Assembly (NCBI RefSeq): GCF_003600625.1
Contig: NZ_CP032489.1
Location: forward strand, 2,480,001 to 2,544,000
Source of the DNA: Arachidicoccus soli
Lineage (GTDB): Bacteria > Bacteroidota > Bacteroidia > Chitinophagales > Chitinophagaceae
Length of the DNA: 64,000 nucleotides
Direction of reading: 5' to 3'
Below are positions 1-64,000 of this stretch, piece by piece. The notes below the pieces were generated by a model. That model was not told where the DNA came from and ran no database searches. It worked only from the letters and a program-made list of their open reading frames with translations. Position numbers and translations under genes: made by a program. Position 1 is the first letter of the stretch. Every line of letters begins with the position of its first letter.

Positions 1-414
1 TGGTGGTAAAAATCTGATAGCACTTGTTGATAAATTATCCACCTACCATTGCTATTGCCTTTCAACATTTCTCCGGTACGGGTGAAGAAAGGTTGTTGGA
101 TTTGTTCAAATACAAGCACATTATCGCAACAATGTCTTTAAAACACAAATCGTAGCACATCTTTCCCAAATAAACCAACCAAAACAAGAAAAAGCTGAGC
201 GCCACCTTCCGCAACTGGCCTTTTTGTTCTTTCACCCTCCTTTAAGGATAAATAATAGTGCAGCAAACAGCACCAATATTCTAAAAGGAATCCTTATCTG
301 GAGGCTTCTAAGATGAAAGAAAAAGGTAATGGACTAATAAAAATATAGCCGACAATGAGTAATAAAGGATATAAAAAAACTGGTTATTGCTTTTGGTTTG
401 CATAAATTTAAAAT
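1..414. other. gene-free left edge, downstream of the EPS cluster
   Basis: No convincing gene is seen here. On the plus strand an open frame runs from about 20 to a stop at 151-153 and contains a GEERLLDL-like stretch, but it has no start in the window and I do not recognise it; it may be the tail of a gene or a remnant. The rest is A+T-rich. On the minus strand this is the 3' region of the exopolysaccharide cluster, and I find no strong hairpin plus U-tract terminator in it. Confidence 0.4.
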
Positions 415-1194
415 TTATCCTCCTTTATCCTTTAAATTTAAAAATTGGAAAATTTTCACGGAATATCTCAAATAAATTTTAAACAAATTGGTTTTAATAT
501 TATTTTCCTTACAGGCTCTCAATATCTCCTTGTTAAGGATTATTTTATTTCTAAAAGACTTAGTGCTTACCCCCCCTGTGCGCATTTTCATTGTATCCAG
601 TTCTATGTATTTTGTTCGAGAATTATTCTTAAGTAAGAAACGTAAAAGCAATTCAAAATCAGCAGCAATTTTATAGTCCGTTTTGTAATACCCAAATTTT
701 TCAAATAAAGGCTTTCGTGCAAAGAAAGAAGGGTGTGCCGGCATAAAGCCCCATTTGAATTTAGAAGGTTTAAAGTTTTTAGAGGAATAATAACGTATAG
801 TTTTTTCTAAATTTTCCGGGTTCACAAAGCGTACATCACTATATACACAATCAATATCATTTTGCATAAAGGCATCCGCAATTTTAGAAAGAGTATCGGA
901 ATTGTGATAAAAATCATCAGAATTGATAATACCTACGACATCGCCAGTAGCCATTTTAATACCTTTATTCATGGCGTCGTACAAGCCTTTGTCGGGTTCA
1001 GAAATCCATTTGATAGGATATATCTCTGTATAGTTTTTAATAATATCCACCGTATTGTCTTTAGAAGCACCATCTACAATTATATACTCTATATTCTTGT
1101 AATCTTGATTCCTAACCGATTCGATGGTATCTTTTAAGGTAGCAGCAGAATTGTAGGTAACTGTAACAATCGAAATTTTGGGTAATGTATTCAT
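415..1194 (-). CDS. Family 2 glycosyltransferase
   Basis: A 259-residue cytoplasmic or peripheral GT-A glycosyltransferase that should add one sugar from a nucleotide-sugar donor to the lipid-linked repeat unit. The N-terminus has the GT2 signature: ISIVTVTYNS at residues 7-16, the nucleotide-binding VDGASKD at 40-46, and an N-S-D-D motif at 91-94 that serves as the DxD metal/donor site. The length is normal for WcaA/WcaE-type colanic-acid enzymes. It is the last gene of the minus-strand cluster, 35 bp after manC, and probably shares its transcript. Donor and acceptor cannot be read from sequence; the GDP-mannose/GDP-fucose genes just upstream make those donors candidates. Confidence 0.88.
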   Translation of the reverse strand: MNTLPKISIVTVTYNSAATLKDTIESVRNQDYKNIEYIIVDGASKDNTVDIIKNYTEIYPIKWISEPDKGLYDAMNKGIKMATGDVVGIINSDDFYHNSDTLSKIADAFMQNDIDCVYSDVRFVNPENLEKTIRYYSSKNFKPSKFKWGFMPAHPSFFARKPLFEKFGYYKTDYKIAADFELLLRFLLKNNSRTKYIELDTMKMRTGGVSTKSFRNKIILNKEILRACKENNIKTNLFKIYLRYSVKIFQFLNLKDKGG

Positions 1195-1229
1195 TGGTTT
1201 TTAAGTTCTAAATTTCTGCGGCAAATATC

Positions 1230-2312
1230 TTACAAAAATTTCAGTAACCCTTTATTTTTTAGCTGAATAGTTGTTTCTTTTATTTCTTGTTCTTTGTTTT
1301 TGGGGTAGATTAATAATACGTTATCGTCATCCACCACAATAAAATCTTTCAAACCATTTACGACGACCAATTTGCTATCCGACGCATTAATTAAACAACC
1401 TTCGGAGTTGGTCATATAAATATTCTTCAAGATGGCTGCGTTATTATTTTCATCTTTCTCATTATATACATCGTGCAAAGAATTCCAAGTACCCAAGTCG
1501 CTCCAGCCAATATCGGCGGGAATGGTATAGACGTTTTTTGCCTTTTCCATAATTGCGAAATCAATTGAGATATTGGGCGCTAAGGGATATTTCTCCTGAA
1601 TAAAGGCAGCCTCTTTTTCTGTATTATATGCTGATTGTCCCTCGACAAATAAATGATATATCTCGGGGGTCAATTCTTTGAAAGCCGCCATAATTGTGGA
1701 AGCCTTCCAAATAAACATACCCGCATTCCATAGATATTGACCGGTTTCTAAATATACCATCGCTTTTTCTTTAGAAGGTTTTTCTTTAAAGGAAAGCACT
1801 TTATAAATATCTGTTGAAATCGCGTCCTCTTCAAATTGAATATACCCATAGCCTGTATCGGGGCGAGTAGGCTGAATACCCAAGGTAATTAATGCATCCT
1901 TATTTTTTGCAAAATCGATTGCCTGCTGAATTTTTTCAGCGTAAGCCGTTTCTTTTATAATTAAATGATCGGATGGCACGATAACCATGATTGCATCGGG
2001 GTTTTGCTGATACAATTTAAATGCCGCATAGGCAATACATGGAGCAGTATTATTGCGCGCAGGTTCACCTATAATATTTTGCATAGGCAAATAAGGTAAC
2101 TGTTGAGCGACCAAGCCATTATAATCTTTATTGGTAACAATGTGAATCTTGTCTTTATCAATAAAAGAGCAAAACCTTTCGGCAGTCATTTGTAACAATG
2201 ACTTGCCTGTTCCCAAAATATCAATAAACTGTTTGGGGAAACTATTTCTACTTTTGGGCCAAAAACGGCTGCCCACGCCACCTGCCATTATATATATATT
2301 TATATTTTCCAC
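1230..2312 (-). CDS. manC: Mannose-1-phosphate guanylyltransferase
   Basis: Makes GDP-mannose from mannose-1-phosphate and GTP, the entry point to GDP-L-fucose. The nucleotidyltransferase signature AGGVGSRFWPKSR is at residues 10-22 with PKQF at 26-29, and FKEKPS near residue 175 fits the sugar-binding region. At 360 residues it is the short, single-domain form without the C-terminal cupin phosphomannose-isomerase domain found in long ManC/AlgA enzymes, so isomerisation must be done by another gene not seen here. It follows fcl with a 216-bp gap, the largest between neighbouring genes in this cluster, so it may also have its own promoter. Function is confident from motifs. Confidence 0.95.
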   Translation of the reverse strand: MENINIYIMAGGVGSRFWPKSRNSFPKQFIDILGTGKSLLQMTAERFCSFIDKDKIHIVTNKDYNGLVAQQLPYLPMQNIIGEPARNNTAPCIAYAAFKLYQQNPDAIMVIVPSDHLIIKETAYAEKIQQAIDFAKNKDALITLGIQPTRPDTGYGYIQFEEDAISTDIYKVLSFKEKPSKEKAMVYLETGQYLWNAGMFIWKASTIMAAFKELTPEIYHLFVEGQSAYNTEKEAAFIQEKYPLAPNISIDFAIMEKAKNVYTIPADIGWSDLGTWNSLHDVYNEKDENNNAAILKNIYMTNSEGCLINASDSKLVVVNGLKDFIVVDDDNVLLIYPKNKEQEIKETTIQLKNKGLLKFL

Positions 2313-2459
2313 CTATTTCATTTTATCTTTTATCTGTTGTCTGTTATAAGATTATAAAGTTACTTTGTAACTTTATACGTTTATTATCCTTTAATGACAT
2401 TGGCCAATAAATCTCCCCTTTTCCTCAGGATGAAAAAAGTTTTTTTCTATATTCCTGTC

Positions 2460-2475
2460 TTCGTTGGAATGATGA
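2460..2475 (+). repeat. degenerate copy of the TTCGTCGGAATGACGG repeat
   Basis: Matches 13 of 16 positions of the short motif found twice at 17598-17636. It sits in the manC-fcl gap (2313-2528), which holds nothing else I can name. It is probably a remnant of a dispersed intergenic repeat. Confidence 0.4.
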
Positions 2476-2528
2476 GCGCATTTGTGGGATGATTTGATTT
2501 ATTGAGCTAATTTAGCAAATCTAATTCT

Positions 2529-3458
2529 TTAAAAACCCTTTTGCATAACATCTTGGTAAACTGCTTGAATGCCTTCTTTTAACCCAATTTTGGCTTGCCA
2601 ACCCAGGTTGTTTAATTTAGTAACATCCATTAATTTACGCGGTGTGCCATCCGGTTTGGAAGCATCAAAAACCAATTCCCCCTTATATTCCACTATTTCC
2701 TTTATTAATAAGGCTAGTTCTTTAATTGTTATGTCTTTACCCACACCAATGTTTACCAAACCCTCTTCATTGTAATTTCCCATCAAATAAATACAGGCTT
2801 CTGCCATATCATCTGCGTGCAGGAATTCTCTTTTAGGTGTGCCCGAGCCCCAAACAACTACTTCTGCTTCATCCTTCATTTTTGCCTCGTGCATTTTTCT
2901 GATTAGAGCCGGTAACACGTGTGAATTATTTAAATCATAGTTATCATTCAGCCCATACAAATTAGTCGGCATTACCGATATGTAGTTGCAACCATACTGT
3001 GCCCGATAGGCATCACAGAGCTTGATACCCGCGATCTTGGCAATTGCATAGGGTTCATTGGTTGCCTCTAGTTCACCAGTTAATAAATATTCCTCCTTCA
3101 TGGGTTGCGGCGCTAATTTCGGATAGATACAGGAGGAGCCCAAGAACATCAATTTAGTCACACCTGCTATATAAGCGGCATGGACGATATTGTTTTGAAT
3201 CATCAAATTGTCGTACAAGAATTCTGCACGATAGGTATTGTTAGCCACGATACCTCCCACTTTAGCCGCAGCCAAAAAAACATATTCCGGTTTTTCTTGT
3301 TCAAAAAAAGCTTTTACCGGTTCCTGTTGCCGCAAATCTAGTTCTCTTGAGGTACGTGTAATGATATTTTGAAAGCCAGCGGTCTCCAAATGTTTTTTGA
3401 TAGCAGAGCCCACCATGCCCCGATGACCTGCAATATATATTTTGCTATTTTTTTCCAT
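2529..3458 (-). CDS. fcl: GDP-L-fucose synthase
   Basis: Converts GDP-4-keto-6-deoxy-D-mannose to GDP-L-fucose by 3,5-epimerisation and NADPH reduction, directly after Gmd. It is a 309-residue extended short-chain dehydrogenase/reductase. The Rossmann motif is GHRGMVGSA (11-19); catalytic S108/S109-C110 and the Y137-x3-K141 pair are present. Its ATG shares one base with the gmd stop codon (TAATG at 3456-3460), so the two are translationally coupled. The length and all active-site residues are normal (alternative name wcaG). Together with gmd and manC it shows that fucose, or a fucose derivative, is in the polymer. Confidence 0.96.
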
Positions 3459-4570
3459 TATTCAAATTGATTTTTTATGGTATAACCCGCTTCGCGTAAC
3501 ATTTTTTCTTTCTTAAAGTTTTCTACGTCCGCATCCATCATATCTTTTACCAATGCAGGCAAATCGTATTTGGGTTTCCAGCCCAATTTAGTATTAGATT
3601 TAGTAGGGTCACCAATTAACAATTCTACTTCAGTTGGTCTAAAATATTGAGGATCTACCGCTACCACTTCCGTTCCTTTCGCTACTTGATATTCTGGGTT
3701 TGCACAACTTACTACATATGCTTTCTCATCCATTCCAGAACCTTTAAATTCAATCGCTATACCTACTTCTGCAAAAGACATTTTGATAAAGTCTCTTACT
3801 GTAGTCGTAACACCTGTTGCAATCACAAAATCTTCAGGTCTTTCTTGTTGTAATATTAGGTACATTGCCTCCACATAATCTTTCGCGTGGCCCCAGTCCC
3901 TTTTTGCATCCAAATTTCCGAGATATAATTTATCTTGTAAGCCCATTGCAATTTTTGCTACAGCACGTGTAATTTTGCGGGTAACGAAGGTTTCGCCACG
4001 CAAAGGGCTCTCATGGTTGAATAAAATACCATTACAAGCATATATCCCGTAAGCTTCACGATAGTTGACGGTAATCCAGTAAGCGTACAATTTGGCTACT
4101 GCATAGGGGGAACGCGGATAAAAAGGCGTTCTTTCTGACTGGGGGACTTCTTGAACCAAGCCATATAATTCTGAAGTTGATGCTTGGTATATTCTAGTTT
4201 TCTTTTCTAGTCCCAAAATACGAATTGCTTCCAATAATCTTAAAGTACCTATACCATCAGCATTGGCGGTATATTCTGGTGTATCGAAACTTACTTTAAC
4301 ATGGCTCATGGCACCCAAATTGTAAATTTCATCGGGTTGTACTTCCTGAATAATACGTATAAGATTGGTAGAATCGCTCAAATCACCGTAATGCAATTTG
4401 AAACGTATATCTTTTTCGTGAGGATCTTGATAAAGATTATCGATACGGTCCGTATTGAATAAAGAACTCCGGCGCTTGACACCATGCACCATGTATCCTT
4501 TTTTTAATAAAAAGTCTGCTAGGTAGGCACCATCTTGGCCAGTAATACCTGTAATTAAGGCGGTTTTCAT
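3458..4570 (-). CDS. gmd: GDP-mannose 4,6-dehydratase
   Basis: Converts GDP-D-mannose to GDP-4-keto-6-deoxy-D-mannose. It is a 370-residue extended SDR with the NADP-binding GITGQDG at residues 8-14 and the catalytic set T132, E134, Y156 and K160 (YAVAK). Sequence and length are typical of bacterial Gmd. It is coupled to fcl by a one-base stop/start overlap and follows the GT4 gene by 69 bp, a gap that holds a small A+T-rich hairpin. It supplies the fucose branch of the exopolysaccharide. Confidence 0.97.
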
Positions 4571-4596
4571 TATTATATGATTTATTTAAAGTTTAC

Positions 4597-4619
4597 AATT
4601 TTGAAATTGATTCAAAATT
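4597..4619. repeat. 9-bp inverted repeat between GT4 and gmd
   Basis: AATTTTGAA and TTCAAAATT pair perfectly around a 5-base loop in the 69-bp gap. There is no G/C-rich stem and no clear U-run on the minus strand, so it is a weak terminator at best; an mRNA processing or stabilising stem is also possible. Confidence 0.35.
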
Positions 4620-4639
4620 AAAGATTTAACACCCTATAG

Positions 4640-5863
4640 TTATTTATTTCCATGCACATTTAATAAGCTACTATACATATTAAAGTATTCAGCAAATCTA
4701 TCATGCTTATTAAAATATTTCAATGCTCTTTCTCTGCAGTCGTAAGTGTATTTATCCCAATGCTTTTCTTTTAAACGGAAGATTATATCATATATACCTT
4801 TGATATCTCCAGGTTCCACAATCCAACCCGTATCTTTGTCTATCGCTTCTATACTACCCCCTGTAGCATAAGTAATCACTGGCGTACCACAAGCCAATGC
4901 TTCTAAATTAGTGGTGGGGAAATTATCCTCCCAAGTAGGGTTTACAAATACAGCAGCAGCGTTATACAATTCTACCAATTCCTCGATATTCTCTGTTCGA
5001 GAAATACCTATAATACCTATCGGAAGATTCTTCATTTGGGAGTTAGACAAACCCACCAATAGAATTACTTCATCCGGTTGGAGAAGTTTACTCAAATCCA
5101 TAAAATCACATAAACCCTTTCTATTTGACCAAGTACTTGCCACCCCCAAAATAACGAATTTATTCTCAATGCCCAATTTTGACAATATATGCTTTGAAGG
5201 AACTGGCTTAAATTGTTGCAAGTCGACTCCATTATATATTTGACAAATATGATTTTTCATTAAAAATGATTGCTTTACATCCTTCTCTAACCATTTTGAA
5301 ACGGATACCAAAGTTAGGTTCGAGATTGAATTAAATAGTATCCGCTTAAGGTCAAAGTTCTTATAGGAATTATCTCTAAGACTCTTTGGATAACTATGGA
5401 TTTCAGGGCAGCTATTACAATGCGTTCTCCATTTTTGGCAATTTGAATAGGTATAATGAGTACAATGTCCTGTATAAGCCCAACAATCATGGAGAGTCCA
5501 CACAATTGGAATTGATACTGATGCTAAATAATCAAATAGGATTTTAATATTAAGATAATAGCCATGTATATTATGCAGATGAATAATATCCGGCTTTATT
5601 TTTTCAATTTGTCTAATGAATTTCCGGGTGGCTCTTTTGGATGCAAAGCCATGCTTATCGAATAAGCGGGTAAATAAAACATGGATATAATTATCTAATT
5701 TGGAACCAATCTTGATTACATTTGAATTACTGGAGTTGCCATATCGACCATAAGCAATATAACTCTTCCAGCCATTCTCCATAGCCATATTGCCAATATC
5801 TTCTGCAATCCTGCCAGTAGAACCTGTATTGACAACAGTATTTATTTGAAGCAGTGCTTTCAT
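4640..5863 (-). CDS. Family 4 glycosyltransferase (WcaC-like)
   Basis: A 407-residue GT-B fold retaining glycosyltransferase. The N-terminus (MKALLQINTVVNTGSTGRI) is like WcaC-type colanic-acid enzymes, with an N-terminal acceptor half containing an HLHNIHG stretch and a C-terminal nucleotide-sugar half. The donor-binding motif NLEALACGTPVI lies near residue 330 and includes the conserved Glu. A Cys/His-rich patch (CWAYTGHCTHY...CPE) near residues 125-155 is common in this subfamily. It lies 8 bp after the neighbouring GT4 gene, so the two are co-transcribed. Donor unknown. Confidence 0.88.
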   Translation of the reverse strand: MKALLQINTVVNTGSTGRIAEDIGNMAMENGWKSYIAYGRYGNSSNSNVIKIGSKLDNYIHVLFTRLFDKHGFASKRATRKFIRQIEKIKPDIIHLHNIHGYYLNIKILFDYLASVSIPIVWTLHDCWAYTGHCTHYTYSNCQKWRTHCNSCPEIHSYPKSLRDNSYKNFDLKRILFNSISNLTLVSVSKWLEKDVKQSFLMKNHICQIYNGVDLQQFKPVPSKHILSKLGIENKFVILGVASTWSNRKGLCDFMDLSKLLQPDEVILLVGLSNSQMKNLPIGIIGISRTENIEELVELYNAAAVFVNPTWEDNFPTTNLEALACGTPVITYATGGSIEAIDKDTGWIVEPGDIKGIYDIIFRLKEKHWDKYTYDCRERALKYFNKHDRFAEYFNMYSSLLNVHGNK

Positions 5864-5870
5864 AGGTAAG

Positions 5871-6983
5871 TTAGGTAGATAAAACGCTTTTTAAAATCTT
5901 TATTTGATTATGTGGGTTATATTTTTCATCAATAATCTTATAGCAATCATTGCGTACGTTTTCCTTTTGGTTATTGGTCTTTACTAACCAACTTTTGATA
6001 ACACGCAGCAAATCATTAATATTGTCTTCTTCAAAATAATCTCCTGTAAAACCGGGTTGAATGGCTTCAAATTCCGGGCCTTGTTCTGCAAAATTATTAT
6101 GTGTAATTACTGGTAAACCATAAACCATGCTGTGCATCACAGTTAGGCCAATATTGCCAGGCGTAACACTTAGGGTAGCATTATAAATTAATTCTGCCAA
6201 TTCTTCTTCCTTATAGGATTCACCATAAAACCAGACTGAAGTTTGTAATCCTAATTTATCAACCAAATTTTTCAATTCAAAATCATCTGTCTCTCTCCCA
6301 ATTATCACTAAATTACAAGCATGATTTTCTTCTTTAGACAAAATGCCTACAACTTCAATTAATAAGTCTAATTTTTTAATCTTTTGAATTCTACCGACAT
6401 ATAAAAGAACAGGATTGCGATTGCCAAAATGTTCAAAATAAATAGATGTCTGGGTTGATTTATTTCTAAAATTAATTTGGGAATCATAATCAAGAGAATT
6501 GTAAATGGGAATTAATTTATCAGCCTTAAACCCTTCTTTTATCATTAATTCTCGCGCATAATCTCCATATAAAAGCAGTTTTGTTGCTAGATTAAAAAAT
6601 ATTTTTTTTAATATTCTTTTACTTCTTGTTTCATTTCCATACCAACCATGGGACCACAAGTAAGTTTTTTTTCCCAATATTTTAGCCAAGATTAAGATTA
6701 GCCAGCTTGAAAGACAGAAAGGTTCACCTGTGAGTATATAATTTTTGTAGGGTTTGAATACGGCAGCCACAGCACCTTTTTGCCAATAAAAATTGTGGTA
6801 GATTCTCTTATTTTGCAGTTCTTTTGTAAAACCGAGCAATTTAGCATAATCCATCTTTTTTATGGGAGACCCCACCTTGTCACCAACAAAAAAATCACAA
6901 GGTAATTCCTTACCCATTAAGTTGAAAATAGGTATTCTATAAATTGGTGCTATATTTAAGATGCAGCAAGTTTTTATTTTCAT
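5871..6983 (-). CDS. Family 4 glycosyltransferase
   Basis: A 370-residue GT-B glycosyltransferase. Its C-terminal half carries the family signature: LLYVGRIQKIKKLD near residue 190, and a donor site near 290-305 (MHSMVYGLPVITH with a following GPEFEAI). No signal peptide or membrane segment is seen, so it is probably a peripheral inner-membrane enzyme that extends the lipid-linked repeat. It lies between the secreted GH56-like gene (15 bp upstream) and the WcaC-like GT4 (7 bp downstream). Its specificity cannot be predicted. Confidence 0.85.
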   Translation of the reverse strand: MKIKTCCILNIAPIYRIPIFNLMGKELPCDFFVGDKVGSPIKKMDYAKLLGFTKELQNKRIYHNFYWQKGAVAAVFKPYKNYILTGEPFCLSSWLILILAKILGKKTYLWSHGWYGNETRSKRILKKIFFNLATKLLLYGDYARELMIKEGFKADKLIPIYNSLDYDSQINFRNKSTQTSIYFEHFGNRNPVLLYVGRIQKIKKLDLLIEVVGILSKEENHACNLVIIGRETDDFELKNLVDKLGLQTSVWFYGESYKEEELAELIYNATLSVTPGNIGLTVMHSMVYGLPVITHNNFAEQGPEFEAIQPGFTGDYFEEDNINDLLRVIKSWLVKTNNQKENVRNDCYKIIDEKYNPHNQIKILKSVLST

Positions 6984-6998
6984 TGAGTATTATCTATT

Positions 6999-7919
6999 CT
7001 ATTTACCGTTTATGGCTTTAAGTATCTGGGTACCATATTCTACCGTTAAATAATCGTCGTAATCATTAAAATTTTTATTGTTAGAATGGGTAAATTCATT
7101 AGTAAGCGCTTTCGACTTTACGCGATAAAAATATTTATCGGCTCCCCACCATACTATGCCTGCTGCTTTTTCGTCTAAATAAGAAGTATTTAAAATAGCT
7201 TTTATATATGCAGTAAAATCATTGATAGGAATTAATTCTAAACCTATTTTTTTATTACTATTATGATACCGATTCCATACATAAGGTAAAACAGGCTTAT
7301 TAATCATGACTCCTAATTTTAGGCATTCCATCATATTATCCTGGGCATAAGAGATATTTCCAGCTTTGTCTTCAGAGCCTTGTTGGTAAAAAACATACAA
7401 AGAAGGAAATAAAATATCACATTCTTTTAGTAAAGGGAGTATATTTTGATTTAATTGTTGCCATTTGGAATCTCGTCCCCAATAAGTAGTAAAGGGAATT
7501 GAATAATAACCCCATTTTACATTCGGTCGCATTTTTTTTGCAAATTTAATTAATTGAATATACTGGTTTAAGGCATTTTTAAATGAATTCGTATTAGGTG
7601 AATTGTGTAAAGCCTGCAATGAACCACCCTCCCAATCAAGGGCAGCTATTCCTTTGGAGGCCGAGTTAGGAAACCAAATATTTAAAGATTTCGCAAAAAG
7701 ATTGAAATCTATATTACCATTTGGATTGGGAGCAAAATACCTTGAATCAACTGTAGTTACAACATTAATGTTATTTGCTTTAAAAAATGAGGCACTTTTG
7801 CTATCTAAATCAGTTAATCCATTGTATAATTTCTGATTAGTCTGTGCAACTAGTTTGCTACTAGTGAATAGCACAAAAATTAATAAAAGCAATTGTTGAA
7901 TATTTTTACTTATCTTCAT
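6999..7919 (-). CDS. Secreted GH56 (hyaluronidase)-like glycoside hydrolase
   Basis: A 306-residue exported protein; the first 25 residues form a signal peptide ending in VAQ. The rest resembles family 56 hyaluronidases by motif order: AALDWEGG at 93-99 gives the DxE pair (D95, E97; the Glu is the GH56 acid/base), then RPNVKWGYYSIP, then LFPSLYV, then KPVLPYVWNRY, and near the C-terminus AAGIVWWG. GH56 members are mainly animal and venom enzymes that cut beta-1,4 bonds next to N-acetylhexosamine by substrate-assisted catalysis. The start codon overlaps the wzy stop by 4 bp, so it belongs to the EPS operon. Inference: a periplasmic or surface enzyme that trims, releases or recycles the HexNAc-containing polymer. 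The family call rests on motifs, not a search. Confidence 0.65.
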   Translation of the reverse strand: MKISKNIQQLLLLIFVLFTSSKLVAQTNQKLYNGLTDLDSKSASFFKANNINVVTTVDSRYFAPNPNGNIDFNLFAKSLNIWFPNSASKGIAALDWEGGSLQALHNSPNTNSFKNALNQYIQLIKFAKKMRPNVKWGYYSIPFTTYWGRDSKWQQLNQNILPLLKECDILFPSLYVFYQQGSEDKAGNISYAQDNMMECLKLGVMINKPVLPYVWNRYHNSNKKIGLELIPINDFTAYIKAILNTSYLDEKAAGIVWWGADKYFYRVKSKALTNEFTHSNNKNFNDYDDYLTVEYGTQILKAINGK

Positions 7920-9136
7920 GATTTAATATTTTTAATATTCTTTGAATAAGATGCCCAAATTAATCCTATTGGAAAAAACAATAAAATTGCTCCGTAAATA
8001 GCCCCAGTTACCAAATACTGCGCCACACCTTGTAGGAAAATAAGAAAAACAAAAACATTGGAATAATCTCGTTTACAAATGAATGCTACTCTTTTAAAAG
8101 AATTAACAAAAAAGTACAAAAAAAGCAATATCCCTACGATTCCAGTAGCCATTAAAATCTCCAAAAATATTTCATGTGGATAAATGCCAGATACTTCAAT
8201 TCTACCACCCAAAATAGGGTGATTTAAGAATTCTTTTTTGGCAGCATTCCACAAAATAGATCTACCAATATCACCATTTTGCTCCGAATTCTGGACCCTT
8301 TCAAAAATATTACTACCTGTAACCATTACACCATAGGTTATTAATGGGATAGCAAGAATAAATATTAAAACTAGTTTTAACTTCCCTTTTAATTTGCTAT
8401 AAATAAAGAAAATAGGTAAGCAAAAAGCCAACGCCAAAATAGAGCCTCTTGACGAACCTAATAAAAACAATAAAATGCAAAGAAAAATAGTAATAATTAA
8501 ATAAAATTTATAAGCAAATGCTAATCCCTTTTTATATATCATTTGATAAAGACAAATAATAATGGTTAACGATCCTGAATAGGATAATGCTAATGGGCTT
8601 AACGTATCTCCTTCATTTGGGTTACTACCTAATCTTCCAATGTTACCCAAAAAAATTATTTTTCCATATTCAAATAAGCATACTATTCCTAAAATAAATC
8701 CAGAAAAAATTAAAGCATCAACTATCGTTTTCTTATTCTTATCATTTAAATCAACAGAACTATACATAAAGAATGGTAATATTGCGGCGGATAAATAGTA
8801 AAATATGTAGACATACCAATCATTTTTATAGGGTACAATTCTCATAAAAAAACCAAATGAAAAAATCACTTTAAAAATATATAACAAAGTAAATAATATG
8901 AACATGAAGGTTATTTTCTTTTTTAACTTATCGTTATAACCTTGATTTATTTTTGAATTTTTAATGATATATTTTATCATTATTATGGAAGTAATGAATT
9001 TTAAAGGAATTGAATAATATAACGTAGTATTTAAATTTGCACCAATAAACACAGCCAACCCAGCATTATACCCAATAAAGGTAAAAAAGGTAATAAAATA
9101 AAGGGATAAATTGGGATTAGATTTAAATAAATTCAT
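7916..9136 (-). CDS. O-antigen polymerase/ligase family membrane protein (Wzy-like)
   Basis: A 406-residue inner-membrane protein made almost wholly of hydrophobic segments (about 10-12), with a larger polar loop near residues 265-310 (VTGSNIFERVQ, then GGRIEVSGIYPHE) typical of the periplasmic loop of Wzy_C/WaaL proteins. SSRGSILAL near 228 and the HEIFLEILMATG region match the family pattern. With Wzx nearby and Wza/Wzc upstream it most likely polymerises repeat units on the periplasmic face. Sequence alone does not separate polymerase from ligase. The DNA is strikingly A+T-rich compared with gmd or wzc. Confidence 0.8.
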   Translation of the reverse strand: MNLFKSNPNLSLYFITFFTFIGYNAGLAVFIGANLNTTLYYSIPLKFITSIIMIKYIIKNSKINQGYNDKLKKKITFMFILFTLLYIFKVIFSFGFFMRIVPYKNDWYVYIFYYLSAAILPFFMYSSVDLNDKNKKTIVDALIFSGFILGIVCLFEYGKIIFLGNIGRLGSNPNEGDTLSPLALSYSGSLTIIICLYQMIYKKGLAFAYKFYLIITIFLCILLFLLGSSRGSILALAFCLPIFFIYSKLKGKLKLVLIFILAIPLITYGVMVTGSNIFERVQNSEQNGDIGRSILWNAAKKEFLNHPILGGRIEVSGIYPHEIFLEILMATGIVGILLFLYFFVNSFKRVAFICKRDYSNVFVFLIFLQGVAQYLVTGAIYGAILLFFPIGLIWASYSKNIKNIKS

Positions 9137-9189
9137 TCTTTATACTTGTAAGAAAGGGGTTTATAGTAAAACAAAAATATTATTTAAAA

Positions 9190-10323
9190 TTAAAAAGGCA
9201 ATTTATTTAATTCAATCTCCCTCTGAATATAATCGATAGCAGCCCCTATCGTTTTTATATTATTCCGAGTGGAATATTTAAGTGTACGATTATACAGAAA
9301 CTCATAGACCCTTTTTAGAAAAAGCCTTAGAATGTTAATATAAAAAGCAAGAGAATAAATTTTAATTTTTGCATCTGAAAATATTATTTTTCTAAATTTG
9401 AAATCATACACCATTATATATGCATATAGATAAGAATAATTAAACTTATATTGACTCTCACTATCTCCACAATTTTTAAGACTATTTAGTAGAGATTCTG
9501 CCCAAATAGTTTGACCCGTCCAATATCTTGGGATAAAATTTGGCCATGAATTTAAAACATTTTTTGGCAAGTGCTTTACGTCTTCGATTTTAGCTATATG
9601 CTTGTGTAAAACACCCAAACCTCCAGTACTGCTTACACTCTTACCACTTATAATAATAGGAATATCTAAGTATGTAAATGAACTAACAAATTTAATTAAT
9701 GCAATTGCATTTGCCATATCAGGGCTTGAGGCAGGAAAAAAACTACCACAATTTTGATATATTCTATCCAAAATTGTATGATGGACTATACCATGATATA
9801 AGCAAGGAAGTTTTAACATGCTCGTTCCTCCTTTGTTTAAAGAATATTTTAATGCAACTTCTGAATCGATGGATTTTGTCCCATAATTAAACGAAGAATA
9901 ACTTAATATCCCAGAAGCATTTTTATTCAAAATATTTTTCTGCATGCCGGGCCAACTATAAGCAGCCTTTCGAGTTTTTAACACACTAATATTTTGCTCC
10001 TTCATCCATCTAACGGTATTTGTAATAATAGGTAACACTCCATCATCATCCCCTATAAAGCATATATATTCACCAGTTGCATTTGCAACAGCCAAATCAG
10101 AATTCTTAATAACTGATAGTTCTCCTGGGCAATAGATATATTTTAAATTTTTGCAACTAGCATATTTCGGGTCTAAAAGGAATTGAACCGTTTCGGCATT
10201 GTTATCACTATTATCATGAATTACTAGCTCCATATCCTTATCATTAAAAGCAATAAGTGCTTCAATCAAGAGATGCAATGTTCTACTTCTATTCTTTGTA
10301 GGTACAACTATACTTAGTAACAT
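9190..10323 (-). CDS. Family 2 glycosyltransferase
   Basis: A 377-residue protein with a GT2 N-terminal domain: LSIVVPTKNRSRTL at 3-16, the nucleotide-site VIHDNSD at 34-40, and FIGDDDGV at 89-96, whose Asp run D92-D94 is the metal/donor site. The C-terminal 200 residues are less conserved and rich in aromatic and basic residues. It starts 5 bp after the Wzx stop, which implies tight co-expression. Substrate unknown. Confidence 0.82.
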   Translation of the reverse strand: MLLSIVVPTKNRSRTLHLLIEALIAFNDKDMELVIHDNSDNNAETVQFLLDPKYASCKNLKYIYCPGELSVIKNSDLAVANATGEYICFIGDDDGVLPIITNTVRWMKEQNISVLKTRKAAYSWPGMQKNILNKNASGILSYSSFNYGTKSIDSEVALKYSLNKGGTSMLKLPCLYHGIVHHTILDRIYQNCGSFFPASSPDMANAIALIKFVSSFTYLDIPIIISGKSVSSTGGLGVLHKHIAKIEDVKHLPKNVLNSWPNFIPRYWTGQTIWAESLLNSLKNCGDSESQYKFNYSYLYAYIMVYDFKFRKIIFSDAKIKIYSLAFYINILRLFLKRVYEFLYNRTLKYSTRNNIKTIGAAIDYIQREIELNKLPF

Positions 10324-10327
10324 ATTC

Positions 10328-11824
10328 TTATTTTTTCTGAAATTTGAATAAACCCAAATATCCTGATATATCTGCTTTAGCTAAAAAACATTTTAATAAA
10401 ATGAACAATATAATAAAAGCTGAAAAAGCAAGTTGAAAAATAACTAAAACTATACTTTTTGAAAAAGGTATTCGAGAGAAGATAAAGCCTAAACCAAAAG
10501 CAACCAATCCCGGGTAAATTATTTTTTGCAAAAACGTTTTAAATCCGTGTTTATCTTTAATATAAAATTTATTTACATAATAAAAGTATATGGGAGTTAT
10601 AATTATCTGTACTGTAGTCCAAGTGACTGCAGCACCTAAAGCCCCATATTTACGAGTAAATATCCAATATCCTGGAATTGTAAGAAATAAGCTGAATATG
10701 CCTACAATATTATTTAACTTAGTTTTTCCTAATGAAAGGCAAATATTAAAAGGCAATAAGTTAGATGTTAAAGCGCACATCCCTAAAGTGAGGACAGGCA
10801 CATACATATATGACTTATCAACTATAGATTCCTTCCTCATCCAGATTAAAATAATTTCTTTGGAATTAAAAAACAAAATTGCAGCAATCGAAAAGATTAC
10901 AATTGATATAAATAATATCAATTTATTATATAAAAGTAAAACATCTTGCAATTTATTTTCTGAAAAAAGTGCTGTAAATCTTGGGCGAATAGCAATATCA
11001 ACTGGATTAATAAGAGTCATTAGGATATAAGTCAAAGTCATCGCAATCGTATAATATCCTAATTGATCAATAGGCAAAACCTTACTTATTGTCAATTTAT
11101 CTAGTTGCGTGTTAACGCTAGCAACAAGAGAAATTAACAACATTCCAGCCGCGAATTTCCAAACCCTTTTAATTACTTTATTGTCTATCCTAGGTTTAAT
11201 AAAAAAAGGTAAATCTCTACTAATATTTCGAATTAATACCATTCTTAAAGTAACAGCATAAATAATAGTACAAGATATTTGCCATAAGAAAAAGGCGCTT
11301 AAGCTTCTAAAATAATAAATAGGGATAATTACCAATGCATTTCTAGCAATACTCCATAAAATCTGATAAAAATTTGCTTTTACTTGTTTTTCTAAACCTA
11401 ATAATCCTCCCATATAAAACTGAGCTAGCATTTGAAACGCAACTCCAATCCCAATTATTCGTAAATAGAAAATTAATTCAATGTTAGAATATTTAGTATC
11501 ATTAAGCATATTCTTTGCTATAACGCCAGCAAAAGAATAGATTAAACCTATTATAATAATAGCAATAAAAAAATAACAAGTTTCCAAAGTAGACAGAATC
11601 TTGACCAAATCCTTTTTAGAATTAGTTTTTATCGCAAATTCACGTGATAAAGTAGCAGTCATTCCAGCATCTAACATTGCCATCAATCCAACTATGATTA
11701 GTGTAAAACTAATAATAGAATAGCTTTGTATGCCTAGAAAATAGATATAAAGTGGAATAAAAACAAAATTGGAGATTAAACTCCAACCTTTTCCAACAAT
11801 ATTTGCAATAATATTTTTTTTCAT
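10328..11824 (-). CDS. Wzx-type oligosaccharide flippase (MATE/MOP superfamily)
   Basis: A 498-residue protein with about 12-14 membrane segments and the polysaccharide-transporter pattern: an N-terminal GKGWSLISNFVFIPLY segment, the SREFA motif near residue 63, and paired six-helix halves. It should translocate undecaprenyl-linked repeat units to the periplasmic face. Downstream it abuts a GT2 gene; upstream there is a GNAT gene 18 bp away. The strongly A+T-rich coding sequence, shared by the block from about 5.9 to 15 kb, is typical of serotype-variable EPS cores that move between strains. Confidence 0.88.
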   Translation of the reverse strand: MKKNIIANIVGKGWSLISNFVFIPLYIYFLGIQSYSIISFTLIIVGLMAMLDAGMTATLSREFAIKTNSKKDLVKILSTLETCYFFIAIIIIGLIYSFAGVIAKNMLNDTKYSNIELIFYLRIIGIGVAFQMLAQFYMGGLLGLEKQVKANFYQILWSIARNALVIIPIYYFRSLSAFFLWQISCTIIYAVTLRMVLIRNISRDLPFFIKPRIDNKVIKRVWKFAAGMLLISLVASVNTQLDKLTISKVLPIDQLGYYTIAMTLTYILMTLINPVDIAIRPRFTALFSENKLQDVLLLYNKLILFISIVIFSIAAILFFNSKEIILIWMRKESIVDKSYMYVPVLTLGMCALTSNLLPFNICLSLGKTKLNNIVGIFSLFLTIPGYWIFTRKYGALGAAVTWTTVQIIITPIYFYYVNKFYIKDKHGFKTFLQKIIYPGLVAFGLGFIFSRIPFSKSIVLVIFQLAFSAFIILFILLKCFLAKADISGYLGLFKFQKK

Positions 11825-11842
11825 TTAATTATTTATACAATT

Positions 11843-12358
11843 TCAAAAGAGCTTACCACTATATTCTAAAAAATTAATCTTTTCATTCTTGAAATTAAAT
11901 GTCAGTGTAAATATTTGATCTGAATTGAATAAGGGGAATAGTAAATATTTTTGTTCCACTATCTTCCAACCAATTCTTGTATAAAAGTTTAAAAGCGACT
12001 TTTTACAAAATAAAAATCCCATATCTTCATTTTCAATAAGATATCTATTAATAAAATTCATTAAAACTGTCCCATTCCCTTTACCAGACTGAATAGTGCA
12101 AACATTGCCTAGCCCTCTAACATTTCTCTCCTTATTATTCAAAATTATTTTGCAGTCAACTAAATTCAGATACGCAATATTTCTATAAGATTGGTCTTTC
12201 ATTAAAACGTGTATGTCATTTTCCTTTAAATTTGACTTTATCCAATCCTTATGTTGCACAATACTATAATTCCAAACTTGTTTTTTTATTTTACAAATTT
12301 CATCAAGTTGATCAAGGGTCAAATCTTTATGTCTTATAAATTGAAAATACATCAACAA
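11843..12358 (-). CDS. GNAT-like N-acetyltransferase
   Basis: A 171-residue protein with the acetyl-CoA pyrophosphate loop of the GNAT fold (VCTIQSGKGNGTVLM, residues 86-100; G94-x-G96), followed by a helix and a C-terminal FYTRIGWK segment typical of GNAT motif B. The Arg/Gln usually found at the start of the loop is replaced by Ser91. No signal peptide. Beside two DegT aminotransferases it could acylate the new amino group of a nucleotide-linked amino sugar, as PseH does, but a role on another substrate cannot be excluded. Confidence 0.65.
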   Translation of the reverse strand: MLMYFQFIRHKDLTLDQLDEICKIKKQVWNYSIVQHKDWIKSNLKENDIHVLMKDQSYRNIAYLNLVDCKIILNNKERNVRGLGNVCTIQSGKGNGTVLMNFINRYLIENEDMGFLFCKKSLLNFYTRIGWKIVEQKYLLFPLFNSDQIFTLTFNFKNEKINFLEYSGKLF

Positions 12359-12383
12359 AAGTTTATAATAATTTACTTTTTAA

Positions 12384-12893
12384 TTATGTCCTTTTTTTAA
12401 TCAATTTGGCAGGAACACCTCCCATAATACTATATTGAGCCACATCTTTGGTAACTACAGAATTAGCAGCAATAATAGAACCTTCGCCAATTTTCACACC
12501 TTTTGTAATTGTACAATTAGCGCCAATCCACACATCGTTCTCAATATAAATTGGAGCTTCAATTATCCCTTGATTTACCATAGGAATATCCAAACTAGAA
12601 AACCGATGATCAAATGCAACAAAAACACATGAAGGTGCAATCATCACATATTTCCCAATAAATATTCCTACAGTTTCGCCATTTAATGTACAATTTTCTG
12701 CAATAGAACTAAAATCACCCATTTCAAACTTACCTTTTATTCTAACATTTGGACTAATAGATGTATTAGAACCAATGATACAACCATTTTTTCTATAATA
12801 GTTAACTCTCCATTTACAAAAAGTATAAATTCCTGGTAATGCTAATAAAAAAGATTGATATAAGTTGCTTAAGAGAAAAGCCATTCTTTTCAT
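12384..12893 (-). CDS. Hexapeptide-repeat acyltransferase (left-handed beta-helix)
   Basis: A 169-residue O- or N-acetyltransferase. After an N-terminal hydrophobic helix (residues 7-25) come left-handed beta-helix repeats (about 35-160) with hexapeptide turns such as IGSNTS, IENDVWIGANCTI, IGEGSIIAANSVV, and the common C-terminus SIMGGVPAKLIKKR. The residues around FDHRFS fit the catalytic-His loop of the maltose/galactoside acetyltransferase group, which includes WcaF. It lies 10 bp after the DegT gene and probably acetylates a sugar of the repeat unit; position unknown. Confidence 0.85.
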   Translation of the reverse strand: MKRMAFLLSNLYQSFLLALPGIYTFCKWRVNYYRKNGCIIGSNTSISPNVRIKGKFEMGDFSSIAENCTLNGETVGIFIGKYVMIAPSCVFVAFDHRFSSLDIPMVNQGIIEAPIYIENDVWIGANCTITKGVKIGEGSIIAANSVVTKDVAQYSIMGGVPAKLIKKRT

Positions 12894-12903
12894 TGTAGTT
12901 AAT

Positions 12904-13989
12904 TTAAAATTTGAGTCCTATTTCATTATCGTTTAGCCACCAACCACAAGGTAAGGCAAAGAATCTCTCGTAAAAATCTTCTACTCCTGGAAGTAAATTA
13001 TTATTATTAAAAACTGAATAATAATAATTTGGCAAATGAACACCAGATGCATAATATCCTAATTCTCGGAATTTATTAATATATTCTATCTTTCTTTTAC
13101 TTCGCATCCCAAAAATCCAATAGTTTGGATTCTGATTCAAATCATTCTCTAAAAGTATCTGAATATCATCAAACTTATTCCTTAATTCGATTTTCCATTT
13201 CTCAGCATTTAACTCTTGCCTTTTTAATAATGAAACAATATTTTCCAATTGTAGACTTCCAATATAACTATTCATTTCATTCATTGTAAATCCATAGCCA
13301 GGAATTGAAATATCTGAATCTTTGCTTATTTCTCCATTAGGATTTCTAAATATCTTTCTATCAACGCCTAAATCTCGAATAAGGTTTGCCTTTTGTTGCA
13401 ATATAAAATCTTTGCAAGCTATTGCCCCACCATCAACCGTATTGGGCAACCGTACGGTTTGAAAGGAAAAAACGGTTATATCTGTACCAACATTTCCTAA
13501 AAATTGTCCTTTGTATTTGGAGCCAAAGGCCTCTATTGCATCGTCAATTACCATAATACCATGTTCATTGGCTATTGCATTAATTTCATCAATATAACCA
13601 ACGTAACCACAATGATGATTGTGAATAATTGCTTTGGTTTTATTTGTGATTTTAGTTTTTACACTTTCGGGATCTAAAGTTCCTCTGTGCGGATCAATAT
13701 CTGCCCAAATTAAAGTAGCCCCCAATGAAGCTGCGGGTTGATTTGAAGCTAGGCAACTCATTGGAGAAGCTATAATTTCATCTCCCGGCTTTATATCAAT
13801 TGTTTTTAATGCCACCAACATGGCCGCTGAAAATGAATTTACAGAAGAAATTTCTGAGCATTGGGTAACCTTCTTAAGATCTATTTCGAACTGTTTGCCA
13901 TATTTCCCGTATGCAAGCGATCCTGAGTGTAAGATATTACTTAACTCTGGCAGTTCTTCGGGCATATAGGGTTTATATAATGGAATCAT
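12904..13989 (-). CDS. DegT/DnrJ/EryC1-family aminotransferase homologue lacking the PLP lysine
   Basis: A 361-residue fold-type I protein of the sugar aminotransferase family, clearly homologous to its tandem neighbour at 13991-15079. In the family the PLP Schiff-base lysine lies in an SF/SL...K...T..GG motif. Here the stretch is FSFQTVRLPNTVDGG and the lysine position is Arg180 (codon CGG at 13450-13452); the paralogue has Lys182. The PLP-ring Asp of the VIDDAIEAF region (D150) is present. Loss of Lys blocks normal transamination. Some family members with His instead (ColD) are 3-dehydratases, but I know of no Arg form. It may be a non-catalytic partner of the neighbour, act in a different way, or be dead. 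It starts 2 bp after the neighbour's stop, so both are made together. Confidence 0.85.
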   Translation of the reverse strand: MIPLYKPYMPEELPELSNILHSGSLAYGKYGKQFEIDLKKVTQCSEISSVNSFSAAMLVALKTIDIKPGDEIIASPMSCLASNQPAASLGATLIWADIDPHRGTLDPESVKTKITNKTKAIIHNHHCGYVGYIDEINAIANEHGIMVIDDAIEAFGSKYKGQFLGNVGTDITVFSFQTVRLPNTVDGGAIACKDFILQQKANLIRDLGVDRKIFRNPNGEISKDSDISIPGYGFTMNEMNSYIGSLQLENIVSLLKRQELNAEKWKIELRNKFDDIQILLENDLNQNPNYWIFGMRSKRKIEYINKFRELGYYASGVHLPNYYYSVFNNNNLLPGVEDFYERFFALPCGWWLNDNEIGLKF

Positions 13990-13990
13990 A

Positions 13991-15079
13991 TTACCAACCC
14001 CTTTTAATTACATCAACAATTCGTTCCCTATCCTCTTGGCTAACCCACCACCCACAAGGTATATGAACCATTTTCTCATAAAATTTATCAAAAACGGGTA
14101 AGTCGGTTTGTGACTCTGCAAATAGAGAATGACGATCATTTCTTAAATGTAATTCAGAGGCGGAAATACCATTTTCATTCATCATTCGTATAAAACCTTC
14201 ACGGTTATCTACTTTCATCGTATATAGCCAATAAGAAGGTTCAGTATTCTCATTATATTTTAATAATTTTACACCCGGAATCGATTGAAGACTTGAATCA
14301 AAATATTTACCATTTCCTATATATTTATTTACGACTTCTCTTATGTGCCTCATTTGTATGATACCTATAGTTGCATTCACATTATTCATATGATATTTGT
14401 ATCCTGGAAATTTAATATCATTTTCTAATCTGGGCAATTTTTTATCGAGTCCAAACCATCTTAAAAGTTTTGCTTTATTATATTGCGCCTCCTTTTTTAC
14501 AGTTAGAAATCCACCATCAACTGTTGTCATATGTTTAATAGCTTGCAAAGAGAAAACAGTATAATCTGAATTTGAACCAACAGGAGAACCATTATATTTT
14601 GCACCCAAAGCATGCGCGGCATCTTCTATTATTGGAATATTATATTCATTAGAAATCTTATCAAATTCGTCCATATCACACACCATCCCCGCATAATGTA
14701 CTAACATTATAGCTTTTGTCCTTGATGTAATTTTACTTCTTACACTTTGAGGGTCTAACAGACCAGTATGCGCAGTAACGTCCGCCCATACAACTTTAGC
14801 ACCAACTAATTTAATAGCGACATTTGTTGGTTCTGCTGTTAGAACCGTACTAATAACCTCATCATCCTCTCCTACCCCTGCCAACAAAAGTGCAATATGC
14901 AAAGCAGCAGTTCCAGAATTTAAAGATACTGCGTAAGGATTGTTTACATATTGTGAAAAAAGTTTCTCAAATTCATACACTTTTTCTCCCTCAGCAACAT
15001 AACCGCTATAAATGACTTCCTCTAAAGCTGGCATCAACTCCTCAGGATTAGGAAAAAAAGGTTTTACAATTGGTATCAT
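13991..15079 (-). CDS. DegT/DnrJ/EryC1-family sugar aminotransferase
   Basis: A 362-residue PLP enzyme expected to aminate a nucleotide-linked keto sugar, using glutamate as donor. The PLP lysine is K182 in FSLQAIKHMTTVDGG (176-190); IEDAAHALGAKY (151-162) supplies the ring-stacking and Asp153 contacts; NSGTAALHIAL (54-64) binds the phosphate. Upstream and 10 bp away is the CapE/FnlA-type dehydratase, whose product is a UDP-HexNAc-4-ulose, so this enzyme probably makes a UDP-4-amino-4,6-dideoxy-HexNAc as PseC does. The two acyltransferase genes downstream could then acylate it. This route is inferred from gene order. Confidence 0.9.
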   Translation of the reverse strand: MIPIVKPFFPNPEELMPALEEVIYSGYVAEGEKVYEFEKLFSQYVNNPYAVSLNSGTAALHIALLLAGVGEDDEVISTVLTAEPTNVAIKLVGAKVVWADVTAHTGLLDPQSVRSKITSRTKAIMLVHYAGMVCDMDEFDKISNEYNIPIIEDAAHALGAKYNGSPVGSNSDYTVFSLQAIKHMTTVDGGFLTVKKEAQYNKAKLLRWFGLDKKLPRLENDIKFPGYKYHMNNVNATIGIIQMRHIREVVNKYIGNGKYFDSSLQSIPGVKLLKYNENTEPSYWLYTMKVDNREGFIRMMNENGISASELHLRNDRHSLFAESQTDLPVFDKFYEKMVHIPCGWWVSQEDRERIVDVIKRGW

Positions 15080-15088
15080 TTGTAGATA

Positions 15089-16114
15089 TTATTTATTTGC
15101 TAATTCATTTCTAACATAATCTAATGTCAATAAAAGATTCTTTGTCTCTTCTACATTTAACCTATGGGTATTGTCTGAGTTATATTCCTTTTCCATCAAT
15201 TTCGGTCCACCCGTCTGGATATATTTTGTATAATTCAAATCTCTAAAATCAGCAGGAACTCTGTAAAACTCACCCAAATCTTCTGCTTTAGACATTTCTT
15301 CTTTAGAGCATAAGGTTTCATATTTTTTTTCACCATGCCTTTCTCCAATTATTTTGATTTCATTATTTGCATTAAATAACTCTTTCAACGCTTCTGCTAA
15401 GATTTTTATTGTAGTTGCAGGAGATTTTTGCACAAAAATGTCTCCCGGGTTAGCATTTTCAAAGGCAAATAAAACTAATTTGACAGAATCATCTAAAGAC
15501 ATCATAAATCTTGTCATCTCTGGATTGGTGAGTGTAAGTGGCAAGCCTTCTTTAATTTGCTTTATTAATAAAGGGATAATAGAACCTCTTGAACACATAA
15601 CATTTCCGTAACGTGTAGCACAGTAAACACCATCTATCTTTTTAACTCTGGCATCTCTTGCTTTAGCAACTGCAATCTTCTCCATCATTGCCTTAGACAT
15701 GCCCATCGTATTAATTGGATATACCGCTTTATCAGTACTTAAAACAACTACCTTTTTAACTCCATTATCTGCTGCTGCCTCCAAAACATTTTCGGAACCA
15801 AGAATATTAGTTTCAACTGCCTGCATGGGATAGAATTCACAAGAGGGGACTTGCTTTAAAGCTGCGGCATGAAATAAATAATCAACTCCCGCCATTGCGT
15901 TATTTATACTTTTGAAACTTCTTGTATCCCCAATTACAAAGTTGAGTTTGTCATTTTTATACTCTATGCGCATATCTTCCTGCTTCTTTTCATCTCTACT
16001 GAAGATTCTAATCTCTTTTAATTCGGAGTTCAAGAATCCTCTCAACATTGCATTTCCGAATGAACCAGTTCCACCGGTAATCATTAATACTTTATCTTTA
16101 AACATATTTTTCAT
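15089..16114 (-). CDS. UDP-HexNAc 4,6-dehydratase/5-epimerase (CapE/WbjB/FnlA type)
   Basis: A 341-residue soluble extended SDR. The NAD(P) loop is ITGGTGSFG (12-20). The active-site region is LSTDKAVYP (125-133) followed by M137-x3-K141, where Met replaces the usual Tyr of the YxxxK pair; that substitution marks the CapE/WbjB/FnlA subgroup, which converts UDP-GlcNAc to the 2,6-dideoxy-L-arabino-hexos-4-ulose. In FucNAc pathways CapF and CapG follow, but here two DegT aminotransferases follow, pointing to a 4-amino sugar instead. The lack of membrane segments separates it from the large CapD/FlaA1 proteins. Confidence 0.88.
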   Translation of the reverse strand: MKNMFKDKVLMITGGTGSFGNAMLRGFLNSELKEIRIFSRDEKKQEDMRIEYKNDKLNFVIGDTRSFKSINNAMAGVDYLFHAAALKQVPSCEFYPMQAVETNILGSENVLEAAADNGVKKVVVLSTDKAVYPINTMGMSKAMMEKIAVAKARDARVKKIDGVYCATRYGNVMCSRGSIIPLLIKQIKEGLPLTLTNPEMTRFMMSLDDSVKLVLFAFENANPGDIFVQKSPATTIKILAEALKELFNANNEIKIIGERHGEKKYETLCSKEEMSKAEDLGEFYRVPADFRDLNYTKYIQTGGPKLMEKEYNSDNTHRLNVEETKNLLLTLDYVRNELANK

Positions 16115-16143
16115 TTTAACACATTAATTATTAATACTTAAAA

Positions 16144-17448
16144 TTATAAACGACCATCTACCAGATTCCTATCCACAAAAGCTTTAGCATCAAATATTAC
16201 CGCATTCTTATCTTTATATTCCCGGTAATTAATAGTTTTAAATTCCTCGTGTGCAACTGCTATGATTAAGGCTGCATAATCTGTTTGATTCTCTAAAGAA
16301 GCGATAATATTGACTCCATATTCGTGTTTGACTTCTGATTTGTCAGCCCAAGGGTCATAGATATCTACTTCCAAACCAAATTGTTGTAGCTCTTTATAAA
16401 TATCTACCACTTTGGTATTGCGCACATCGGGGCAATTTTCTTTGAAGGTAACACCCAAAATTAATGCTTTCGCACCTTTGATAGCGGTATGGCCTTTTTG
16501 AATCATTAATTTCACCACTTTACCGGCTATAAAAGCAGCCATCATATCATTGACTCTTCTGCCAGAGAGAATGACTTGGGGGTGGTAGCCCAATTGGGTA
16601 GCCTTATGTGCCAAGTAATAAGGATCCACACTGATACAGTGACCACCAACGAGCCCCGGTTTGTACTTTAAAAAATTGTATTTGGTGCCAGCCGCATCCA
16701 ATACGTCATTGGTATCGATACCTACGCGGTCGAAGATTAAAGCCAGTTCGTTTACAAATGAAATATTGACATCCCGTTGTGCATTCTCAATTGCTTTGGA
16801 AGCCTCTGCCACTTTGATGCTCGGTGCCAAATGTGTACCAGCTGTAATAATTGTTTTGTATAAGTTATTTACCTCTTCTGCAATTGCAGGTGTAGAACCA
16901 GAGGTTACTTTTTTTACGGAAGTGAGGGTATGTACTTTGTCACCTGGGTTGATACGTTCGGGGGAATATCCAACGAAGAAATCCCGATTAAATTTTAAGT
17001 TAGAAAATTTTTCCAAAACAGGAACACAATCTTCTTCAGTGCAACCGGGATAAACAGTAGATTCATAAATTATGGTATCTCCTTGTTTAATCACTTTTCC
17101 TAGCATTTCCGATGCTTTTAATAGGGGTGTTAAATCGGGGGAATTATATTTATCAATGGGAGTTGGTACTGTAACAATAAATATATTGGCTGTCTTCAAA
17201 ACTTCTAAGTCATTGGAGCAAATTAGGCCGGAAGCAAAGTCGTTATTTTTTGCTACTTGAAGATGCCTATTTAGTTTTTCAAGATCCGCTTCTTGGGTGC
17301 GGTCTTTACCGGCATTTAGTTCCTCTACTCTATCTTTACTGATATCAAAGCCTATTACCGGGAAGTGGGCTGCAAACTCAATGGCTAAGGGAAGGCCTAC
17401 ATAACCGAGGCCGATGATGGCTATTTTTTTATTTTGAGGCGTGGGCAT
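16144..17448 (-). CDS. UDP-N-acetylhexosamine 6-dehydrogenase (TviB/WbpO/WbpA type)
   Basis: A 434-residue UDP-sugar dehydrogenase that oxidises C6 of a UDP-HexNAc to the uronic acid with two NAD. The Rossmann motif is IIGLGYVGLP (11-20); the central domain has the conserved K218/N222 region (EASKAIEN); the catalytic cysteine is C271 in VGGHCISVDPYY. FKENCPDVRNTK in the C-terminal domain is typical of the UDP-HexNAc members rather than UDP-glucose dehydrogenases. It lies between wzc and the CapE-like gene. It gives the polymer an acidic sugar, consistent with a GH56-like enzyme that would act on HexNAc/uronate polymers. Confidence 0.93.
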   Translation of the reverse strand: MPTPQNKKIAIIGLGYVGLPLAIEFAAHFPVIGFDISKDRVEELNAGKDRTQEADLEKLNRHLQVAKNNDFASGLICSNDLEVLKTANIFIVTVPTPIDKYNSPDLTPLLKASEMLGKVIKQGDTIIYESTVYPGCTEEDCVPVLEKFSNLKFNRDFFVGYSPERINPGDKVHTLTSVKKVTSGSTPAIAEEVNNLYKTIITAGTHLAPSIKVAEASKAIENAQRDVNISFVNELALIFDRVGIDTNDVLDAAGTKYNFLKYKPGLVGGHCISVDPYYLAHKATQLGYHPQVILSGRRVNDMMAAFIAGKVVKLMIQKGHTAIKGAKALILGVTFKENCPDVRNTKVVDIYKELQQFGLEVDIYDPWADKSEVKHEYGVNIIASLENQTDYAALIIAVAHEEFKTINYREYKDKNAVIFDAKAFVDRNLVDGRL

Positions 17449-17597
17449 GTTGGTGGTTGTTTTCAGTTAATGAGTTTTTTTGTTACATAGTTACCCAATT
17501 ACTTCGTTGAAGGGTTTTGGGTTTTTATTATGTTTGAATTTTTATTTATCCACTTATTTTTCAATTTTTCATTTAGTTTCTTAAAGAGATTCCTCCA

Positions 17598-17655
17598 TTC
17601 GTCGGAATGACGGCGGAATTTTCGTCGGAATGACGGTATTGTCTTCGGAATGGGG
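17598..17655 (+). repeat. short direct repeat TTCGTCGGAATGACGG, two full copies plus a partial
   Basis: Identical 16-mers lie at 17598-17613 and 17621-17636, and a partial third (CTTCGGAATGGGG) follows at 17643-17655, just before the wzc stop. A degenerate copy is at 2460-2475. The motif contains a CGTC...GACG self-complementary core, so it can form a small stem. It looks like a dispersed intergenic repeat of this genome, in the 212-bp gap between wzc and the dehydrogenase gene. Confidence 0.6.
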
Positions 17656-17660
17656 CTGTA

Positions 17661-20048
17661 TTATCGACCGAATAAACCCTTCAAACGCTTCCAAAGGTTT
17701 TTCTTCGTTACTTCTCCGTAACCATAACCGTAGCCGTAACCATATCCATATCCATAACTATTTTGCTTTTTAGAATCGTTGAGTACCACCATCAAATTAC
17801 TTAATTTTTTATTGAGGTAAATATCATTGACGATATTCAATTGTTCTTTAAAGGTATAATTGTAGCGTACTACATAGAGGCAGGCATCAGCCAATTGGTT
17901 AAGCGTAAATACGTCTGCTACCTGACCTACCGGTGAAGTATCTACAATGATATAATCAAATTGTTGTTTCAATTCGGTAAATAGCTGGGTAATACGTGGA
18001 CTTAAAATCAGCTCCGCCGGATTGGGCGGAATAGGGCCTGCACCAATAACAGATAGATTCTCTACTTCAGAAACCTGCATTAAGAGGTCAGTAACCGTCA
18101 ATTTATGGTTAATAACATAATTAGTGATACCATTTTCAGTAGTCATGCCTAGGCCCTTGACTAATTTGGGTTTGCGGATATCGAATTCCAAAATCGCCAC
18201 TTTCTTGCCTGTGAGTGCTATACTAGCACCTAGGTTCGTACAAAAGAAAGTCTTTCCTTCGCCTGACATGCTGGAGGTAGAGAGAATCACCTGGATATCT
18301 TTGTCGATAGCCGCAAATTGCAGGTTGCTGCGCATCAGACGGAACATTTCCGCAACAGGTGTCCGAGCTTTGTCTTTGACTACTAAATTGTGCTCTGTTT
18401 CCGCATGGGCAATTTCCCCCAAAATAGGCACATTGGTTTTCTCCGTGATATCTTTTTGCAAACGCACTTTATCATCTAATAAGCCAGCACCATAGATCGC
18501 AGCAAAAGGTAGGATCAATCCCAATAAGAAGGCGGCCAAAAAAACAAGTCCATGTTTAGGGCTAACAGGACCATCGCTAGCAGCGGTATCTACGATGGTA
18601 CGGGAATTGGCCACCGTAGCCGCTAAAGAAAGTTGTGAAGCTTCTTTTTGTTGTAACAGGAAAGAATAGAGCCCTTCCTTAATCGCTTGTTGCCTTTGAA
18701 TCTCCAGTAATTGCCTTTGCACTTGTGGAGCGCCCTGTAAACGGGTTTGAAATTGTTGGTAATTGCCGTTTAAGTCTTTTTGAGTAACAGCAATACCTTG
18801 TTCAATATTACTTAAGTTTTCTGTAATGCTTCTTCGTACATCTGCAATGGAGGCATCTAAATTTTTAATAAGTATATTGGAAGGCTGCACAGTTGTCAAT
18901 TGTTCTTTTCTCCTTAATTGCAATTCGTTGAATTTATCCACCAAGGCATTTAAGGTAGGGTCTTGAATACCCAGAGAACTTGGAACCAAGCTATATTTGT
19001 TTCCCGGAGTATTGACATAGTCCTGTATAGATTTTAATACATTAGCTTGTACGCTCGCCTGTTCTTTTTGTTTATAAAGATCAGTAGCCTGTGAATAAAA
19101 AGCCTGCACATCGCTTGATACATCTGTGATTTGGTTTTGTTGCTTGAAGTCCGCCACTTTTTTCTCTACACCACTCAATTCCTGCACCAATTGTACCAAG
19201 CGGGCATTGATAAAGTTGATGGTATTGGTAGAAATCTGGTTTTTGTCCTCGATACCCTCCTGATTATACACAGCTACCAGTTCGTTGATGATATCGATAC
19301 CCTTTTGCGGCACAGCATCATTCATAGTGATAGTCAATGCAGAGGCATCCTGATTGACTGCGGCGATGGTCATTTTTTTATTATATGCATCCGCGTAGAT
19401 GCGCAGGTCATGGAACAGAAGTTCAATTGTTTCCCCTGTTTCCAAAGCCGGTAATGCATTGACCATAAAACTGCCATAAGATCGATTGATAGGTTGACCA
19501 AAATTGTATACAGTAGAACCGCCATTATCTGTGAGTTCAAAGCTTTGACCGTTCTTTATTTTTATGGTTACTAAATCTTTGAGTTTGTAAGCAGCTGAGT
19601 CCAGGTGGAGTATATGCACGGCAATCGGTGCTTTATCGCCATAGGTTTCAGAAGATTTGAAAGTGCCTTTTACAAAGATAGAAGTCTGTAATTGAGGCAT
19701 TTTGGCGAAGACACGCTGTAGAAGGCTCTGGCTCTTTAACACCTCAATTTCATTATCGATATTTTGCTGAGATTTAAATAAGCCCAGGTCAGCAAAAGAA
19801 TTACTTCCTGATCCGCTACCTCCTCCCATCATGCCACCGATATCCGGGCCTTTTTTGTCGTCGCGGATTAAAAGTTCAGTACTGATACTATATTCTGGTG
19901 TGGCATAGCGTAAATAGAGAAATGCAGCGATCATGCATAACAGAACTCCCAACACAAACCAATACCATTTATGGGTGTATTTAGCTAATTCTGCTTTTAA
20001 ATTGATGCTTTCACCTGCTGACTCCTGATCCTGTATATTTTTACTCAT
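17661..20048 (-). CDS. wzc: Polysaccharide co-polymerase/tyrosine autokinase (Wzc-like)
   Basis: A 795-residue inner-membrane BY-kinase that controls chain length and links polymerisation to export. Order: N-terminal membrane helix (about 31-51), Wzz-type periplasmic domain with long coiled-coil stretches (about 60-500), second helix (about 508-528), then the cytoplasmic kinase. The Walker A motif SSMSGEGKT is near residue 595, Walker A' (VAILEFDIRKP) about 30 residues later, and Walker B is YIIVDTSPVG. The C-terminus has an unbroken alternating Tyr-Gly run of at least seven Tyr before GEVTKK, the autophosphorylation cluster. Signal relay to Wza and Wzy is expected from the family. It lies 58 bp after wza. 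Confidence 0.95.
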   Translation of the reverse strand: MSKNIQDQESAGESINLKAELAKYTHKWYWFVLGVLLCMIAAFLYLRYATPEYSISTELLIRDDKKGPDIGGMMGGGSGSGSNSFADLGLFKSQQNIDNEIEVLKSQSLLQRVFAKMPQLQTSIFVKGTFKSSETYGDKAPIAVHILHLDSAAYKLKDLVTIKIKNGQSFELTDNGGSTVYNFGQPINRSYGSFMVNALPALETGETIELLFHDLRIYADAYNKKMTIAAVNQDASALTITMNDAVPQKGIDIINELVAVYNQEGIEDKNQISTNTINFINARLVQLVQELSGVEKKVADFKQQNQITDVSSDVQAFYSQATDLYKQKEQASVQANVLKSIQDYVNTPGNKYSLVPSSLGIQDPTLNALVDKFNELQLRRKEQLTTVQPSNILIKNLDASIADVRRSITENLSNIEQGIAVTQKDLNGNYQQFQTRLQGAPQVQRQLLEIQRQQAIKEGLYSFLLQQKEASQLSLAATVANSRTIVDTAASDGPVSPKHGLVFLAAFLLGLILPFAAIYGAGLLDDKVRLQKDITEKTNVPILGEIAHAETEHNLVVKDKARTPVAEMFRLMRSNLQFAAIDKDIQVILSTSSMSGEGKTFFCTNLGASIALTGKKVAILEFDIRKPKLVKGLGMTTENGITNYVINHKLTVTDLLMQVSEVENLSVIGAGPIPPNPAELILSPRITQLFTELKQQFDYIIVDTSPVGQVADVFTLNQLADACLYVVRYNYTFKEQLNIVNDIYLNKKLSNLMVVLNDSKKQNSYGYGYGYGYGYGYGEVTKKNLWKRLKGLFGR

Positions 20049-20106
20049 ACTTAATTAACTATTAACTTTGAACGATGAACCGTTTTCTGATTGTATGCTG
20101 ATCAAA

Positions 20107-20937
20107 TTATAGCACACGCGTTAAGACTATTGCCAATGCAGAAATTGCTGCGGTAATAATCGGTATTAAACGCACATAACGGGTATCTGCCTGTGCTGCT
20201 TTTAATTTATTTTCGGGTTGGACATAGACCACATCGTTTTGTTGTAAGTAAAAGAAGGGGGATTTGAAAACATTTTTATCTGTTAGATTCAACCGCTGCA
20301 TCGTACGTTGCCCATTTTTTTCGCGGATGACCAGTACATTTTCACGGACGGCATAGGGTGTCATATCTCCTGCCATACCCAAGGCTTCCAATACATTCAC
20401 TTTATCATTAGGAACTGTAAAGCTCCCTGGCCGGGTTACTTCTCCGATTACGGTCACTTTATAATTCTGGATACTAATATTGACAATCACGCCTTTATCT
20501 GTTTTAGAGATTAAGTCGGTCATTTTTTGTTGTGCTTCATCGATGGTCAATCCACTAAGGGCAATTTTTCCTAATAAGGGGAAATTGATATTGCCTTCAT
20601 TGTCTACCACATAACCTTCGGCTAAGGTGGCATTACCGGGGGCACCGCTTGTAGGCAGTGCAGCTGAAGCTGTATTATTCATTGACGAGCTAGTCAGGGG
20701 AACAGAGCCGCTATTGTATAAAATATTAGACTGTGGATTTAGTGTGGTTACTTTAATAGCCAGTGCATCACCTACTTCTATTTTGGGTTGTATTTGATTT
20801 TGGATAGCTTCCGTATAGGCTGTACTATCAGATAAATTGCTGAAATAGACCAAGTTGCGCTTGGTAGCGCAAGAAGAAAACATTAAGGTTACTGTTAGTA
20901 TTAATACTGTACTGCGCCATAAAGTCTTTTTATCCAT
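20107..20937 (-). CDS. wza: Outer-membrane polysaccharide export lipoprotein (Wza-like)
   Basis: A 276-residue lipoprotein with lipobox FSSC (Cys23). A poly_export domain (about residues 45-135, with YVVDNEGNINFPLLGKI) is followed by one SLBB domain (about 140-215, with YKVTVIGEVTRPGSF). A single hydrophobic C-terminal segment (RLIPIITAAISALAIVLT) takes the place of the amphipathic helix of E. coli Wza; this short one-SLBB form is usual in Bacteroidota. It forms the exit channel that works with Wzc. It is the first gene of the EPS operon, with a good promoter immediately upstream. Confidence 0.93.
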   Translation of the reverse strand: MDKKTLWRSTVLILTVTLMFSSCATKRNLVYFSNLSDSTAYTEAIQNQIQPKIEVGDALAIKVTTLNPQSNILYNSGSVPLTSSSMNNTASAALPTSGAPGNATLAEGYVVDNEGNINFPLLGKIALSGLTIDEAQQKMTDLISKTDKGVIVNISIQNYKVTVIGEVTRPGSFTVPNDKVNVLEALGMAGDMTPYAVRENVLVIREKNGQRTMQRLNLTDKNVFKSPFFYLQQNDVVYVQPENKLKAAQADTRYVRLIPIITAAISALAIVLTRVL

Positions 20938-20951
20938 CGGTTAGATTTGTG

Positions 20952-20982
20952 CAAAAGTAATTTGTTTTCGGTGAACGACAAA
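20952..20982 (-). promoter_or_regulatory. wza/EPS operon promoter (Bacteroidota sigma-ABfr type)
   Basis: On the minus strand TTTG (20982-20979) is followed by 19 bases and then TACTTTTG (20959-20952), an exact match to the TTTG-N19-TAnnTTTG consensus. The start point should fall near 20945, leaving a leader of only about 10 bases before the wza ATG at 20937. Confidence 0.75.
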
Positions 20983-21314
20983 CTCCTTTTTAGTATTGTT
21001 ATAATAAATAATAATTAAGCAATATTGTAAAGCCTATCTGTTGATTTTGGTCTTTAACAAATTTCGAAATTCTTTAATAGCTAAAAGTATGCCATTTTTG
21101 GGAATTAGTGCAAGCTAATAGGAAAAGCAAAATTCCCGAAATAAGAACCTATTATATCCATAATATACGTAGTATACTTAATCTACATTACATAATTTAC
21201 TATTTCGGCAGGTGGGTTGGACTAATACTTGAAAGTCCTGAAGTCGAACAGTAGAGAATTGGTCATTATTATTTAGGAAGGTCTAATCATTAAATACTTC
21301 TGGGTGCTTTTTGC

Positions 21315-21322
21315 TACTTTTG
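21315..21322 (+). promoter_or_regulatory. possible -7 box (TACTTTTG)
   Basis: It matches TAnnTTTG exactly, identical to the wza box on the other strand. No clear -33 TTTG is seen at the expected distance. It lies inside the GTG-initiated extension of the next gene (21304), which argues that translation starts at the ATG at 21334 instead. Confidence 0.45.
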
Positions 21323-21333
21323 CAAAAAAAATT

Positions 21334-22125
21334 ATGAAGAAGTTGCTATATTTTTCTCTTATGTCTTTGGGTTTTATGGCTTTGGGTAGCTGTTCTCTCA
21401 ATAATGTAAGTGTAGATAATCATTTGGAAAAATATTTTACGGCTAACCACCTGAAGGGTAGTTTTGCCCTTTTGGATAATGTCCACGAGACTTTTAAGGT
21501 CTATAACCTTGCCCAATATAAAGACTCTGCTTATAATCCGGGTAATAGTTTTGATATATTGACCTCATTGGTTGCACTGGAAACGGGGGCGGTGACTGAT
21601 GAAAATTCGCTTATTCAAAGGAAGAACGATTCTTCCTGGACCCTGAGCCGGGCCTTTAAGACTGATGATACTGCCAGCTTTATTTCTTTGACTGATAGTA
21701 TTGGGCAGAAGACGATGCAGTTTTGGATGGACTCTTTGCATTACGGTAATAAGAGAATCACTGCTAGCGAGGCTGCTTTCTGGCAAAATGATTCCTTGAG
21801 AATAACACCGGATGAACAACTGGGCTTTACGGAGAAAGTATATTTTGCACAGTTTCCTTTTCAGAAACGTGTGCAGCGCTTAGTAAAAGAACTGATGACC
21901 CAAGAAAGTAATACTTTATATAACCTTTCTTATAAAGCTACTTGGCAAACTGATAAGGATGGAAAAGGCTCCGGATGGGTATTGGGCTGGGAAGAGGAAA
22001 ATAAAAGGGTTTACTTCTTTACTTTACACGCAGAAGCATTGGATAGCCAGGCCGACAAAACAGCTTTAGTGCATACACTTAAGGCTATTTTAACGGATGA
22101 AGGTTTTTTCCAAGGGAAAAAATAA
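21334..22125 (+). CDS. Lipoprotein with class D beta-lactamase/penicillin-binding fold, catalytic residues lost
   Basis: A 263-residue lipoprotein (lipobox LGSC, Cys20) that aligns by eye along its length with OXA-type class D enzymes: GSFALLDN, then a PGNSFDILTSLVALETG segment (69-85), YGN (137-139), a FW...LRITPDEQLGF block (149-165), and GWVLGWEEENKRVYFF. The nucleophile motif STFK of active enzymes is here N71-S72-F73-D74, so both the acylated Ser and the carbamylated Lys are replaced, and KTG is KAT (201-203). It therefore cannot hydrolyse beta-lactams by the known mechanism. Inference: a ligand-binding or sensor protein, or a relic under relaxed selection; the frame is intact and YGN is kept. 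An upstream GTG (21304) is unlikely because a -7-like box lies within it. Confidence 0.75.
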   Translation: MKKLLYFSLMSLGFMALGSCSLNNVSVDNHLEKYFTANHLKGSFALLDNVHETFKVYNLAQYKDSAYNPGNSFDILTSLVALETGAVTDENSLIQRKNDSSWTLSRAFKTDDTASFISLTDSIGQKTMQFWMDSLHYGNKRITASEAAFWQNDSLRITPDEQLGFTEKVYFAQFPFQKRVQRLVKELMTQESNTLYNLSYKATWQTDKDGKGSGWVLGWEEENKRVYFFTLHAEALDSQADKTALVHTLKAILTDEGFFQGKK

Positions 22126-22222
22126 TTTTAGTCTGTAGAAAAGCAAACGTTAAAAAACAACTGTAAAAAACGGTTCTTTTAATTTTTTAGAATAGATTGC
22201 AACCTCGTTTTTATTGTCGACT

Positions 22223-23227
22223 ATGTTATCTTTCGAAAACTCAACATATTTGTGGTGGCTCCTAGCTTTGATACCTGTAATCATTTTATTTGCTTTAACC
22301 CTTAAATGGAAAGAACAAGTAAAAAAGGTTTTGGGCGATGCTGCCCTGATTAAGAAATTGACTGCTAAATATTCGCCTAAGCTTTTCCGGGTGAAATTTT
22401 ATCTCCTTGCGATAGCGCTTTTTATCGGCATTTTTGCAGCTGCTAATTTACGTAAATCTGCGAATCGGGGGACTGAGAAATCCAGCGGCATTGATATTAT
22501 CATCGCTTTAGATGTCAGCAAAAGTATGCTGAGCCAAGATATAAAACCAACCAGGCTGGATCGTGCTAAACAGCTGATCAATCAGTTAACGGATAATCTT
22601 TATAATAACCGTGTGGGATTGGAAGTATTTGCCGGTCAAGCCATTCTCCAGATGCCTCTTACGGATGATATTGGTGCTATTAAAATGTATTTATCTAATA
22701 TAAATACGGATATGGTGCCGATACCGGGTACGGCCATCGGAGATGCTTTAAATCTGGCTAATAACGTATTGGATAGTAACGACAGAAAACATAAAGCGGT
22801 TATTCTCCTTACAGATGGAGAAGACCATGATCCAAAGACTGAGGAAGCTGTGAAGAACTTATATAATCATGGCGTGACGGTATTTACAGTGGGCATCGGT
22901 ACAGCACAGGGCTCTCCTATTTTGGATCCGGTGACCAATGCCTATAAGAAAGATCAGGATGGGAATACCGTTATCTCTAAACTTAATGAAAAGGAATTGA
23001 AGGATATAGCCGCTGGTACCGGTGGTAGTTATTTATTACTGAATAATGATGCCTCGGCGATCAACAACATTACGGGTAAGATTAATAACATGGAAAAGAA
23101 ATTAATCGTCTCGGGTAAAGTGGGTAACCGGCAGTATTTTTACTATTTTCCTTTCCTGATCGCTTTCGTACTCTTGCTGTTGGTGATAGAGCTATTTATT
23201 CCTGAAAGAAAAAAAGAATTGGTTTGA
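22223..23227 (+). CDS. VWA-domain membrane protein (BatB/BatA-like)
   Basis: A 334-residue inner-membrane protein. Two N-terminal helices (about 9-28 and 57-75) are followed by a von Willebrand factor A domain with an intact MIDAS: D97-x-S99-x-S101 (ALDVSKSM), a GTAIGDAL threonine loop, and TDGEDHDP. A C-terminal membrane helix (FLIAFVLLLLVIELF) closes it. This is the layout of BatA/BatB of the Bacteroides aerotolerance operon, linked to stress tolerance and perhaps envelope assembly. A TTG nine bases upstream (22214) could also serve as start; I prefer the ATG. It overlaps the next gene by 4 bp (TTGA). No MoxR ATPase or DUF58 gene, normally part of the operon, is in the window. Confidence 0.88.
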   Translation: MLSFENSTYLWWLLALIPVIILFALTLKWKEQVKKVLGDAALIKKLTAKYSPKLFRVKFYLLAIALFIGIFAAANLRKSANRGTEKSSGIDIIIALDVSKSMLSQDIKPTRLDRAKQLINQLTDNLYNNRVGLEVFAGQAILQMPLTDDIGAIKMYLSNINTDMVPIPGTAIGDALNLANNVLDSNDRKHKAVILLTDGEDHDPKTEEAVKNLYNHGVTVFTVGIGTAQGSPILDPVTNAYKKDQDGNTVISKLNEKELKDIAAGTGGSYLLLNNDASAINNITGKINNMEKKLIVSGKVGNRQYFYYFPFLIAFVLLLLVIELFIPERKKELV

Positions 23228-23892
23228 AAACATTTTTAGTATTTATTATCGGTCTATTTTCCGGGCTTACTGTATTTGCGCAGAAGGGTAATAAGGAAGT
23301 GTACTTTGGTAATAAGGCATTTGAGAAGGGTGATTATAAAACTGCTGTAGCGGAATATCAAAAGGGATTAAAAATTGCACCGGGGAATACAACTGCACGT
23401 ATCAACCTGGCTATTGCTCAAAGCAAGTTGGCACAGACAGCTCAATCAGTTGCTAATTTTGATGAAGCGATTAAAGCTAATAAAAATGATCAGCTGAAAG
23501 CGGAATTAAATTATGATAAGGGCGTTGCGCTTGCTAAAGATAAAAAATATGAAGAAGCCGTAAAATCTTTTGAAAACACTTTACGTACAACCCCGGAAGA
23601 CAATGATGCGCGAGAGAACCTGCAAAAAGCGTTGAATGAATTGAAGAAGCAGCAACAAAAACAACAACCGAAGGATAATAAGGATAAAGACAAAAAGCAA
23701 CCTCCTCCCCCTCCAAAGAAAAAAGATCAGCAACAACAGCAGAAAGAAAAACAGCAGCAACAACAACAGCAGATGAACAAAGAACAGGCGGAGAAACTGC
23801 TGCAGGCGCTACGTAATCAGGAAAAAGAAACCCAACAGCGACTACAGCAAAAGGCAGGTGGACAGGTGCCGGTGAATGGGAAGGATTGGTAA
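23224..23892 (+). CDS. TPR protein of the Bat operon (BatC-like)
   Basis: A 222-residue periplasmic protein with a signal peptide ending in VFAQ and about three TPR repeats (residues 25-135, with NLAIAQSKL and LNYDKGVALAKDKKYEEAVKSFENTL). A low-complexity tail rich in Gln, Lys and Pro (about 140-205) follows, and it ends in VNGKDW, as many BatC proteins do. The start is TTG within the batB-like stop (TTGA), a translational-coupling arrangement. TPRs suggest protein-protein contact with the VWA partner. The Gln tract is coded by mixed CAA/CAG runs at about 23640-23790. Confidence 0.87.
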   Translation: MKTFLVFIIGLFSGLTVFAQKGNKEVYFGNKAFEKGDYKTAVAEYQKGLKIAPGNTTARINLAIAQSKLAQTAQSVANFDEAIKANKNDQLKAELNYDKGVALAKDKKYEEAVKSFENTLRTTPEDNDARENLQKALNELKKQQQKQQPKDNKDKDKKQPPPPPKKKDQQQQQKEKQQQQQQQMNKEQAEKLLQALRNQEKETQQRLQQKAGGQVPVNGKDW

Positions 23893-23961
23893 GTCAAAAG
23901 CGTTGATGACTATGGAGTCGATTTATCTATGTTTCTGTATGCAGATCAAAAAAATTAAAAG

Positions 23962-23969
23962 TATATTTG
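23962..23969 (+). promoter_or_regulatory. possible -7 box for the HipA-like gene (TATATTTG)
   Basis: TATATTTG matches TAnnTTTG about 36 bases before the ATG at 24005. A -33 element is not clear. Confidence 0.35.
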
Positions 23970-24004
23970 TATAATATATATAATAGTTCAATTTATAATG
24001 TTTA

Positions 24005-24826
24005 ATGTAGGTACTTCAAACGATTGAAGAAGTTCATAAAATATTTCCGACAAATGGAAGTAGTCCAATTTTAGTAACTTTTGATGACTTTCGCGATTGG
24101 GTTTGTAAGTACGATAGGACTTCCAAAAATTTGTTTAATGAACTAATTGCAGCAAAATTTGCAGAAATATGGGGTATTATGACTCCAGAAATTTCATTAA
24201 TCAAAGTAAAAAAGGAGCATGTTCCTTCGGATAAATATCCTACAATTCAGTCAAGTTTATTTAATAAAGAATGTTTTGGATCTCTATATTTGGAAGGTTC
24301 TAAGGAAATTGATTTGTCATTAATTTCATTATTTGAAGAATCTAGTTTTAGGGACAAACTATCCAATAGGGAAGATTATTTAAAAATAGCTCTTTTTGAT
24401 ATTTGGATTGCAAATGAAGATAGAAATCATAACAATTTCAACTTATTGCTTTTTGTCGCACCAAACAAAATGAATTTTTTCTACGCCATTGATCATGTAA
24501 ACATTTTTAATAGCAGTTATTTGAATTATGGGATTGCAGACCTAACGGAAGATGACTCATTAATAAAAACAGAATTGGCTAAAATTTTGTTTAAGAATTC
24601 TAAGAAGTTAACACAAATTGTGGATAGCTTAGTTGAAAATTTCTCTCTTCGCATACAAGAATGCTATAATAATCTTGATAAAATAATTGCGCTAACTCCT
24701 AATTCTTGGGGAATTGAGAAGGAAGAAGTTAAAGGGAAAATTGTTCAAAATTTGTTCACGGAAGAATGGGCGAAAAGATGCGAACGTAATTTTAGAGAGT
24801 TTATTCAGTCATTCATAATTAATTAA
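24005..24826 (+). pseudogene. HipA-like kinase gene with a stop at codon 2
   Basis: The reading frame of a HipA_2-type kinase runs from 24011, with VLQTIEEVHKIFPTNGSSP then FRDWVCKY and NLFNELIAAKFAEIWGI, to the stop at 24826. An ATG at 24005-24007 is in frame and in the right place, but the next codon is TAG (24008-24010). Kinase features, numbered from the TTG at 24131, are the catalytic-loop ANEDRNHNNFNLLL (94-107: D97, N102) and the metal-binding AIDHVNIF (D121). Possible rescue starts are TTG at 24131, which would lose the nucleotide-binding N-terminus, or a non-standard codon. It is followed after 1 bp by a DUF3037-like gene, its usual partner. Function in the family is not established. 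Confidence 0.7.
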
Positions 24827-24827
24827 T

Positions 24828-25667
24828 ATGAAACCTATTTATTCAATATTATATATAAATTTGAATACTACTTTAAATGAAAGAGTTAGTATAGGGGTCT
24901 TCTTGTCCAATGGAGAAAATAATAAATTTAAGCATTCATCAGAAAAACTTTTAGCTGTTAAAGGGCTGATGGAGCCGGAAAGATATAATTTGATAAAAAG
25001 TTATTTAAAATCGTTAGAAAATACTATAAATGTTATAGAAGATGCCCCTATTGGGATTACGTCCTTAAAAAGGGAATGGGTAACAGAAAGTTATATTGGG
25101 TACTTGTCAAAATATTCCAATAATTTAATTCAATTTTCAGAGCCAAAATATATTGACATAGAATTCAGTTTTGAAAATTTTAAAAGAGTTTTTGAAAAGT
25201 ATGTTTATGCCTACGAAATAAACTTAGAGATTATTCAGCACGAAAGTATTTACACTAAAGTAAAGAATATACTTTACCCCAAAATTGATACTCATGTAAA
25301 TTTGGACATGACGCTTAATTCTTCTCATTTTGAAAATTTATTTGCCCCTATTGAAGTCAACTTCATAGGCGTAAATGGGATTCCGGTAGCAGGACAAACA
25401 ATTGATTTCACGAAGAAGCATTACTTTTTAGAAAATGATATTACTAGATTTGTTTCATTAACAAAAGCGATTGAAATAGAAGATAAAAAACACAAAGGTC
25501 AGTACTATGTTTTAGGATGTGAACCCGAAACCAAAAATATGAAAAACCATTTACTATGGGAGCAAATTCGGGACTCAGAGTTTTTAGAATTTGTTGACAT
25601 TAATGAAGTCGGGGTTGTTGAAGAGTATATAGAAAAAAATAATGTTCGACCTTATTTTAATCCCTAA
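24828..25667 (+). CDS. DUF3037-like protein paired with the HipA-like kinase
   Basis: A 279-residue protein whose start (YSILYINLNTTLNERVSIGVFLSN) matches the DUF3037 opening pattern. DUF3037 genes often sit directly after HipA_2-like kinase genes, and here the gap is 1 bp. It has no signal peptide or membrane segment. It is longer than minimal DUF3037 proteins; the second half (about 115-279) is not recognised. The stop codon TAA (25665-25667) lies within the left inverted repeat of the adjoining insertion sequence, so the original last residues were replaced. Reading the flank beyond the IS suggests that the native protein ended only a few residues later. Confidence 0.65.
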   Translation: MKPIYSILYINLNTTLNERVSIGVFLSNGENNKFKHSSEKLLAVKGLMEPERYNLIKSYLKSLENTINVIEDAPIGITSLKREWVTESYIGYLSKYSNNLIQFSEPKYIDIEFSFENFKRVFEKYVYAYEINLEIIQHESIYTKVKNILYPKIDTHVNLDMTLNSSHFENLFAPIEVNFIGVNGIPVAGQTIDFTKKHYFLENDITRFVSLTKAIEIEDKKHKGQYYVLGCEPETKNMKNHLLWEQIRDSEFLEFVDINEVGVVEEYIEKNNVRPYFNP

Positions 25668-25703
25668 CTCCGCAATAAATTACCCCTTCTAATAAATATT
25701 TTT

Positions 25704-25740
25704 AAAAATCACAATAAACATTAGGCTATTGTGATTTTTT
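25704..25740. terminator. strong hairpin inside the IS left end, before the transposase
   Basis: AAAAATCACAATA (25704-25716) pairs perfectly with TATTGTGATTTTT (25727-25739) around a 10-base loop, followed by T. It has A and T tails on both sides, so it could stop transcription both ways. It would block read-in from the DUF3037-like gene, a known way for insertion sequences to avoid activation by outside promoters. Confidence 0.65.
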
Positions 25741-25764
25741 ATTATAATTTTAAACAACCTAATT

Positions 25765-27246
25765 ATGTTGTTTATGTATTTACCACCCTGGGCGCAACAA
25801 TTCAAGGAACCAAGGACAGAAATAAAATGTATTAAAGGAGCTTATTATAAATACGAAGTACGCTACCAATACAATAAAGACAAAAAAAGGACGGACAAAA
25901 TAACGGTCCGTCTATTGGGGAAAATAACACAAGCGGAAGGATTTATAGCCTCCGACAAAGATCTCATACGCCAGCAGCTCAGCGAGTTACCAAAAGTGGA
26001 TATAAAGACCTTTGGCGTATACCATTTGTTTTCTTCTTTGTTGTCGCAGCAGATAGCGTCGCTTTCAGAAGCATTCAAGCAGGAGGTAGTAGAGGTCTTG
26101 CTTTGTTTTTCTATGATGCGTTGGGCTTACCAGTCGCCCATTAAAAGAGCCGGTAATTACCACACACATGATTTTTGTTCTGAGTATTGGCATAAAAGAA
26201 CTCTGTCAGACAAGAAGATATCAGAGGCGCTTAAGTTTATAGGAGAAAACAGGGAAGCCGTTATGGCTTGGATGAGATCGCAATTGCCGGGGAGCAAGAC
26301 CGTTCATAATCAATTCGTCATGATGGATTCCACCCATGTTTCCAGTGTATCGGAAAACCTTGGGATCAATGCCAAAGGCTATAATCCTAACCATGATTAT
26401 GACAAGCAGATACGACTCCTGTATCTGTTTGCTGCAGAATTAAAGCAACCCGTTTATTACCGCCTGATAAATGGCAATATCACAGACATCAAGTCCATGG
26501 CGCTGTGCGTCAAAGAAATGGAGGTAGGACATGTGGTGTTTATAGCAGATAAGGGATTTTACAGTAAAAAAAATATAGAGCTACTGCAAGAGCAGAAGTT
26601 GCACTATATCATCCCCATTCATAGGAACAACAAAATTATTAATTTTTCACCCTTAGAAAAAGCGGCGTTCAAAAAAACAGTCAAAACCTATTTTGCATAT
26701 CAGGATCGCATTATATGGCATTATGAATATCAAAGAGAGGGTCAGAATATAGTCACCTTTTTAGATGAAAAGCTGAGAGTAAAAGAGGAGTCGGACTATT
26801 TATTAAGGATACAAAAGTATCCGGAGACACATAGTGAGGATAGGTATTATGATAAATTACATAGTTTTGGCACCCTGAGCATCGTGTATGATTTAGAAGG
26901 AAGTCCCACCCCACAGCAACTCTATGAGGCCTACAAACAACGCAACGAGATAGAAGTCATGTTTGACAGCTATAAAAACTTTTTGGCTGCTGACAAGACT
27001 TTTATGCAGGACAGGCATGTACTGGAGGGATGGTTAATGGCAAATTTTATCGCCATGATCGCCTATTATAAACTCTTTTGGCGATTGAAAGAAGCAAAAC
27101 TACTGTCCCATTACGCACCTAAGGATATAATTGAACTTTCCAAATCCATCTATCAAATGAAGATCAATGGACAATGGCTCTGTTCTGAGATCACGGAAAA
27201 AACAAAAACTCTTTTCAAAAAAATCAAAATAGACTACCTAAAATGA
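25765..27246 (+). CDS. IS4/IS1634-family DDE transposase
   Basis: A 493-residue DDE transposase. Catalytic Asp are D188 (FVMMDSTHV) and D262 (FIADKGFYS). The third residue lies in the IS4 signature Y-(2)-R-(3)-E-(6)-K, seen here exactly as Y390, R393, E397 and K404. The long insertion between the second Asp and Glu and the C-terminal DRHVLEGWLMANFIAMIAYYKL block match the IS1634 group. The start ATG at 25765 overlaps an inverted repeat AAACAAC/GTTGTTT (25752-25758 and 25767-25773), which could hide the start site in read-through mRNA. The frame is complete. Confidence 0.9.
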   Translation: MLFMYLPPWAQQFKEPRTEIKCIKGAYYKYEVRYQYNKDKKRTDKITVRLLGKITQAEGFIASDKDLIRQQLSELPKVDIKTFGVYHLFSSLLSQQIASLSEAFKQEVVEVLLCFSMMRWAYQSPIKRAGNYHTHDFCSEYWHKRTLSDKKISEALKFIGENREAVMAWMRSQLPGSKTVHNQFVMMDSTHVSSVSENLGINAKGYNPNHDYDKQIRLLYLFAAELKQPVYYRLINGNITDIKSMALCVKEMEVGHVVFIADKGFYSKKNIELLQEQKLHYIIPIHRNNKIINFSPLEKAAFKKTVKTYFAYQDRIIWHYEYQREGQNIVTFLDEKLRVKEESDYLLRIQKYPETHSEDRYYDKLHSFGTLSIVYDLEGSPTPQQLYEAYKQRNEIEVMFDSYKNFLAADKTFMQDRHVLEGWLMANFIAMIAYYKLFWRLKEAKLLSHYAPKDIIELSKSIYQMKINGQWLCSEITEKTKTLFKKIKIDYLK

Positions 27247-27298
27247 GAGGAGTTAGGGGTTAAATATTTTTGATTAATTGATGAAAAATTGAATCTTA

Positions 27299-27310
27299 TT
27301 AAGCGCTTAA
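27299..27310. repeat. 12-bp perfect palindrome TTAAGCGCTTAA
   Basis: It lies between the IS right end and the 3' end of the last PUL gene. It could be a protein-binding site; too short for a terminator. No second copy was noticed. Confidence 0.3.
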
Positions 27311-27336
27311 AGCAACTCATTTCAAATAGCATTCTA

Positions 27337-29346
27337 TCATTTTGAAAACCGAATAGACTGAATTAGAATATTTCCCGGCTTAGATTTTAAAAATTTCACA
27401 AATACATCGTGATGACCACTCAGCTTATTAACTGCTCCGGAAAACACCTTCCAATTATTTTTTCCTCCTGTAGAAGGAATAGGTATTGTTGCGATTAATT
27501 TCCCATTCTTTAAATCATCTAACCATACTTGTATTGTGCCATTTGTAAGTGCAGATGCTGTTATATTTATTTTAGCAGCGCTATTGTTTTTTGTGCCTAA
27601 ATCCACCCCTGAAATCATTGCCCAACCTCCCGACTCAGAAGTATTTGTTATTGCATCTTTGTTTATCATCTTTATGCCAAAATAATTTCTATAACCAATT
27701 GCCGGCATGGAAGAAAAGCCATCTTTGCAAATAAAACAATTAAAATCGGCAGGCTTATTTTCTGCGAACAGCCCCAAGCTTGTACCTACCCAGGCATTCC
27801 ATTTTGGTTGTACTTTATCTAAGGGGACTGAACTAATCGGCGCTCCAAGAGAGACCCATCTATCATCATCACTACTGCAATAACCACTAATAAAATGCCC
27901 TTTTCTCTCTAATTTAAGCCAAACAGTATTCCCAAATGTATTCGGAATACTGCGTATTGCTGTATCTAATTGCAATATAATTTTATTACTATTTTTATAT
28001 CCTGCAAATAGCCGGATATTTACAGATTGATTTCCATTGGTCAAATATAAACCTGCGCTGGAAGTCGTATCATTCTCATCAATTTTCACACGTGTAACCG
28101 CATTATAATAATGATCTGTTTCCTTTTGCAATAAGTGTGCTCTTTCCCCTTTTTTCGGCGAGAGCCTTACCCATCCTGATTTTCCCAGAAGAGTGCATTC
28201 CGTTTCTGCCCTTCTATTTAGGAAATGCCAACAGACATTTAAACGATCTTCCTTAAAATAATCGGAATGAACACTACGCCATAATATACCATTTGCTTGT
28301 GGCAAATCCGGACGGATAACAGGATAACTTGTTGGGGGGATGCCCCAGGGGCGATCGCCATCCCAAATCACAGGACACAAAGAAGTTTGCCTACCTGTCC
28401 CTGACCAATCATCGTCATTGGCATCTTCATAACTCTGTGCGAGTGTCCACCAGGTACCATCTGCCAATTGCAGGGGTGCACCAATATGATTTGCCACCCG
28501 GAAAGGTGAATTTGGATCATCTAAAGGCTTAAAGAAGTTGCCTAGCCGCTCCCATTTGGTGGAATCGCCAGTCAAAACTTTTGTTCTTAGTACATATTGC
28601 CCACCTGCAACACTACCTGCAGGAAAATAATAGTAATAGCCATTTCGCTTGCACATTACCGGCCCTTCTGCCCAACTGTATTGCAGATGCGCATTTATCC
28701 AATCGAGGTTTATCATTTTACCTGTTAGTTGACCATCTTTTCCGATTGCATGAATGCGATTAATCTTTTGTCCGTTTTTAATGAGCATATAAGGTTGACC
28801 ATCATCATCTATAAAAATAGAATTGTCATAACCAAGCGGCCCCAATTGAGGAGTGGTTTTGACCATTACCGGTTTTGACCAGGGTCCATAAGCAGTAGTA
28901 GCTTTAGAGAACCATTGCTGGTCTCCATTAGCAGAAAAATAAATCCAGAAGGAATGATTAAAATAAGTGATGGCACCCTGCCAAATACCTTTCGAGGGCT
29001 CATCCTGAACAAAGCCGGCATTCTGCGGATAGACTACCCTGCTGACGATTTCCCAATGCACTAAATCAGTAGAATGATAAATGGGCAAATAGGGCGTAAA
29101 ATGAAAACTAGAACCACAGTAATAAAAATCCTTGCCTTTTCTAAACAATGTAGGATCGGGATGATCACCCGGTAGAACAGGGTTTACATAGGTCTTTACC
29201 TCGTTGTAGAAAGAAGCGGAATCCATCTTTTTTTGCTGAGCTTGCGCAAATACGACATCCAAAAGCAACAAAATAATGATGAAAGAGATGTTCATTATCT
29301 TATTCATTTTTAAAAGCGTTCTATTCATCTTTTTATTTTTAGTCAT
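27337..29346 (-). CDS. GH43 beta-xylosidase/arabinofuranosidase with C-terminal CBM6-like domain
   Basis: A 669-residue exported enzyme that removes xylose or arabinose from xylan side chains or oligosaccharide ends, with inversion. The signal peptide follows a long N-terminus (hydrophobic core about 19-34, cleavage near AQAQ), so the true start may be one of the inner Met codons at residues 7, 14 or 18. The five-blade propeller has base D64 (GDHPDPT), modulator D174 (YDNSIFID) and acid E227 (SWAEGPV). A beta-sandwich follows (about 350-545), then a CBM6-like module (about 560-669, with GGWAMISGVDLG). It is the last gene of the locus and overlaps the GH67 stop by 8 bp. Confidence 0.9.
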   Translation of the reverse strand: MTKNKKMNRTLLKMNKIMNISFIIILLLLDVVFAQAQQKKMDSASFYNEVKTYVNPVLPGDHPDPTLFRKGKDFYYCGSSFHFTPYLPIYHSTDLVHWEIVSRVVYPQNAGFVQDEPSKGIWQGAITYFNHSFWIYFSANGDQQWFSKATTAYGPWSKPVMVKTTPQLGPLGYDNSIFIDDDGQPYMLIKNGQKINRIHAIGKDGQLTGKMINLDWINAHLQYSWAEGPVMCKRNGYYYYFPAGSVAGGQYVLRTKVLTGDSTKWERLGNFFKPLDDPNSPFRVANHIGAPLQLADGTWWTLAQSYEDANDDDWSGTGRQTSLCPVIWDGDRPWGIPPTSYPVIRPDLPQANGILWRSVHSDYFKEDRLNVCWHFLNRRAETECTLLGKSGWVRLSPKKGERAHLLQKETDHYYNAVTRVKIDENDTTSSAGLYLTNGNQSVNIRLFAGYKNSNKIILQLDTAIRSIPNTFGNTVWLKLERKGHFISGYCSSDDDRWVSLGAPISSVPLDKVQPKWNAWVGTSLGLFAENKPADFNCFICKDGFSSMPAIGYRNYFGIKMINKDAITNTSESGGWAMISGVDLGTKNNSAAKINITASALTNGTIQVWLDDLKNGKLIATIPIPSTGGKNNWKVFSGAVNKLSGHHDVFVKFLKSKPGNILIQSIRFSK

Positions 29347-31405
29347 TGCGGTGTTTAAATTCGTTGGCGATAATATCTTTTAGTTTGTGAACCGGCGGCG
29401 TAATATCTTTTGGAATAGGCATTTTGCTAAATTGTTGAAAATACAACAAACAAGCGTCTTTCCACAATACAGCATTGTCGTATTGTTGACTTAGTTTGAG
29501 TTGCACCAATTTAAATTGAGCGCTGTCTACAAAAGGTTTTAAATTATCCCATTCCTGCTGAAATCTATGCACTTGTTTAACTCCCTTATCATAATGGTAA
29601 CAAAGTGCATTCCATAACGTACGTCCATTTTTCATTTTATAATTCCAAGGTAAATGATGAAACCAAAGCAAAAATATTTCGGGGCAAGTAGCCAGGTTAT
29701 TAAATTCTGTAGCCAATGGTTGATGATACTGACTCACAGCATCGCTTCCTTTGGCCGTGCGGTCAAAGCCAATACCATTTGAACTTGCCTGATGATAATA
29801 AGGCGGTGTCCAATCAGGCCTTACTCCTTTAGGTGCCCACCAGGGACCGGGGCCATAATGCCCGTTGGCAGACATAATATGATGCAAGCCGAGTGGCATC
29901 ATAAAATTAACCGCCGTTTCGCGGCTTTCCAGCATTATTTGCTTAACAGGTTTTAGAAAGTTTTTTGTCCAGTCAATTTTATAATTTCTCTCTCTTAATT
30001 TCTTAGAGGCATCTTTATAGAAGGTCATCTTCAACCATTCATCGGCAATTTGGCTACTACTAAGTGTATCATTCCATGCTAGTCTTCCAAATGCATACCA
30101 GTTCGCTTGCGCAAATGGATGACCGCACCAATTGGAATCTAACCCAATGTTTGAAACACCTGCAATTGCCGTATATTTCTGCGGATAAATACTGCCATCT
30201 GTGCAACGGGCAACGGTACTTCCTTCTCCTTGCTGATAAGTATCACTCTTCAAACACTCCTCCCACATCGTTGATAGAAATACTAAATACACCGCATGGC
30301 CCAGATATTCTTGTGTGATTTGTAGTTCAGGCATTATAGATGTTTTTTTCATCGCGCCAAACAAGGGGCTAAATGGTTCTCTTGGCTGAAAATCTATGGG
30401 ACCATTCTTTACCTGTATAATCACATTATCTCTAAACTTTCCGTCTAGTGGCATAAATTCATTATAGGCTTGTTTAGCTCTGTCATCATCATTTGCCGTA
30501 TAAACAAAAGCGCGCCACATTACCACACCCTTATAAGGTTTTAGTGCATCGGCTAACATATTTGCACCATCCGCATGTGTGCGTCCATATTGCTGTGGCC
30601 CCGGCTGCCCCTCGCTGCTGGCTTTCACAAGTAAGCCGCCAAAATCGGGTATCAAACTATAAATCTCTTTTACTTTATTCTTCCACCACATAATTACAGA
30701 TGAGTCAAGAGGATCTGCAGTTTTTAATCCTCCTAGAGATATTGGTGAAGCGAAGTTTACAGAAAGGTAGACTCTTACCCCATAAGGGCGTAATACATCA
30801 GCAATGGATTTTACTCTATTTAAATAATTTTCTGAAAGTATCTTGGGAGATGCATTTACATTATCCAAGACAGCACCATTAATACCAATGGAAGCATTGG
30901 CGCGTGCATATGCTTTCCATAAGGCCTTATCTTTTAAAGTTACTACAAAAGGATTAGTCTTTCGCCAGAAGATAGAATGACCTGCATAGCCGCGTTCTAT
31001 TGTCCCATCGAGGTTGTCCCAATGATTTAAAATGCGAATTTGATAAGAAGGGTTTGAAATAGTTCCTATCATCTTTTCGCCAGTTTGCTGACGACGCAGG
31101 AGGCTATAGACTCCGTACAAAATCCCCAAATCTGTGGTGGCTTCAATCATATTTTTATCTAACCGGAAACCATCACTTTTTAAAGCTTTATTTTTTTTAA
31201 TAGTCAATTTAACAGTAGCACCTGATTCACCTTGCCAACCATTCCTTAACTCTTGTTCTGCGATTGTAAGTGTAGGAGAATGCATTGTACAAATTACCGT
31301 TACCGGTAATGATTCTTTGCTCCGCAACCAAAGCTGATGACCTTCTTGCGCTTTGAGTTGCAAAGCTGTAATAAAAGCTAAAGCCAGAATGATTATTTTT
31401 TTCAT
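29339..31405 (-). CDS. GH67 xylan alpha-glucuronidase
   Basis: A 688-residue periplasmic enzyme (signal peptide ending LKAQ) that removes (4-O-methyl)-glucuronic acid from the non-reducing-end xylose of xylo-oligosaccharides. Family hallmarks are HWDNLDGTIERGYAG (128-142), acid E265 (KASSEGQPGP), and the base pair D338 (GPIDFQPREP) and E366 (LQITQEYLG). The length is normal for GH67. It complements GH115 upstream, which can work on internal residues. Its start overlaps the GH43 stop by 4 bp (31402-31405), and its end overlaps the next gene by 8 bp, showing a tight operon. Confidence 0.96.
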   Translation of the reverse strand: MKKIIILALAFITALQLKAQEGHQLWLRSKESLPVTVICTMHSPTLTIAEQELRNGWQGESGATVKLTIKKNKALKSDGFRLDKNMIEATTDLGILYGVYSLLRRQQTGEKMIGTISNPSYQIRILNHWDNLDGTIERGYAGHSIFWRKTNPFVVTLKDKALWKAYARANASIGINGAVLDNVNASPKILSENYLNRVKSIADVLRPYGVRVYLSVNFASPISLGGLKTADPLDSSVIMWWKNKVKEIYSLIPDFGGLLVKASSEGQPGPQQYGRTHADGANMLADALKPYKGVVMWRAFVYTANDDDRAKQAYNEFMPLDGKFRDNVIIQVKNGPIDFQPREPFSPLFGAMKKTSIMPELQITQEYLGHAVYLVFLSTMWEECLKSDTYQQGEGSTVARCTDGSIYPQKYTAIAGVSNIGLDSNWCGHPFAQANWYAFGRLAWNDTLSSSQIADEWLKMTFYKDASKKLRERNYKIDWTKNFLKPVKQIMLESRETAVNFMMPLGLHHIMSANGHYGPGPWWAPKGVRPDWTPPYYHQASSNGIGFDRTAKGSDAVSQYHQPLATEFNNLATCPEIFLLWFHHLPWNYKMKNGRTLWNALCYHYDKGVKQVHRFQQEWDNLKPFVDSAQFKLVQLKLSQQYDNAVLWKDACLLYFQQFSKMPIPKDITPPVHKLKDIIANEFKHRND

Positions 31406-32751
31406 AAGATTTTATTTAAAGAGATCCAATCTACATCCACTTTTGTATTACCCTTTGGTGTAATTACAATGTTATGTATACCGGACTCAAATTTATAAAT
31501 ATTGCCTTCAACGACTTGCCAGCTATCTGTTTGCGGGATCTCTGCCCGACCAATTACAGGCCCGTTTACGGAATTTAAATGAATTTCAATTTCTCCGCCA
31601 GTAATTGACCTTACTCTTGCTTGAATCGTTTTTAATCTTTTATTTCCAAAATCAACGCTGTTGTATTGCACCCAGGCATGAGATGTGTTCAAAGTAAGTT
31701 CCCAGCCTTTAAAAGTATCTGCGTTATCAAGAAAAGCAATGGATGCACCTTCGTTACTTATAGCACTGTAACGATCAATCTGTATTTTCCCAGAGGCTTT
31801 AGTTATGCCAACTCCACGAAATGTGGGAATCACTTTTCGAATCGTTCCATCATTATTAAAGAACAAACTATCTGCTCTTACCGAGCGGGCTTTATCAAAA
31901 TGTGGCGAATAATCGTTATGGTGATAAAATAAGTACCATTGACCATTATATTTGATTATCGACTGATGATTTGTCCAACAATCTTTAGAGGCATCCATAA
32001 GGAGACCTATCACTTTAAAAGGTCCCATAGGATTATTGGATATTGCATATTCCAACTGTTCAGTTTTATCTGCAACGTGCGGATAAGTAAGATAATAAGT
32101 TCCTTTTCTTTCAAATAAAAACGGACCTTCTTTCAGACCTTTATCCGGCAGGCCTTGCACGATCTTTGGTTCAGATGCCAACTCCAGCATATTGCTTTTC
32201 AGTTTTGCCACGTAAATATTTCCTTGGGCAAAATATAAATAAGCCTGTCCGTCTTTATCAATAAACACATTGGGATCAATTCCATGAACACCTGTAATCG
32301 GTTTCGCTTGTGGAACAAATGGACCATTGGGTTTATCAGCAACGGCAACACCAATTCCGAAACCCTTACCAAGGGAAGGTTTTAACTGTGCTGGAAAGTA
32401 GAAATAATATTTACCGTTTCTGAAAATGCAATCAGGTGCCCACATACTGTAAGACGTAGAATCTACCCAAGGTACGTTATACTGGCTCAAGACAATTCCA
32501 TTGTCATGCCAGTCTGTAAGGTTAGCTGAAGAGAAAACATGATAGTCTTCCATGCAAAACCAACCTACACGTCCGTGACCGGGCTTCGCAATAATATCGT
32601 GTGAAGGGTATAAATAGATACGATTACCAAAAACTCTTGCTGTAGGGTCGGCAGAAAACTGATCTCTGATGATAGGGTTTTGAGCAGATAAATTACCTGC
32701 AAAAAATAATACTAATACGATAAATATTAAAAATTGTCTTCTCTTTTTCAC
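31402..32751 (-). CDS. GH43 arabinofuranosidase/xylosidase with CBM6
   Basis: A 449-residue exported enzyme (signal peptide to LSAQ). The N-terminal propeller (about 25-310) has base D35 (FSADPTARV), modulator D159 (HGIDPNVF) and acid E208 (LKEGPFLF). ADPTARVFGNRIYLYPSHD is typical of the GH43 group that contains arabinoxylan arabinofuranohydrolases. A CBM6 (about 325-449, with SHAWVQYNSVDFG and HNIVITPKGNTKVDVDWISL) should bind xylan chains. It is coupled to GH67 by a 4-bp overlap. Exact specificity needs subfamily placement. Confidence 0.9.
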   Translation of the reverse strand: MKKRRQFLIFIVLVLFFAGNLSAQNPIIRDQFSADPTARVFGNRIYLYPSHDIIAKPGHGRVGWFCMEDYHVFSSANLTDWHDNGIVLSQYNVPWVDSTSYSMWAPDCIFRNGKYYFYFPAQLKPSLGKGFGIGVAVADKPNGPFVPQAKPITGVHGIDPNVFIDKDGQAYLYFAQGNIYVAKLKSNMLELASEPKIVQGLPDKGLKEGPFLFERKGTYYLTYPHVADKTEQLEYAISNNPMGPFKVIGLLMDASKDCWTNHQSIIKYNGQWYLFYHHNDYSPHFDKARSVRADSLFFNNDGTIRKVIPTFRGVGITKASGKIQIDRYSAISNEGASIAFLDNADTFKGWELTLNTSHAWVQYNSVDFGNKRLKTIQARVRSITGGEIEIHLNSVNGPVIGRAEIPQTDSWQVVEGNIYKFESGIHNIVITPKGNTKVDVDWISLNKIL

Positions 32752-32785
32752 GCTTGTATTTAATTGATTTAGCTGAGATTATAAT

Positions 32786-34738
32786 TTATTTAAATTCTAT
32801 AACAAATCCATCATTACCCTTTAGCCTAATATTTAACTTGCCATTTTCTGGAATAACTATATTTTTCTGAATAAAAGAAGGGTTAATATTTTTATCTTTT
32901 CCGGACATAATTAATGCCCCTTTTTTATTTTTTAAAAACGATAAATCAAGTTGCAGCTGCTTTGGTATGTCTTCACCGTTTAGACCTGCCACATACCATG
33001 TATTACCTGACTTCCTTGCAACAATTTCTAGTTTTCCGGGATAGCCATCAATAAATTTTACATCCTCCCAATGATTGGGCAGCTTTCTAAGAAAGTCTTT
33101 TACATATTCCGGTACATGGACCATTCCTTGCGGGCTTTCTGCATAATGCTGAATCCCCGAAAGAAAAACTACAGAAGTTGCCAGTTCAAAGGCAGCCGTC
33201 GTTACGCGATGAATATGGGGAACTTCATATAGGTTCATGGGTGTAAAATCCATGGGATCAAATACATTCCTGACCATGGAACACATGATCATATGAGCTG
33301 GTGCAAGGTCTGCATCTTTCTGGCTAAAAGTTATCATCTCATAACCATATACCGCCTCTGTCGTCATTAAATTAGGATATGTCCTTTGCCAACCTCTGGG
33401 AAGTGTTGCCCCATGGAAATTTACCAATAATTGATAAGTGGCTGCATCTTCTAAAATATCCTGATAATAATCTATCATTGACTGCCCATCACCTCCAAAA
33501 AAATCCACTTTAATACCTTTAATCCCCATCGAATGTAAGAGGGCAAATTCTTTTATACGGCTTTGGTGGGTGAGCAGTTTATTCCGGGGTGTATATTTCA
33601 CGGTGTTCCAATCACCTGCAGAGTTGTACCAGAGTAATAGTCCTACGCCTTTTTGTTGCGCATAATCTGCTAAGATTCTGATAGAGTCATAACCAATTTT
33701 TTGATCCCAGTCCGCATCTATCAGACAATATTGCCAATGCATATTTGCGGCAAAATCAATGTATTCCTTTTGCACATTGAAAACAGTGGAGTCATCTTTT
33801 TTCATGATCCAACTCCAAGAAGCTTTACCGGGCTTAATAAAAGATGTATCCATTTTCTTGGCTGGGAGGGCAAGATCTGTTCCCAAGGTAGATTCCATCA
33901 TTGTTTTAAGATTTCCCAAAACAATGATCCGCCAAGGTGTATGCCAGGGTAAAGTGGACGCCGGATCTAAAGCACCATCGCCAATTTTCTCAGGTGCTTC
34001 GGGAAAATTAATTTTATATTCCCCATCATTAGAATATTGTTGAAGAGCAGTGCCGCAATAAGTTCTTCCTAATGCAGCTTCTGTAATCAATATCCAAACA
34101 TTATTGTATTTAAACAAAGCAGGATATACCCAACCATTAGGACCGGGAGAAGCCGTGCCGACTGGAATATCCATCATATAATGCGCTTCATAAGAAGGAT
34201 TGGAATGTCCAAAACCAGACTGTGCTTCTGTTTTTGGCTGTAGCCAGGCTTTTGTAGAAGGATAAAAATGGAAACTGGTTGCCTCACTTGTAATATGTTT
34301 TATCTCCGTAGACTTTTCCGGAAACACATATTGAAAGGATACACCATCATTGGAGACCTGGAAGATTATATTCATTTTTTTGCCCGATTGATTTGCTGTT
34401 TCAATGACTCTTCTTGTGGCAGTATATGAAATATTCTCCTTTTTCGCATTGCGCATGGTATACTTTTCCTTTACCAAAGAGGGGTTAGAAACTTTAATCA
34501 CTTTTAAATCTTTCGAGAAGTCGCCGTCAGTTCTTATAACACCCAACTTTGAATCCTGAAGGATTAACTGACCTTTATAGGAAATATTATAGATGGCTAT
34601 TGCGGGCAGACATGTCACTTTAATATTTTTATCCGGACTACTGATTGTATATGTTTGCGTCTGTGCATCAGAAAGAGCCACTAGCATTACAAACAAGGCA
34701 GTCAGAGAAATGTGTTGTATCAATTTTCTAAGGATCAT
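32786..34738 (-). CDS. GH97 retaining glycosidase, probably alpha-galactosidase
   Basis: A 650-residue exported protein (signal peptide to SDAQ) with the GH97 N-terminal super-sandwich (about 30-285), (beta/alpha)8 barrel (about 295-560) and C-terminal sandwich. GH97 contains inverting SusB-type glucosidases that use Glu bases, and retaining members with an Asp nucleophile. Here the nucleophile position is Asp (D412 in GIKVDFFGGD) and E461 (TTEAVYGYE) is the acid/base candidate, which points to the retaining alpha-galactosidase group. In a xylan locus it could remove terminal alpha-galactose from complex side chains. Linkage assignment is inference. Confidence 0.87.
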   Translation of the reverse strand: MILRKLIQHISLTALFVMLVALSDAQTQTYTISSPDKNIKVTCLPAIAIYNISYKGQLILQDSKLGVIRTDGDFSKDLKVIKVSNPSLVKEKYTMRNAKKENISYTATRRVIETANQSGKKMNIIFQVSNDGVSFQYVFPEKSTEIKHITSEATSFHFYPSTKAWLQPKTEAQSGFGHSNPSYEAHYMMDIPVGTASPGPNGWVYPALFKYNNVWILITEAALGRTYCGTALQQYSNDGEYKINFPEAPEKIGDGALDPASTLPWHTPWRIIVLGNLKTMMESTLGTDLALPAKKMDTSFIKPGKASWSWIMKKDDSTVFNVQKEYIDFAANMHWQYCLIDADWDQKIGYDSIRILADYAQQKGVGLLLWYNSAGDWNTVKYTPRNKLLTHQSRIKEFALLHSMGIKGIKVDFFGGDGQSMIDYYQDILEDAATYQLLVNFHGATLPRGWQRTYPNLMTTEAVYGYEMITFSQKDADLAPAHMIMCSMVRNVFDPMDFTPMNLYEVPHIHRVTTAAFELATSVVFLSGIQHYAESPQGMVHVPEYVKDFLRKLPNHWEDVKFIDGYPGKLEIVARKSGNTWYVAGLNGEDIPKQLQLDLSFLKNKKGALIMSGKDKNINPSFIQKNIVIPENGKLNIRLKGNDGFVIEFK

Positions 34739-34780
34739 TGCAATTACTATTAAATTATTAATAAGGTCATTTTATAAAAA

Positions 34781-36337
34781 TTATTTCACGCTAAACCAAT
34801 CTATGTCTACATATCCTCCCAGTGATTTTGTCGGATAATTAAAGAGACAGAACTTATTTCCGGTAAATATTTTCAAACTAAACTGCATATGCAATGCATT
34901 TCCTAATGGTGTAAATTTTTTATTATCGGAACTATATGCAAAACTTGCTATGTTCGTTTTATTAGAAGCTATTGTTCGTAAATAGACAATCGAATGATTA
35001 ATTTTTACAGAATCGACCGTCTCTCCATTGTTCACCATCTCCATATATTTTTGCTTTCCCATTTGCTTCACTGCGATGTAAGCATAAGGCTGTTGGAAGA
35101 CTGCTAATCCCGCTACATCACCATCTTTCATTTTGGAAACATCTATTTTGGTTGTGGCGATCGTTGGAATATTTTGATCATAATGTGCAAATGGTCTTTG
35201 TGTAAGTGTGTTGCGTGCCCAGGTCAGATCTGCAACAACCTTTACAGTATGCAGCCTTAGATAACCCGGTCTTTGTGTAAGAGACCATGCGTCAGCATCG
35301 GGGTTATGATTCCACCCCCATTGCATCCCTAAATAATTTTCATTAAATTCATCAGAAGTAGGCAAAGAGGTGATAGGATATGTCTTCCCGACATTTGGCT
35401 TTTTATAAGTAATTACACCATGCCCGTTTAGGCCTACCATGGGCCATCCGTCCTTCCAGGTGACAGGCTGCAAAGAAGGAAAACGACCGAATGGGCCACT
35501 ATCCACAAACAGCATTGTCCACCACTCCCCTTTTTGTGTCTCTATTAATGCCCCCTGATGAATGCCAAAATTGATACCTTTTGTAGTATCCCTTATTACC
35601 ACTTTTTGTTCGTAAGGGCCATAAATATTTTTAGATCTTAAAGCCACTTGTATGCCATCTCGTCCACCATAAGTACTGTATAAATAATAATACCCGTTAA
35701 TTTTATAAACGTGTGTGCCTTCTAAACCTCCACGAATATCTCCTGTATAAACCAATGAATCGGGACCGATAGGTGCGAGATGAGCATCCACTTCTGTAAT
35801 AGAGATTTTACCATATCCCTGTGCAACATATATTTTCCCGTCCGTATCAAAGAATAGTCCGGGGTCATAGAATCCTTTTGGCAAATGGGTAATTTTCCAA
35901 GGCCCCTCGGCCTTTGAAGCAGTACACATAAACCCTCCTTCATTCAATGTAATAAAGAGCAAATAAAATTTACCATTGTGATATTTGAGGCTGGTGGCCC
36001 ATTGACCATGTCCATATCGATTGCCCCCATCCAGGTTGTAAGATTTACCAAAATCGAATCTTGGCACTGCATTGCTGCAATATTGCCAATTCACCAAATC
36101 ATGTGACTTTAAAACAGTTACACCTGGAAAAATAAACATCGTCGTATTGACCATGTAATAAGTATCACCTACTCTTATCACATCAGGATCTGGAAAGTCG
36201 GCGGGAATAACAGGATTAGTGTAGGTACCATTGCCATTATCACTGTGTAAATTTTGTGCTGATAAATGATAAGAAGATAGTAAAAGATATACCATAACAA
36301 ATTCTGCCAACCTCTTTAAAAAAATCTTATGTTGCAT
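34781..36337 (-). CDS. GH43 beta-xylosidase/arabinofuranosidase with concanavalin-like C-terminal domain
   Basis: A 518-residue exported enzyme (signal peptide to LSAQ). The propeller (about 38-330) has base D50 (ADFPDPDVI), modulator D157 (FYDPGLFFD) and acid E205 (GGLEGTHVY). After SDEFNENYLGMQWGWNHNP comes the GH43_C2/DUF1349-like beta-sandwich (about 330-518), whose loop usually completes the active site of beta-xylosidases. Expected role: release of xylose or arabinose in the periplasm. It has 42-bp and 97-bp gaps to its neighbours. Confidence 0.9.
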   Translation of the reverse strand: MQHKIFLKRLAEFVMVYLLLSSYHLSAQNLHSDNGNGTYTNPVIPADFPDPDVIRVGDTYYMVNTTMFIFPGVTVLKSHDLVNWQYCSNAVPRFDFGKSYNLDGGNRYGHGQWATSLKYHNGKFYLLFITLNEGGFMCTASKAEGPWKITHLPKGFYDPGLFFDTDGKIYVAQGYGKISITEVDAHLAPIGPDSLVYTGDIRGGLEGTHVYKINGYYYLYSTYGGRDGIQVALRSKNIYGPYEQKVVIRDTTKGINFGIHQGALIETQKGEWWTMLFVDSGPFGRFPSLQPVTWKDGWPMVGLNGHGVITYKKPNVGKTYPITSLPTSDEFNENYLGMQWGWNHNPDADAWSLTQRPGYLRLHTVKVVADLTWARNTLTQRPFAHYDQNIPTIATTKIDVSKMKDGDVAGLAVFQQPYAYIAVKQMGKQKYMEMVNNGETVDSVKINHSIVYLRTIASNKTNIASFAYSSDNKKFTPLGNALHMQFSLKIFTGNKFCLFNYPTKSLGGYVDIDWFSVK

Positions 36338-36434
36338 TTTATTTATTTTATAAATTTTAGTTTAAAAAGTCAAATCGGACCTTAATTGCTTTTCTGTTTT
36401 TTCACCATTAAAATCATGCTCTTATTTAAATCGA

Positions 36435-39047
36435 TTAAAACCTAATTGTTATTTTCTTTCCTGCATAAGTTATCATCTTATTCCTTTTTTTTCCTGAATT
36501 CCCCTCCGATTCTTTAGGCTTATCCACAATCTCTATATTGAATTTCCTTTCCGCAAGCATTCCGGGAAACGAACCCATCCTATTGCCGATAATCAATGTA
36601 TTCTTTTTATCGTCCCATTTAAAAGCAATAGTCGAATAAACTCCTTTTTCATAATTGTAATTATCGTTCTCGTCTTCATACAACAGAAACCGTCCATCTT
36701 CGCCAGGATATATGCGTATTTCAAGGTTAACCCATTTCTTTTCTTCTGCATATTGAACCTGGGGACCCATAGGAAGTATGGAACCTGCTCTTACAAAAAC
36801 CGGGATTTTGTCTTGTGGCGCTGCCGCATTTATTGTTTGCCCTCCATTGAATTGTTGGCCAGTCCAGAGGTCATACCATTGGGTGGATTTGGGTAAATAA
36901 ACCTTCCTTGCAGTAACTCCCGGTTCAATAACTGGCGCTACCAAAAAAGATTGACCAAACATATATTCATAAGGCTGCCTTATTGCATCCGGGTCATCTT
37001 TAAAGTCCATGACCAAGGGGCGCATGATGGTTGAACCCTTACTGGAGACTTTCCATGCTTCAGAATAAATGTAAGGCAATAAGCGATACCGCAGGTTCAA
37101 CATGCTACGCATATCAGCTTCAACGGTATCTCCATAATTCCGGGGCTCTGTTTCTGTCTGGTAACCATGAATTCGGAAAATAGTATTGAATGTACCCCAC
37201 TGAAACCAGCGGATAAGCAAATCATGGTATTTTTTGTCGGTGTATTGGCCAATGCCTGGGCGGAAAAAGCCTCCAATATCTGTTGTCCAATAAGGCATTC
37301 CTGTTAATGAATAATTCAACCCGGCGACAATTTGTCTTTTATAACTATCCCAAGTACCAGCAATATCACCTGACCAATTAATGGTTCCATAGCGTTGCTG
37401 CCCCGCAAATGCTGAACGGGTGAGAATAGTCACACGCTTCCCGGGATTTGTTTTACGTTGCCCATCATAGACCGCTTCGCTGACAAAAAGCGGATAAGTC
37501 AATCGATAAAAATTCCCAAGTCCAAAATATGTCTGTTTACCAGTCAATGCATCATTTTCTGGTTCTGTGGCATCCATCCACCAAGAATCTACTCCTTTGC
37601 TAAAAAGGTTTGCATTCAATGTATGCCAGTGTATCTTCCTTGTTTCAGGGTTATAAATATCTATCCATGGGCTATTGGGCAAGTATAGATTCTTCTCCAA
37701 ATAAGGCTTGGCGATAGCAGATTTTTTAGTAAGGTTTTCCCAAACAGACACAGAAAAATGTGCGTTTAAATCGTGTAATTGCTGAATAAACTTTGGAGGA
37801 TCCGGATAATTGGTTTCATCAAATTTTGGAACGCCCCATCCGTATTTTCCCCAATATTGCCAATCTTGCACAATCACATCCATGGGAAGCTGTCTTTTGC
37901 GAAATTCCTTAACCGTTTGAACAAGCTGCTGGCTTGAAGTATAACGCTCGCGACATTGCCAAAAACCATAAGCCCACAAAGGAAGCATAGGCAAATGACC
38001 CGAAAGGTTTCGGTAGCTCGAGATGACCTCATCTGCATCTTTTCCATAAAACACCACATAGTCAAGGGATTTTGCATTTGGCGAACGAAATGTCGTTTCC
38101 TTACCTGTTAGCTTCCAAGATAGTTTAGGTGCATTGGAAGCTTTGCAGAGTACCTGAACAGCGTGCAGGCCTGCTTTAAGCTTTACAATTTTTCCCACTG
38201 CAGGCGGAAGCCAAAGGCTTGATTGGTCTATAACAGGTCTGCCATCAATTACAAGTAGTTGTCGGTTATCCATATTGCCTTCATCCAGCATGAAGGAATA
38301 GAATCCATCTTTATCAAGAAACACTTTGCCCGTATATAAAGATTGTCTTTGCGATACTTTTTGTGTACCGGCTGTAGTTGTTACTTCTATATCCTTCTCT
38401 CCACCCGAAGTCTCTTTTTTGATTAGGGGTATATTATTATCGGTGGGATTAAACATTGTCAATCCATACTGATGCCACAAAATACCATAGCCTCTACTGG
38501 AGTATAGAAAGGGAATAGCAATTTGGGTATTTACCTGTATCAATTTACGCGGGATATTTCTCAAATTGTACTGCCCATCCTGAAATTGTCCTAATCCAAA
38601 CAAAAATTCATTAGCAGGTGAATCAAAGCTTTGCTCTGCAACATAACAAGGCTCCCCCAAAACTGAATCAGGTTTTAATTTCCGGCTCCCGGCAATTTCT
38701 CTTAGGAAAACTTTTCCGGTATTATCGGCATAGTCCACTGCTCCGGTCTTTTTATCAAACCTTACCCTGATCTTATTCGTGCTAAGTATCAGTTTCGAAC
38801 TGGTTTCAGCGCACTTGAATTCCGGAACAGGAACTTGGTTAATGAGAATAAATTCATGTTGTTCAAAGTTATTATCCTTTTTCCATTGCACCCTTATTAC
38901 ATTATCAGAGAGTGGAATAATGTTTAATACACCTTCAGCAAGTTGTATAGAAAGCCGGCTTTTCGACAAGTGGTAACTTTTGTAAACTTGTGGGAATGCA
39001 ACTGTATGGATAAATATGATAAGTAAAAAAAGAATTTTTGATTTCAT
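36435..39047 (-). CDS. GH31 alpha-xylosidase with inserted PA14 domain
   Basis: An 870-residue exported retaining enzyme. The N-terminal GH31 sandwich is interrupted by a PA14 domain (about 225-325, with GKVFLDKDGFYSFMLDEG), an arrangement known from alpha-xylosidases such as the Cellvibrio xyloglucan enzyme. The barrel holds nucleophile D492 (SWWMDATEPE) and acid/base D561 (WSGDIAGTW). Most such enzymes remove alpha-xylose from xyloglucan, but no xyloglucanase is in this window, so alpha-xylosyl side chains of complex arabinoxylan are the likelier target here. A 623-bp gene-free, structured stretch lies upstream. TGATC-N5-GATCA at 39078-39092, 31 bp before the ATG, could be an operator. Confidence 0.9.
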   Translation of the reverse strand: MKSKILFLLIIFIHTVAFPQVYKSYHLSKSRLSIQLAEGVLNIIPLSDNVIRVQWKKDNNFEQHEFILINQVPVPEFKCAETSSKLILSTNKIRVRFDKKTGAVDYADNTGKVFLREIAGSRKLKPDSVLGEPCYVAEQSFDSPANEFLFGLGQFQDGQYNLRNIPRKLIQVNTQIAIPFLYSSRGYGILWHQYGLTMFNPTDNNIPLIKKETSGGEKDIEVTTTAGTQKVSQRQSLYTGKVFLDKDGFYSFMLDEGNMDNRQLLVIDGRPVIDQSSLWLPPAVGKIVKLKAGLHAVQVLCKASNAPKLSWKLTGKETTFRSPNAKSLDYVVFYGKDADEVISSYRNLSGHLPMLPLWAYGFWQCRERYTSSQQLVQTVKEFRKRQLPMDVIVQDWQYWGKYGWGVPKFDETNYPDPPKFIQQLHDLNAHFSVSVWENLTKKSAIAKPYLEKNLYLPNSPWIDIYNPETRKIHWHTLNANLFSKGVDSWWMDATEPENDALTGKQTYFGLGNFYRLTYPLFVSEAVYDGQRKTNPGKRVTILTRSAFAGQQRYGTINWSGDIAGTWDSYKRQIVAGLNYSLTGMPYWTTDIGGFFRPGIGQYTDKKYHDLLIRWFQWGTFNTIFRIHGYQTETEPRNYGDTVEADMRSMLNLRYRLLPYIYSEAWKVSSKGSTIMRPLVMDFKDDPDAIRQPYEYMFGQSFLVAPVIEPGVTARKVYLPKSTQWYDLWTGQQFNGGQTINAAAPQDKIPVFVRAGSILPMGPQVQYAEEKKWVNLEIRIYPGEDGRFLLYEDENDNYNYEKGVYSTIAFKWDDKKNTLIIGNRMGSFPGMLAERKFNIEIVDKPKESEGNSGKKRNKMITYAGKKITIRF

Positions 39048-39670
39048 GATAAATTAATTACCCGCTATTTTTTTTAATGATCACTTGGATCAATCATCTG
39101 ATATTTATGACAGTCTTATCTTCCGAGAAATACTATAAAGGCTGTCCTAATAATTTATTCAAACCGGCTCAAATCCAATTCATAAAGACTAAAAGATTGT
39201 CTAATAGTTTTGGGCAAAATGAATGCTCGAATTGCTTTCATTTTAGTCATTTGTAGCGTTTATTAAGGAGGTAGCCCAGCAATCTGCATTGAGCTGTGGC
39301 CTAACTTAATAACCTGCTGAATGCTCCCCCTTTCGCTGCCGACCATTGAACTCACCAGCGCAGCACTCCAACCGGCAGCGACGCTATGAAACCCTTAGGA
39401 TAAACCTTCAGCCCATTTTCAATAAGACCTTGCGACCTCTGCTTTGCTACCTTCACCACCAAGGTCTTATTGGCGGCTCAACGACTCCATCACCTGCTGC
39501 TTTCAATTAGATGGATGCAAATTTTTATTTGCAACGATTATAAATGCTCAGTGTAATTTGCTTCTGTCATATACACCTACAGGATGCTTAATTCATTTTT
39601 TAAGTAATTTAACTGCAGGGATTTAAATTCACTTTTAAAAAATTCCTTATTCCATACCGTATCTTTTTAA
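39048..39670. other. gene-free region with several long inverted repeats
   Basis: No real gene is found in 623 bp between GH146 and GH31. It contains GACTAAAA/TTTTAGTC (39187-39194 and 39241-39248) with nested AAAATGAA/TTCATTTT (39216-39223 and 39237-39244); CGCTGCCG/CGGCAGCG (39334-39341 and 39373-39380); and a perfect 12-bp pair AATAAGACCTTG/CAAGGTCTTATT (39421-39432 and 39460-39471). The middle, 39250-39480, is visibly richer in G+C than the other gaps. It could be a regulatory or structural RNA, or a decayed mobile element. No U-run terminator follows the stems. Confidence 0.55.
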
Positions 39671-42097
39671 TCATTTACTTTTCAGCAGCCTAACATAATA
39701 TACCGGGCCCGTTGAACTTTCATCCGGTGCTAAAAACTTTACCTGCACATTCGATTTACCTTTTATCATTTCATCGGGAATAGGATAAGATATTTCTTTG
39801 AATCCTGATTGATTCCATTTGCCTGTATTATCTACTGTGGCTAACTTTTCACTATCGATGTAGATATCAAATTTGTGACGGCCCGGTGAAGGGCCCCAAT
39901 AACGAACCATTAAACTCAAGCCGGTTTCATGATTGGTAGTCATTTTGTAAGTAAAATAGCCGCCATCAAATGCTTCCCGATACATTTGATCCTGATTATT
40001 GCCGGTTCTAGACTTATCGCTTTGTATCGCATGATCAACTTCCGGCTGCTGTTCGCCGGGGGCTACAAAATCTATTGTTCTATTTTGTAAAGCCAAGGCT
40101 TCCTTTTCTGTATGGGCAATAGAATCTAGATAATGATGATATTGCGATTTGTTCAAAGTCAGCCAATACATCATATATCTTGACTGCTGGATTTTATAGA
40201 AGGGCTCTAATACAACATGTATCGGATTTATCAATTGTAGATTGGGGGTAGTAAAATAAAGTGGCTTATTTTTTATCGGAACCAGGCTATTTGTAATTTC
40301 TGAGAGGCTGTCTGCAATAATGATAGGAGCTGTATTTAAGGGTAACATTTTACCACTGGGTATATGCCCCCACCTGCTATCGTCGGCTATCATACCTTTC
40401 ATATCTTCTGTACCGGTCTTTGCGCCTAAAAGAATGGGTCCGTGCATAATGGCGATATAATCAGGTACGTTGGGCAGGTGTTCAATGCTGTTGTGCATGG
40501 GCAGTAATACTTCTATCACATCTCCTTTCTTCCATTGGCGATTAATACCAATATAGGATCCGGGATTTTTATCATCAACAAGGGCCTTACCATTCACTTT
40601 TATCTGTAATTTTCCTTTGGCAACCCACTGCGGGTAACGGATCATTAAGGTAAAATGAGATCTGCCTTTTGTAATGATGAGCTTTGTTTTTTCTTCATAA
40701 GGAAAGGTTGTCTGCTGTTTTATTTCAACGCCTTTTTCTTTCCAATTTAAGATAGATGCAATAAATAAATTTAGGTATAAGGAATCCTGTTGGTGTGTAT
40801 AAATAAACTGGTTGTATTTACTATGGTCCTCCATTCCAGATCCTACACAGCACCACATGGCTTCATTAGGTGCCGAATATACTTTATAACTTCTGGGTCT
40901 TACTGGTGTGAAATATACATATCCCCCTGTGATAGGGTTTTGAATGGATAGGATATGATTATACAATGTTCTTTCATAATAATCTGCATACTTAGCCAAG
41001 GGATGCGTTCTAAATAAATCTTCGGTTAGTTTGAGCATATTGTAGGAATTACAAGACTCAGGGCCTTCTACATCATGGATATAATCCATACAAGCGGCTG
41101 CGCTTGGAAAAAATTCTTTCCGGCTGTTTCCACCGAAAGCCAAAGAACGATGGGTGGTGACCGTTTCCCAAAAGAAGCTGGCAGCTTTGACAAATCTTTG
41201 GTTTTCTGTCAGCTCTGCGATTCGCTGAAAACCTACTACTTTCGGTATCTGCGTATTGGCATGTTTATTATCCAGATTATCAATTCCTTTAGACATCGGG
41301 TCTAAAATTACATGGTGCGAAAAACGCTCGGCAGCAATGATATATTTCTTATCTCCTGTCATTTGATAAGCATCGGCAAACATTTCATCCATTCCTCCAT
41401 GCTCTGTATCCAACATAGACTGCATCTGTTGTTCAGACAACTTGGCCGTAATAAATATCCCCCAATCACAAAACTTCAGGAACATTTCTTTTGCTTCTTT
41501 ATTGCCTGTATATAACCAGACATCGCGCAGGCCGGCATACATTTTATGTACATTATACCAGGGCACCCAAGCAGCATGATAAGCTTTAAAATCACCCTCT
41601 TTTAAAGTTGACCAGATGGCTGCGCTATTGGGGACTCCGCCCACATAACCTTTTCCCCAACTGGGATGATGAAGGGTATTGGCTTCCTGACAAGCTTTTA
41701 ATTCGGCAATCATATAATCCATCCGGGTTCTGCAGGCTGCATTATCGGTCGCAGCAACATTCATCGCTAAAGCGGAAAGATAATGACCGCCTATATGCCC
41801 ATCAAGCCCGATCCAATTGGGATAGCTGGAATCTTTAGGAGTCAACCCCGCTTCTTTTCTATAGGGTGCAAGCAACCGATCGACTTTATATTCTAATAAA
41901 GTATGAATATTCAAATCTCTCGCTGTTTTAAATGGACTATTCAGCAAGGTCACATCCTGCAAAGGAAACTCATTGGGATATAATCTTTCTTGTGCACTCG
42001 CAATTGAAACAAATAATAAACAAGCCGTCACGGAACAAATAAATATTTTAAATGCCCGATGATGGCCTTTTCTATTTCTATTTAAATTATACAACAT
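39671..42097 (-). CDS. GH146/GH127-type beta-L-arabinofuranosidase
   Basis: An 808-residue exported enzyme (signal peptide to IASAQ) of the former DUF1680 group. The (alpha/alpha)6 barrel carries the zinc/thiolate site of this clan: E347-x-C349 (GPESCN) and C416-C417 (MWCCVGSG), matching the Glu/Cys/Cys/Cys set of HypBA1, where the first Cys of the CC pair is the nucleophile. Extra C-terminal modules (about 620-808, with MTTNHETGLSLMVRYWG) resemble GH146 enzymes that act on arabinan or arabinoxylan. Role: removal of beta-L-arabinofuranose. It has its own upstream region with an operator copy at 42340-42354, so it may start a sub-operon. Confidence 0.88.
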   Translation of the reverse strand: MLYNLNRNRKGHHRAFKIFICSVTACLLFVSIASAQERLYPNEFPLQDVTLLNSPFKTARDLNIHTLLEYKVDRLLAPYRKEAGLTPKDSSYPNWIGLDGHIGGHYLSALAMNVAATDNAACRTRMDYMIAELKACQEANTLHHPSWGKGYVGGVPNSAAIWSTLKEGDFKAYHAAWVPWYNVHKMYAGLRDVWLYTGNKEAKEMFLKFCDWGIFITAKLSEQQMQSMLDTEHGGMDEMFADAYQMTGDKKYIIAAERFSHHVILDPMSKGIDNLDNKHANTQIPKVVGFQRIAELTENQRFVKAASFFWETVTTHRSLAFGGNSRKEFFPSAAACMDYIHDVEGPESCNSYNMLKLTEDLFRTHPLAKYADYYERTLYNHILSIQNPITGGYVYFTPVRPRSYKVYSAPNEAMWCCVGSGMEDHSKYNQFIYTHQQDSLYLNLFIASILNWKEKGVEIKQQTTFPYEEKTKLIITKGRSHFTLMIRYPQWVAKGKLQIKVNGKALVDDKNPGSYIGINRQWKKGDVIEVLLPMHNSIEHLPNVPDYIAIMHGPILLGAKTGTEDMKGMIADDSRWGHIPSGKMLPLNTAPIIIADSLSEITNSLVPIKNKPLYFTTPNLQLINPIHVVLEPFYKIQQSRYMMYWLTLNKSQYHHYLDSIAHTEKEALALQNRTIDFVAPGEQQPEVDHAIQSDKSRTGNNQDQMYREAFDGGYFTYKMTTNHETGLSLMVRYWGPSPGRHKFDIYIDSEKLATVDNTGKWNQSGFKEISYPIPDEMIKGKSNVQVKFLAPDESSTGPVYYVRLLKSK

Positions 42098-42504
42098 AAT
42101 GAATATTTACTGCATTTCTTTAGACCCAATACAATGTGATTTCTAAGCAATTAGTGCTGAATGTTCTTGAATTCTCAAATGCCCTTAAACCCACTAAATC
42201 TATTTTATCCGTTCAATCAAACTATTTATTTGTAATAATTACAATTAAATAACAATTAATAAGAAGCTGCTATCATTGATTGATTCCAATAAATTTTACA
42301 GAAATTCAAAACACTAAAATAAGGAATTTCTACAAAAAAACAATCGATTGCAATAATTTAAACGAATCTTACAACCCCTTGGGTCTCCCTGGTCTATCAA
42401 GCACTGGCAGAAGGCGCTCTATCTATGTGGAAAATTCGATTTTAAATCTATCATAAATTAAATAGCATCTAGAGGCCATCATTACCCTATATAGCCCTGA
42501 TGTT
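42098..42504. other. gene-free region upstream of GH146, with operator
   Basis: 407 A+T-rich bases without a gene. It contains the operator at 42340-42354, 243 bp before the GH146 ATG. No clear TAnnTTTG box in the right position was recognised on the minus strand. The 3' end of the GH31 gene has no obvious terminator here. Confidence 0.5.
42340..42354 (-). promoter_or_regulatory. LacI-like operator copy A (ACAATCGATTGCAAT)
   Basis: A perfect 10-bp palindrome CAATCGATTG within a 15-mer that is identical in sequence and orientation to the two copies before susC. The central CG and dyad symmetry are typical of LacI/GalR-family sites. It lies 243 bp upstream of the GH146 start. Confidence 0.6.
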
Positions 42505-44853
42505 TCATAATTTTATCTGAACTTTTTTTCCATTATAGTTTATAACCTTATCAACATTCCTTGTTAGATTAGAACCAGAACCGTGGTCTTGCTTCACTAA
42601 GACTATCTTAAATTTCCTTGCTTGTAACATGCCCGGGAAATGGCCATTCTTTTTATCAATAGTCAACTCATGAACTTTATCATTCCAATGAAACTTAATT
42701 TCAGAATAAAGCCCTTTCTCGTAATCATAGTTATCATTTTCATCCTCATATAAAGTGAAATCGGCATCCGCTCCGGGATATATTCTTAGCTCAAGGTTAT
42801 CCCATTTCTTTTCTGTCGCATATTGCACCTCTGGTCCCCAAGGGATTATGGATCCCGCTCTAACGTATAGTGGCATAATCTCAATCGGTGTTGCACGATG
42901 AATAGATTGTCCTCCTTTTAGTAATGCTCCAGTCCAGAAGTCATACCAACTGGCTCCGGCCGGCAAATAAACCTGTTGTTCTTTTGCTCCCTTCTCCGTA
43001 ACCGGTGAAACCAGGAAGGATTTGCCAAACATATATTCACCACCGATATTATACACATTTCTGTCTTTTATAAAGTCTATTGCTAAGGCCCGCATAAATG
43101 ATCCACTATGATTTGTTACTTGCCAAGCGGTACTGTATAAATATGGCAAAAGACTATAGCGTAGTTTTATATACTTTTCTAAAACATCATAAATCCTCTC
43201 TCCTTTTTTTCCAAATTGATAGATCTCTCTGGGGATCGCTGTTCCGTGAGAGCGCATCATCGGCATAAAAGTTCCAAACTGTAGCCAACGCGTATATAAT
43301 TCTTGGAATGCCGGATTTTTAGCACCTCCATCTTTTACATAATCATTTGCAAAGAAACCGCCTATATCCGTATTCCAATAGGGAAGTCCGGTTAATGAGA
43401 AATTTAAACCAGCAGGAATTTGATTACGGAAAGATTCCCAACTCGAGCGAACATCTCCACTCCAGGTATTTGAAGCAAAGCGCTGCTGACCTGCAAAAGC
43501 TGATCTGGTCAATATCACCACTCGCTTTTTAGATGTCGTTTGCCGTTGGTGCGCATAGACGCCCTTAATATGTTCTAATGGAAATGCATTTCTTACACTT
43601 CGATAAGTACCCAAATAAGTATGCTGATTAAAATCACTGTCTTTTTCATTCAAGTGATCGGGTTCTGATGAGTCCAGCCACCATGCATCTGAACCTAAAG
43701 AAAATACTCCTTTATTCAAATATCGCCAGTAAATATCTCTTGCAATTGGGTCGTAAACATCGTATACCTTCGTGCCACTGTTAGGAGGCCAGGTATCAAA
43801 ATTTAATAGCATCGATTTTTTCTTAAACTCGCTGTATTGTTTTGTTTTAGGGCCAAATCCTGGCCATGCAACAATAAAAATATGTGCATGCAATTGATGT
43901 ACACTATCTATCATCTTCTTCGGTCTCGGAAACCTAATAGAGTCAAAGCTCATTGCATTCCAATTACTGTCGGTACCCCAATATTGCCAGTCTTGTATAA
44001 TACCATCCAGGGGAACATGCAAAGCTCTATATTTCTTAACCACATCTAGCAACTCAAACTGGGTCTTATATCTTTCTTTGGATTGATTATAACCATAGAC
44101 CCACAAGGGTAATAATGGTGCTTGACCCGTTAAAAAGCGCATCTGCGCAACAACACTGTCTCCATTAGCCCCTTTCATAAAATAATAATCTATACCGTTT
44201 CCTACCTGGGAATCAAAAGAGGTTCCTGCTTTATTATCTATAAACCGGGTCGGCGAATAATTATCCCAATATATGCCATATCCCTTAATCGATTGAAAAA
44301 AAGGAATGGACACTTTTCCATTTCCCTGTACCAATAAGTTATCCTGCCCTCTTTGATTTAATCGACCGTTCTGTTGTTCTCCAAGCCCATAAATAACTTC
44401 ATTCGTATCCAGGACAAAAGACTGTTTTACGTCATAACTATTAAGATCTGCATTTTTATCAGGCCTGAAAACTGCGCCATTATCGCGTTCTGAGAACAAC
44501 AAATCATTATTCAATTTAGAGAAGGAAACCTTACCGGTACTCCTATCCAAAGTTGCCTTGAATGCAGAAGTTTCCAAAACAATTAAGTTGCCTCTTTCAA
44601 AAACCTTCTTTGGAATATTTCTGTCCGGGCGCTTTATGACGGCAAGGCTGTTCTTTATGAAATGCAGACCCTCCGGATATTTAATGACTCTGATAATGTC
44701 TGCATCATAAACTTCCAATTCTATATGTACACCGTTTACCGTTGCTTTTACGCCATTAACTGTTTCTTTATAATTTGACTGCGCACCCAATTTCTGGAGG
44801 AATACAAAACTTCCTATCCCGGCTAATAGCACGATTAATACAGTTTTCTTCAT
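42505..44853 (-). CDS. GH31 alpha-xylosidase/alpha-glucosidase without PA14
   Basis: A 782-residue exported enzyme (signal peptide to LGAQ) related to the other GH31 of the locus but without the PA14 insert. Nucleophile D394 (AWWLDSSEPDH) and acid/base D467 (WSGDVRSSW) are in place; IQDWQYWG (286-293) belongs to the substrate-binding strand. The C-terminal sandwich has NLELRIYPGADADFTLYEDENDNY, almost the same text as in its paralogue. Two GH31 enzymes in one locus suggest two different alpha-xylosyl or alpha-glucosyl linkages. It has a 123-bp gap upstream. Confidence 0.9.
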   Translation of the reverse strand: MKKTVLIVLLAGIGSFVFLQKLGAQSNYKETVNGVKATVNGVHIELEVYDADIIRVIKYPEGLHFIKNSLAVIKRPDRNIPKKVFERGNLIVLETSAFKATLDRSTGKVSFSKLNNDLLFSERDNGAVFRPDKNADLNSYDVKQSFVLDTNEVIYGLGEQQNGRLNQRGQDNLLVQGNGKVSIPFFQSIKGYGIYWDNYSPTRFIDNKAGTSFDSQVGNGIDYYFMKGANGDSVVAQMRFLTGQAPLLPLWVYGYNQSKERYKTQFELLDVVKKYRALHVPLDGIIQDWQYWGTDSNWNAMSFDSIRFPRPKKMIDSVHQLHAHIFIVAWPGFGPKTKQYSEFKKKSMLLNFDTWPPNSGTKVYDVYDPIARDIYWRYLNKGVFSLGSDAWWLDSSEPDHLNEKDSDFNQHTYLGTYRSVRNAFPLEHIKGVYAHQRQTTSKKRVVILTRSAFAGQQRFASNTWSGDVRSSWESFRNQIPAGLNFSLTGLPYWNTDIGGFFANDYVKDGGAKNPAFQELYTRWLQFGTFMPMMRSHGTAIPREIYQFGKKGERIYDVLEKYIKLRYSLLPYLYSTAWQVTNHSGSFMRALAIDFIKDRNVYNIGGEYMFGKSFLVSPVTEKGAKEQQVYLPAGASWYDFWTGALLKGGQSIHRATPIEIMPLYVRAGSIIPWGPEVQYATEKKWDNLELRIYPGADADFTLYEDENDNYDYEKGLYSEIKFHWNDKVHELTIDKKNGHFPGMLQARKFKIVLVKQDHGSGSNLTRNVDKVINYNGKKVQIKL

Positions 44854-44976
44854 TATGAAATATTTTTATTTTTTGTAATTAGCACCAAAACAAAGCGCCT
44901 CTCTCTTCGATTAAATTCCAGACTTCTCTCTTTTAAAAATTGTATTGATTACTTTGCGTATTATTTTATCTGATTA

Positions 44977-46938
44977 CTAATTTGTTTCGAAAGGTGAAGC
45001 AGGCAATCCTTCTTTGTTGTATAAGTTAGGGTTGACCGGATTATCTGCCCAGGCGTATCTAACGTATTTTGGTGCCTTTATTTGATCACTCCATACCGTT
45101 ATTTGATTGCCTTCAATTTTTGCTTTTGCCCAAACAAATTTCTTATCCGCTCCAGCAATTGAAAATTCACCTTCTACTTCTTCAGAATCATGAGAAATGT
45201 AAGAAGAATCTTTAAAAATTAAACCACTGCCTACATGGTTAAAGGAAACTATTATCTTATTGCCTTCAACATTCGATGAATGATAAATTGGGCCAGAATA
45301 AACGATGTTTTCTCCATAAGCAATTCTCTCGGCTGCTAGTGCTAAACGGTCCCCTACCGGCTTTTTCCTATCGGGATGAATATCGTTCCATTCTCCCAAA
45401 TCGATAGCAACAGCCATTGCTGTATTGGGAAGAGTTAAGGATTGCAACTGAGCTGCTCTCAAGGATGCCCAACCACTTGCCGAAGGGAGATAATCATAAT
45501 CACCATAGCCAGGAAGCTGCACATATAAAAAAGGGATATTTCCTTCATTCCATTTGTGACGCCAATCTCTAATCAAAGATTTCTGTAATTGTTCATAATT
45601 TGTAGGATTGCCTGCATTGCTTTCTCCCTGATACCAAGCGATTCCTTTAATGGTATAATTGATTAATGGTGCCACCATTGCATTATATAAGGCCGTTGGC
45701 GCATTTTGTGCAGAGAAGCCAAAGCCACCTCCTCCAAATCCTTGCATTGGTGCGAAAACTTCCCCCACTTTGTATTGCCAATAACCCTTTAAGTCCACCG
45801 TATCCTGGCCGGCAATTAAAGAGTAGGGTTTGTCGGGAACAAAGCCTCCCTTACCAAAATTATTGGTCACACGCACTACAAATAAATTTTTCCCCGGCTT
45901 TAATACATTATCAGGAATGGGATATCTTCTTTCCGGATACTGGTAAGTGGTTTTCCCAACTTCTTGCCCATTTATATACAATGCATCCGCGTCAATAATT
46001 CTTCCTAAGAAGACTTTTGCTGGCTTGCCAATCATGGAAGCCGGTACCTCAATTTCTTTTCTATACCAAACCACTCCGTTAAGGTTTCTTAAACCCTGAT
46101 CCTCCCAAAAACCAGGAATACCTATTTGACGCCATTCCTTTGGAACATAAGATCTACTGTACCAAGGTGTAGAGCCTGAAAGCCCTTTATCTACCGGCCT
46201 TGGCATTTTTGACATGCCCTTAAACCTCCCCCGGTTAAAACTATTGAGGAAAGCCGTATCCTTATTTTTTTCTATTCTTTTTAGTATAGAAGGAAAATCT
46301 TGAAATCCTTTTTCACTTATCCAAGCCTCAATAGGCGTACCACCCACACTGGAATTAATGATGCCAATAGGTATATGATATTTTTGGTATAATTTTTTTG
46401 CAAAGAAATAAGCTATCGCAGAAAACTCAAGTACATCTTTGGGATTGGCCGATTTCCAATAACTGGTTGGCATCGTATCCAAAGGATGTTCTAAATTGGT
46501 TAATGTAGGAATCCAAAATTGTCTTATTTCGGGATAATGCGCTTCGGCAATTTCATCGGAATACCGAACACTGTGGAGTGCCATTTGGTGTACCATATTT
46601 GATTGCCCAGAACAAAACCAAACATCCCCGATCAATATATCGTGCAATGTAATTTTATTCTTCCCGGTAATCTCCATTGTATAAGGGCCGCCTGCATTCA
46701 TTGCCGGCAATTGCAATTTCCATTTTCCGTTATCAGCTGTTTTGGTTTTATATCTTTCACCATTAAACTTTACACTTACCTTCTCTCCTTTTGATGCCCA
46801 GCCCCAAATATTTATTTTCATGTCTCTTTGCAAAATCATGCTATCTCTTACAATGCTTGGAAGTCTTATTTGAGCTGTAGCAGACCTGACAAAGAAAGCG
46901 GCCATAAAAGCAAAGCCTATTTTAAATACATTTTTCAT
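44977..46938 (-). CDS. SASA-family carbohydrate O-acetylesterase (CE20-like)
   Basis: A 653-residue exported esterase of the sialate-O-acetylesterase/SASA group. The nucleophile is in FCSGQSNM (Ser113 counted from this start) and the acid-His pair lies in EWNDIHPDRK near residue 540. A beta-galactosidase-like jelly-roll domain (about 285-375, with GVVWYRKEIEVPASM) is inserted between the two parts of the catalytic domain, as in CE20 enzymes that deacetylate hemicellulose. Role: removal of acetyl groups that block xylanases and glucuronidases. I chose the inner ATG at 46938 because the signal peptide starts there; an ATG at 46950 is also in frame. Confidence 0.85.
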   Translation of the reverse strand: MKNVFKIGFAFMAAFFVRSATAQIRLPSIVRDSMILQRDMKINIWGWASKGEKVSVKFNGERYKTKTADNGKWKLQLPAMNAGGPYTMEITGKNKITLHDILIGDVWFCSGQSNMVHQMALHSVRYSDEIAEAHYPEIRQFWIPTLTNLEHPLDTMPTSYWKSANPKDVLEFSAIAYFFAKKLYQKYHIPIGIINSSVGGTPIEAWISEKGFQDFPSILKRIEKNKDTAFLNSFNRGRFKGMSKMPRPVDKGLSGSTPWYSRSYVPKEWRQIGIPGFWEDQGLRNLNGVVWYRKEIEVPASMIGKPAKVFLGRIIDADALYINGQEVGKTTYQYPERRYPIPDNVLKPGKNLFVVRVTNNFGKGGFVPDKPYSLIAGQDTVDLKGYWQYKVGEVFAPMQGFGGGGFGFSAQNAPTALYNAMVAPLINYTIKGIAWYQGESNAGNPTNYEQLQKSLIRDWRHKWNEGNIPFLYVQLPGYGDYDYLPSASGWASLRAAQLQSLTLPNTAMAVAIDLGEWNDIHPDRKKPVGDRLALAAERIAYGENIVYSGPIYHSSNVEGNKIIVSFNHVGSGLIFKDSSYISHDSEEVEGEFSIAGADKKFVWAKAKIEGNQITVWSDQIKAPKYVRYAWADNPVNPNLYNKEGLPASPFETN

Positions 46939-46981
46939 TTTATATTCCATTTAGATTATTATTTCAAGATGAAGAAAAATA

Positions 46982-48223
46982 CTAATTAGACACTAAGGTA
47001 GATATACTATTCTCTGGCATTTGAATTCCAAAACCATTGCCGGAAACAGCAACCTTATCTGAGACAAGATTTGCACTATTGGTGGTTGTATATTGTGTAA
47101 AACCAGTAGCAGCAGCATTCTTTAAGCTGAATGGCAGGTAAATATGAGTCGAATTTTGATTAATTGCCACCACTACTATTTTAGAACTACTTTTATATGC
47201 TGAAATATAAACACCGGTAGCCGGATTTGCTGTGCAAGATATTTTTGTGTAACCGGGGCGCACATATCTTGCGTATTGGGCCATAACATAACCCAGTTTT
47301 TGAATATTGCCCGTTTCGCTGATCGGACCATAGCTCCTTCTGATATACCACCATATATAAGCACCCCAACCTGCATTCATACAATCGTATATTTCTTTAG
47401 CAGCATTCATTGCATTTGTCCAATCGTTTCCACTGATATTTGAATTGATATAATGCTCAGTCATCCACACCGGTTTATCTATCGACAAAGTATAAGGAGT
47501 TGCTCCATAAATATGCCCTGCGATGAAAGCCGTTTTTGATTTTGCCGTAGCATTGCTTAGATAAGAATTAATATAGCTTTGATCCATATTAAAGGGCTCA
47601 GGAGCCATAATAGGCGCACCAGAACTATCACCTTCTGCAGCAACGAAATCGGCCACCTGCGTAGCTGTCATTTGCATAGACTCGTAAGATACTTTGTAAT
47701 TAGGTTCATTTGTTGGACTGATAGCGGCTAAGCCCCCAACTGCTTTATTAAACCTTCTTAAGTAAGCTGCAAAATCAGCATAGGAACTTGGTTTAAGGGT
47801 GCCGCCAATTGCGCTGTCATTGGTTTTCATCCACGCCGGTGCTGACCATGTAGAAGCAATTGCCATTCCACCATAGGATTTACAAATGTCAATGGTAGCC
47901 TTTGCTTGAACAAATTCAGCACTATCTACAGGAACACGGACACGGACAATGCTCAATCCAATTCCATTTGTTGGTGAAAATGCCGAGTCTCTTTGTGCAC
48001 TGGTTAAATCACCTGTCCAATCGATAATATCAGCTCCGCCAAATCCATAAATGGTCTGTTGTGTTGCACTTGCATCAATTATAGATATCGTTGCGATGGT
48101 ATCAACTGCGGAGCTGGTATTTGCAGGTATGCCTTTTTCTGGCGTTTTAGAAACAAGGCTATCAGCTTTCTGGCACCCAAGAATAAATAGCATCGATGTG
48201 AACCCTATAAAAATTTTCTTCAT
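46982..48223 (-). CDS. GH30 (subfamily 8-like) glucuronoxylanase lipoprotein
   Basis: A 413-residue endo-xylanase. The N-terminus is a lipoprotein signal (LGC, Cys17) followed by QKAD, like the surface-export signal of Bacteroidota lipoproteins, so it is probably on the outside. The (beta/alpha)8 barrel has YGFGGADI at 59-66, acid/base E173 (SPTNEPNY) and nucleophile E256 (VWMTEHY). The motif WWYIRRSYGPI near 290-300 is the part of GH30_8 xylanases that contacts the 4-O-methylglucuronosyl side chain, so cutting should depend on glucuronate. A small beta-sandwich completes the C-terminus. It is the only endo-xylanase in the window and should start degradation. Confidence 0.93.
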   Translation of the reverse strand: MKKIFIGFTSMLFILGCQKADSLVSKTPEKGIPANTSSAVDTIATISIIDASATQQTIYGFGGADIIDWTGDLTSAQRDSAFSPTNGIGLSIVRVRVPVDSAEFVQAKATIDICKSYGGMAIASTWSAPAWMKTNDSAIGGTLKPSSYADFAAYLRRFNKAVGGLAAISPTNEPNYKVSYESMQMTATQVADFVAAEGDSSGAPIMAPEPFNMDQSYINSYLSNATAKSKTAFIAGHIYGATPYTLSIDKPVWMTEHYINSNISGNDWTNAMNAAKEIYDCMNAGWGAYIWWYIRRSYGPISETGNIQKLGYVMAQYARYVRPGYTKISCTANPATGVYISAYKSSSKIVVVAINQNSTHIYLPFSLKNAAATGFTQYTTTNSANLVSDKVAVSGNGFGIQMPENSISTLVSN

Positions 48224-48340
48224 TATGAGCGGAGTAATTATGATTTTTAAAATAAAATTTTACTTCATTAATAGATAGAAAAACTATTAATGAATGGCTT
48301 TGCTTTATTGATGAATAAATGCTAACAAATAGGAATAACA

Positions 48341-50914
48341 TTATTTAGCCAAAGTCTCCGGCGGCCCGAGATAGCTTTGTTTTACGCCACCAAAATCGGC
48401 TACTATTTTTTGTAGGACAACGGCCGGGCTAATCATCCAAAACTTTAGAACATGCTTCCCTGCATTATTTAGAGAATGATTTGTTGTTTTAATGATCACA
48501 TCATCGGAAACCCATTTACTCCAATTCCATTGGTTTGCATCACCCTTATTTAAGGAAACAATTTGGGGTTGCTCCTTATCAACGGAGATGGCAAATTCTA
48601 AACCAGTTAAATCATTTTGGAAATTAAGCGTAGGAGAAAAATAAGCTGCTATCTTAAAATCGGCTTTGTCATAAGAATAAAACTCATATTCAAGATGTGG
48701 GCTTCTGTCCGTAAGGGTTTGTACATTAGCAGTAACAGGAAAACTGGTGACCCCGTCTCCATCTCTACCAATACCTGGAATGACTTTCCACTGAATATTG
48801 TTTGTATTGATCTTTCTAGTGTAATGCGCCGCTTCCATCGAAACATAGCCATTTTTTTCGTAGAATATATTGCCTTTGCCCTTCTTGGGGATTAAAGATG
48901 CTGCAGAACGATCGATAAAATTATTTACCCCAACATCATCCGGCTTCAGATTATTTGGAACATATGTCACTTCCGGCATTTTTTGATGGCGAGGCTCCTG
49001 CCAATAGGTGTATCCAATATGTGTTTGATCCATCATGTGATTCCATTTACCATTGTCTAAACGATTATATTCGGATGAAATCAATGAATCGTTTTTATAA
49101 AACCATTTCGCCGAATCGGCGTATTTATTGGCCAATGGATTATTTTGTTTCGCATAATAATGATTCCAGGCAACAGCTGTATAAAGGTCTTGCAAATTGG
49201 CACAGGCTTTTACTGGATGAAGGACTAATTCAAAGAAAGCATTCCTATAAGTTACAGGCAATGCTTCATTTATTTTTTCCGCTTCTACAACCAGCCTATC
49301 ATAATCATTTTTCACACGATTAGATTCATCGTAATTGAGAATGCTGTATGTATTCTCATTCAGCAGCTCTGGTTTTCTTCTCGCGTTGTATTGGGTATAT
49401 TTTTGAATAATATTTCCAATTTCGTTTGCGTATTTCGCACCAAATTGTTTTCTAGCCCATTGTGTATAATAGTCTTCTAAATTATCTTCATTCCAATTCT
49501 TTACATTCCATGCATAATCCAAAAAGAAATTAATAGGGAATTCCATCGGCTTCAAATCACCCACATTCACAATCCATATATTTTTTACATGATGTTCATA
49601 AGCCAAATGCATTTGCTCCCAAACCCGTGAAATATTATTTGTATTAAGCCATTTATAATTTCTGGGACCACCTACATAATCGAAGTGATAATAAATACCA
49701 TAACCGCCACTCCTTGGTATAGCATGCAATTTTGGTAACCTTCGAATATTACCCCAATTATCATCTGAAAACAATAAAGTAACATCATCCGGCACTTTCA
49801 TTCCTTTGTCGTAATAATCCTGCACTTCTTTATACAATGCCCAATCTTGCGGTGTTTCAGAAGCCGGCTTGCCCGTCACTTGAGTAATTATTTTTCGTTG
49901 GTCTTTTACTATTTTTTCCAATAAGGCAATATTACTTCCTTCGGTCATCGGTTCGTCCCCATTACCACGCATACCAATAGTAACAATACTTTCACGATGA
50001 TCCATATTTTCAATTCCTTGTTTCCAAAAAGCACGTAAGGTGCTATCATTCGTTTGATAATCCCAAGCACCTTTATTTTCATGCCGCCAATGTTCTGTTG
50101 CCTGATTCATGGGTTCCTGATGAGAAGTACCCATTACAATCCCATATTTCTCTGCCATTATCGGGTTAAGCGTATCATCATTATTAAAGGCACTTCCCCA
50201 CATTGCAGGCCAGAGATAATTAGCTTTTAAGCGCAACAATAATTCAAAGACTTTCTCATAAAACAGATGATTAAAACCGCCAAATTTTTCATGTACCCAA
50301 CCTGACAAGGCAGGTGCTTCATCATTCAAGAAAATACCACGATATTTTACAGAGGGCGATCCAAAATTATAAGTCCCCTCTTTTACAAACAGCTCCTTCT
50401 TTTTCTTTACAGGCACGTCTGCCCACCAATTCCAAGGGGATACACCCATCTGTTGAGATAGCGTAAAAACCCCGTAAGCAGTACCTCTTCGGTCACTACC
50501 CACAATTACAAGGGCCTTACCTATTCCTTTAAAGGGATGAGCAATCACTTCTAAATGATAAGCTTCCCACTTCCCTTTAAGCGCATCTACATTTAATTGC
50601 TTAGACTTTATTAGTTGCTGAATCCACACCGACTTTTCAATCGATCCAATGATAATAATATTCTTTGTTGATGGTAATGTATGGACAAGTTCAGGCTTTT
50701 GGCCTGCTACCATCTGAATATCTTGTTGTAAAAAAGAAGCTCCTTTCCTTACTAAAAAATAGTCGCTATCATCCACACAAATAGTCGCCATATTTTTCCC
50801 GGTAAAAACAGGAAAAGCTCCAGAGGAGTTTTTCTCAGAGACAAAATTTTGCGCCTGAATTTTCACGCAGAAAAAGCAAGCAATAAAAATAAATAAGGCC
50901 AAACATCTCTTCAT
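48341..50914 (-). CDS. GH115 xylan alpha-glucuronidase
   Basis: An 857-residue exported enzyme (signal peptide to IQAQ) that removes (4-O-methyl)-glucuronate from internal as well as terminal xyloses of polymeric xylan. Family marks are KYRGIFLNDEAPALSGW (about 191-207), YLWPAMWGSAFNNDD, GTSHQEPMNQATEHW, GMRGNGDEPM and FSDDNWGNIRRLP. The C-terminal domains (about 600-857) are the usual helical bundle and carbohydrate-binding sandwich. It lies between SusD and GH30. Together with GH67 it covers both positions of glucuronate on xylan. Confidence 0.95.
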   Translation of the reverse strand: MKRCLALFIFIACFFCVKIQAQNFVSEKNSSGAFPVFTGKNMATICVDDSDYFLVRKGASFLQQDIQMVAGQKPELVHTLPSTKNIIIIGSIEKSVWIQQLIKSKQLNVDALKGKWEAYHLEVIAHPFKGIGKALVIVGSDRRGTAYGVFTLSQQMGVSPWNWWADVPVKKKKELFVKEGTYNFGSPSVKYRGIFLNDEAPALSGWVHEKFGGFNHLFYEKVFELLLRLKANYLWPAMWGSAFNNDDTLNPIMAEKYGIVMGTSHQEPMNQATEHWRHENKGAWDYQTNDSTLRAFWKQGIENMDHRESIVTIGMRGNGDEPMTEGSNIALLEKIVKDQRKIITQVTGKPASETPQDWALYKEVQDYYDKGMKVPDDVTLLFSDDNWGNIRRLPKLHAIPRSGGYGIYYHFDYVGGPRNYKWLNTNNISRVWEQMHLAYEHHVKNIWIVNVGDLKPMEFPINFFLDYAWNVKNWNEDNLEDYYTQWARKQFGAKYANEIGNIIQKYTQYNARRKPELLNENTYSILNYDESNRVKNDYDRLVVEAEKINEALPVTYRNAFFELVLHPVKACANLQDLYTAVAWNHYYAKQNNPLANKYADSAKWFYKNDSLISSEYNRLDNGKWNHMMDQTHIGYTYWQEPRHQKMPEVTYVPNNLKPDDVGVNNFIDRSAASLIPKKGKGNIFYEKNGYVSMEAAHYTRKINTNNIQWKVIPGIGRDGDGVTSFPVTANVQTLTDRSPHLEYEFYSYDKADFKIAAYFSPTLNFQNDLTGLEFAISVDKEQPQIVSLNKGDANQWNWSKWVSDDVIIKTTNHSLNNAGKHVLKFWMISPAVVLQKIVADFGGVKQSYLGPPETLAK

Positions 50915-51121
50915 AATAATTGCTTTTACTTCTTAACAGTCCCCTCTTATTTTACGGAATAGAAGGTTCTTATTTTATAGATAAATATTAAAACAAAACT
51001 CCCCCCTCCCTTAAAACTCAGTCAATAAATGCTCTCATGCAGAGGATTATTGTATCGGAATTTTAAGGAAGAGCAAGAGTTTCATATTTACAAGCTATAT
51101 ATAATCTTTAGCCGTCAAATC

Positions 51122-53095
51122 CTATTGATATCCTGGATTTTGATAAGCAGTCTTTATCGCCTCACTCACTTGCATCGCATCCAGTTGACCTTGCGGAATT
51201 GGGCGCAAATAAAGATATGCAGGAATGGTACGAGTAATTGTTTGAGGCGTATGATCTCCGTAATTGTTTCCACATATAGAATAAGAGGAAGCAAGATTTG
51301 CCCATTCCTGTGTACGTACTAAATCAAACCAACGATATCCTTCTCCATAATATTCACGTGAGCGCTCTGCCAAAAGATAGTCAATGGTAATCGTTGCCGG
51401 CGTTGCAGCAATCATTGCAGCACTGTTATCCGCAATTTTAGCAGAGTCTCCATTGTTATCATAATCCCACTTACCGGCACGAGCCCTAATAATGTTGATT
51501 AATCCTCTCGCAGTACCGTCATTTGCATAAGTACCCGTAACACTTGTGGTACTTGCTCCTTCTATGGCCGCTTCTGCGGCAACAAAGAACAGTTCTGAGA
51601 ATTTGTCAATATTGAAAGGACGTGTACTGGCAGCATTTGGATTTCCTAGCCCAGAACCATTATCCGTACGATAAGGTCCCAATTTCCATAGGCCTGGGTA
51701 AACGATTCTGCTTATACCATTTGGATCAATTACAAAATCAGACCTTCCGGGTAAAACACCTGCACCAACATTGCTTTTATAAACAGAATTAGAATAATCA
51801 ATTGCAGTAGACGGTTCACTATCTAAGAAAGTTAATATTGGTGCTCCGGGACTCACTTGCATATTATTCGCATTGTATAAAGATCCACTGATACCAGCTA
51901 GATTCCAGTTACCATGATACACTGTTGTGAAGGTTCCATCATAACGAGAGTCATTGGTTTTATCGGCAAAAGTATTGGTAAATACACCGATAGGAGGAGC
52001 CATACGCACCCAAGGGCGACCTAATGGTTGCAATGAAGCACGCTGAACAGAATTTACAGCTTTCCAAGATGAGTTACTTGAGCTACTTTGTATATTGGGG
52101 TAGTTCCAAGTTAACATCCATCCGGCAAAATTATCTGGAGCACCCCCACTACCATAAGTGAGGCTACTTCCATTGTATTGCTGACTAGTCTGCGTATGGT
52201 CTGCGTACAACATTATTTCATTATTGCGATCGTTTGCTCCATTATTCACATCATAAAAAGTAGGTTGTAACCCATATATGCCCGGGTTTTCAATAGCATT
52301 TGTGGAAATGGCATAAGCCTGCTGAAAATACCATTGTGCATTATGTCCATCAGGATCTGTTCTTTCTGCGGCAGGATAAGTAGGAATATTATTGGGATTC
52401 TTTAACCACCATGCGTAAGTCAAATAAGCTTTTGCCAGATAAAGCTGTGCGACCGGTTTCGTAATTGTTCCAGTAAGACGGGCCGACATCGGCAAATTAT
52501 TTACCGCTCTTATCAAATCAGGGAAAATACATTTCGTATAAACTTCAGGCACTGTATTGCGAACCGAAGAGGCAACAGGATTAATATTAAACTGAAGATC
52601 GCCCGATCCAAGATCTAGTGGGACTCCGCCAAATGTTTGTACCAATAAGAAGTAGTCAAATGCTCTGAAGAAATTTGCTTCTGAAGTTAGAGAACTATCA
52701 ACACCTGCACTAGTACCATATTGAATTACACCATTAGCCGTATTAATATTGGTAAAACATGTATTCCATATTGCATCAGAACGGCTGGTTGTAGCATCGA
52801 TAACTCCTTGACCTGTCATATCCATGACTTTAAAGTTACCATCTGCACTTTGACCGTAAGTTGCCTCATCGGTACCAGTTTCACAGGTATTATAATAATA
52901 GGCTTGCCCATAAATATACCTTAGATGCGAATACATTTCCGTCAAGCCCCCTAAAACTCCGGTTTTCGTTTGGAAAAAAGCTGGGGTATAGATACTTCGA
53001 GGCTGCTCTTTTAGTACTTTAGAACATCCTGTTAAGAACAAGATCATTGCGACTGTTCCTATTAAAGTTTTCATTTTTATTCTTTTCATTATCAT
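51122..53095 (-). CDS. susD: SusD/RagB-family glycan-binding lipoprotein
   Basis: A 657-residue outer-membrane lipoprotein (LTGC, Cys24) that caps the SusC channel and captures xylo-oligosaccharides. The N-terminal SusD-like region has LKEQPRSIYTPAFFQT, the TPR helices are seen across the middle, and the C-terminus has the typical DYLLAERSREYYGEGYRWFDLVRT segment near residue 580. Ligand-contacting aromatic residues cannot be fixed from sequence. It starts 6 bp after the susC stop. An inner Met at residue 8 (ATG at 53074) could also be the start. Confidence 0.95.
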   Translation of the reverse strand: MIMKRIKMKTLIGTVAMILFLTGCSKVLKEQPRSIYTPAFFQTKTGVLGGLTEMYSHLRYIYGQAYYYNTCETGTDEATYGQSADGNFKVMDMTGQGVIDATTSRSDAIWNTCFTNINTANGVIQYGTSAGVDSSLTSEANFFRAFDYFLLVQTFGGVPLDLGSGDLQFNINPVASSVRNTVPEVYTKCIFPDLIRAVNNLPMSARLTGTITKPVAQLYLAKAYLTYAWWLKNPNNIPTYPAAERTDPDGHNAQWYFQQAYAISTNAIENPGIYGLQPTFYDVNNGANDRNNEIMLYADHTQTSQQYNGSSLTYGSGGAPDNFAGWMLTWNYPNIQSSSSNSSWKAVNSVQRASLQPLGRPWVRMAPPIGVFTNTFADKTNDSRYDGTFTTVYHGNWNLAGISGSLYNANNMQVSPGAPILTFLDSEPSTAIDYSNSVYKSNVGAGVLPGRSDFVIDPNGISRIVYPGLWKLGPYRTDNGSGLGNPNAASTRPFNIDKFSELFFVAAEAAIEGASTTSVTGTYANDGTARGLINIIRARAGKWDYDNNGDSAKIADNSAAMIAATPATITIDYLLAERSREYYGEGYRWFDLVRTQEWANLASSYSICGNNYGDHTPQTITRTIPAYLYLRPIPQGQLDAMQVSEAIKTAYQNPGYQ

Positions 53096-53101
53096 TTATT
53101 T

Positions 53102-56100
53102 TCAGAATGTTAAATTAATTCCAAGTAAATAGTTCCTTGTAGTTGGTGTATTAAAACCTTGTGTTAGCATCCGATGCTGATAGGAAGATACCGCCTGATT
53201 CTGATCACCGTAAGAATTCGTTTCAGGATCCAAACCTGTTTCTTTATAATAAGGAGAGAACAAGACAAACGGATTTTGTACAGTAAAGTATAAGCGCAAT
53301 TGACTAATTGTGGCTTTTTTCAACCATTTATCTTTGGCAAAATCGTAACCCAATGTCATTGTCGATATTTTCAAAAATGAACCATTAAAATAACTCATAG
53401 TTGAAGCATATTCTGGATTATCCCCACTCATTTGTCCACCGGGTTTCGGATATTTTGCATTTGTATTAGTAGGTGTCCAGTAATCAACATTTACATTATT
53501 TCTACGTCCGGTAAGTAAGTTAAGATAACTGCCACCACCATATAAAGTACTAATCAGAATACCTCCATTTTGGAAAATGCCAACAGCTGTAAAATCAAAT
53601 CCTTTATAAGTTATACGCGTATTAAAGCCACCTGTAAAATTGGGGTCAGCATTCATTATCTGCCGATCATCGGAATTAATGGCTCTTACTGGCGTGCCGT
53701 CTGCATTAAAACCACCGGTATATTTAACTCGAATTTCACCCACATTACCTCCGGGCTGCAATGTATTCAAGTAACCACTGGCACTATCAGCTGCATTTTT
53801 CCAAAGCCCTATTTTCTGATAATCATATATGGAGTTTATAGGATACCCAACAAACCATCCATCTCCCTGATCACTGGTTACACCTGAAGCTAAAGCCGTT
53901 ATTTTGTTTCGGTTGAATGACAAATTTACACCGGCATCCCAAGTCCAACCATTTAGATTTTGTATAATCGTTCCATTTAAGGAGAGCTCAATTCCTTTGT
54001 TTTGTGTATTGCCTACATTTGCAACATAACTACCTACTCCTGAAGTTCCCGGTAATCCAACACTTTGTAATAAGCCATTTGTCTTGGTCAAATAATATTC
54101 AACAGTACCATTTAAACGACTGTTCAAAATAGTGAAATCCAAGCCATAGTTCCAGGTTTTTGAATATTCCCATCCTAAGTTTGGATTAGGTAAGGTAGAT
54201 ACATAATAACCATTGGCATAAGTAGCATCGCCAAAATTATAAGGATTGGAGCTTAAAAGACCAAGTGTTGAGTATGGACTAACAGCCTGATTGGAGGTTT
54301 GTCCAAATCCTGCACGTAATTTTAGGAAATTAATAAATGTAAGAGACTTCATAAATGACTCATTGGTAAGATTCCAACCTGCAGAAATGGCTGGATATGT
54401 ATGCCATTGATGACCCGGTGCTAGAACCGAAGCGCCATCGGAACGAACTGTTGCGGAAATAAAATAGCGATCGTCATAAGAATACATGGCACGACCCATC
54501 CAAGATAATAATCCTCTTTGCCAATAATTTTGATTAGCCGGTAAAACATCAATCTCCTGACTAGCAGTTCCTATATTGTAATATTGGAGCGCATCTTGAG
54601 GGATCCCTATACCAGAAATATAGGTACTATGATACCGGTTTTGTTCAGAAGAGTACAGTCCAACAACATTCAATCGACTCTTTTTAAAACTACGGTCATA
54701 AGTCAACAAGTTTTCAATTGTCCAATCAGTGCCCACTGAATTACCGATTGAGGCAGTGGATGGAGCTGTAGGATTTGTACTATTAACACCTTCTCCTGTA
54801 AAACTCCCACTATTCCCTATATTTATATTCAAGCCAACATTTACACGATATTTTAAACCCTCTACGCCCGGTATTTTTATTTCTCCAAAAGCCGAATTAT
54901 AAGAAGCATAACCCTTATTCTCACTAAGCCACTGATTTTTTAAGCTGTCGACCACTTTCTTCGTATATACCCAACTTTGATCTTGTGTTGTTGTGATAAA
55001 ATATTTAATAGACCCATCAGCATTATAGGGGCTTGCAAGCGGAGAATTACTTAAGGCACCATATAATCCAACCTGAGAACCTTCTGTGATATTATAATTA
55101 CTATTTGTAGTAAAACCTACACGAACATATTTACCAATTCCCTGATCTACAGACCCATGTAATGAAAAACGTTGATAATTTTGAGTAGGTATTACTGCCT
55201 GATCTTTATAATAGGATGCGCCAAAATTATAACTACCATTCTTTGTGCCTGCTGAAACACTCACATCTTCATTGGTTACCAAACCGTCTCGATATAATAA
55301 ATTCTGCCAGTTGGTATTTGTGCTATCGGATTCATCAGCGCCCAAAGTAATGGTTCCGTTTTGACTGATGAATTTACCTGCTGCTAAACGAAGTGCGGCA
55401 AGCTGTGGACCGTTCATCATTGGAAATTGAGCCAAAACTTTTTTTACGCCATAATAACTATTGATACTTACTTTAGGCTCTTGTCCGGGGACTCCCTTAT
55501 AAGTCGTTATTAAAATAACGCCATTGGCGCCACGAGAGCCATAAATCGCCGTTGCCGATGCATCTTTTAGTACATCAATACTCTTAATATTATTTACATC
55601 AATATCGCCGATAGAACCAGGAAAAGGTATCCCATCTAAGACGATAAAAGGATCATTATTTGCAGTTAATGACCTCGTTCCGCGTATGCGGATTTGCATG
55701 GTAGCTCCAGGTTGAGAAGATGTCTGAGATATAGACACACCCGGCAAGCGACCTTGCAAAGCTTCTGATACATTTGCTGACGGCACTTCTCGCATCTTGT
55801 CGCCACTTATTGAAGCCACGGAGCCTGTGACGGCTTCTTTCCGCTGTGTACCATACCCAATAACAATTACATCATTGAGTTTGCCATTACCATTTTGGGT
55901 AAGTACTACCGAAAGATTGGTTTGTCCGGAATACATAACTTTCTTTGTCTGGTAGCCAACATAAGAAAATTGTAAAACTTGCCCATTTTTCACATTCACA
56001 GAGAAATCACCTGAAGGATCAGTAAAAGTTCCTTTACCTGTTTTTTCATTTAATACAGAAGCACTACCTATTGGCTTCCCGGTTGAATCCGTTACATGGC

Positions 56101-56212
56101 CGTGGAGCACAGCGCTAACATCCTGCGCAAATAATAGAGAGGATGAAAGCAAACTGAACGTTGCCATAAGGATCACAGCAACAATCCCGTTTCGTAAATT
56201 AAATTTTTGCAT
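53102..56212 (-). CDS. susC: SusC-type TonB-dependent transporter
   Basis: A 1036-residue outer-membrane transporter. The signal peptide ends at SSSLLFAQ; a carboxypeptidase-like beta-sandwich (HGHVTDSTGKPIGSASV) precedes the TonB box region and plug (VIVIGYGTQRKEAVTGSVASI, DVLKDASATAIYGSRGANGVILITT), and then the 22-strand barrel to a terminal Phe. No STN domain is present, so it is not the type that signals to anti-sigma factors. The frame is open to an ATG at 56278, but I choose the ATG at 56212: the signal peptide begins there and operator copy B lies between the two. Confidence 0.95.
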   Translation of the reverse strand: MQKFNLRNGIVAVILMATFSLLSSSLLFAQDVSAVLHGHVTDSTGKPIGSASVLNEKTGKGTFTDPSGDFSVNVKNGQVLQFSYVGYQTKKVMYSGQTNLSVVLTQNGNGKLNDVIVIGYGTQRKEAVTGSVASISGDKMREVPSANVSEALQGRLPGVSISQTSSQPGATMQIRIRGTRSLTANNDPFIVLDGIPFPGSIGDIDVNNIKSIDVLKDASATAIYGSRGANGVILITTYKGVPGQEPKVSINSYYGVKKVLAQFPMMNGPQLAALRLAAGKFISQNGTITLGADESDSTNTNWQNLLYRDGLVTNEDVSVSAGTKNGSYNFGASYYKDQAVIPTQNYQRFSLHGSVDQGIGKYVRVGFTTNSNYNITEGSQVGLYGALSNSPLASPYNADGSIKYFITTTQDQSWVYTKKVVDSLKNQWLSENKGYASYNSAFGEIKIPGVEGLKYRVNVGLNINIGNSGSFTGEGVNSTNPTAPSTASIGNSVGTDWTIENLLTYDRSFKKSRLNVVGLYSSEQNRYHSTYISGIGIPQDALQYYNIGTASQEIDVLPANQNYWQRGLLSWMGRAMYSYDDRYFISATVRSDGASVLAPGHQWHTYPAISAGWNLTNESFMKSLTFINFLKLRAGFGQTSNQAVSPYSTLGLLSSNPYNFGDATYANGYYVSTLPNPNLGWEYSKTWNYGLDFTILNSRLNGTVEYYLTKTNGLLQSVGLPGTSGVGSYVANVGNTQNKGIELSLNGTIIQNLNGWTWDAGVNLSFNRNKITALASGVTSDQGDGWFVGYPINSIYDYQKIGLWKNAADSASGYLNTLQPGGNVGEIRVKYTGGFNADGTPVRAINSDDRQIMNADPNFTGGFNTRITYKGFDFTAVGIFQNGGILISTLYGGGSYLNLLTGRRNNVNVDYWTPTNTNAKYPKPGGQMSGDNPEYASTMSYFNGSFLKISTMTLGYDFAKDKWLKKATISQLRLYFTVQNPFVLFSPYYKETGLDPETNSYGDQNQAVSSYQHRMLTQGFNTPTTRNYLLGINLTF

Positions 56213-56264
56213 TGAGAAAATTGTTTTTAATTGTAAAAAGTTTAATAAATCCAAACTATTAATT

Positions 56265-56279
56265 ACAATCGATTGCAAT
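56265..56279 (-). promoter_or_regulatory. LacI-like operator copy B, upstream of susC
   Basis: ACAATCGATTGCAAT, identical to copies A and C. Here the dyad extends to 20 bp (56261-56280) with one mismatched pair. It lies 53 bp before the susC ATG and inside the leader if the promoter at 56368-56396 is used. A weak alternative promoter (TTG at 56278-56276, ATAGTTTG at 56259-56252) would overlap it. Confidence 0.65.
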
Positions 56280-56367
56280 TAATAATTATTAAAAACGAAC
56301 GTTTGTAAAAGCAATAAGTCTTATAAATCCAATATTAATTGTGTTAGGTACAAGATTAAAAAATTGC

Positions 56368-56396
56368 CAAACCTATCCTTTGAATGAACGTTCAAA
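56368..56396 (-). promoter_or_regulatory. probable susC promoter
   Basis: On the minus strand TTTG (56396-56393), 17 bases, then TAGGTTTG (56375-56368), a good match to the Bacteroidota consensus. It sits between operator copies B and C. The leader to the susC ATG would be about 150 bases. Confidence 0.55.
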
Positions 56397-56427
56397 GCAC
56401 TAAGGTAGAGACTTTTTTTTAACAAAT

Positions 56428-56442
56428 ACAATCGATTGCAAT
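56428..56442 (-). promoter_or_regulatory. LacI-like operator copy C, upstream of the susC promoter
   Basis: ACAATCGATTGCAAT again, in the same orientation as A and B. Its centre is 163 bp from that of copy B, with the candidate promoter between them, a layout that allows loop formation by a tetrameric repressor. Confidence 0.65.
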
Positions 56443-56667
56443 ATTTTTTTTATTTTTCTTTTAATAAAAAGAAGGAAAGCTATTAACATTTATAAATCAA
56501 CGTATTAAAAATACATGCTTTATTCGTAAAGGTTAACAAAAAGAAAGATAAAAGTTAAAACTACCTGTAAATCGGCATTATTCCTGGTTAAAAAAACCAA
56601 ATAATCGCTTTACATCTTAGCTGCTCATAGAGCATGAGTATAAAGCTGAAAGGAGTTCAGTATTCAA

Positions 56668-56707
56668 GTAAAAATATTGTCCCGGTTAGATTAACCGAGA
56701 CAATATT
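56668..56707 (-). terminator. rho-independent terminator between the small secreted gene and susC
   Basis: Arms 56673-56688 and 56692-56707 form a 16-bp stem with one mismatch and a 3-base loop (core CCCGGTTA/TAACCGAG). On the minus strand the stem is followed by TTTTTA. It lies 6-45 bp past the stop of the gene at 56713, so it should end the GH51 transcript and isolate the susC operon. Confidence 0.85.
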
Positions 56708-56712
56708 CACAG

Positions 56713-57051
56713 CTATTCTTTCATCCTCGACAACTTAGTCTCCCCTCTTTCATTTTTAGTAATTATCTGGTCTTTTGCGACGAGTTCTCCGGTAAAATCA
56801 ATGCTTTTGCCATTGAAGCTGATGCTATAAGAAAACTTCTTCCCATCCACTTTTCCATTTTCTAATTGTACCACCCCAAACTTTGATTTTATAAACCCGG
56901 TTAATGTATCTCCCTGTACTTTAAATTCGTAATTTAATTCCATAATTCCGTTAGGCGTTGCGTGGCTACCTTTCCAGTTTCCGTCAATTGCATTTTGTGC
57001 GTTGGTTACAATGCATGCCAAAAGGAGGAATGCAGTGAGCAGGTATTTCAT
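56713..57051 (-). CDS. Small secreted beta-rich protein of unknown function
   Basis: A 112-residue protein with a clear signal peptide (cleavage after TNAQ). The mature part is a string of predicted beta-strands with a repeated G-x-x-hydrophobic pattern (IDGNWKGS, MELNYEFKVQGDTLTGFI, FSYSISFNGKSIDFTGEL), resembling the small lipocalin-like extension domains that occur beside or inside Bacteroidota glycosidases. No catalytic motif is seen. It follows GH51 by 55 bp and ends at a strong terminator. It could bind oligosaccharides or assist the GH51 enzyme, but no role is shown. Confidence 0.75.
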   Translation of the reverse strand: MKYLLTAFLLLACIVTNAQNAIDGNWKGSHATPNGIMELNYEFKVQGDTLTGFIKSKFGVVQLENGKVDGKKFSYSISFNGKSIDFTGELVAKDQIITKNERGETKLSRMKE

Positions 57052-57106
57052 AATATTTGTTTTTAGAATTGAAAGAATATTTTATTTAAGATCTTAGCAA
57101 TTGTTT

Positions 57107-59230
57107 CTACATCTTTGTTTTAATTTCTATAATACTTACAGAATAAGGATCCAGTTTTCTTAAAAATGACTTTTTAACTCCTCTTATTGATGCAGAAACA
57201 GGAATTATTTTATCGCAGTCTGTAATAGTATTGGTCTCATCTGGTTTATCTCCTTTTATTACGATCAGTTCCGCTTCAGGATCCACACTTAAGACTCCAT
57301 CGAGATTTATTTTTATAGGCTGCTTTTTTGCTGTTGTATTTACAATTTTCAGATAGAGTGTCCCTGTTGTATCATTAATCGTAGCAGAATAAAAGACTGT
57401 AGGAACCGTTGTGGCTTTTTTACCTTCAACGCTGTCTCTTCTTGAAAGTGGTTTATTTTGTACAGGAATATTTGATACAGTTACCGGTACAATTTTATTA
57501 CCTAAATAGTGACTGAATAATTTCTGTACATAGTAAGATGGCGAGCCATAACTATTCAGTGCATCATAGCCAATCAGATCAGAATCCCATTGCCAGGCCT
57601 TTTTACCTGTAACTGAATCTTTACTTACGTTTACGAATAATGGTGCATAGCAGGACATAATGACTACATCTGAATTGCGCTCCATCCCTGTCATCCAAGC
57701 AGCATCACCAAGTGCTGCATTTAAATTGGTTGTAGGTGCTCCTTCCCTTGTTGCCCATTCACCTACAAAAATTTTGGGACCATTTCGGTCGTATGTGTCA
57801 TATTGGGAAGCATTCTGCCACATATCCCAGGCATCACGGTAATAATGTTCATCGACGACAGCCGGTTCTTTGCCAGTCACTTTCATGGAAGGATATTGTG
57901 TACCAGGAATGGTTGAAATGCAGGTAAGTTGCGGATATTTTGCTTCTATTGCATTTCTGAATTGATTGAATCTTCCATCATAACTATTCGACCTATCAAA
58001 CCAATCTTCGTTACCAATTTCTACATAACTAAGTTTGAATGGTTTAGGATGTCCATCTTCAGCACGTTTAGCACCCCAGTAAGTGCTGGTATCCCCAATA
58101 ACATATTCTATCTCATCCAAAGCATCGTCCACGTAAGGTTTTAAAAGCGGTCCCGCGTCTATATGATCGCCATCCAAAGAGTAGCCGGCATAAACAGCCA
58201 AAAGTGGCTCGGCTCCCATATCTTCTGTCCATTTCAAAAACTCAAATAATCCCATTCCGTCAGTGGCACGGTAGCCCCAGGAGCCATGATGTCCAGGCCT
58301 GTTTGCAATTGGTCCAAGTGTTGTTTTCCAAGGGAAAGCATCTGTAATTCCCGGGCCTTCTAAAAAATTGCCGCCGGGAAAGCGAAGAAATTTTGGTTTC
58401 ATTTTCACCAGCATCTGCATCAGATCTGGCCGAAAACCATTTGGCTGATTGTTGTAAGTTGGGGGGAATAAAGAGACAAGATTGAAATAATACACACCTG
58501 TGCGGTTTGTAGAAATTACGAAACGGGCATTCTTAGTGGGTGTTATATTAGCGGCAGTGGTTAAATTAACCTCATATTGTTTCCAGTAAATGCTTTTTTC
58601 GAGATGGATGGTACCTGTTGCGTAAACTGTTTTGCCATCATTGCTTTCAATGCTAACTGTTATCGGGCCGGGTGTATTATTTTCAATAACCGGAAGCGGA
58701 GCTGTTGTGGGCTTGGGCTCCCAAGACCAGCGTGGAGGCTCTCTGCGGTCAGTACCTTTTATATAAAATGAAGCATGATACGTGGTGGAAGGTCTAACAG
58801 GAATCCCCCAGTAGCCTTCATTGGCAATGCCCACTCTTCCGTCAGTCTTTTCTACCGTAAGTCGCAAACAGGCTTGCATGGCTCCATTCAGCGCATTGCG
58901 ACGTTCATCATTTGGCACCTGCTCTTCAGCGCCTATTAATTTTATACTTGCTTTTTCTGAGGGACTTTCTTTTACAAGACTCCACCCTTCAAGTTCGGTT
59001 TTACTGTCTTTAAATATCCTATTGCGTATCAGCTCTGCATACAATCCACCATCATAAGAATGATTAATTTCTTCTGTCATTAATCCGTATAATCTGGGGC
59101 TTACATTCTTATTTGCATTAGCCAGATTTAAAGTTATCACTGGTGTTTGTGAGAATCCGGTATGAAGAATAAAAGCTGCTGCCATCAACAACAGTACCCG
59201 AAGTTTTATGGATGTTTTTTGTTTTCTCAT
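57107..59230 (-). CDS. GH51 alpha-L-arabinofuranosidase
   Basis: A 707-residue exported retaining enzyme (signal peptide to GFSQ). A CBM4_9-like sandwich (about 75-250) is inserted ahead of the (beta/alpha)8 barrel. Acid/base E408 (YVEIGNEDW) and nucleophile E491 (IFVGEWATREG) are present, and FLRFPGGNFLEG is a strong family mark. A C-terminal sandwich closes the protein. The frame extends to ATG 59284, but that Met lies inside the upstream esterase remnant; the ATG at 59230 starts directly before the signal peptide and is preferred. It removes arabinose from arabinoxylan or arabinan oligosaccharides. The IS element upstream may have altered its expression. Confidence 0.93.
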   Translation of the reverse strand: MRKQKTSIKLRVLLLMAAAFILHTGFSQTPVITLNLANANKNVSPRLYGLMTEEINHSYDGGLYAELIRNRIFKDSKTELEGWSLVKESPSEKASIKLIGAEEQVPNDERRNALNGAMQACLRLTVEKTDGRVGIANEGYWGIPVRPSTTYHASFYIKGTDRREPPRWSWEPKPTTAPLPVIENNTPGPITVSIESNDGKTVYATGTIHLEKSIYWKQYEVNLTTAANITPTKNARFVISTNRTGVYYFNLVSLFPPTYNNQPNGFRPDLMQMLVKMKPKFLRFPGGNFLEGPGITDAFPWKTTLGPIANRPGHHGSWGYRATDGMGLFEFLKWTEDMGAEPLLAVYAGYSLDGDHIDAGPLLKPYVDDALDEIEYVIGDTSTYWGAKRAEDGHPKPFKLSYVEIGNEDWFDRSNSYDGRFNQFRNAIEAKYPQLTCISTIPGTQYPSMKVTGKEPAVVDEHYYRDAWDMWQNASQYDTYDRNGPKIFVGEWATREGAPTTNLNAALGDAAWMTGMERNSDVVIMSCYAPLFVNVSKDSVTGKKAWQWDSDLIGYDALNSYGSPSYYVQKLFSHYLGNKIVPVTVSNIPVQNKPLSRRDSVEGKKATTVPTVFYSATINDTTGTLYLKIVNTTAKKQPIKINLDGVLSVDPEAELIVIKGDKPDETNTITDCDKIIPVSASIRGVKKSFLRKLDPYSVSIIEIKTKM

Positions 59231-59268
59231 AAATTCAATATTTAAAAATTTCTGCATGATTAATTTGT

Positions 59269-59490
59269 TTAATTGTTCATCCAATTATGGCTTTGCAACC
59301 ACTCAAATAATGGCTCCATCCATCCTGGATGTCTGAATACAAAACCGTGGTTGCCTTTTTCATAAATATGCATTTCAACAGGTACATTATGATGCCTGAG
59401 TTTTTCAAAATAAATGATGCTATTGTCCACATCTACCACTTTATCATCCGCAGCCTGTGTAATATAGGCAGGAGGAGAATTTTTATATGA
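59269..59490 (-). pseudogene. C-terminal fragment of an alpha/beta-hydrolase esterase split by an IS element
   Basis: About 73 native codons remain: NSPPAYITQAADDKVVDVDNS, with the catalytic Asp in AADD, then the catalytic His in KGNHGF, then EWLQSHNW before the stop. The open frame starts at 59511, but its first residues are IS sequence (left-end hairpin). The matching N-terminal piece is at about 61266-61626 beyond the IS. The nucleophile-elbow segment is in neither fragment, so about 110-130 codons have been lost. Confidence 0.8.
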
Positions 59491-59571
59491 TGGAGCGTAA
59501 AACCCGTCCATCGTTTACGTGGATGGGATGTAAGCGACACTCCGTTACACTTACATAATGATTGAAAATGA

Positions 59572-59892
59572 TTAACCTTGTGAAAGGATGTATTGCCTGA
59601 CTGTTTCAGGTGATGCTTCACCAATGGAACAAACGAAATAGCCATCCGACCAAAGTAATTTCTGATACCAATATTGCTTACGGAGTATTTTGCCATGCAG
59701 CAACCACAACTGACGAGTGCTTTCCTGCTTTAACCTGCGAACAATTTGCACAATAGACAGGCGAGGAATGTAGCGAATAAGGAAATGTACATGGTCTGTA
59801 TCTGTCTCCATCACTTCAATTTCAAAATCTGAATTTTCAGCGATAGAGAGAAAGATACGCTTAACATCATCATTAAGCTGACCGACAAGCAT
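59572..59892 (-). CDS. tnpA: IS200/IS605 Y1 transposase TnpA, start codon problem
   Basis: The single-strand transposase of the element. The HUH motif is DHVHFLIRY (H34, H36) and the catalytic Tyr is Y101 (TVRQYI), counting from the ATG at 59892. The conserved N-terminal strand, SNYQSTNRSKHYLKCHLIF followed by VCKYRKA, is encoded in frame upstream (to about 60009), but that part contains no ATG, GTG or TTG before the stop at 60010-60012; the only candidate is ATT at 60003. Starting at 59892 would remove the first beta-strand, so the protein is either started at a non-standard codon or inactive. Confidence 0.8.
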   Translation of the reverse strand: MLVGQLNDDVKRIFLSIAENSDFEIEVMETDTDHVHFLIRYIPRLSIVQIVRRLKQESTRQLWLLHGKILRKQYWYQKLLWSDGYFVCSIGEASPETVRQYILSQG

Positions 59893-60078
59893 TGCCTTAC
59901 GGTACTTACAAACAAAAATGAGATGGCATTTTAAGTAGTGCTTTGAACGATTGGTGGACTGGTAGTTAGATTTTTGAGACTTAGTAGCGTAGTTTTTGTA
60001 AATCCCTTTTTACCTGAATAGGGAAGGGTTTACAAAAACGTAGCGGGTTTTGTAAGAAAAATCATTACCTTTACATCA

Positions 60079-61212
60079 ATGCTCAAAGCCTACAAATATT
60101 GCCTCCTGCCTACCGAAGAACAAAAGCAACAACTGGCTAAGTTCTTTGGTAGCTGTCGTTTTGTTTTCAATCTTGGACTGGAAACAAAAATGCAAGCATG
60201 GACTACCGCACGTAAGCATTTAACCTGTATAGACCTTGCGAACCAGATGAAGGAACTGAAAGACACCGAAGCAACATGGTTGCAGGAGTGCCCTTCACAA
60301 ACGCTTCAAATGAGTTTGAGAAACTTAGACAATGCCTACACCCAATTCTTTAAAGGTGGCGGCTTCCCTAAGTTTAAATCAAAGCATCGCAAACAATCCA
60401 TACAGTTTCCGCAAGGTGTGAAAACAGACTTTGAGAACAGTATCATCTTCCTCCCGAAGCTGAAAAATGTAACCTGTATTTTTCATCGCCAATTTAAAGG
60501 CGAGATTAAAACAGTAACCGTTTCCAGGACTTCAACAGGCAAATACTTCGTAAGCATACTGGTTGAGAACCAAAAGCAGTTGCCGAAGAAAAAACCTGTA
60601 ATGCAGAAAACAACCGTTGGAATAGATATGGGCGTGAAAACTTTTGCTACCCTTTCAGACGGAACAACCTTTGACAATCCAAAGCATCTAAGAAATAATC
60701 TTAGAAGGCTTCGGGTAGAACAAAGAAAGTTGAGCCGTAGATTTAAAAGGGGTGCGAAGGAGCAAAGCAAAAACTTCCTGAAACAAAAACTGGTAGTTGC
60801 TAAACTTCACGAGCACATCAAAAACCAACGTGAGGACTACTTACACAAAGCAAGTACGCACATCATTCGTTCTTACAACAGCATTTGCCTTGAAGATTTA
60901 AACATCAAAGGCATGATGCAAAACGAAAAAATTGCCCTTGCTATTGGTGAAGTAGGATGGCACAAATTCAAAACGATGCTGGAATACAAAGCCGAATGGT
61001 ACGGAAAGAATATCCTGTACATCGGCAGGTTTCAACCATCGTCCAAATTGTGTTCACATTGCGGACATATTTTCAAAGAACTAAGTTTGAAGGACAGGTC
61101 TTGGACTTGTCAATCATGCGGCACTCATCACGAAAGAGATGAAAATGCCGCTTTGAATATTAAAACATTCGGGCTTCGGATAAAGCCTTCAACCGTTAAC
61201 GTGAGCCATTAG
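60079..61212 (+). CDS. tnpB: TnpB RNA-guided nuclease of the IS200/IS605 element
   Basis: A 377-residue TnpB. The RuvC catalytic residues are complete: D183 (VGIDMGVK), E272 (CLEDLNIKG) and D354 (ERDENAALN). The zinc ribbon has C325-x2-C328 and C344-x2-C347. The N-terminal WED/REC part begins LKAYKYCLLPTEEQ. TnpB proteins are guided by an omega RNA from the right end of the element and cut DNA beside a short motif, helping the element persist. The gene looks intact, in contrast to the doubtful tnpA start. It ends 23 bp before the right-end hairpin. Confidence 0.93.
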   Translation: MLKAYKYCLLPTEEQKQQLAKFFGSCRFVFNLGLETKMQAWTTARKHLTCIDLANQMKELKDTEATWLQECPSQTLQMSLRNLDNAYTQFFKGGGFPKFKSKHRKQSIQFPQGVKTDFENSIIFLPKLKNVTCIFHRQFKGEIKTVTVSRTSTGKYFVSILVENQKQLPKKKPVMQKTTVGIDMGVKTFATLSDGTTFDNPKHLRNNLRRLRVEQRKLSRRFKRGAKEQSKNFLKQKLVVAKLHEHIKNQREDYLHKASTHIIRSYNSICLEDLNIKGMMQNEKIALAIGEVGWHKFKTMLEYKAEWYGKNILYIGRFQPSSKLCSHCGHIFKELSLKDRSWTCQSCGTHHERDENAALNIKTFGLRIKPSTVNVSH

Positions 61213-61285
61213 GCTGTGCGTATGGGTTGAGAAGCCCACTCATCGCTTTGCGTGAATGGGTAGTTCACTTACCTGGAAGGAATCG
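61120..61285 (+). ncRNA. predicted omega RNA (reRNA) of TnpB
   Basis: Inferred from position only: in IS605-type elements the guide RNA overlaps the tnpB 3' end, includes the right-end hairpin (61235-61260) and runs into the flank, where the first 15-20 bases (from about 61266, CTTACCTGGAAGG...) act as guide. The scaffold ends are not defined by sequence here. Confidence 0.4.
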
Positions 61286-61626
61286 TTTGGCAAACGATAT
61301 TTGAGAACAAATGCAGCAATGCCTTTCTTCGCAAACTCTTTGGCTGTCAAAACACCTTCTCCATTATAGACAATCACACTGTAACCGCCGCCGGGACAAA
61401 TGACGATAGCTGCACCGCTGGCATTTGTCTTTTCAGGTAAATACATTTCCAAAGTTGGTGTAATCACCCGTCGCACTATGCCTTCAGAAGAGTTTTGCGG
61501 TATATCTTTTAGCGCTGTTTTCCTTGCATTTGGAACAGTTCCCTGATAAAGGTTTATGATTCGCTGTGCATTGACAGCGAGGGGAAATAAACAAATACAC
61601 ACCCAAAAAATCTTTAATTTTTTCAT
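61266..61626 (-). pseudogene. N-terminal fragment of the esterase interrupted by the IS element
   Basis: Encodes a signal peptide (to AVNAQ) and about 95 mature residues of an alpha/beta hydrolase of the BD-FAE/acetylxylan esterase group, with the oxyanion-hole strand AIVICPGGGYSVIVYNGEG and FVLKYRLPNDSFQV. After that the frame runs into the IS right end and stops at 61240. The Ser-containing elbow is missing; the Asp/His end of what appears to be the same gene is at 59269-59490. Its ATG overlaps the stop of the upstream esterase by 4 bp. It may have been a second xylan deacetylase. Confidence 0.82.
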
Positions 61627-62543
61627 TTGCTTATATTTCTTTCTAAGTTTAATTGTTCATTAAAAAAATCAACCATCATGCTATAATATTTATCTTCCAT
61701 TACACCTGGGCCATGCTGCCCACCCGGCACTATTACAAATTTAGAAAACACTTTGGCTTTTTGCAGAGCCGCATGCAATAGTTCGCTTTGACATATGGGT
61801 ACTAATGGATCGTTGTCTCCATGAAAAATAAGAAACGGGGGATCACTTCTGTCGATATAAGTGATAGGATTAGCTAAGGCGCACTTATCAAAATTATTCT
61901 GTATGGGTCCGCCAATCAACATCGCTTCTGGTGAATTAGGCGTAATATATCCAGCACCACTTCTGCAAGAATCTATTACCCGAATATCCGTAGGGCCAAA
62001 CCAATCTACCACCGCATCAACATTACTACTGAAACGATTATTCTGTCCCACACGTCCTTCAATATCTTCTGTTACTTTTCCAACGGAATAATTTTTCACA
62101 GCTTCTGAAGTGCCTGCAAGTGCAGCTAAATGACCACCTGAAGAAAAACCAGTAATCCCAATAAAACTTGTATCTAATTGATATTTTGCAGCATTGGCAC
62201 GCACAAACCTTATAGCCGCTTTTATATCATTTATTTGTGCAGGGAAAACTGAATCTTTCGATGAACGATGATTGGGGCTAACCACGGCAAAACCAGCAGC
62301 CACTAACGGCTTGCCCAATGTTTGCATGGCTGTACCTTTTAAATTATCTCCGAACCAAGCGCTGCCATATATCACCAGGATCACAGGATAATTTGCTTCT
62401 GCTTTTTCAGGTAGTTGAATATCTAAGTCATGATATACCATGGTATCGCCAGCATAGTTAAGATCTTTCCAACTTTTCTTATTTTGCTGAGCAAAGCAAT
62501 TGGTACAAATAAATAAGAAAAGAAAAATAGAATAGTATTTCAT
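61623..62543 (-). CDS. Secreted alpha/beta-hydrolase esterase (BD-FAE-like)
   Basis: A 306-residue exported esterase (signal peptide to CFAQ). The catalytic triad is readable: Ser134 in GFSSGGH, Asp in HGDNDPLVP (about residue 248), and His in GGQHGPG (about 280). The oxyanion region is VIYGSAWFGDN (57-67). This pattern is that of the BD-FAE family of feruloyl/acetylxylan esterases and related carboxylesterases. In this locus it should remove acetyl or feruloyl groups from arabinoxylan. It is coupled to the broken esterase downstream by a 4-bp overlap. Confidence 0.85.
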   Translation of the reverse strand: MKYYSIFLFLFICTNCFAQQNKKSWKDLNYAGDTMVYHDLDIQLPEKAEANYPVILVIYGSAWFGDNLKGTAMQTLGKPLVAAGFAVVSPNHRSSKDSVFPAQINDIKAAIRFVRANAAKYQLDTSFIGITGFSSGGHLAALAGTSEAVKNYSVGKVTEDIEGRVGQNNRFSSNVDAVVDWFGPTDIRVIDSCRSGAGYITPNSPEAMLIGGPIQNNFDKCALANPITYIDRSDPPFLIFHGDNDPLVPICQSELLHAALQKAKVFSKFVIVPGGQHGPGVMEDKYYSMMVDFFNEQLNLERNISK

Positions 62544-62606
62544 AAAAGCAATTAAAGTAATTTATTTTTTAAAAAGTAAGGACACAAATTGATCCTGATT
62601 CCTTCG

Positions 62607-63713
62607 TCATGTAAGCCATTCATGTGATGTCACCGATAATTGATAAAGCATATATTGAATACCTTTCTTATCCGATATATTCCTAAAAGCGCCAACAGAT
62701 CCTGCAAATGGACTAAGTTCATTGGTGTCCAATCCCAGAAACAACAGGTGGAATTGCTTCTTGATGGTTGCACCATCACTCAGCATTCTTTCAAGGAAGT
62801 TAGTGTTATTAATAAAATCTGTGTCGGGATGATTTGACCTACCGCTATAAACATCAAGCGATGAACACTTAAACAAATTATTTTTGATGAAGCGCATGGT
62901 TGGACGAGGGCCAATAGAATGTCCGGCAATCACGCTGTGTTCACGATTGGCATACGTACGAAACTTGTCATCAATCATCGGGACAGTCTCGTTGATCACC
63001 ACTAGATTGATAATGGCTCGGGAACTGGATTTGTAATCCGCAATATTTCCATGGTGTTTATAGGCATAGCTATTATCCTTCAGGATATTCATCAAAATAG
63101 ATTTCCTTGCAGCAGAGAGGTTATCAAGAATCAGATTTGCATGCCTCAGGCGCGACCTACCGGTTTCATCTTCCAAACTTCCATGATACAAATACAAAAC
63201 AGGGTAAAGTATTTTGATATTTTTTTGATTACCATGTGTTATGTGAACAAAACAACTCTTCCTGGGATTTGTAAGTTTAGAAAAATAAATATTTTCCCTC
63301 ACAAGATTTTGTGACACCTCTTTTAATGCAAAAAGATCCTGATCCCTTGCAGGGATTTCAATACCAGTTCCCCAACGACAGCTACCATAGAAGAAAAGTT
63401 TTCCCGGGCCCTTAACCGTTACCCCATCTATATTTAGCTGGTAGGAATAAAAGGATTTATCCAATGGAAATGACGACTTTATCCACAGGCCATTATCATT
63501 TTTCACCTTATCACATTGCTCTCTACCCATTTTGAGCTGCAGTTTTTGCGCCTCCGGTACAGCAATGCCGGCACCCAACTGAACTTCTGCATTCTCCTGT
63601 GGGTATTGCTTCCCATGCCGGTTAGCAGCTGCGAGTTCAAAATTATCGGACCGCCCATATGAGACAATGTAACATAAGATAACCATAAAAAAGACAAGGA
63701 AGAATCTCGTCAT
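62607..63713 (-). CDS. CE1-like esterase, truncated by TGA at a conserved Trp
   Basis: A 368-residue exported protein. An N-terminal sandwich (about 80-145, with SYQLNIDGVTVKGPGKLFFYGS) precedes a CE1 (feruloyl/acetyl esterase) domain with YPVLYLYHGSLEDETG, nucleophile S266 (AGHSIGP, for the usual GLSMGG) and His364 (SHEWLT). The stop is TGA at 62607-62609, exactly where the adjoining paralogue has the Trp of EFLTWRRSLHE. The frame then continues RRNQDQFVSLLFKK to a TAA at 62562-62564, so 14 C-terminal residues after the stop are cut off. The core residues remain, but several CE1 positions look degenerate, so activity is doubtful. Confidence 0.75.
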   Translation of the reverse strand: MTRFFLVFFMVILCYIVSYGRSDNFELAAANRHGKQYPQENAEVQLGAGIAVPEAQKLQLKMGREQCDKVKNDNGLWIKSSFPLDKSFYSYQLNIDGVTVKGPGKLFFYGSCRWGTGIEIPARDQDLFALKEVSQNLVRENIYFSKLTNPRKSCFVHITHGNQKNIKILYPVLYLYHGSLEDETGRSRLRHANLILDNLSAARKSILMNILKDNSYAYKHHGNIADYKSSSRAIINLVVINETVPMIDDKFRTYANREHSVIAGHSIGPRPTMRFIKNNLFKCSSLDVYSGRSNHPDTDFINNTNFLERMLSDGATIKKQFHLLFLGLDTNELSPFAGSVGAFRNISDKKGIQYMLYQLSVTSHEWLT

Positions 63714-63746
63714 AAGGATCCTTTTTAGTTGGATAATAAACGGGTG

Positions 63747-64000
63747 TTAATCCCTAAAAAGTAGGGGCGCTAATTCATGCAAGCTGCGTCTCCATGTCAG
63801 GAATTCGTGTGCTGTATTCTCCGAAACATAGGATACCGCATTATAACCCGCATCTTTTAGTGCAGTCACCGCATTCTTCACACCATCTGGCCTTTCCCTG
63901 CTTCCACAACTGATGAAAATGAGTTTAGGTTTTGTTTTACCCTTTAGTTCTTCGGGAGTATAAATTCCTCCACTCAACAATGCATAATAAGAAAATACAT
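63747..64000 (-). CDS. CE1-like esterase, C-terminal part (cut by the window edge)
   Basis: The last 84 residues of a CE1-family esterase; the frame continues past position 64000 without a stop (VFSYYALLSGGIYTPEELKG...). It has KPKLIFISCGSRERPDG, the usual acid-residue strand, the catalytic His in TAHEFLTWRR, and ends APLLFRD. It ends 33 bp before the truncated CE1 gene, and the two look like tandem paralogues. Likely role: removal of feruloyl or acetyl groups from arabinoxylan. Any start inside the window (TTG at about 63978) is artificial. Confidence 0.82.
   Translation of the reverse strand, partial: VFSYYALLSGGIYTPEELKGKTKPKLIFISCGSRERPDGVKNAVTALKDAGYNAVSYVSENTAHEFLTWRRSLHELAPLLFRD

Follow-up and report, generated by a model that had tools for sequence, protein, structure and literature searches.

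A DegT gene pair in a polysaccharide cluster

The window, i.e., the whole stretch of 64,000 nucleotides analyzed here, carries two adjoining genes of the DegT family within a polysaccharide cluster on the minus strand (Table 1). In reading order, this cluster encodes a UDP-sugar dehydrogenase, a dehydratase, the Lys-type and Arg-type DegT proteins, a hexapeptide acyltransferase, a GNAT acetyltransferase, a flippase and a glycosyltransferase. A single base pair separates the stop of the Lys-type gene from the start of the Arg-type gene, and the two proteins are identical at 125 of 360 positions (35%, BLASTP). The preliminary description of this DNA had presented them as adjoining paralogues, the first with Lys182 and the second with Arg180 at the same site and an intact frame, and the reading frames, the alignment and the two codons bear this out. 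The site motif reads FSLQAIK(182)HMTTVDGG in the Lys-type protein and FSFQTVR(180)LPNTVDGG in the Arg-type protein. Both match the Pfam profile DegT_DnrJ_EryC1 (PF01041, cut-off 19.8 bits), with 296 bits for the Lys-type and 202 bits for the Arg-type protein, and neither reaches the cut-off of the PseC equivalog TIGR03588 (227 and 158 bits, respectively; cut-off 423.5). The solved structures closest to the Lys-type protein by sequence are AtmS13/AtS13 (4zwv, 4xau) and CalS13 (4zas).

Table 1. Coordinates of the DegT gene pair, its key codons and the neighboring genes in the window
Feature	Position	Strand	Evidence or remark
Family-2 glycosyltransferase, same cluster	9190..10323	minus	family match
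Flippase (Polysacc_synt/MatE), same cluster	10328..11824	minus	family match
GNAT acetyltransferase	11843..12358	minus	Pfam Acetyltransf_9, 26.4 bits (cut-off 25)
Hexapeptide-repeat acyltransferase	12384..12893	minus	best NCBIfam model WcaF family, 85 bits (cut-off 192)
Arg-type DegT paralogue, 361 aa, Arg180 at PLP lysine site	12904..13989	minus	ORF, Pfam, alignment
Arg-type residues 219-225, lid segment (seven columns that the Lys class is without)	13315..13335	minus	alignment
Codon CGG, Arg180	13450..13452	minus	Arg in 17/17
Lys-type DegT paralogue, 362 aa, Lys182	13991..15079	minus	ORF, Pfam, alignment
Codon AAA, Lys182 (Schiff-base lysine)	14534..14536	minus	Lys in 17/17 partners
UDP-GlcNAc 4,6-dehydratase, FnlA/PseB kind	15089..16114	minus	FnlA 512 bits (cut-off 730); PseB 293 bits (cut-off 408)
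UDP-sugar dehydrogenase, same polysaccharide cluster	16144..17448	minus	cluster reading

Two further features of the window were recognized by eye. Positions 17661-20048 (minus strand) encode a Wzc-like chain-length regulator/kinase whose C-terminus carries a run of YG repeats. At 24131-25667 (plus strand), an ORF that begins with TTG looks like the C-terminal portion of a HipA-like kinase; the next ORF is at 24828.

Distribution and constancy of the pair

A scan of contigs with the Arg-type protein of the window returned three relatives, namely L009, L010 (an Alistipes) and L011 (a Niabella). A family search of 294 genomes (E ≤ 1e-30) was positive in 25: the window's genome and G280 had two matches each, and the other 23 had a single match (29-35% identity) with Lys at the site. 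A profile, A1, was run at E ≤ 1e-60 on sets of 396, 395, 395, 245, 70, 69, 69 and 59 genomes. These make 1,698 scans in total, with draws that overlap and are confined to the window's phylum (presumably Bacteroidota, judging from L010 and L011). Twelve distinct genomes were positive, the window's included, with exactly two matches in each. The Lys-class genes in these genomes have A1 E-values of 9e-69 to 8e-84, so that a comparable genome with the Lys gene alone should have appeared, in searches that are biased to Arg-protein queries and could miss Lys-only genes that score worse than 1e-60 or are more distant. Two distant pairs were also found, one on the Sphingomonadaceae plasmid CP099620.1 and the other in genome G1494.

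The site was read in 17 Arg-type proteins, the window's included (15 from the main branch and 2 from the distant branch). All 17 have Arg, and all 17 partners have Lys. The preliminary description had proposed a search for Arg-bearing homologues beside a Lys paralogue, and had allowed that the Arg might be a singleton among close homologues that all carry Lys; it is the former situation that was found. The Lys gene lies 5' of the Arg gene, in the same cluster, in every case, and in 16 of the 17 pairs the spacing is -4 to +5 bp with start codons of our choosing. The exception is G280, where one gene lies between the two, by eye a membrane acyltransferase; this cluster (L056, 9292-12607) is a mosaic whose Arg and Lys genes belong to different sub-branches. 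All 17 pairs display what characterizes paired catalytic and non-catalytic paralogue enzymes, i.e., a constant gene pairing in which one member is without the catalytic residue. The frames of the Arg-type genes are open and full-length in 16 of 17. That of L011 is truncated by the contig end; its protein was counted for the site and excluded from the 16-row conservation analysis and the trees, and its Lys partner was excluded from the separate Lys tree.

In viral contigs, 83 pattern stretches contained no relatives, and phage records gave five DegT matches at 26-28% identity. Plasmid matches amounted to 141 records, the best of which is the Sphingomonadaceae pair. Its Arg protein had no match in other plasmid records at E ≤ 1e-30; its Lys protein matched 144 records at E ≤ 1e-40, all except its own below 60% identity. 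This Arg-type protein is currently annotated as an aminotransferase, which its residues contradict.

Phylogeny and selection

In a tree of 58 rows, one clade (100/97) unites the 16 full-length Arg proteins and a second (97/92) the 17 Lys proteins, and the two are joined at 99/97, with an outgroup limited to 25 DegT rows and a warning of long branches from the tree program. Lys occupies the site in the 24 outgroup rows that match the Lys-site pattern; the remaining row, L001, has no pattern match. Each clade is divided at depth in the same way, with the Sphingomonadaceae and G1494 rows on one side and the rest on the other. It is likely, judging from this topology, that one old duplication gave rise to the Arg and Lys classes.

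Within the main branch, the Arg and Lys trees conflict, and in G280 the Arg gene groups with that of G917 and the Lys gene with that of the window. Constraining either gene set to the grouping of the other was rejected (p-AU 9e-6 and 1e-42, with groups defined after the trees were seen). Tight co-evolution of the pair was consequently rejected, partners having been exchanged between lineages. These trees indicate that the pair is retained despite such exchange.

Estimated by a counting method, dN/dS for the Arg gene in three close pairs is 0.086, 0.042 and 0.084 (dS being near 1.8 in the third pair). The corresponding values are 0.057, 0.021 and 0.052 for the Lys gene and 0.031, 0.034 and 0.054 for a neighbor gene (the dehydratase, or the UDP-sugar dehydrogenase for G853/G1563). 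The evolutionary rate of the Arg gene is about 1.5- to 2-fold that of its Lys partner, yet selection on it is purifying, and the relaxed selection that the preliminary description had considered for the Arg paralogue is not seen. Because Arg is found in 17/17 and selection is purifying in the three close pairs, Arg180 is evidently neither chance nor a sequencing error. A decaying duplicate, a mutation or a sequencing error was conceivable when the first observation concerned a single copy; that explanation is refuted by these two results, dN/dS being 0.04-0.09, and the open, full-length frames likewise leave it with a negligible probability. The conserved, constantly paired Arg-for-Lys DegT subfamily is real. 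An Arg form had been called unfamiliar in the preliminary description, and still is: none was named in the literature searched, which comprised open-licence papers.

Active-site residues

Residue roles were taken from excerpts of the Spr1654 (PMC5936713) and Pcryo_0638 (PMC8040287) papers, by way of ArnB in their printed alignments and an alignment of our own. In all 17 Arg-class proteins, the Schiff-base Lys that marks the DegT aminotransferases is replaced by Arg. The His/Gln to O3' of the cofactor is gone as well (Glu in 13, Asp in 2, Ala in 1 and Asn in 1), as is the phosphate-loop Gly, which is replaced by Tyr in 10, Phe in 5, Met in 1 and Leu in 1. At the position of the donor-binding Lys/Asn (Lys241 of ArnB), 16 rows have Gly (10), Ala (4) or Ser (2), and one row has a gap. 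The Asp to N1 and the phosphate Ser are retained in 17/17, as in the aminotransferases; the phosphate Thr position is always polar (Asn 11, Ser 4, Thr 2), and the acid of the DGG motif is kept (Asp 11, Glu 6). H318, present in 16/16, was assigned as the sugar-flanking His by motif only, beyond the reach of the printed alignments used. The stacking aromatic is absent in both classes (Cys 17/17 and Ala 17/17). By sequence, the Arg protein is not a free-standing aminotransferase.

These lost transamination residues would suit a purely structural pseudoenzyme, which only stabilizes the Lys enzyme and in which Arg180 fills the empty PLP cavity and forms a salt bridge to Asp150; the invariance of Asp150 (17/17) and the acid that mostly replaces the O3' His agree with such an arrangement. 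We consider this explanation improbable, as a conserved pocket, described below, and a lid Arg that is invariant in the Arg class (R215, 16/16) would both be superfluous for mere stability. The lid Arg is also invariant in the Lys class, as R217. The latter aligns with Arg229 of ArnB; a direct alignment of the Arg protein with ArnB sets the lid differently. Arg229 binds the alpha-carboxyl of the donor, according to the excerpt of PMC5936713. Because the lid Arg is invariant in both classes, donor binding in the Arg class may be impaired and not abolished.

The flexible lid of the Arg class has seven columns more than its Lys-class counterpart; among them, G219-E220-I221 do not vary in any of the 16 full-length proteins. 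Lid conservation, compared with the overall value, is 0.743 versus 0.688 in the Lys class and 0.639 versus 0.627 in the Arg class. A relaxed Lys-class lid, as support for an asymmetric heterodimer, was dropped on account of this value of 0.743, which falls to 0.508 only if gap columns are scored zero.

The pocket was represented by 17 positions, 14 with published roles and three added neighbors, with 309, 311 and 312 placed by motif. Its conservation in the Arg class is 0.732, versus 0.622 for random positions of the same protein (p 0.0008); in the Lys class, 0 of 20,000 shuffles were as high. Nine columns distinguish the classes, each class having a residue of its own there that is fixed or almost fixed. 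Eight of them (S75, C79, L80, S82, R180, N183, Y324 and A345) fall in segments drawn as pocket-lining, a clustering that is suggestive only, these segments having been drawn after the alignment was seen. Cys79 and Tyr324 were rejected as inventions of the Arg class, for Cys and Tyr occur there in two Lys-bearing outgroup rows (L014 and L015); both residues may be ancestral.

Predicted structure

An AlphaFold2 model of the Arg protein, computed from eight sequences, has a pLDDT of 72 and a pTM of 0.77, with a poorly defined lid (residues 208-215 and 218-231 below 50). Its Foldseek neighbors include ArnB, perosamine synthase, CalS13 and AtmS13; the best 50 rows are all DegT-type enzymes, with TMq of 0.62-0.72 and, for many, an rmsd of 8-11 over the full length. 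By profile match and fold, the Arg protein belongs to the DegT/DnrJ/EryC1/StrS superfamily. As to its side chain, we conjecture that Arg180 contacts Asp150.

A possible two-subunit aminotransferase or a possible separate enzyme

Structurally characterized relatives are described, in excerpts of PMC5936713 and PMC8040287, as homodimers whose chain carries a catalytic Lys; their active sites are completed by the second subunit, a point also made in the excerpt of PMC8987622. Our proposal, which we rate at about an even chance, is that the pair forms a two-subunit UDP-sugar 4-aminotransferase, with the Arg chain as a non-Schiff-base subunit that retains its sugar site. This reading is favored because the Arg and Lys genes are paired in 17/17, Lys first. 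The dehydratase would provide a UDP-4-keto-6-deoxy-HexNAc, and the Lys subunit would carry PLP and aminate C4. The Arg subunit, a fold-type-I paralogue for which no Schiff base would be possible, would take the place opposite the Lys subunit at the DegT dimer interface, and its lid would contribute in trans to the active site of that subunit. Its own nucleotide-sugar pocket would be kept for a substrate or an effector, with Arg180 near the old cofactor residue Asp150. An acyl- or formyltransferase would cap the new amine last.

Counting against the two-subunit reading are partner exchange, which implies no tight co-evolution, and the pocket conservation of the Arg class, which fits a working enzyme equally well. 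A simple dead subunit is also disfavored by partner exchange and by the unrelaxed residues of the Lys chain. Lys228, the donor-binding residue, is invariant in the Lys class (17/17), and we take it to reach the site of the neighboring subunit, as the equivalent residue does in the DegT family. If so, in a heterodimer Lys228 would point into the site of the Arg chain, and a wholly dead Arg site would be unlikely. Should Lys228 act in trans, its constancy could be explained by a Lys homodimer or by a heterodimer in which the Arg chain retains sugar binding.

The Arg protein could instead be an enzyme in its own right, a homodimer that shares its UDP-sugar with the Lys aminotransferase and whose step either precedes or follows the amination. 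It would form no Schiff base and would use either PMP bound non-covalently, as the ColD-type 3-dehydratases with His do, or no cofactor. Its conserved pocket and the class-distinguishing columns in the segments drawn as pocket-lining would be expected of such an enzyme, and with the Asp, the Ser and the polar Asn/Ser/Thr kept, binding of a B6 phosphate may still be possible. Two enzymes joined by a pathway would be compatible with partner exchange, and the unrelaxed Lys-class lid and Lys228 match what a Lys homodimer would show. However, an ordinary 4-aminotransferase should sometimes occur alone, and both genes are present in each of the 12 A1-positive genomes. The loss of the O3' His and phosphate-loop Gly, and the possibly ancestral origin of C79 and Y324, likewise weaken this explanation, as do several clusters with one acyltransferase-like gene in the stretch read (a non-exhaustive reading), by which a second amine is not implied. 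We regard a separate enzyme as possible, although rather doubtful.

The preliminary description had left the Arg paralogue as either a non-catalytic subunit or an enzyme with new chemistry. Constant pairing favors the subunit, the conserved pocket and unrelaxed Lys-partner residues favor a working site, and we make no choice between them. More broadly, and only tentatively, the Arg-for-Lys subfamily might keep a working nucleotide-sugar site and carry out a non-Schiff-base reaction, with B6 phosphate or cofactor-free, coupled to the Lys paralogue in all cases seen; it would then represent a new reaction type in this fold, or a two-subunit sugar aminotransferase with division of labor.

Among known systems, the Arg protein shares PF01041, the fold, the Asp to N1 and the Ser to the phosphate with the DegT sugar aminotransferases (ArnB, PseC, Spr1654, AtmS13/CalS13), whose clusters likewise contain a dehydratase and usually an acyltransferase. 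It differs from them in having Arg for the Schiff-base Lys, in being without the O3' His, phosphate-loop Gly and donor-binding Lys, and in a lid seven columns longer than its partner's. The 3-dehydratases ColD, E1 and SpnQ, in the dehydratase branch of the fold, also have the catalytic Lys replaced; in the excerpt of PMC8987622 the replacement is a His that serves as acid and base, whereas here it is Arg throughout, with a Lys paralogue beside it in 17/17. Besides Lys and His, Arg is a third conserved state of this site, and its link with a Lys paralogue, seen in two distant branches, would imply either new chemistry or an aminotransferase of two subunits. The pair is small and testable. The LCB1/LCB2 subunits of serine palmitoyltransferase similarly combine a PLP enzyme with a homologous subunit without the PLP lysine (PMC3794620, in excerpt), although they are eukaryotic, membrane-bound and of another family, and the complex proposed here is inferred. 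Trypanosomatid deoxyhypusine synthase, an unrelated enzyme, is activated by a catalytically dead paralogue (excerpt of PMC3663545) and, like LCB1/LCB2, serves as a precedent for the two-subunit reading.

Gene neighborhoods of the pairs

A dehydratase-like gene lies nearby in 16 of the 17 stretches read, with 13 of the short, FnlA-like form and three of the long membrane form (G853, G1595 and G1563); none was seen in the stretch read of G1494. Four of these (window, G853, G1595 and Sphingomonadaceae) were searched with Pfam and the rest were named by eye. An acyl- or formyltransferase-like gene is nearby in 15 of 17, called in 14 by a Pfam match at E ≤ 1e-3 and in one (G1405) by eye; the GNAT matches in L009, G917 and G665 are under the Pfam cut-off, and that in G1487 is at the cut-off. 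L010 has an ATP-grasp protein in this place, and the L011 stretch ends at the contig edge. Gene order varies: in the Sphingomonadaceae cluster the GNAT gene precedes the pair and the dehydratase follows it, in L010 the dehydratase also follows the pair, and the formyltransferase of G1494 is on the strand opposite to the pair. These neighborhoods are consistent with a cap being placed on the freshly formed amine, through reactions predicted for the encoded proteins.

Some neighborhoods contain additional genes. Formyltransferase-like proteins are encoded near the pair in two distant genomes (L071, 6492-7172; L073, 3239-3910, on the opposite strand), which suggests N-formyl amino sugars. In L072 (4593-7025), a hexapeptide acyltransferase and an AMP-binding ligase lie behind the pair, a further sign of unusual N-acylation. 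In L009 (4240-5938), the DegT pair and the GNAT gene are followed by what by eye are a FabH-like ketoacyl synthase and a FabG-like reductase, as though the cluster produced a particular acyl group to be attached to the new amine.
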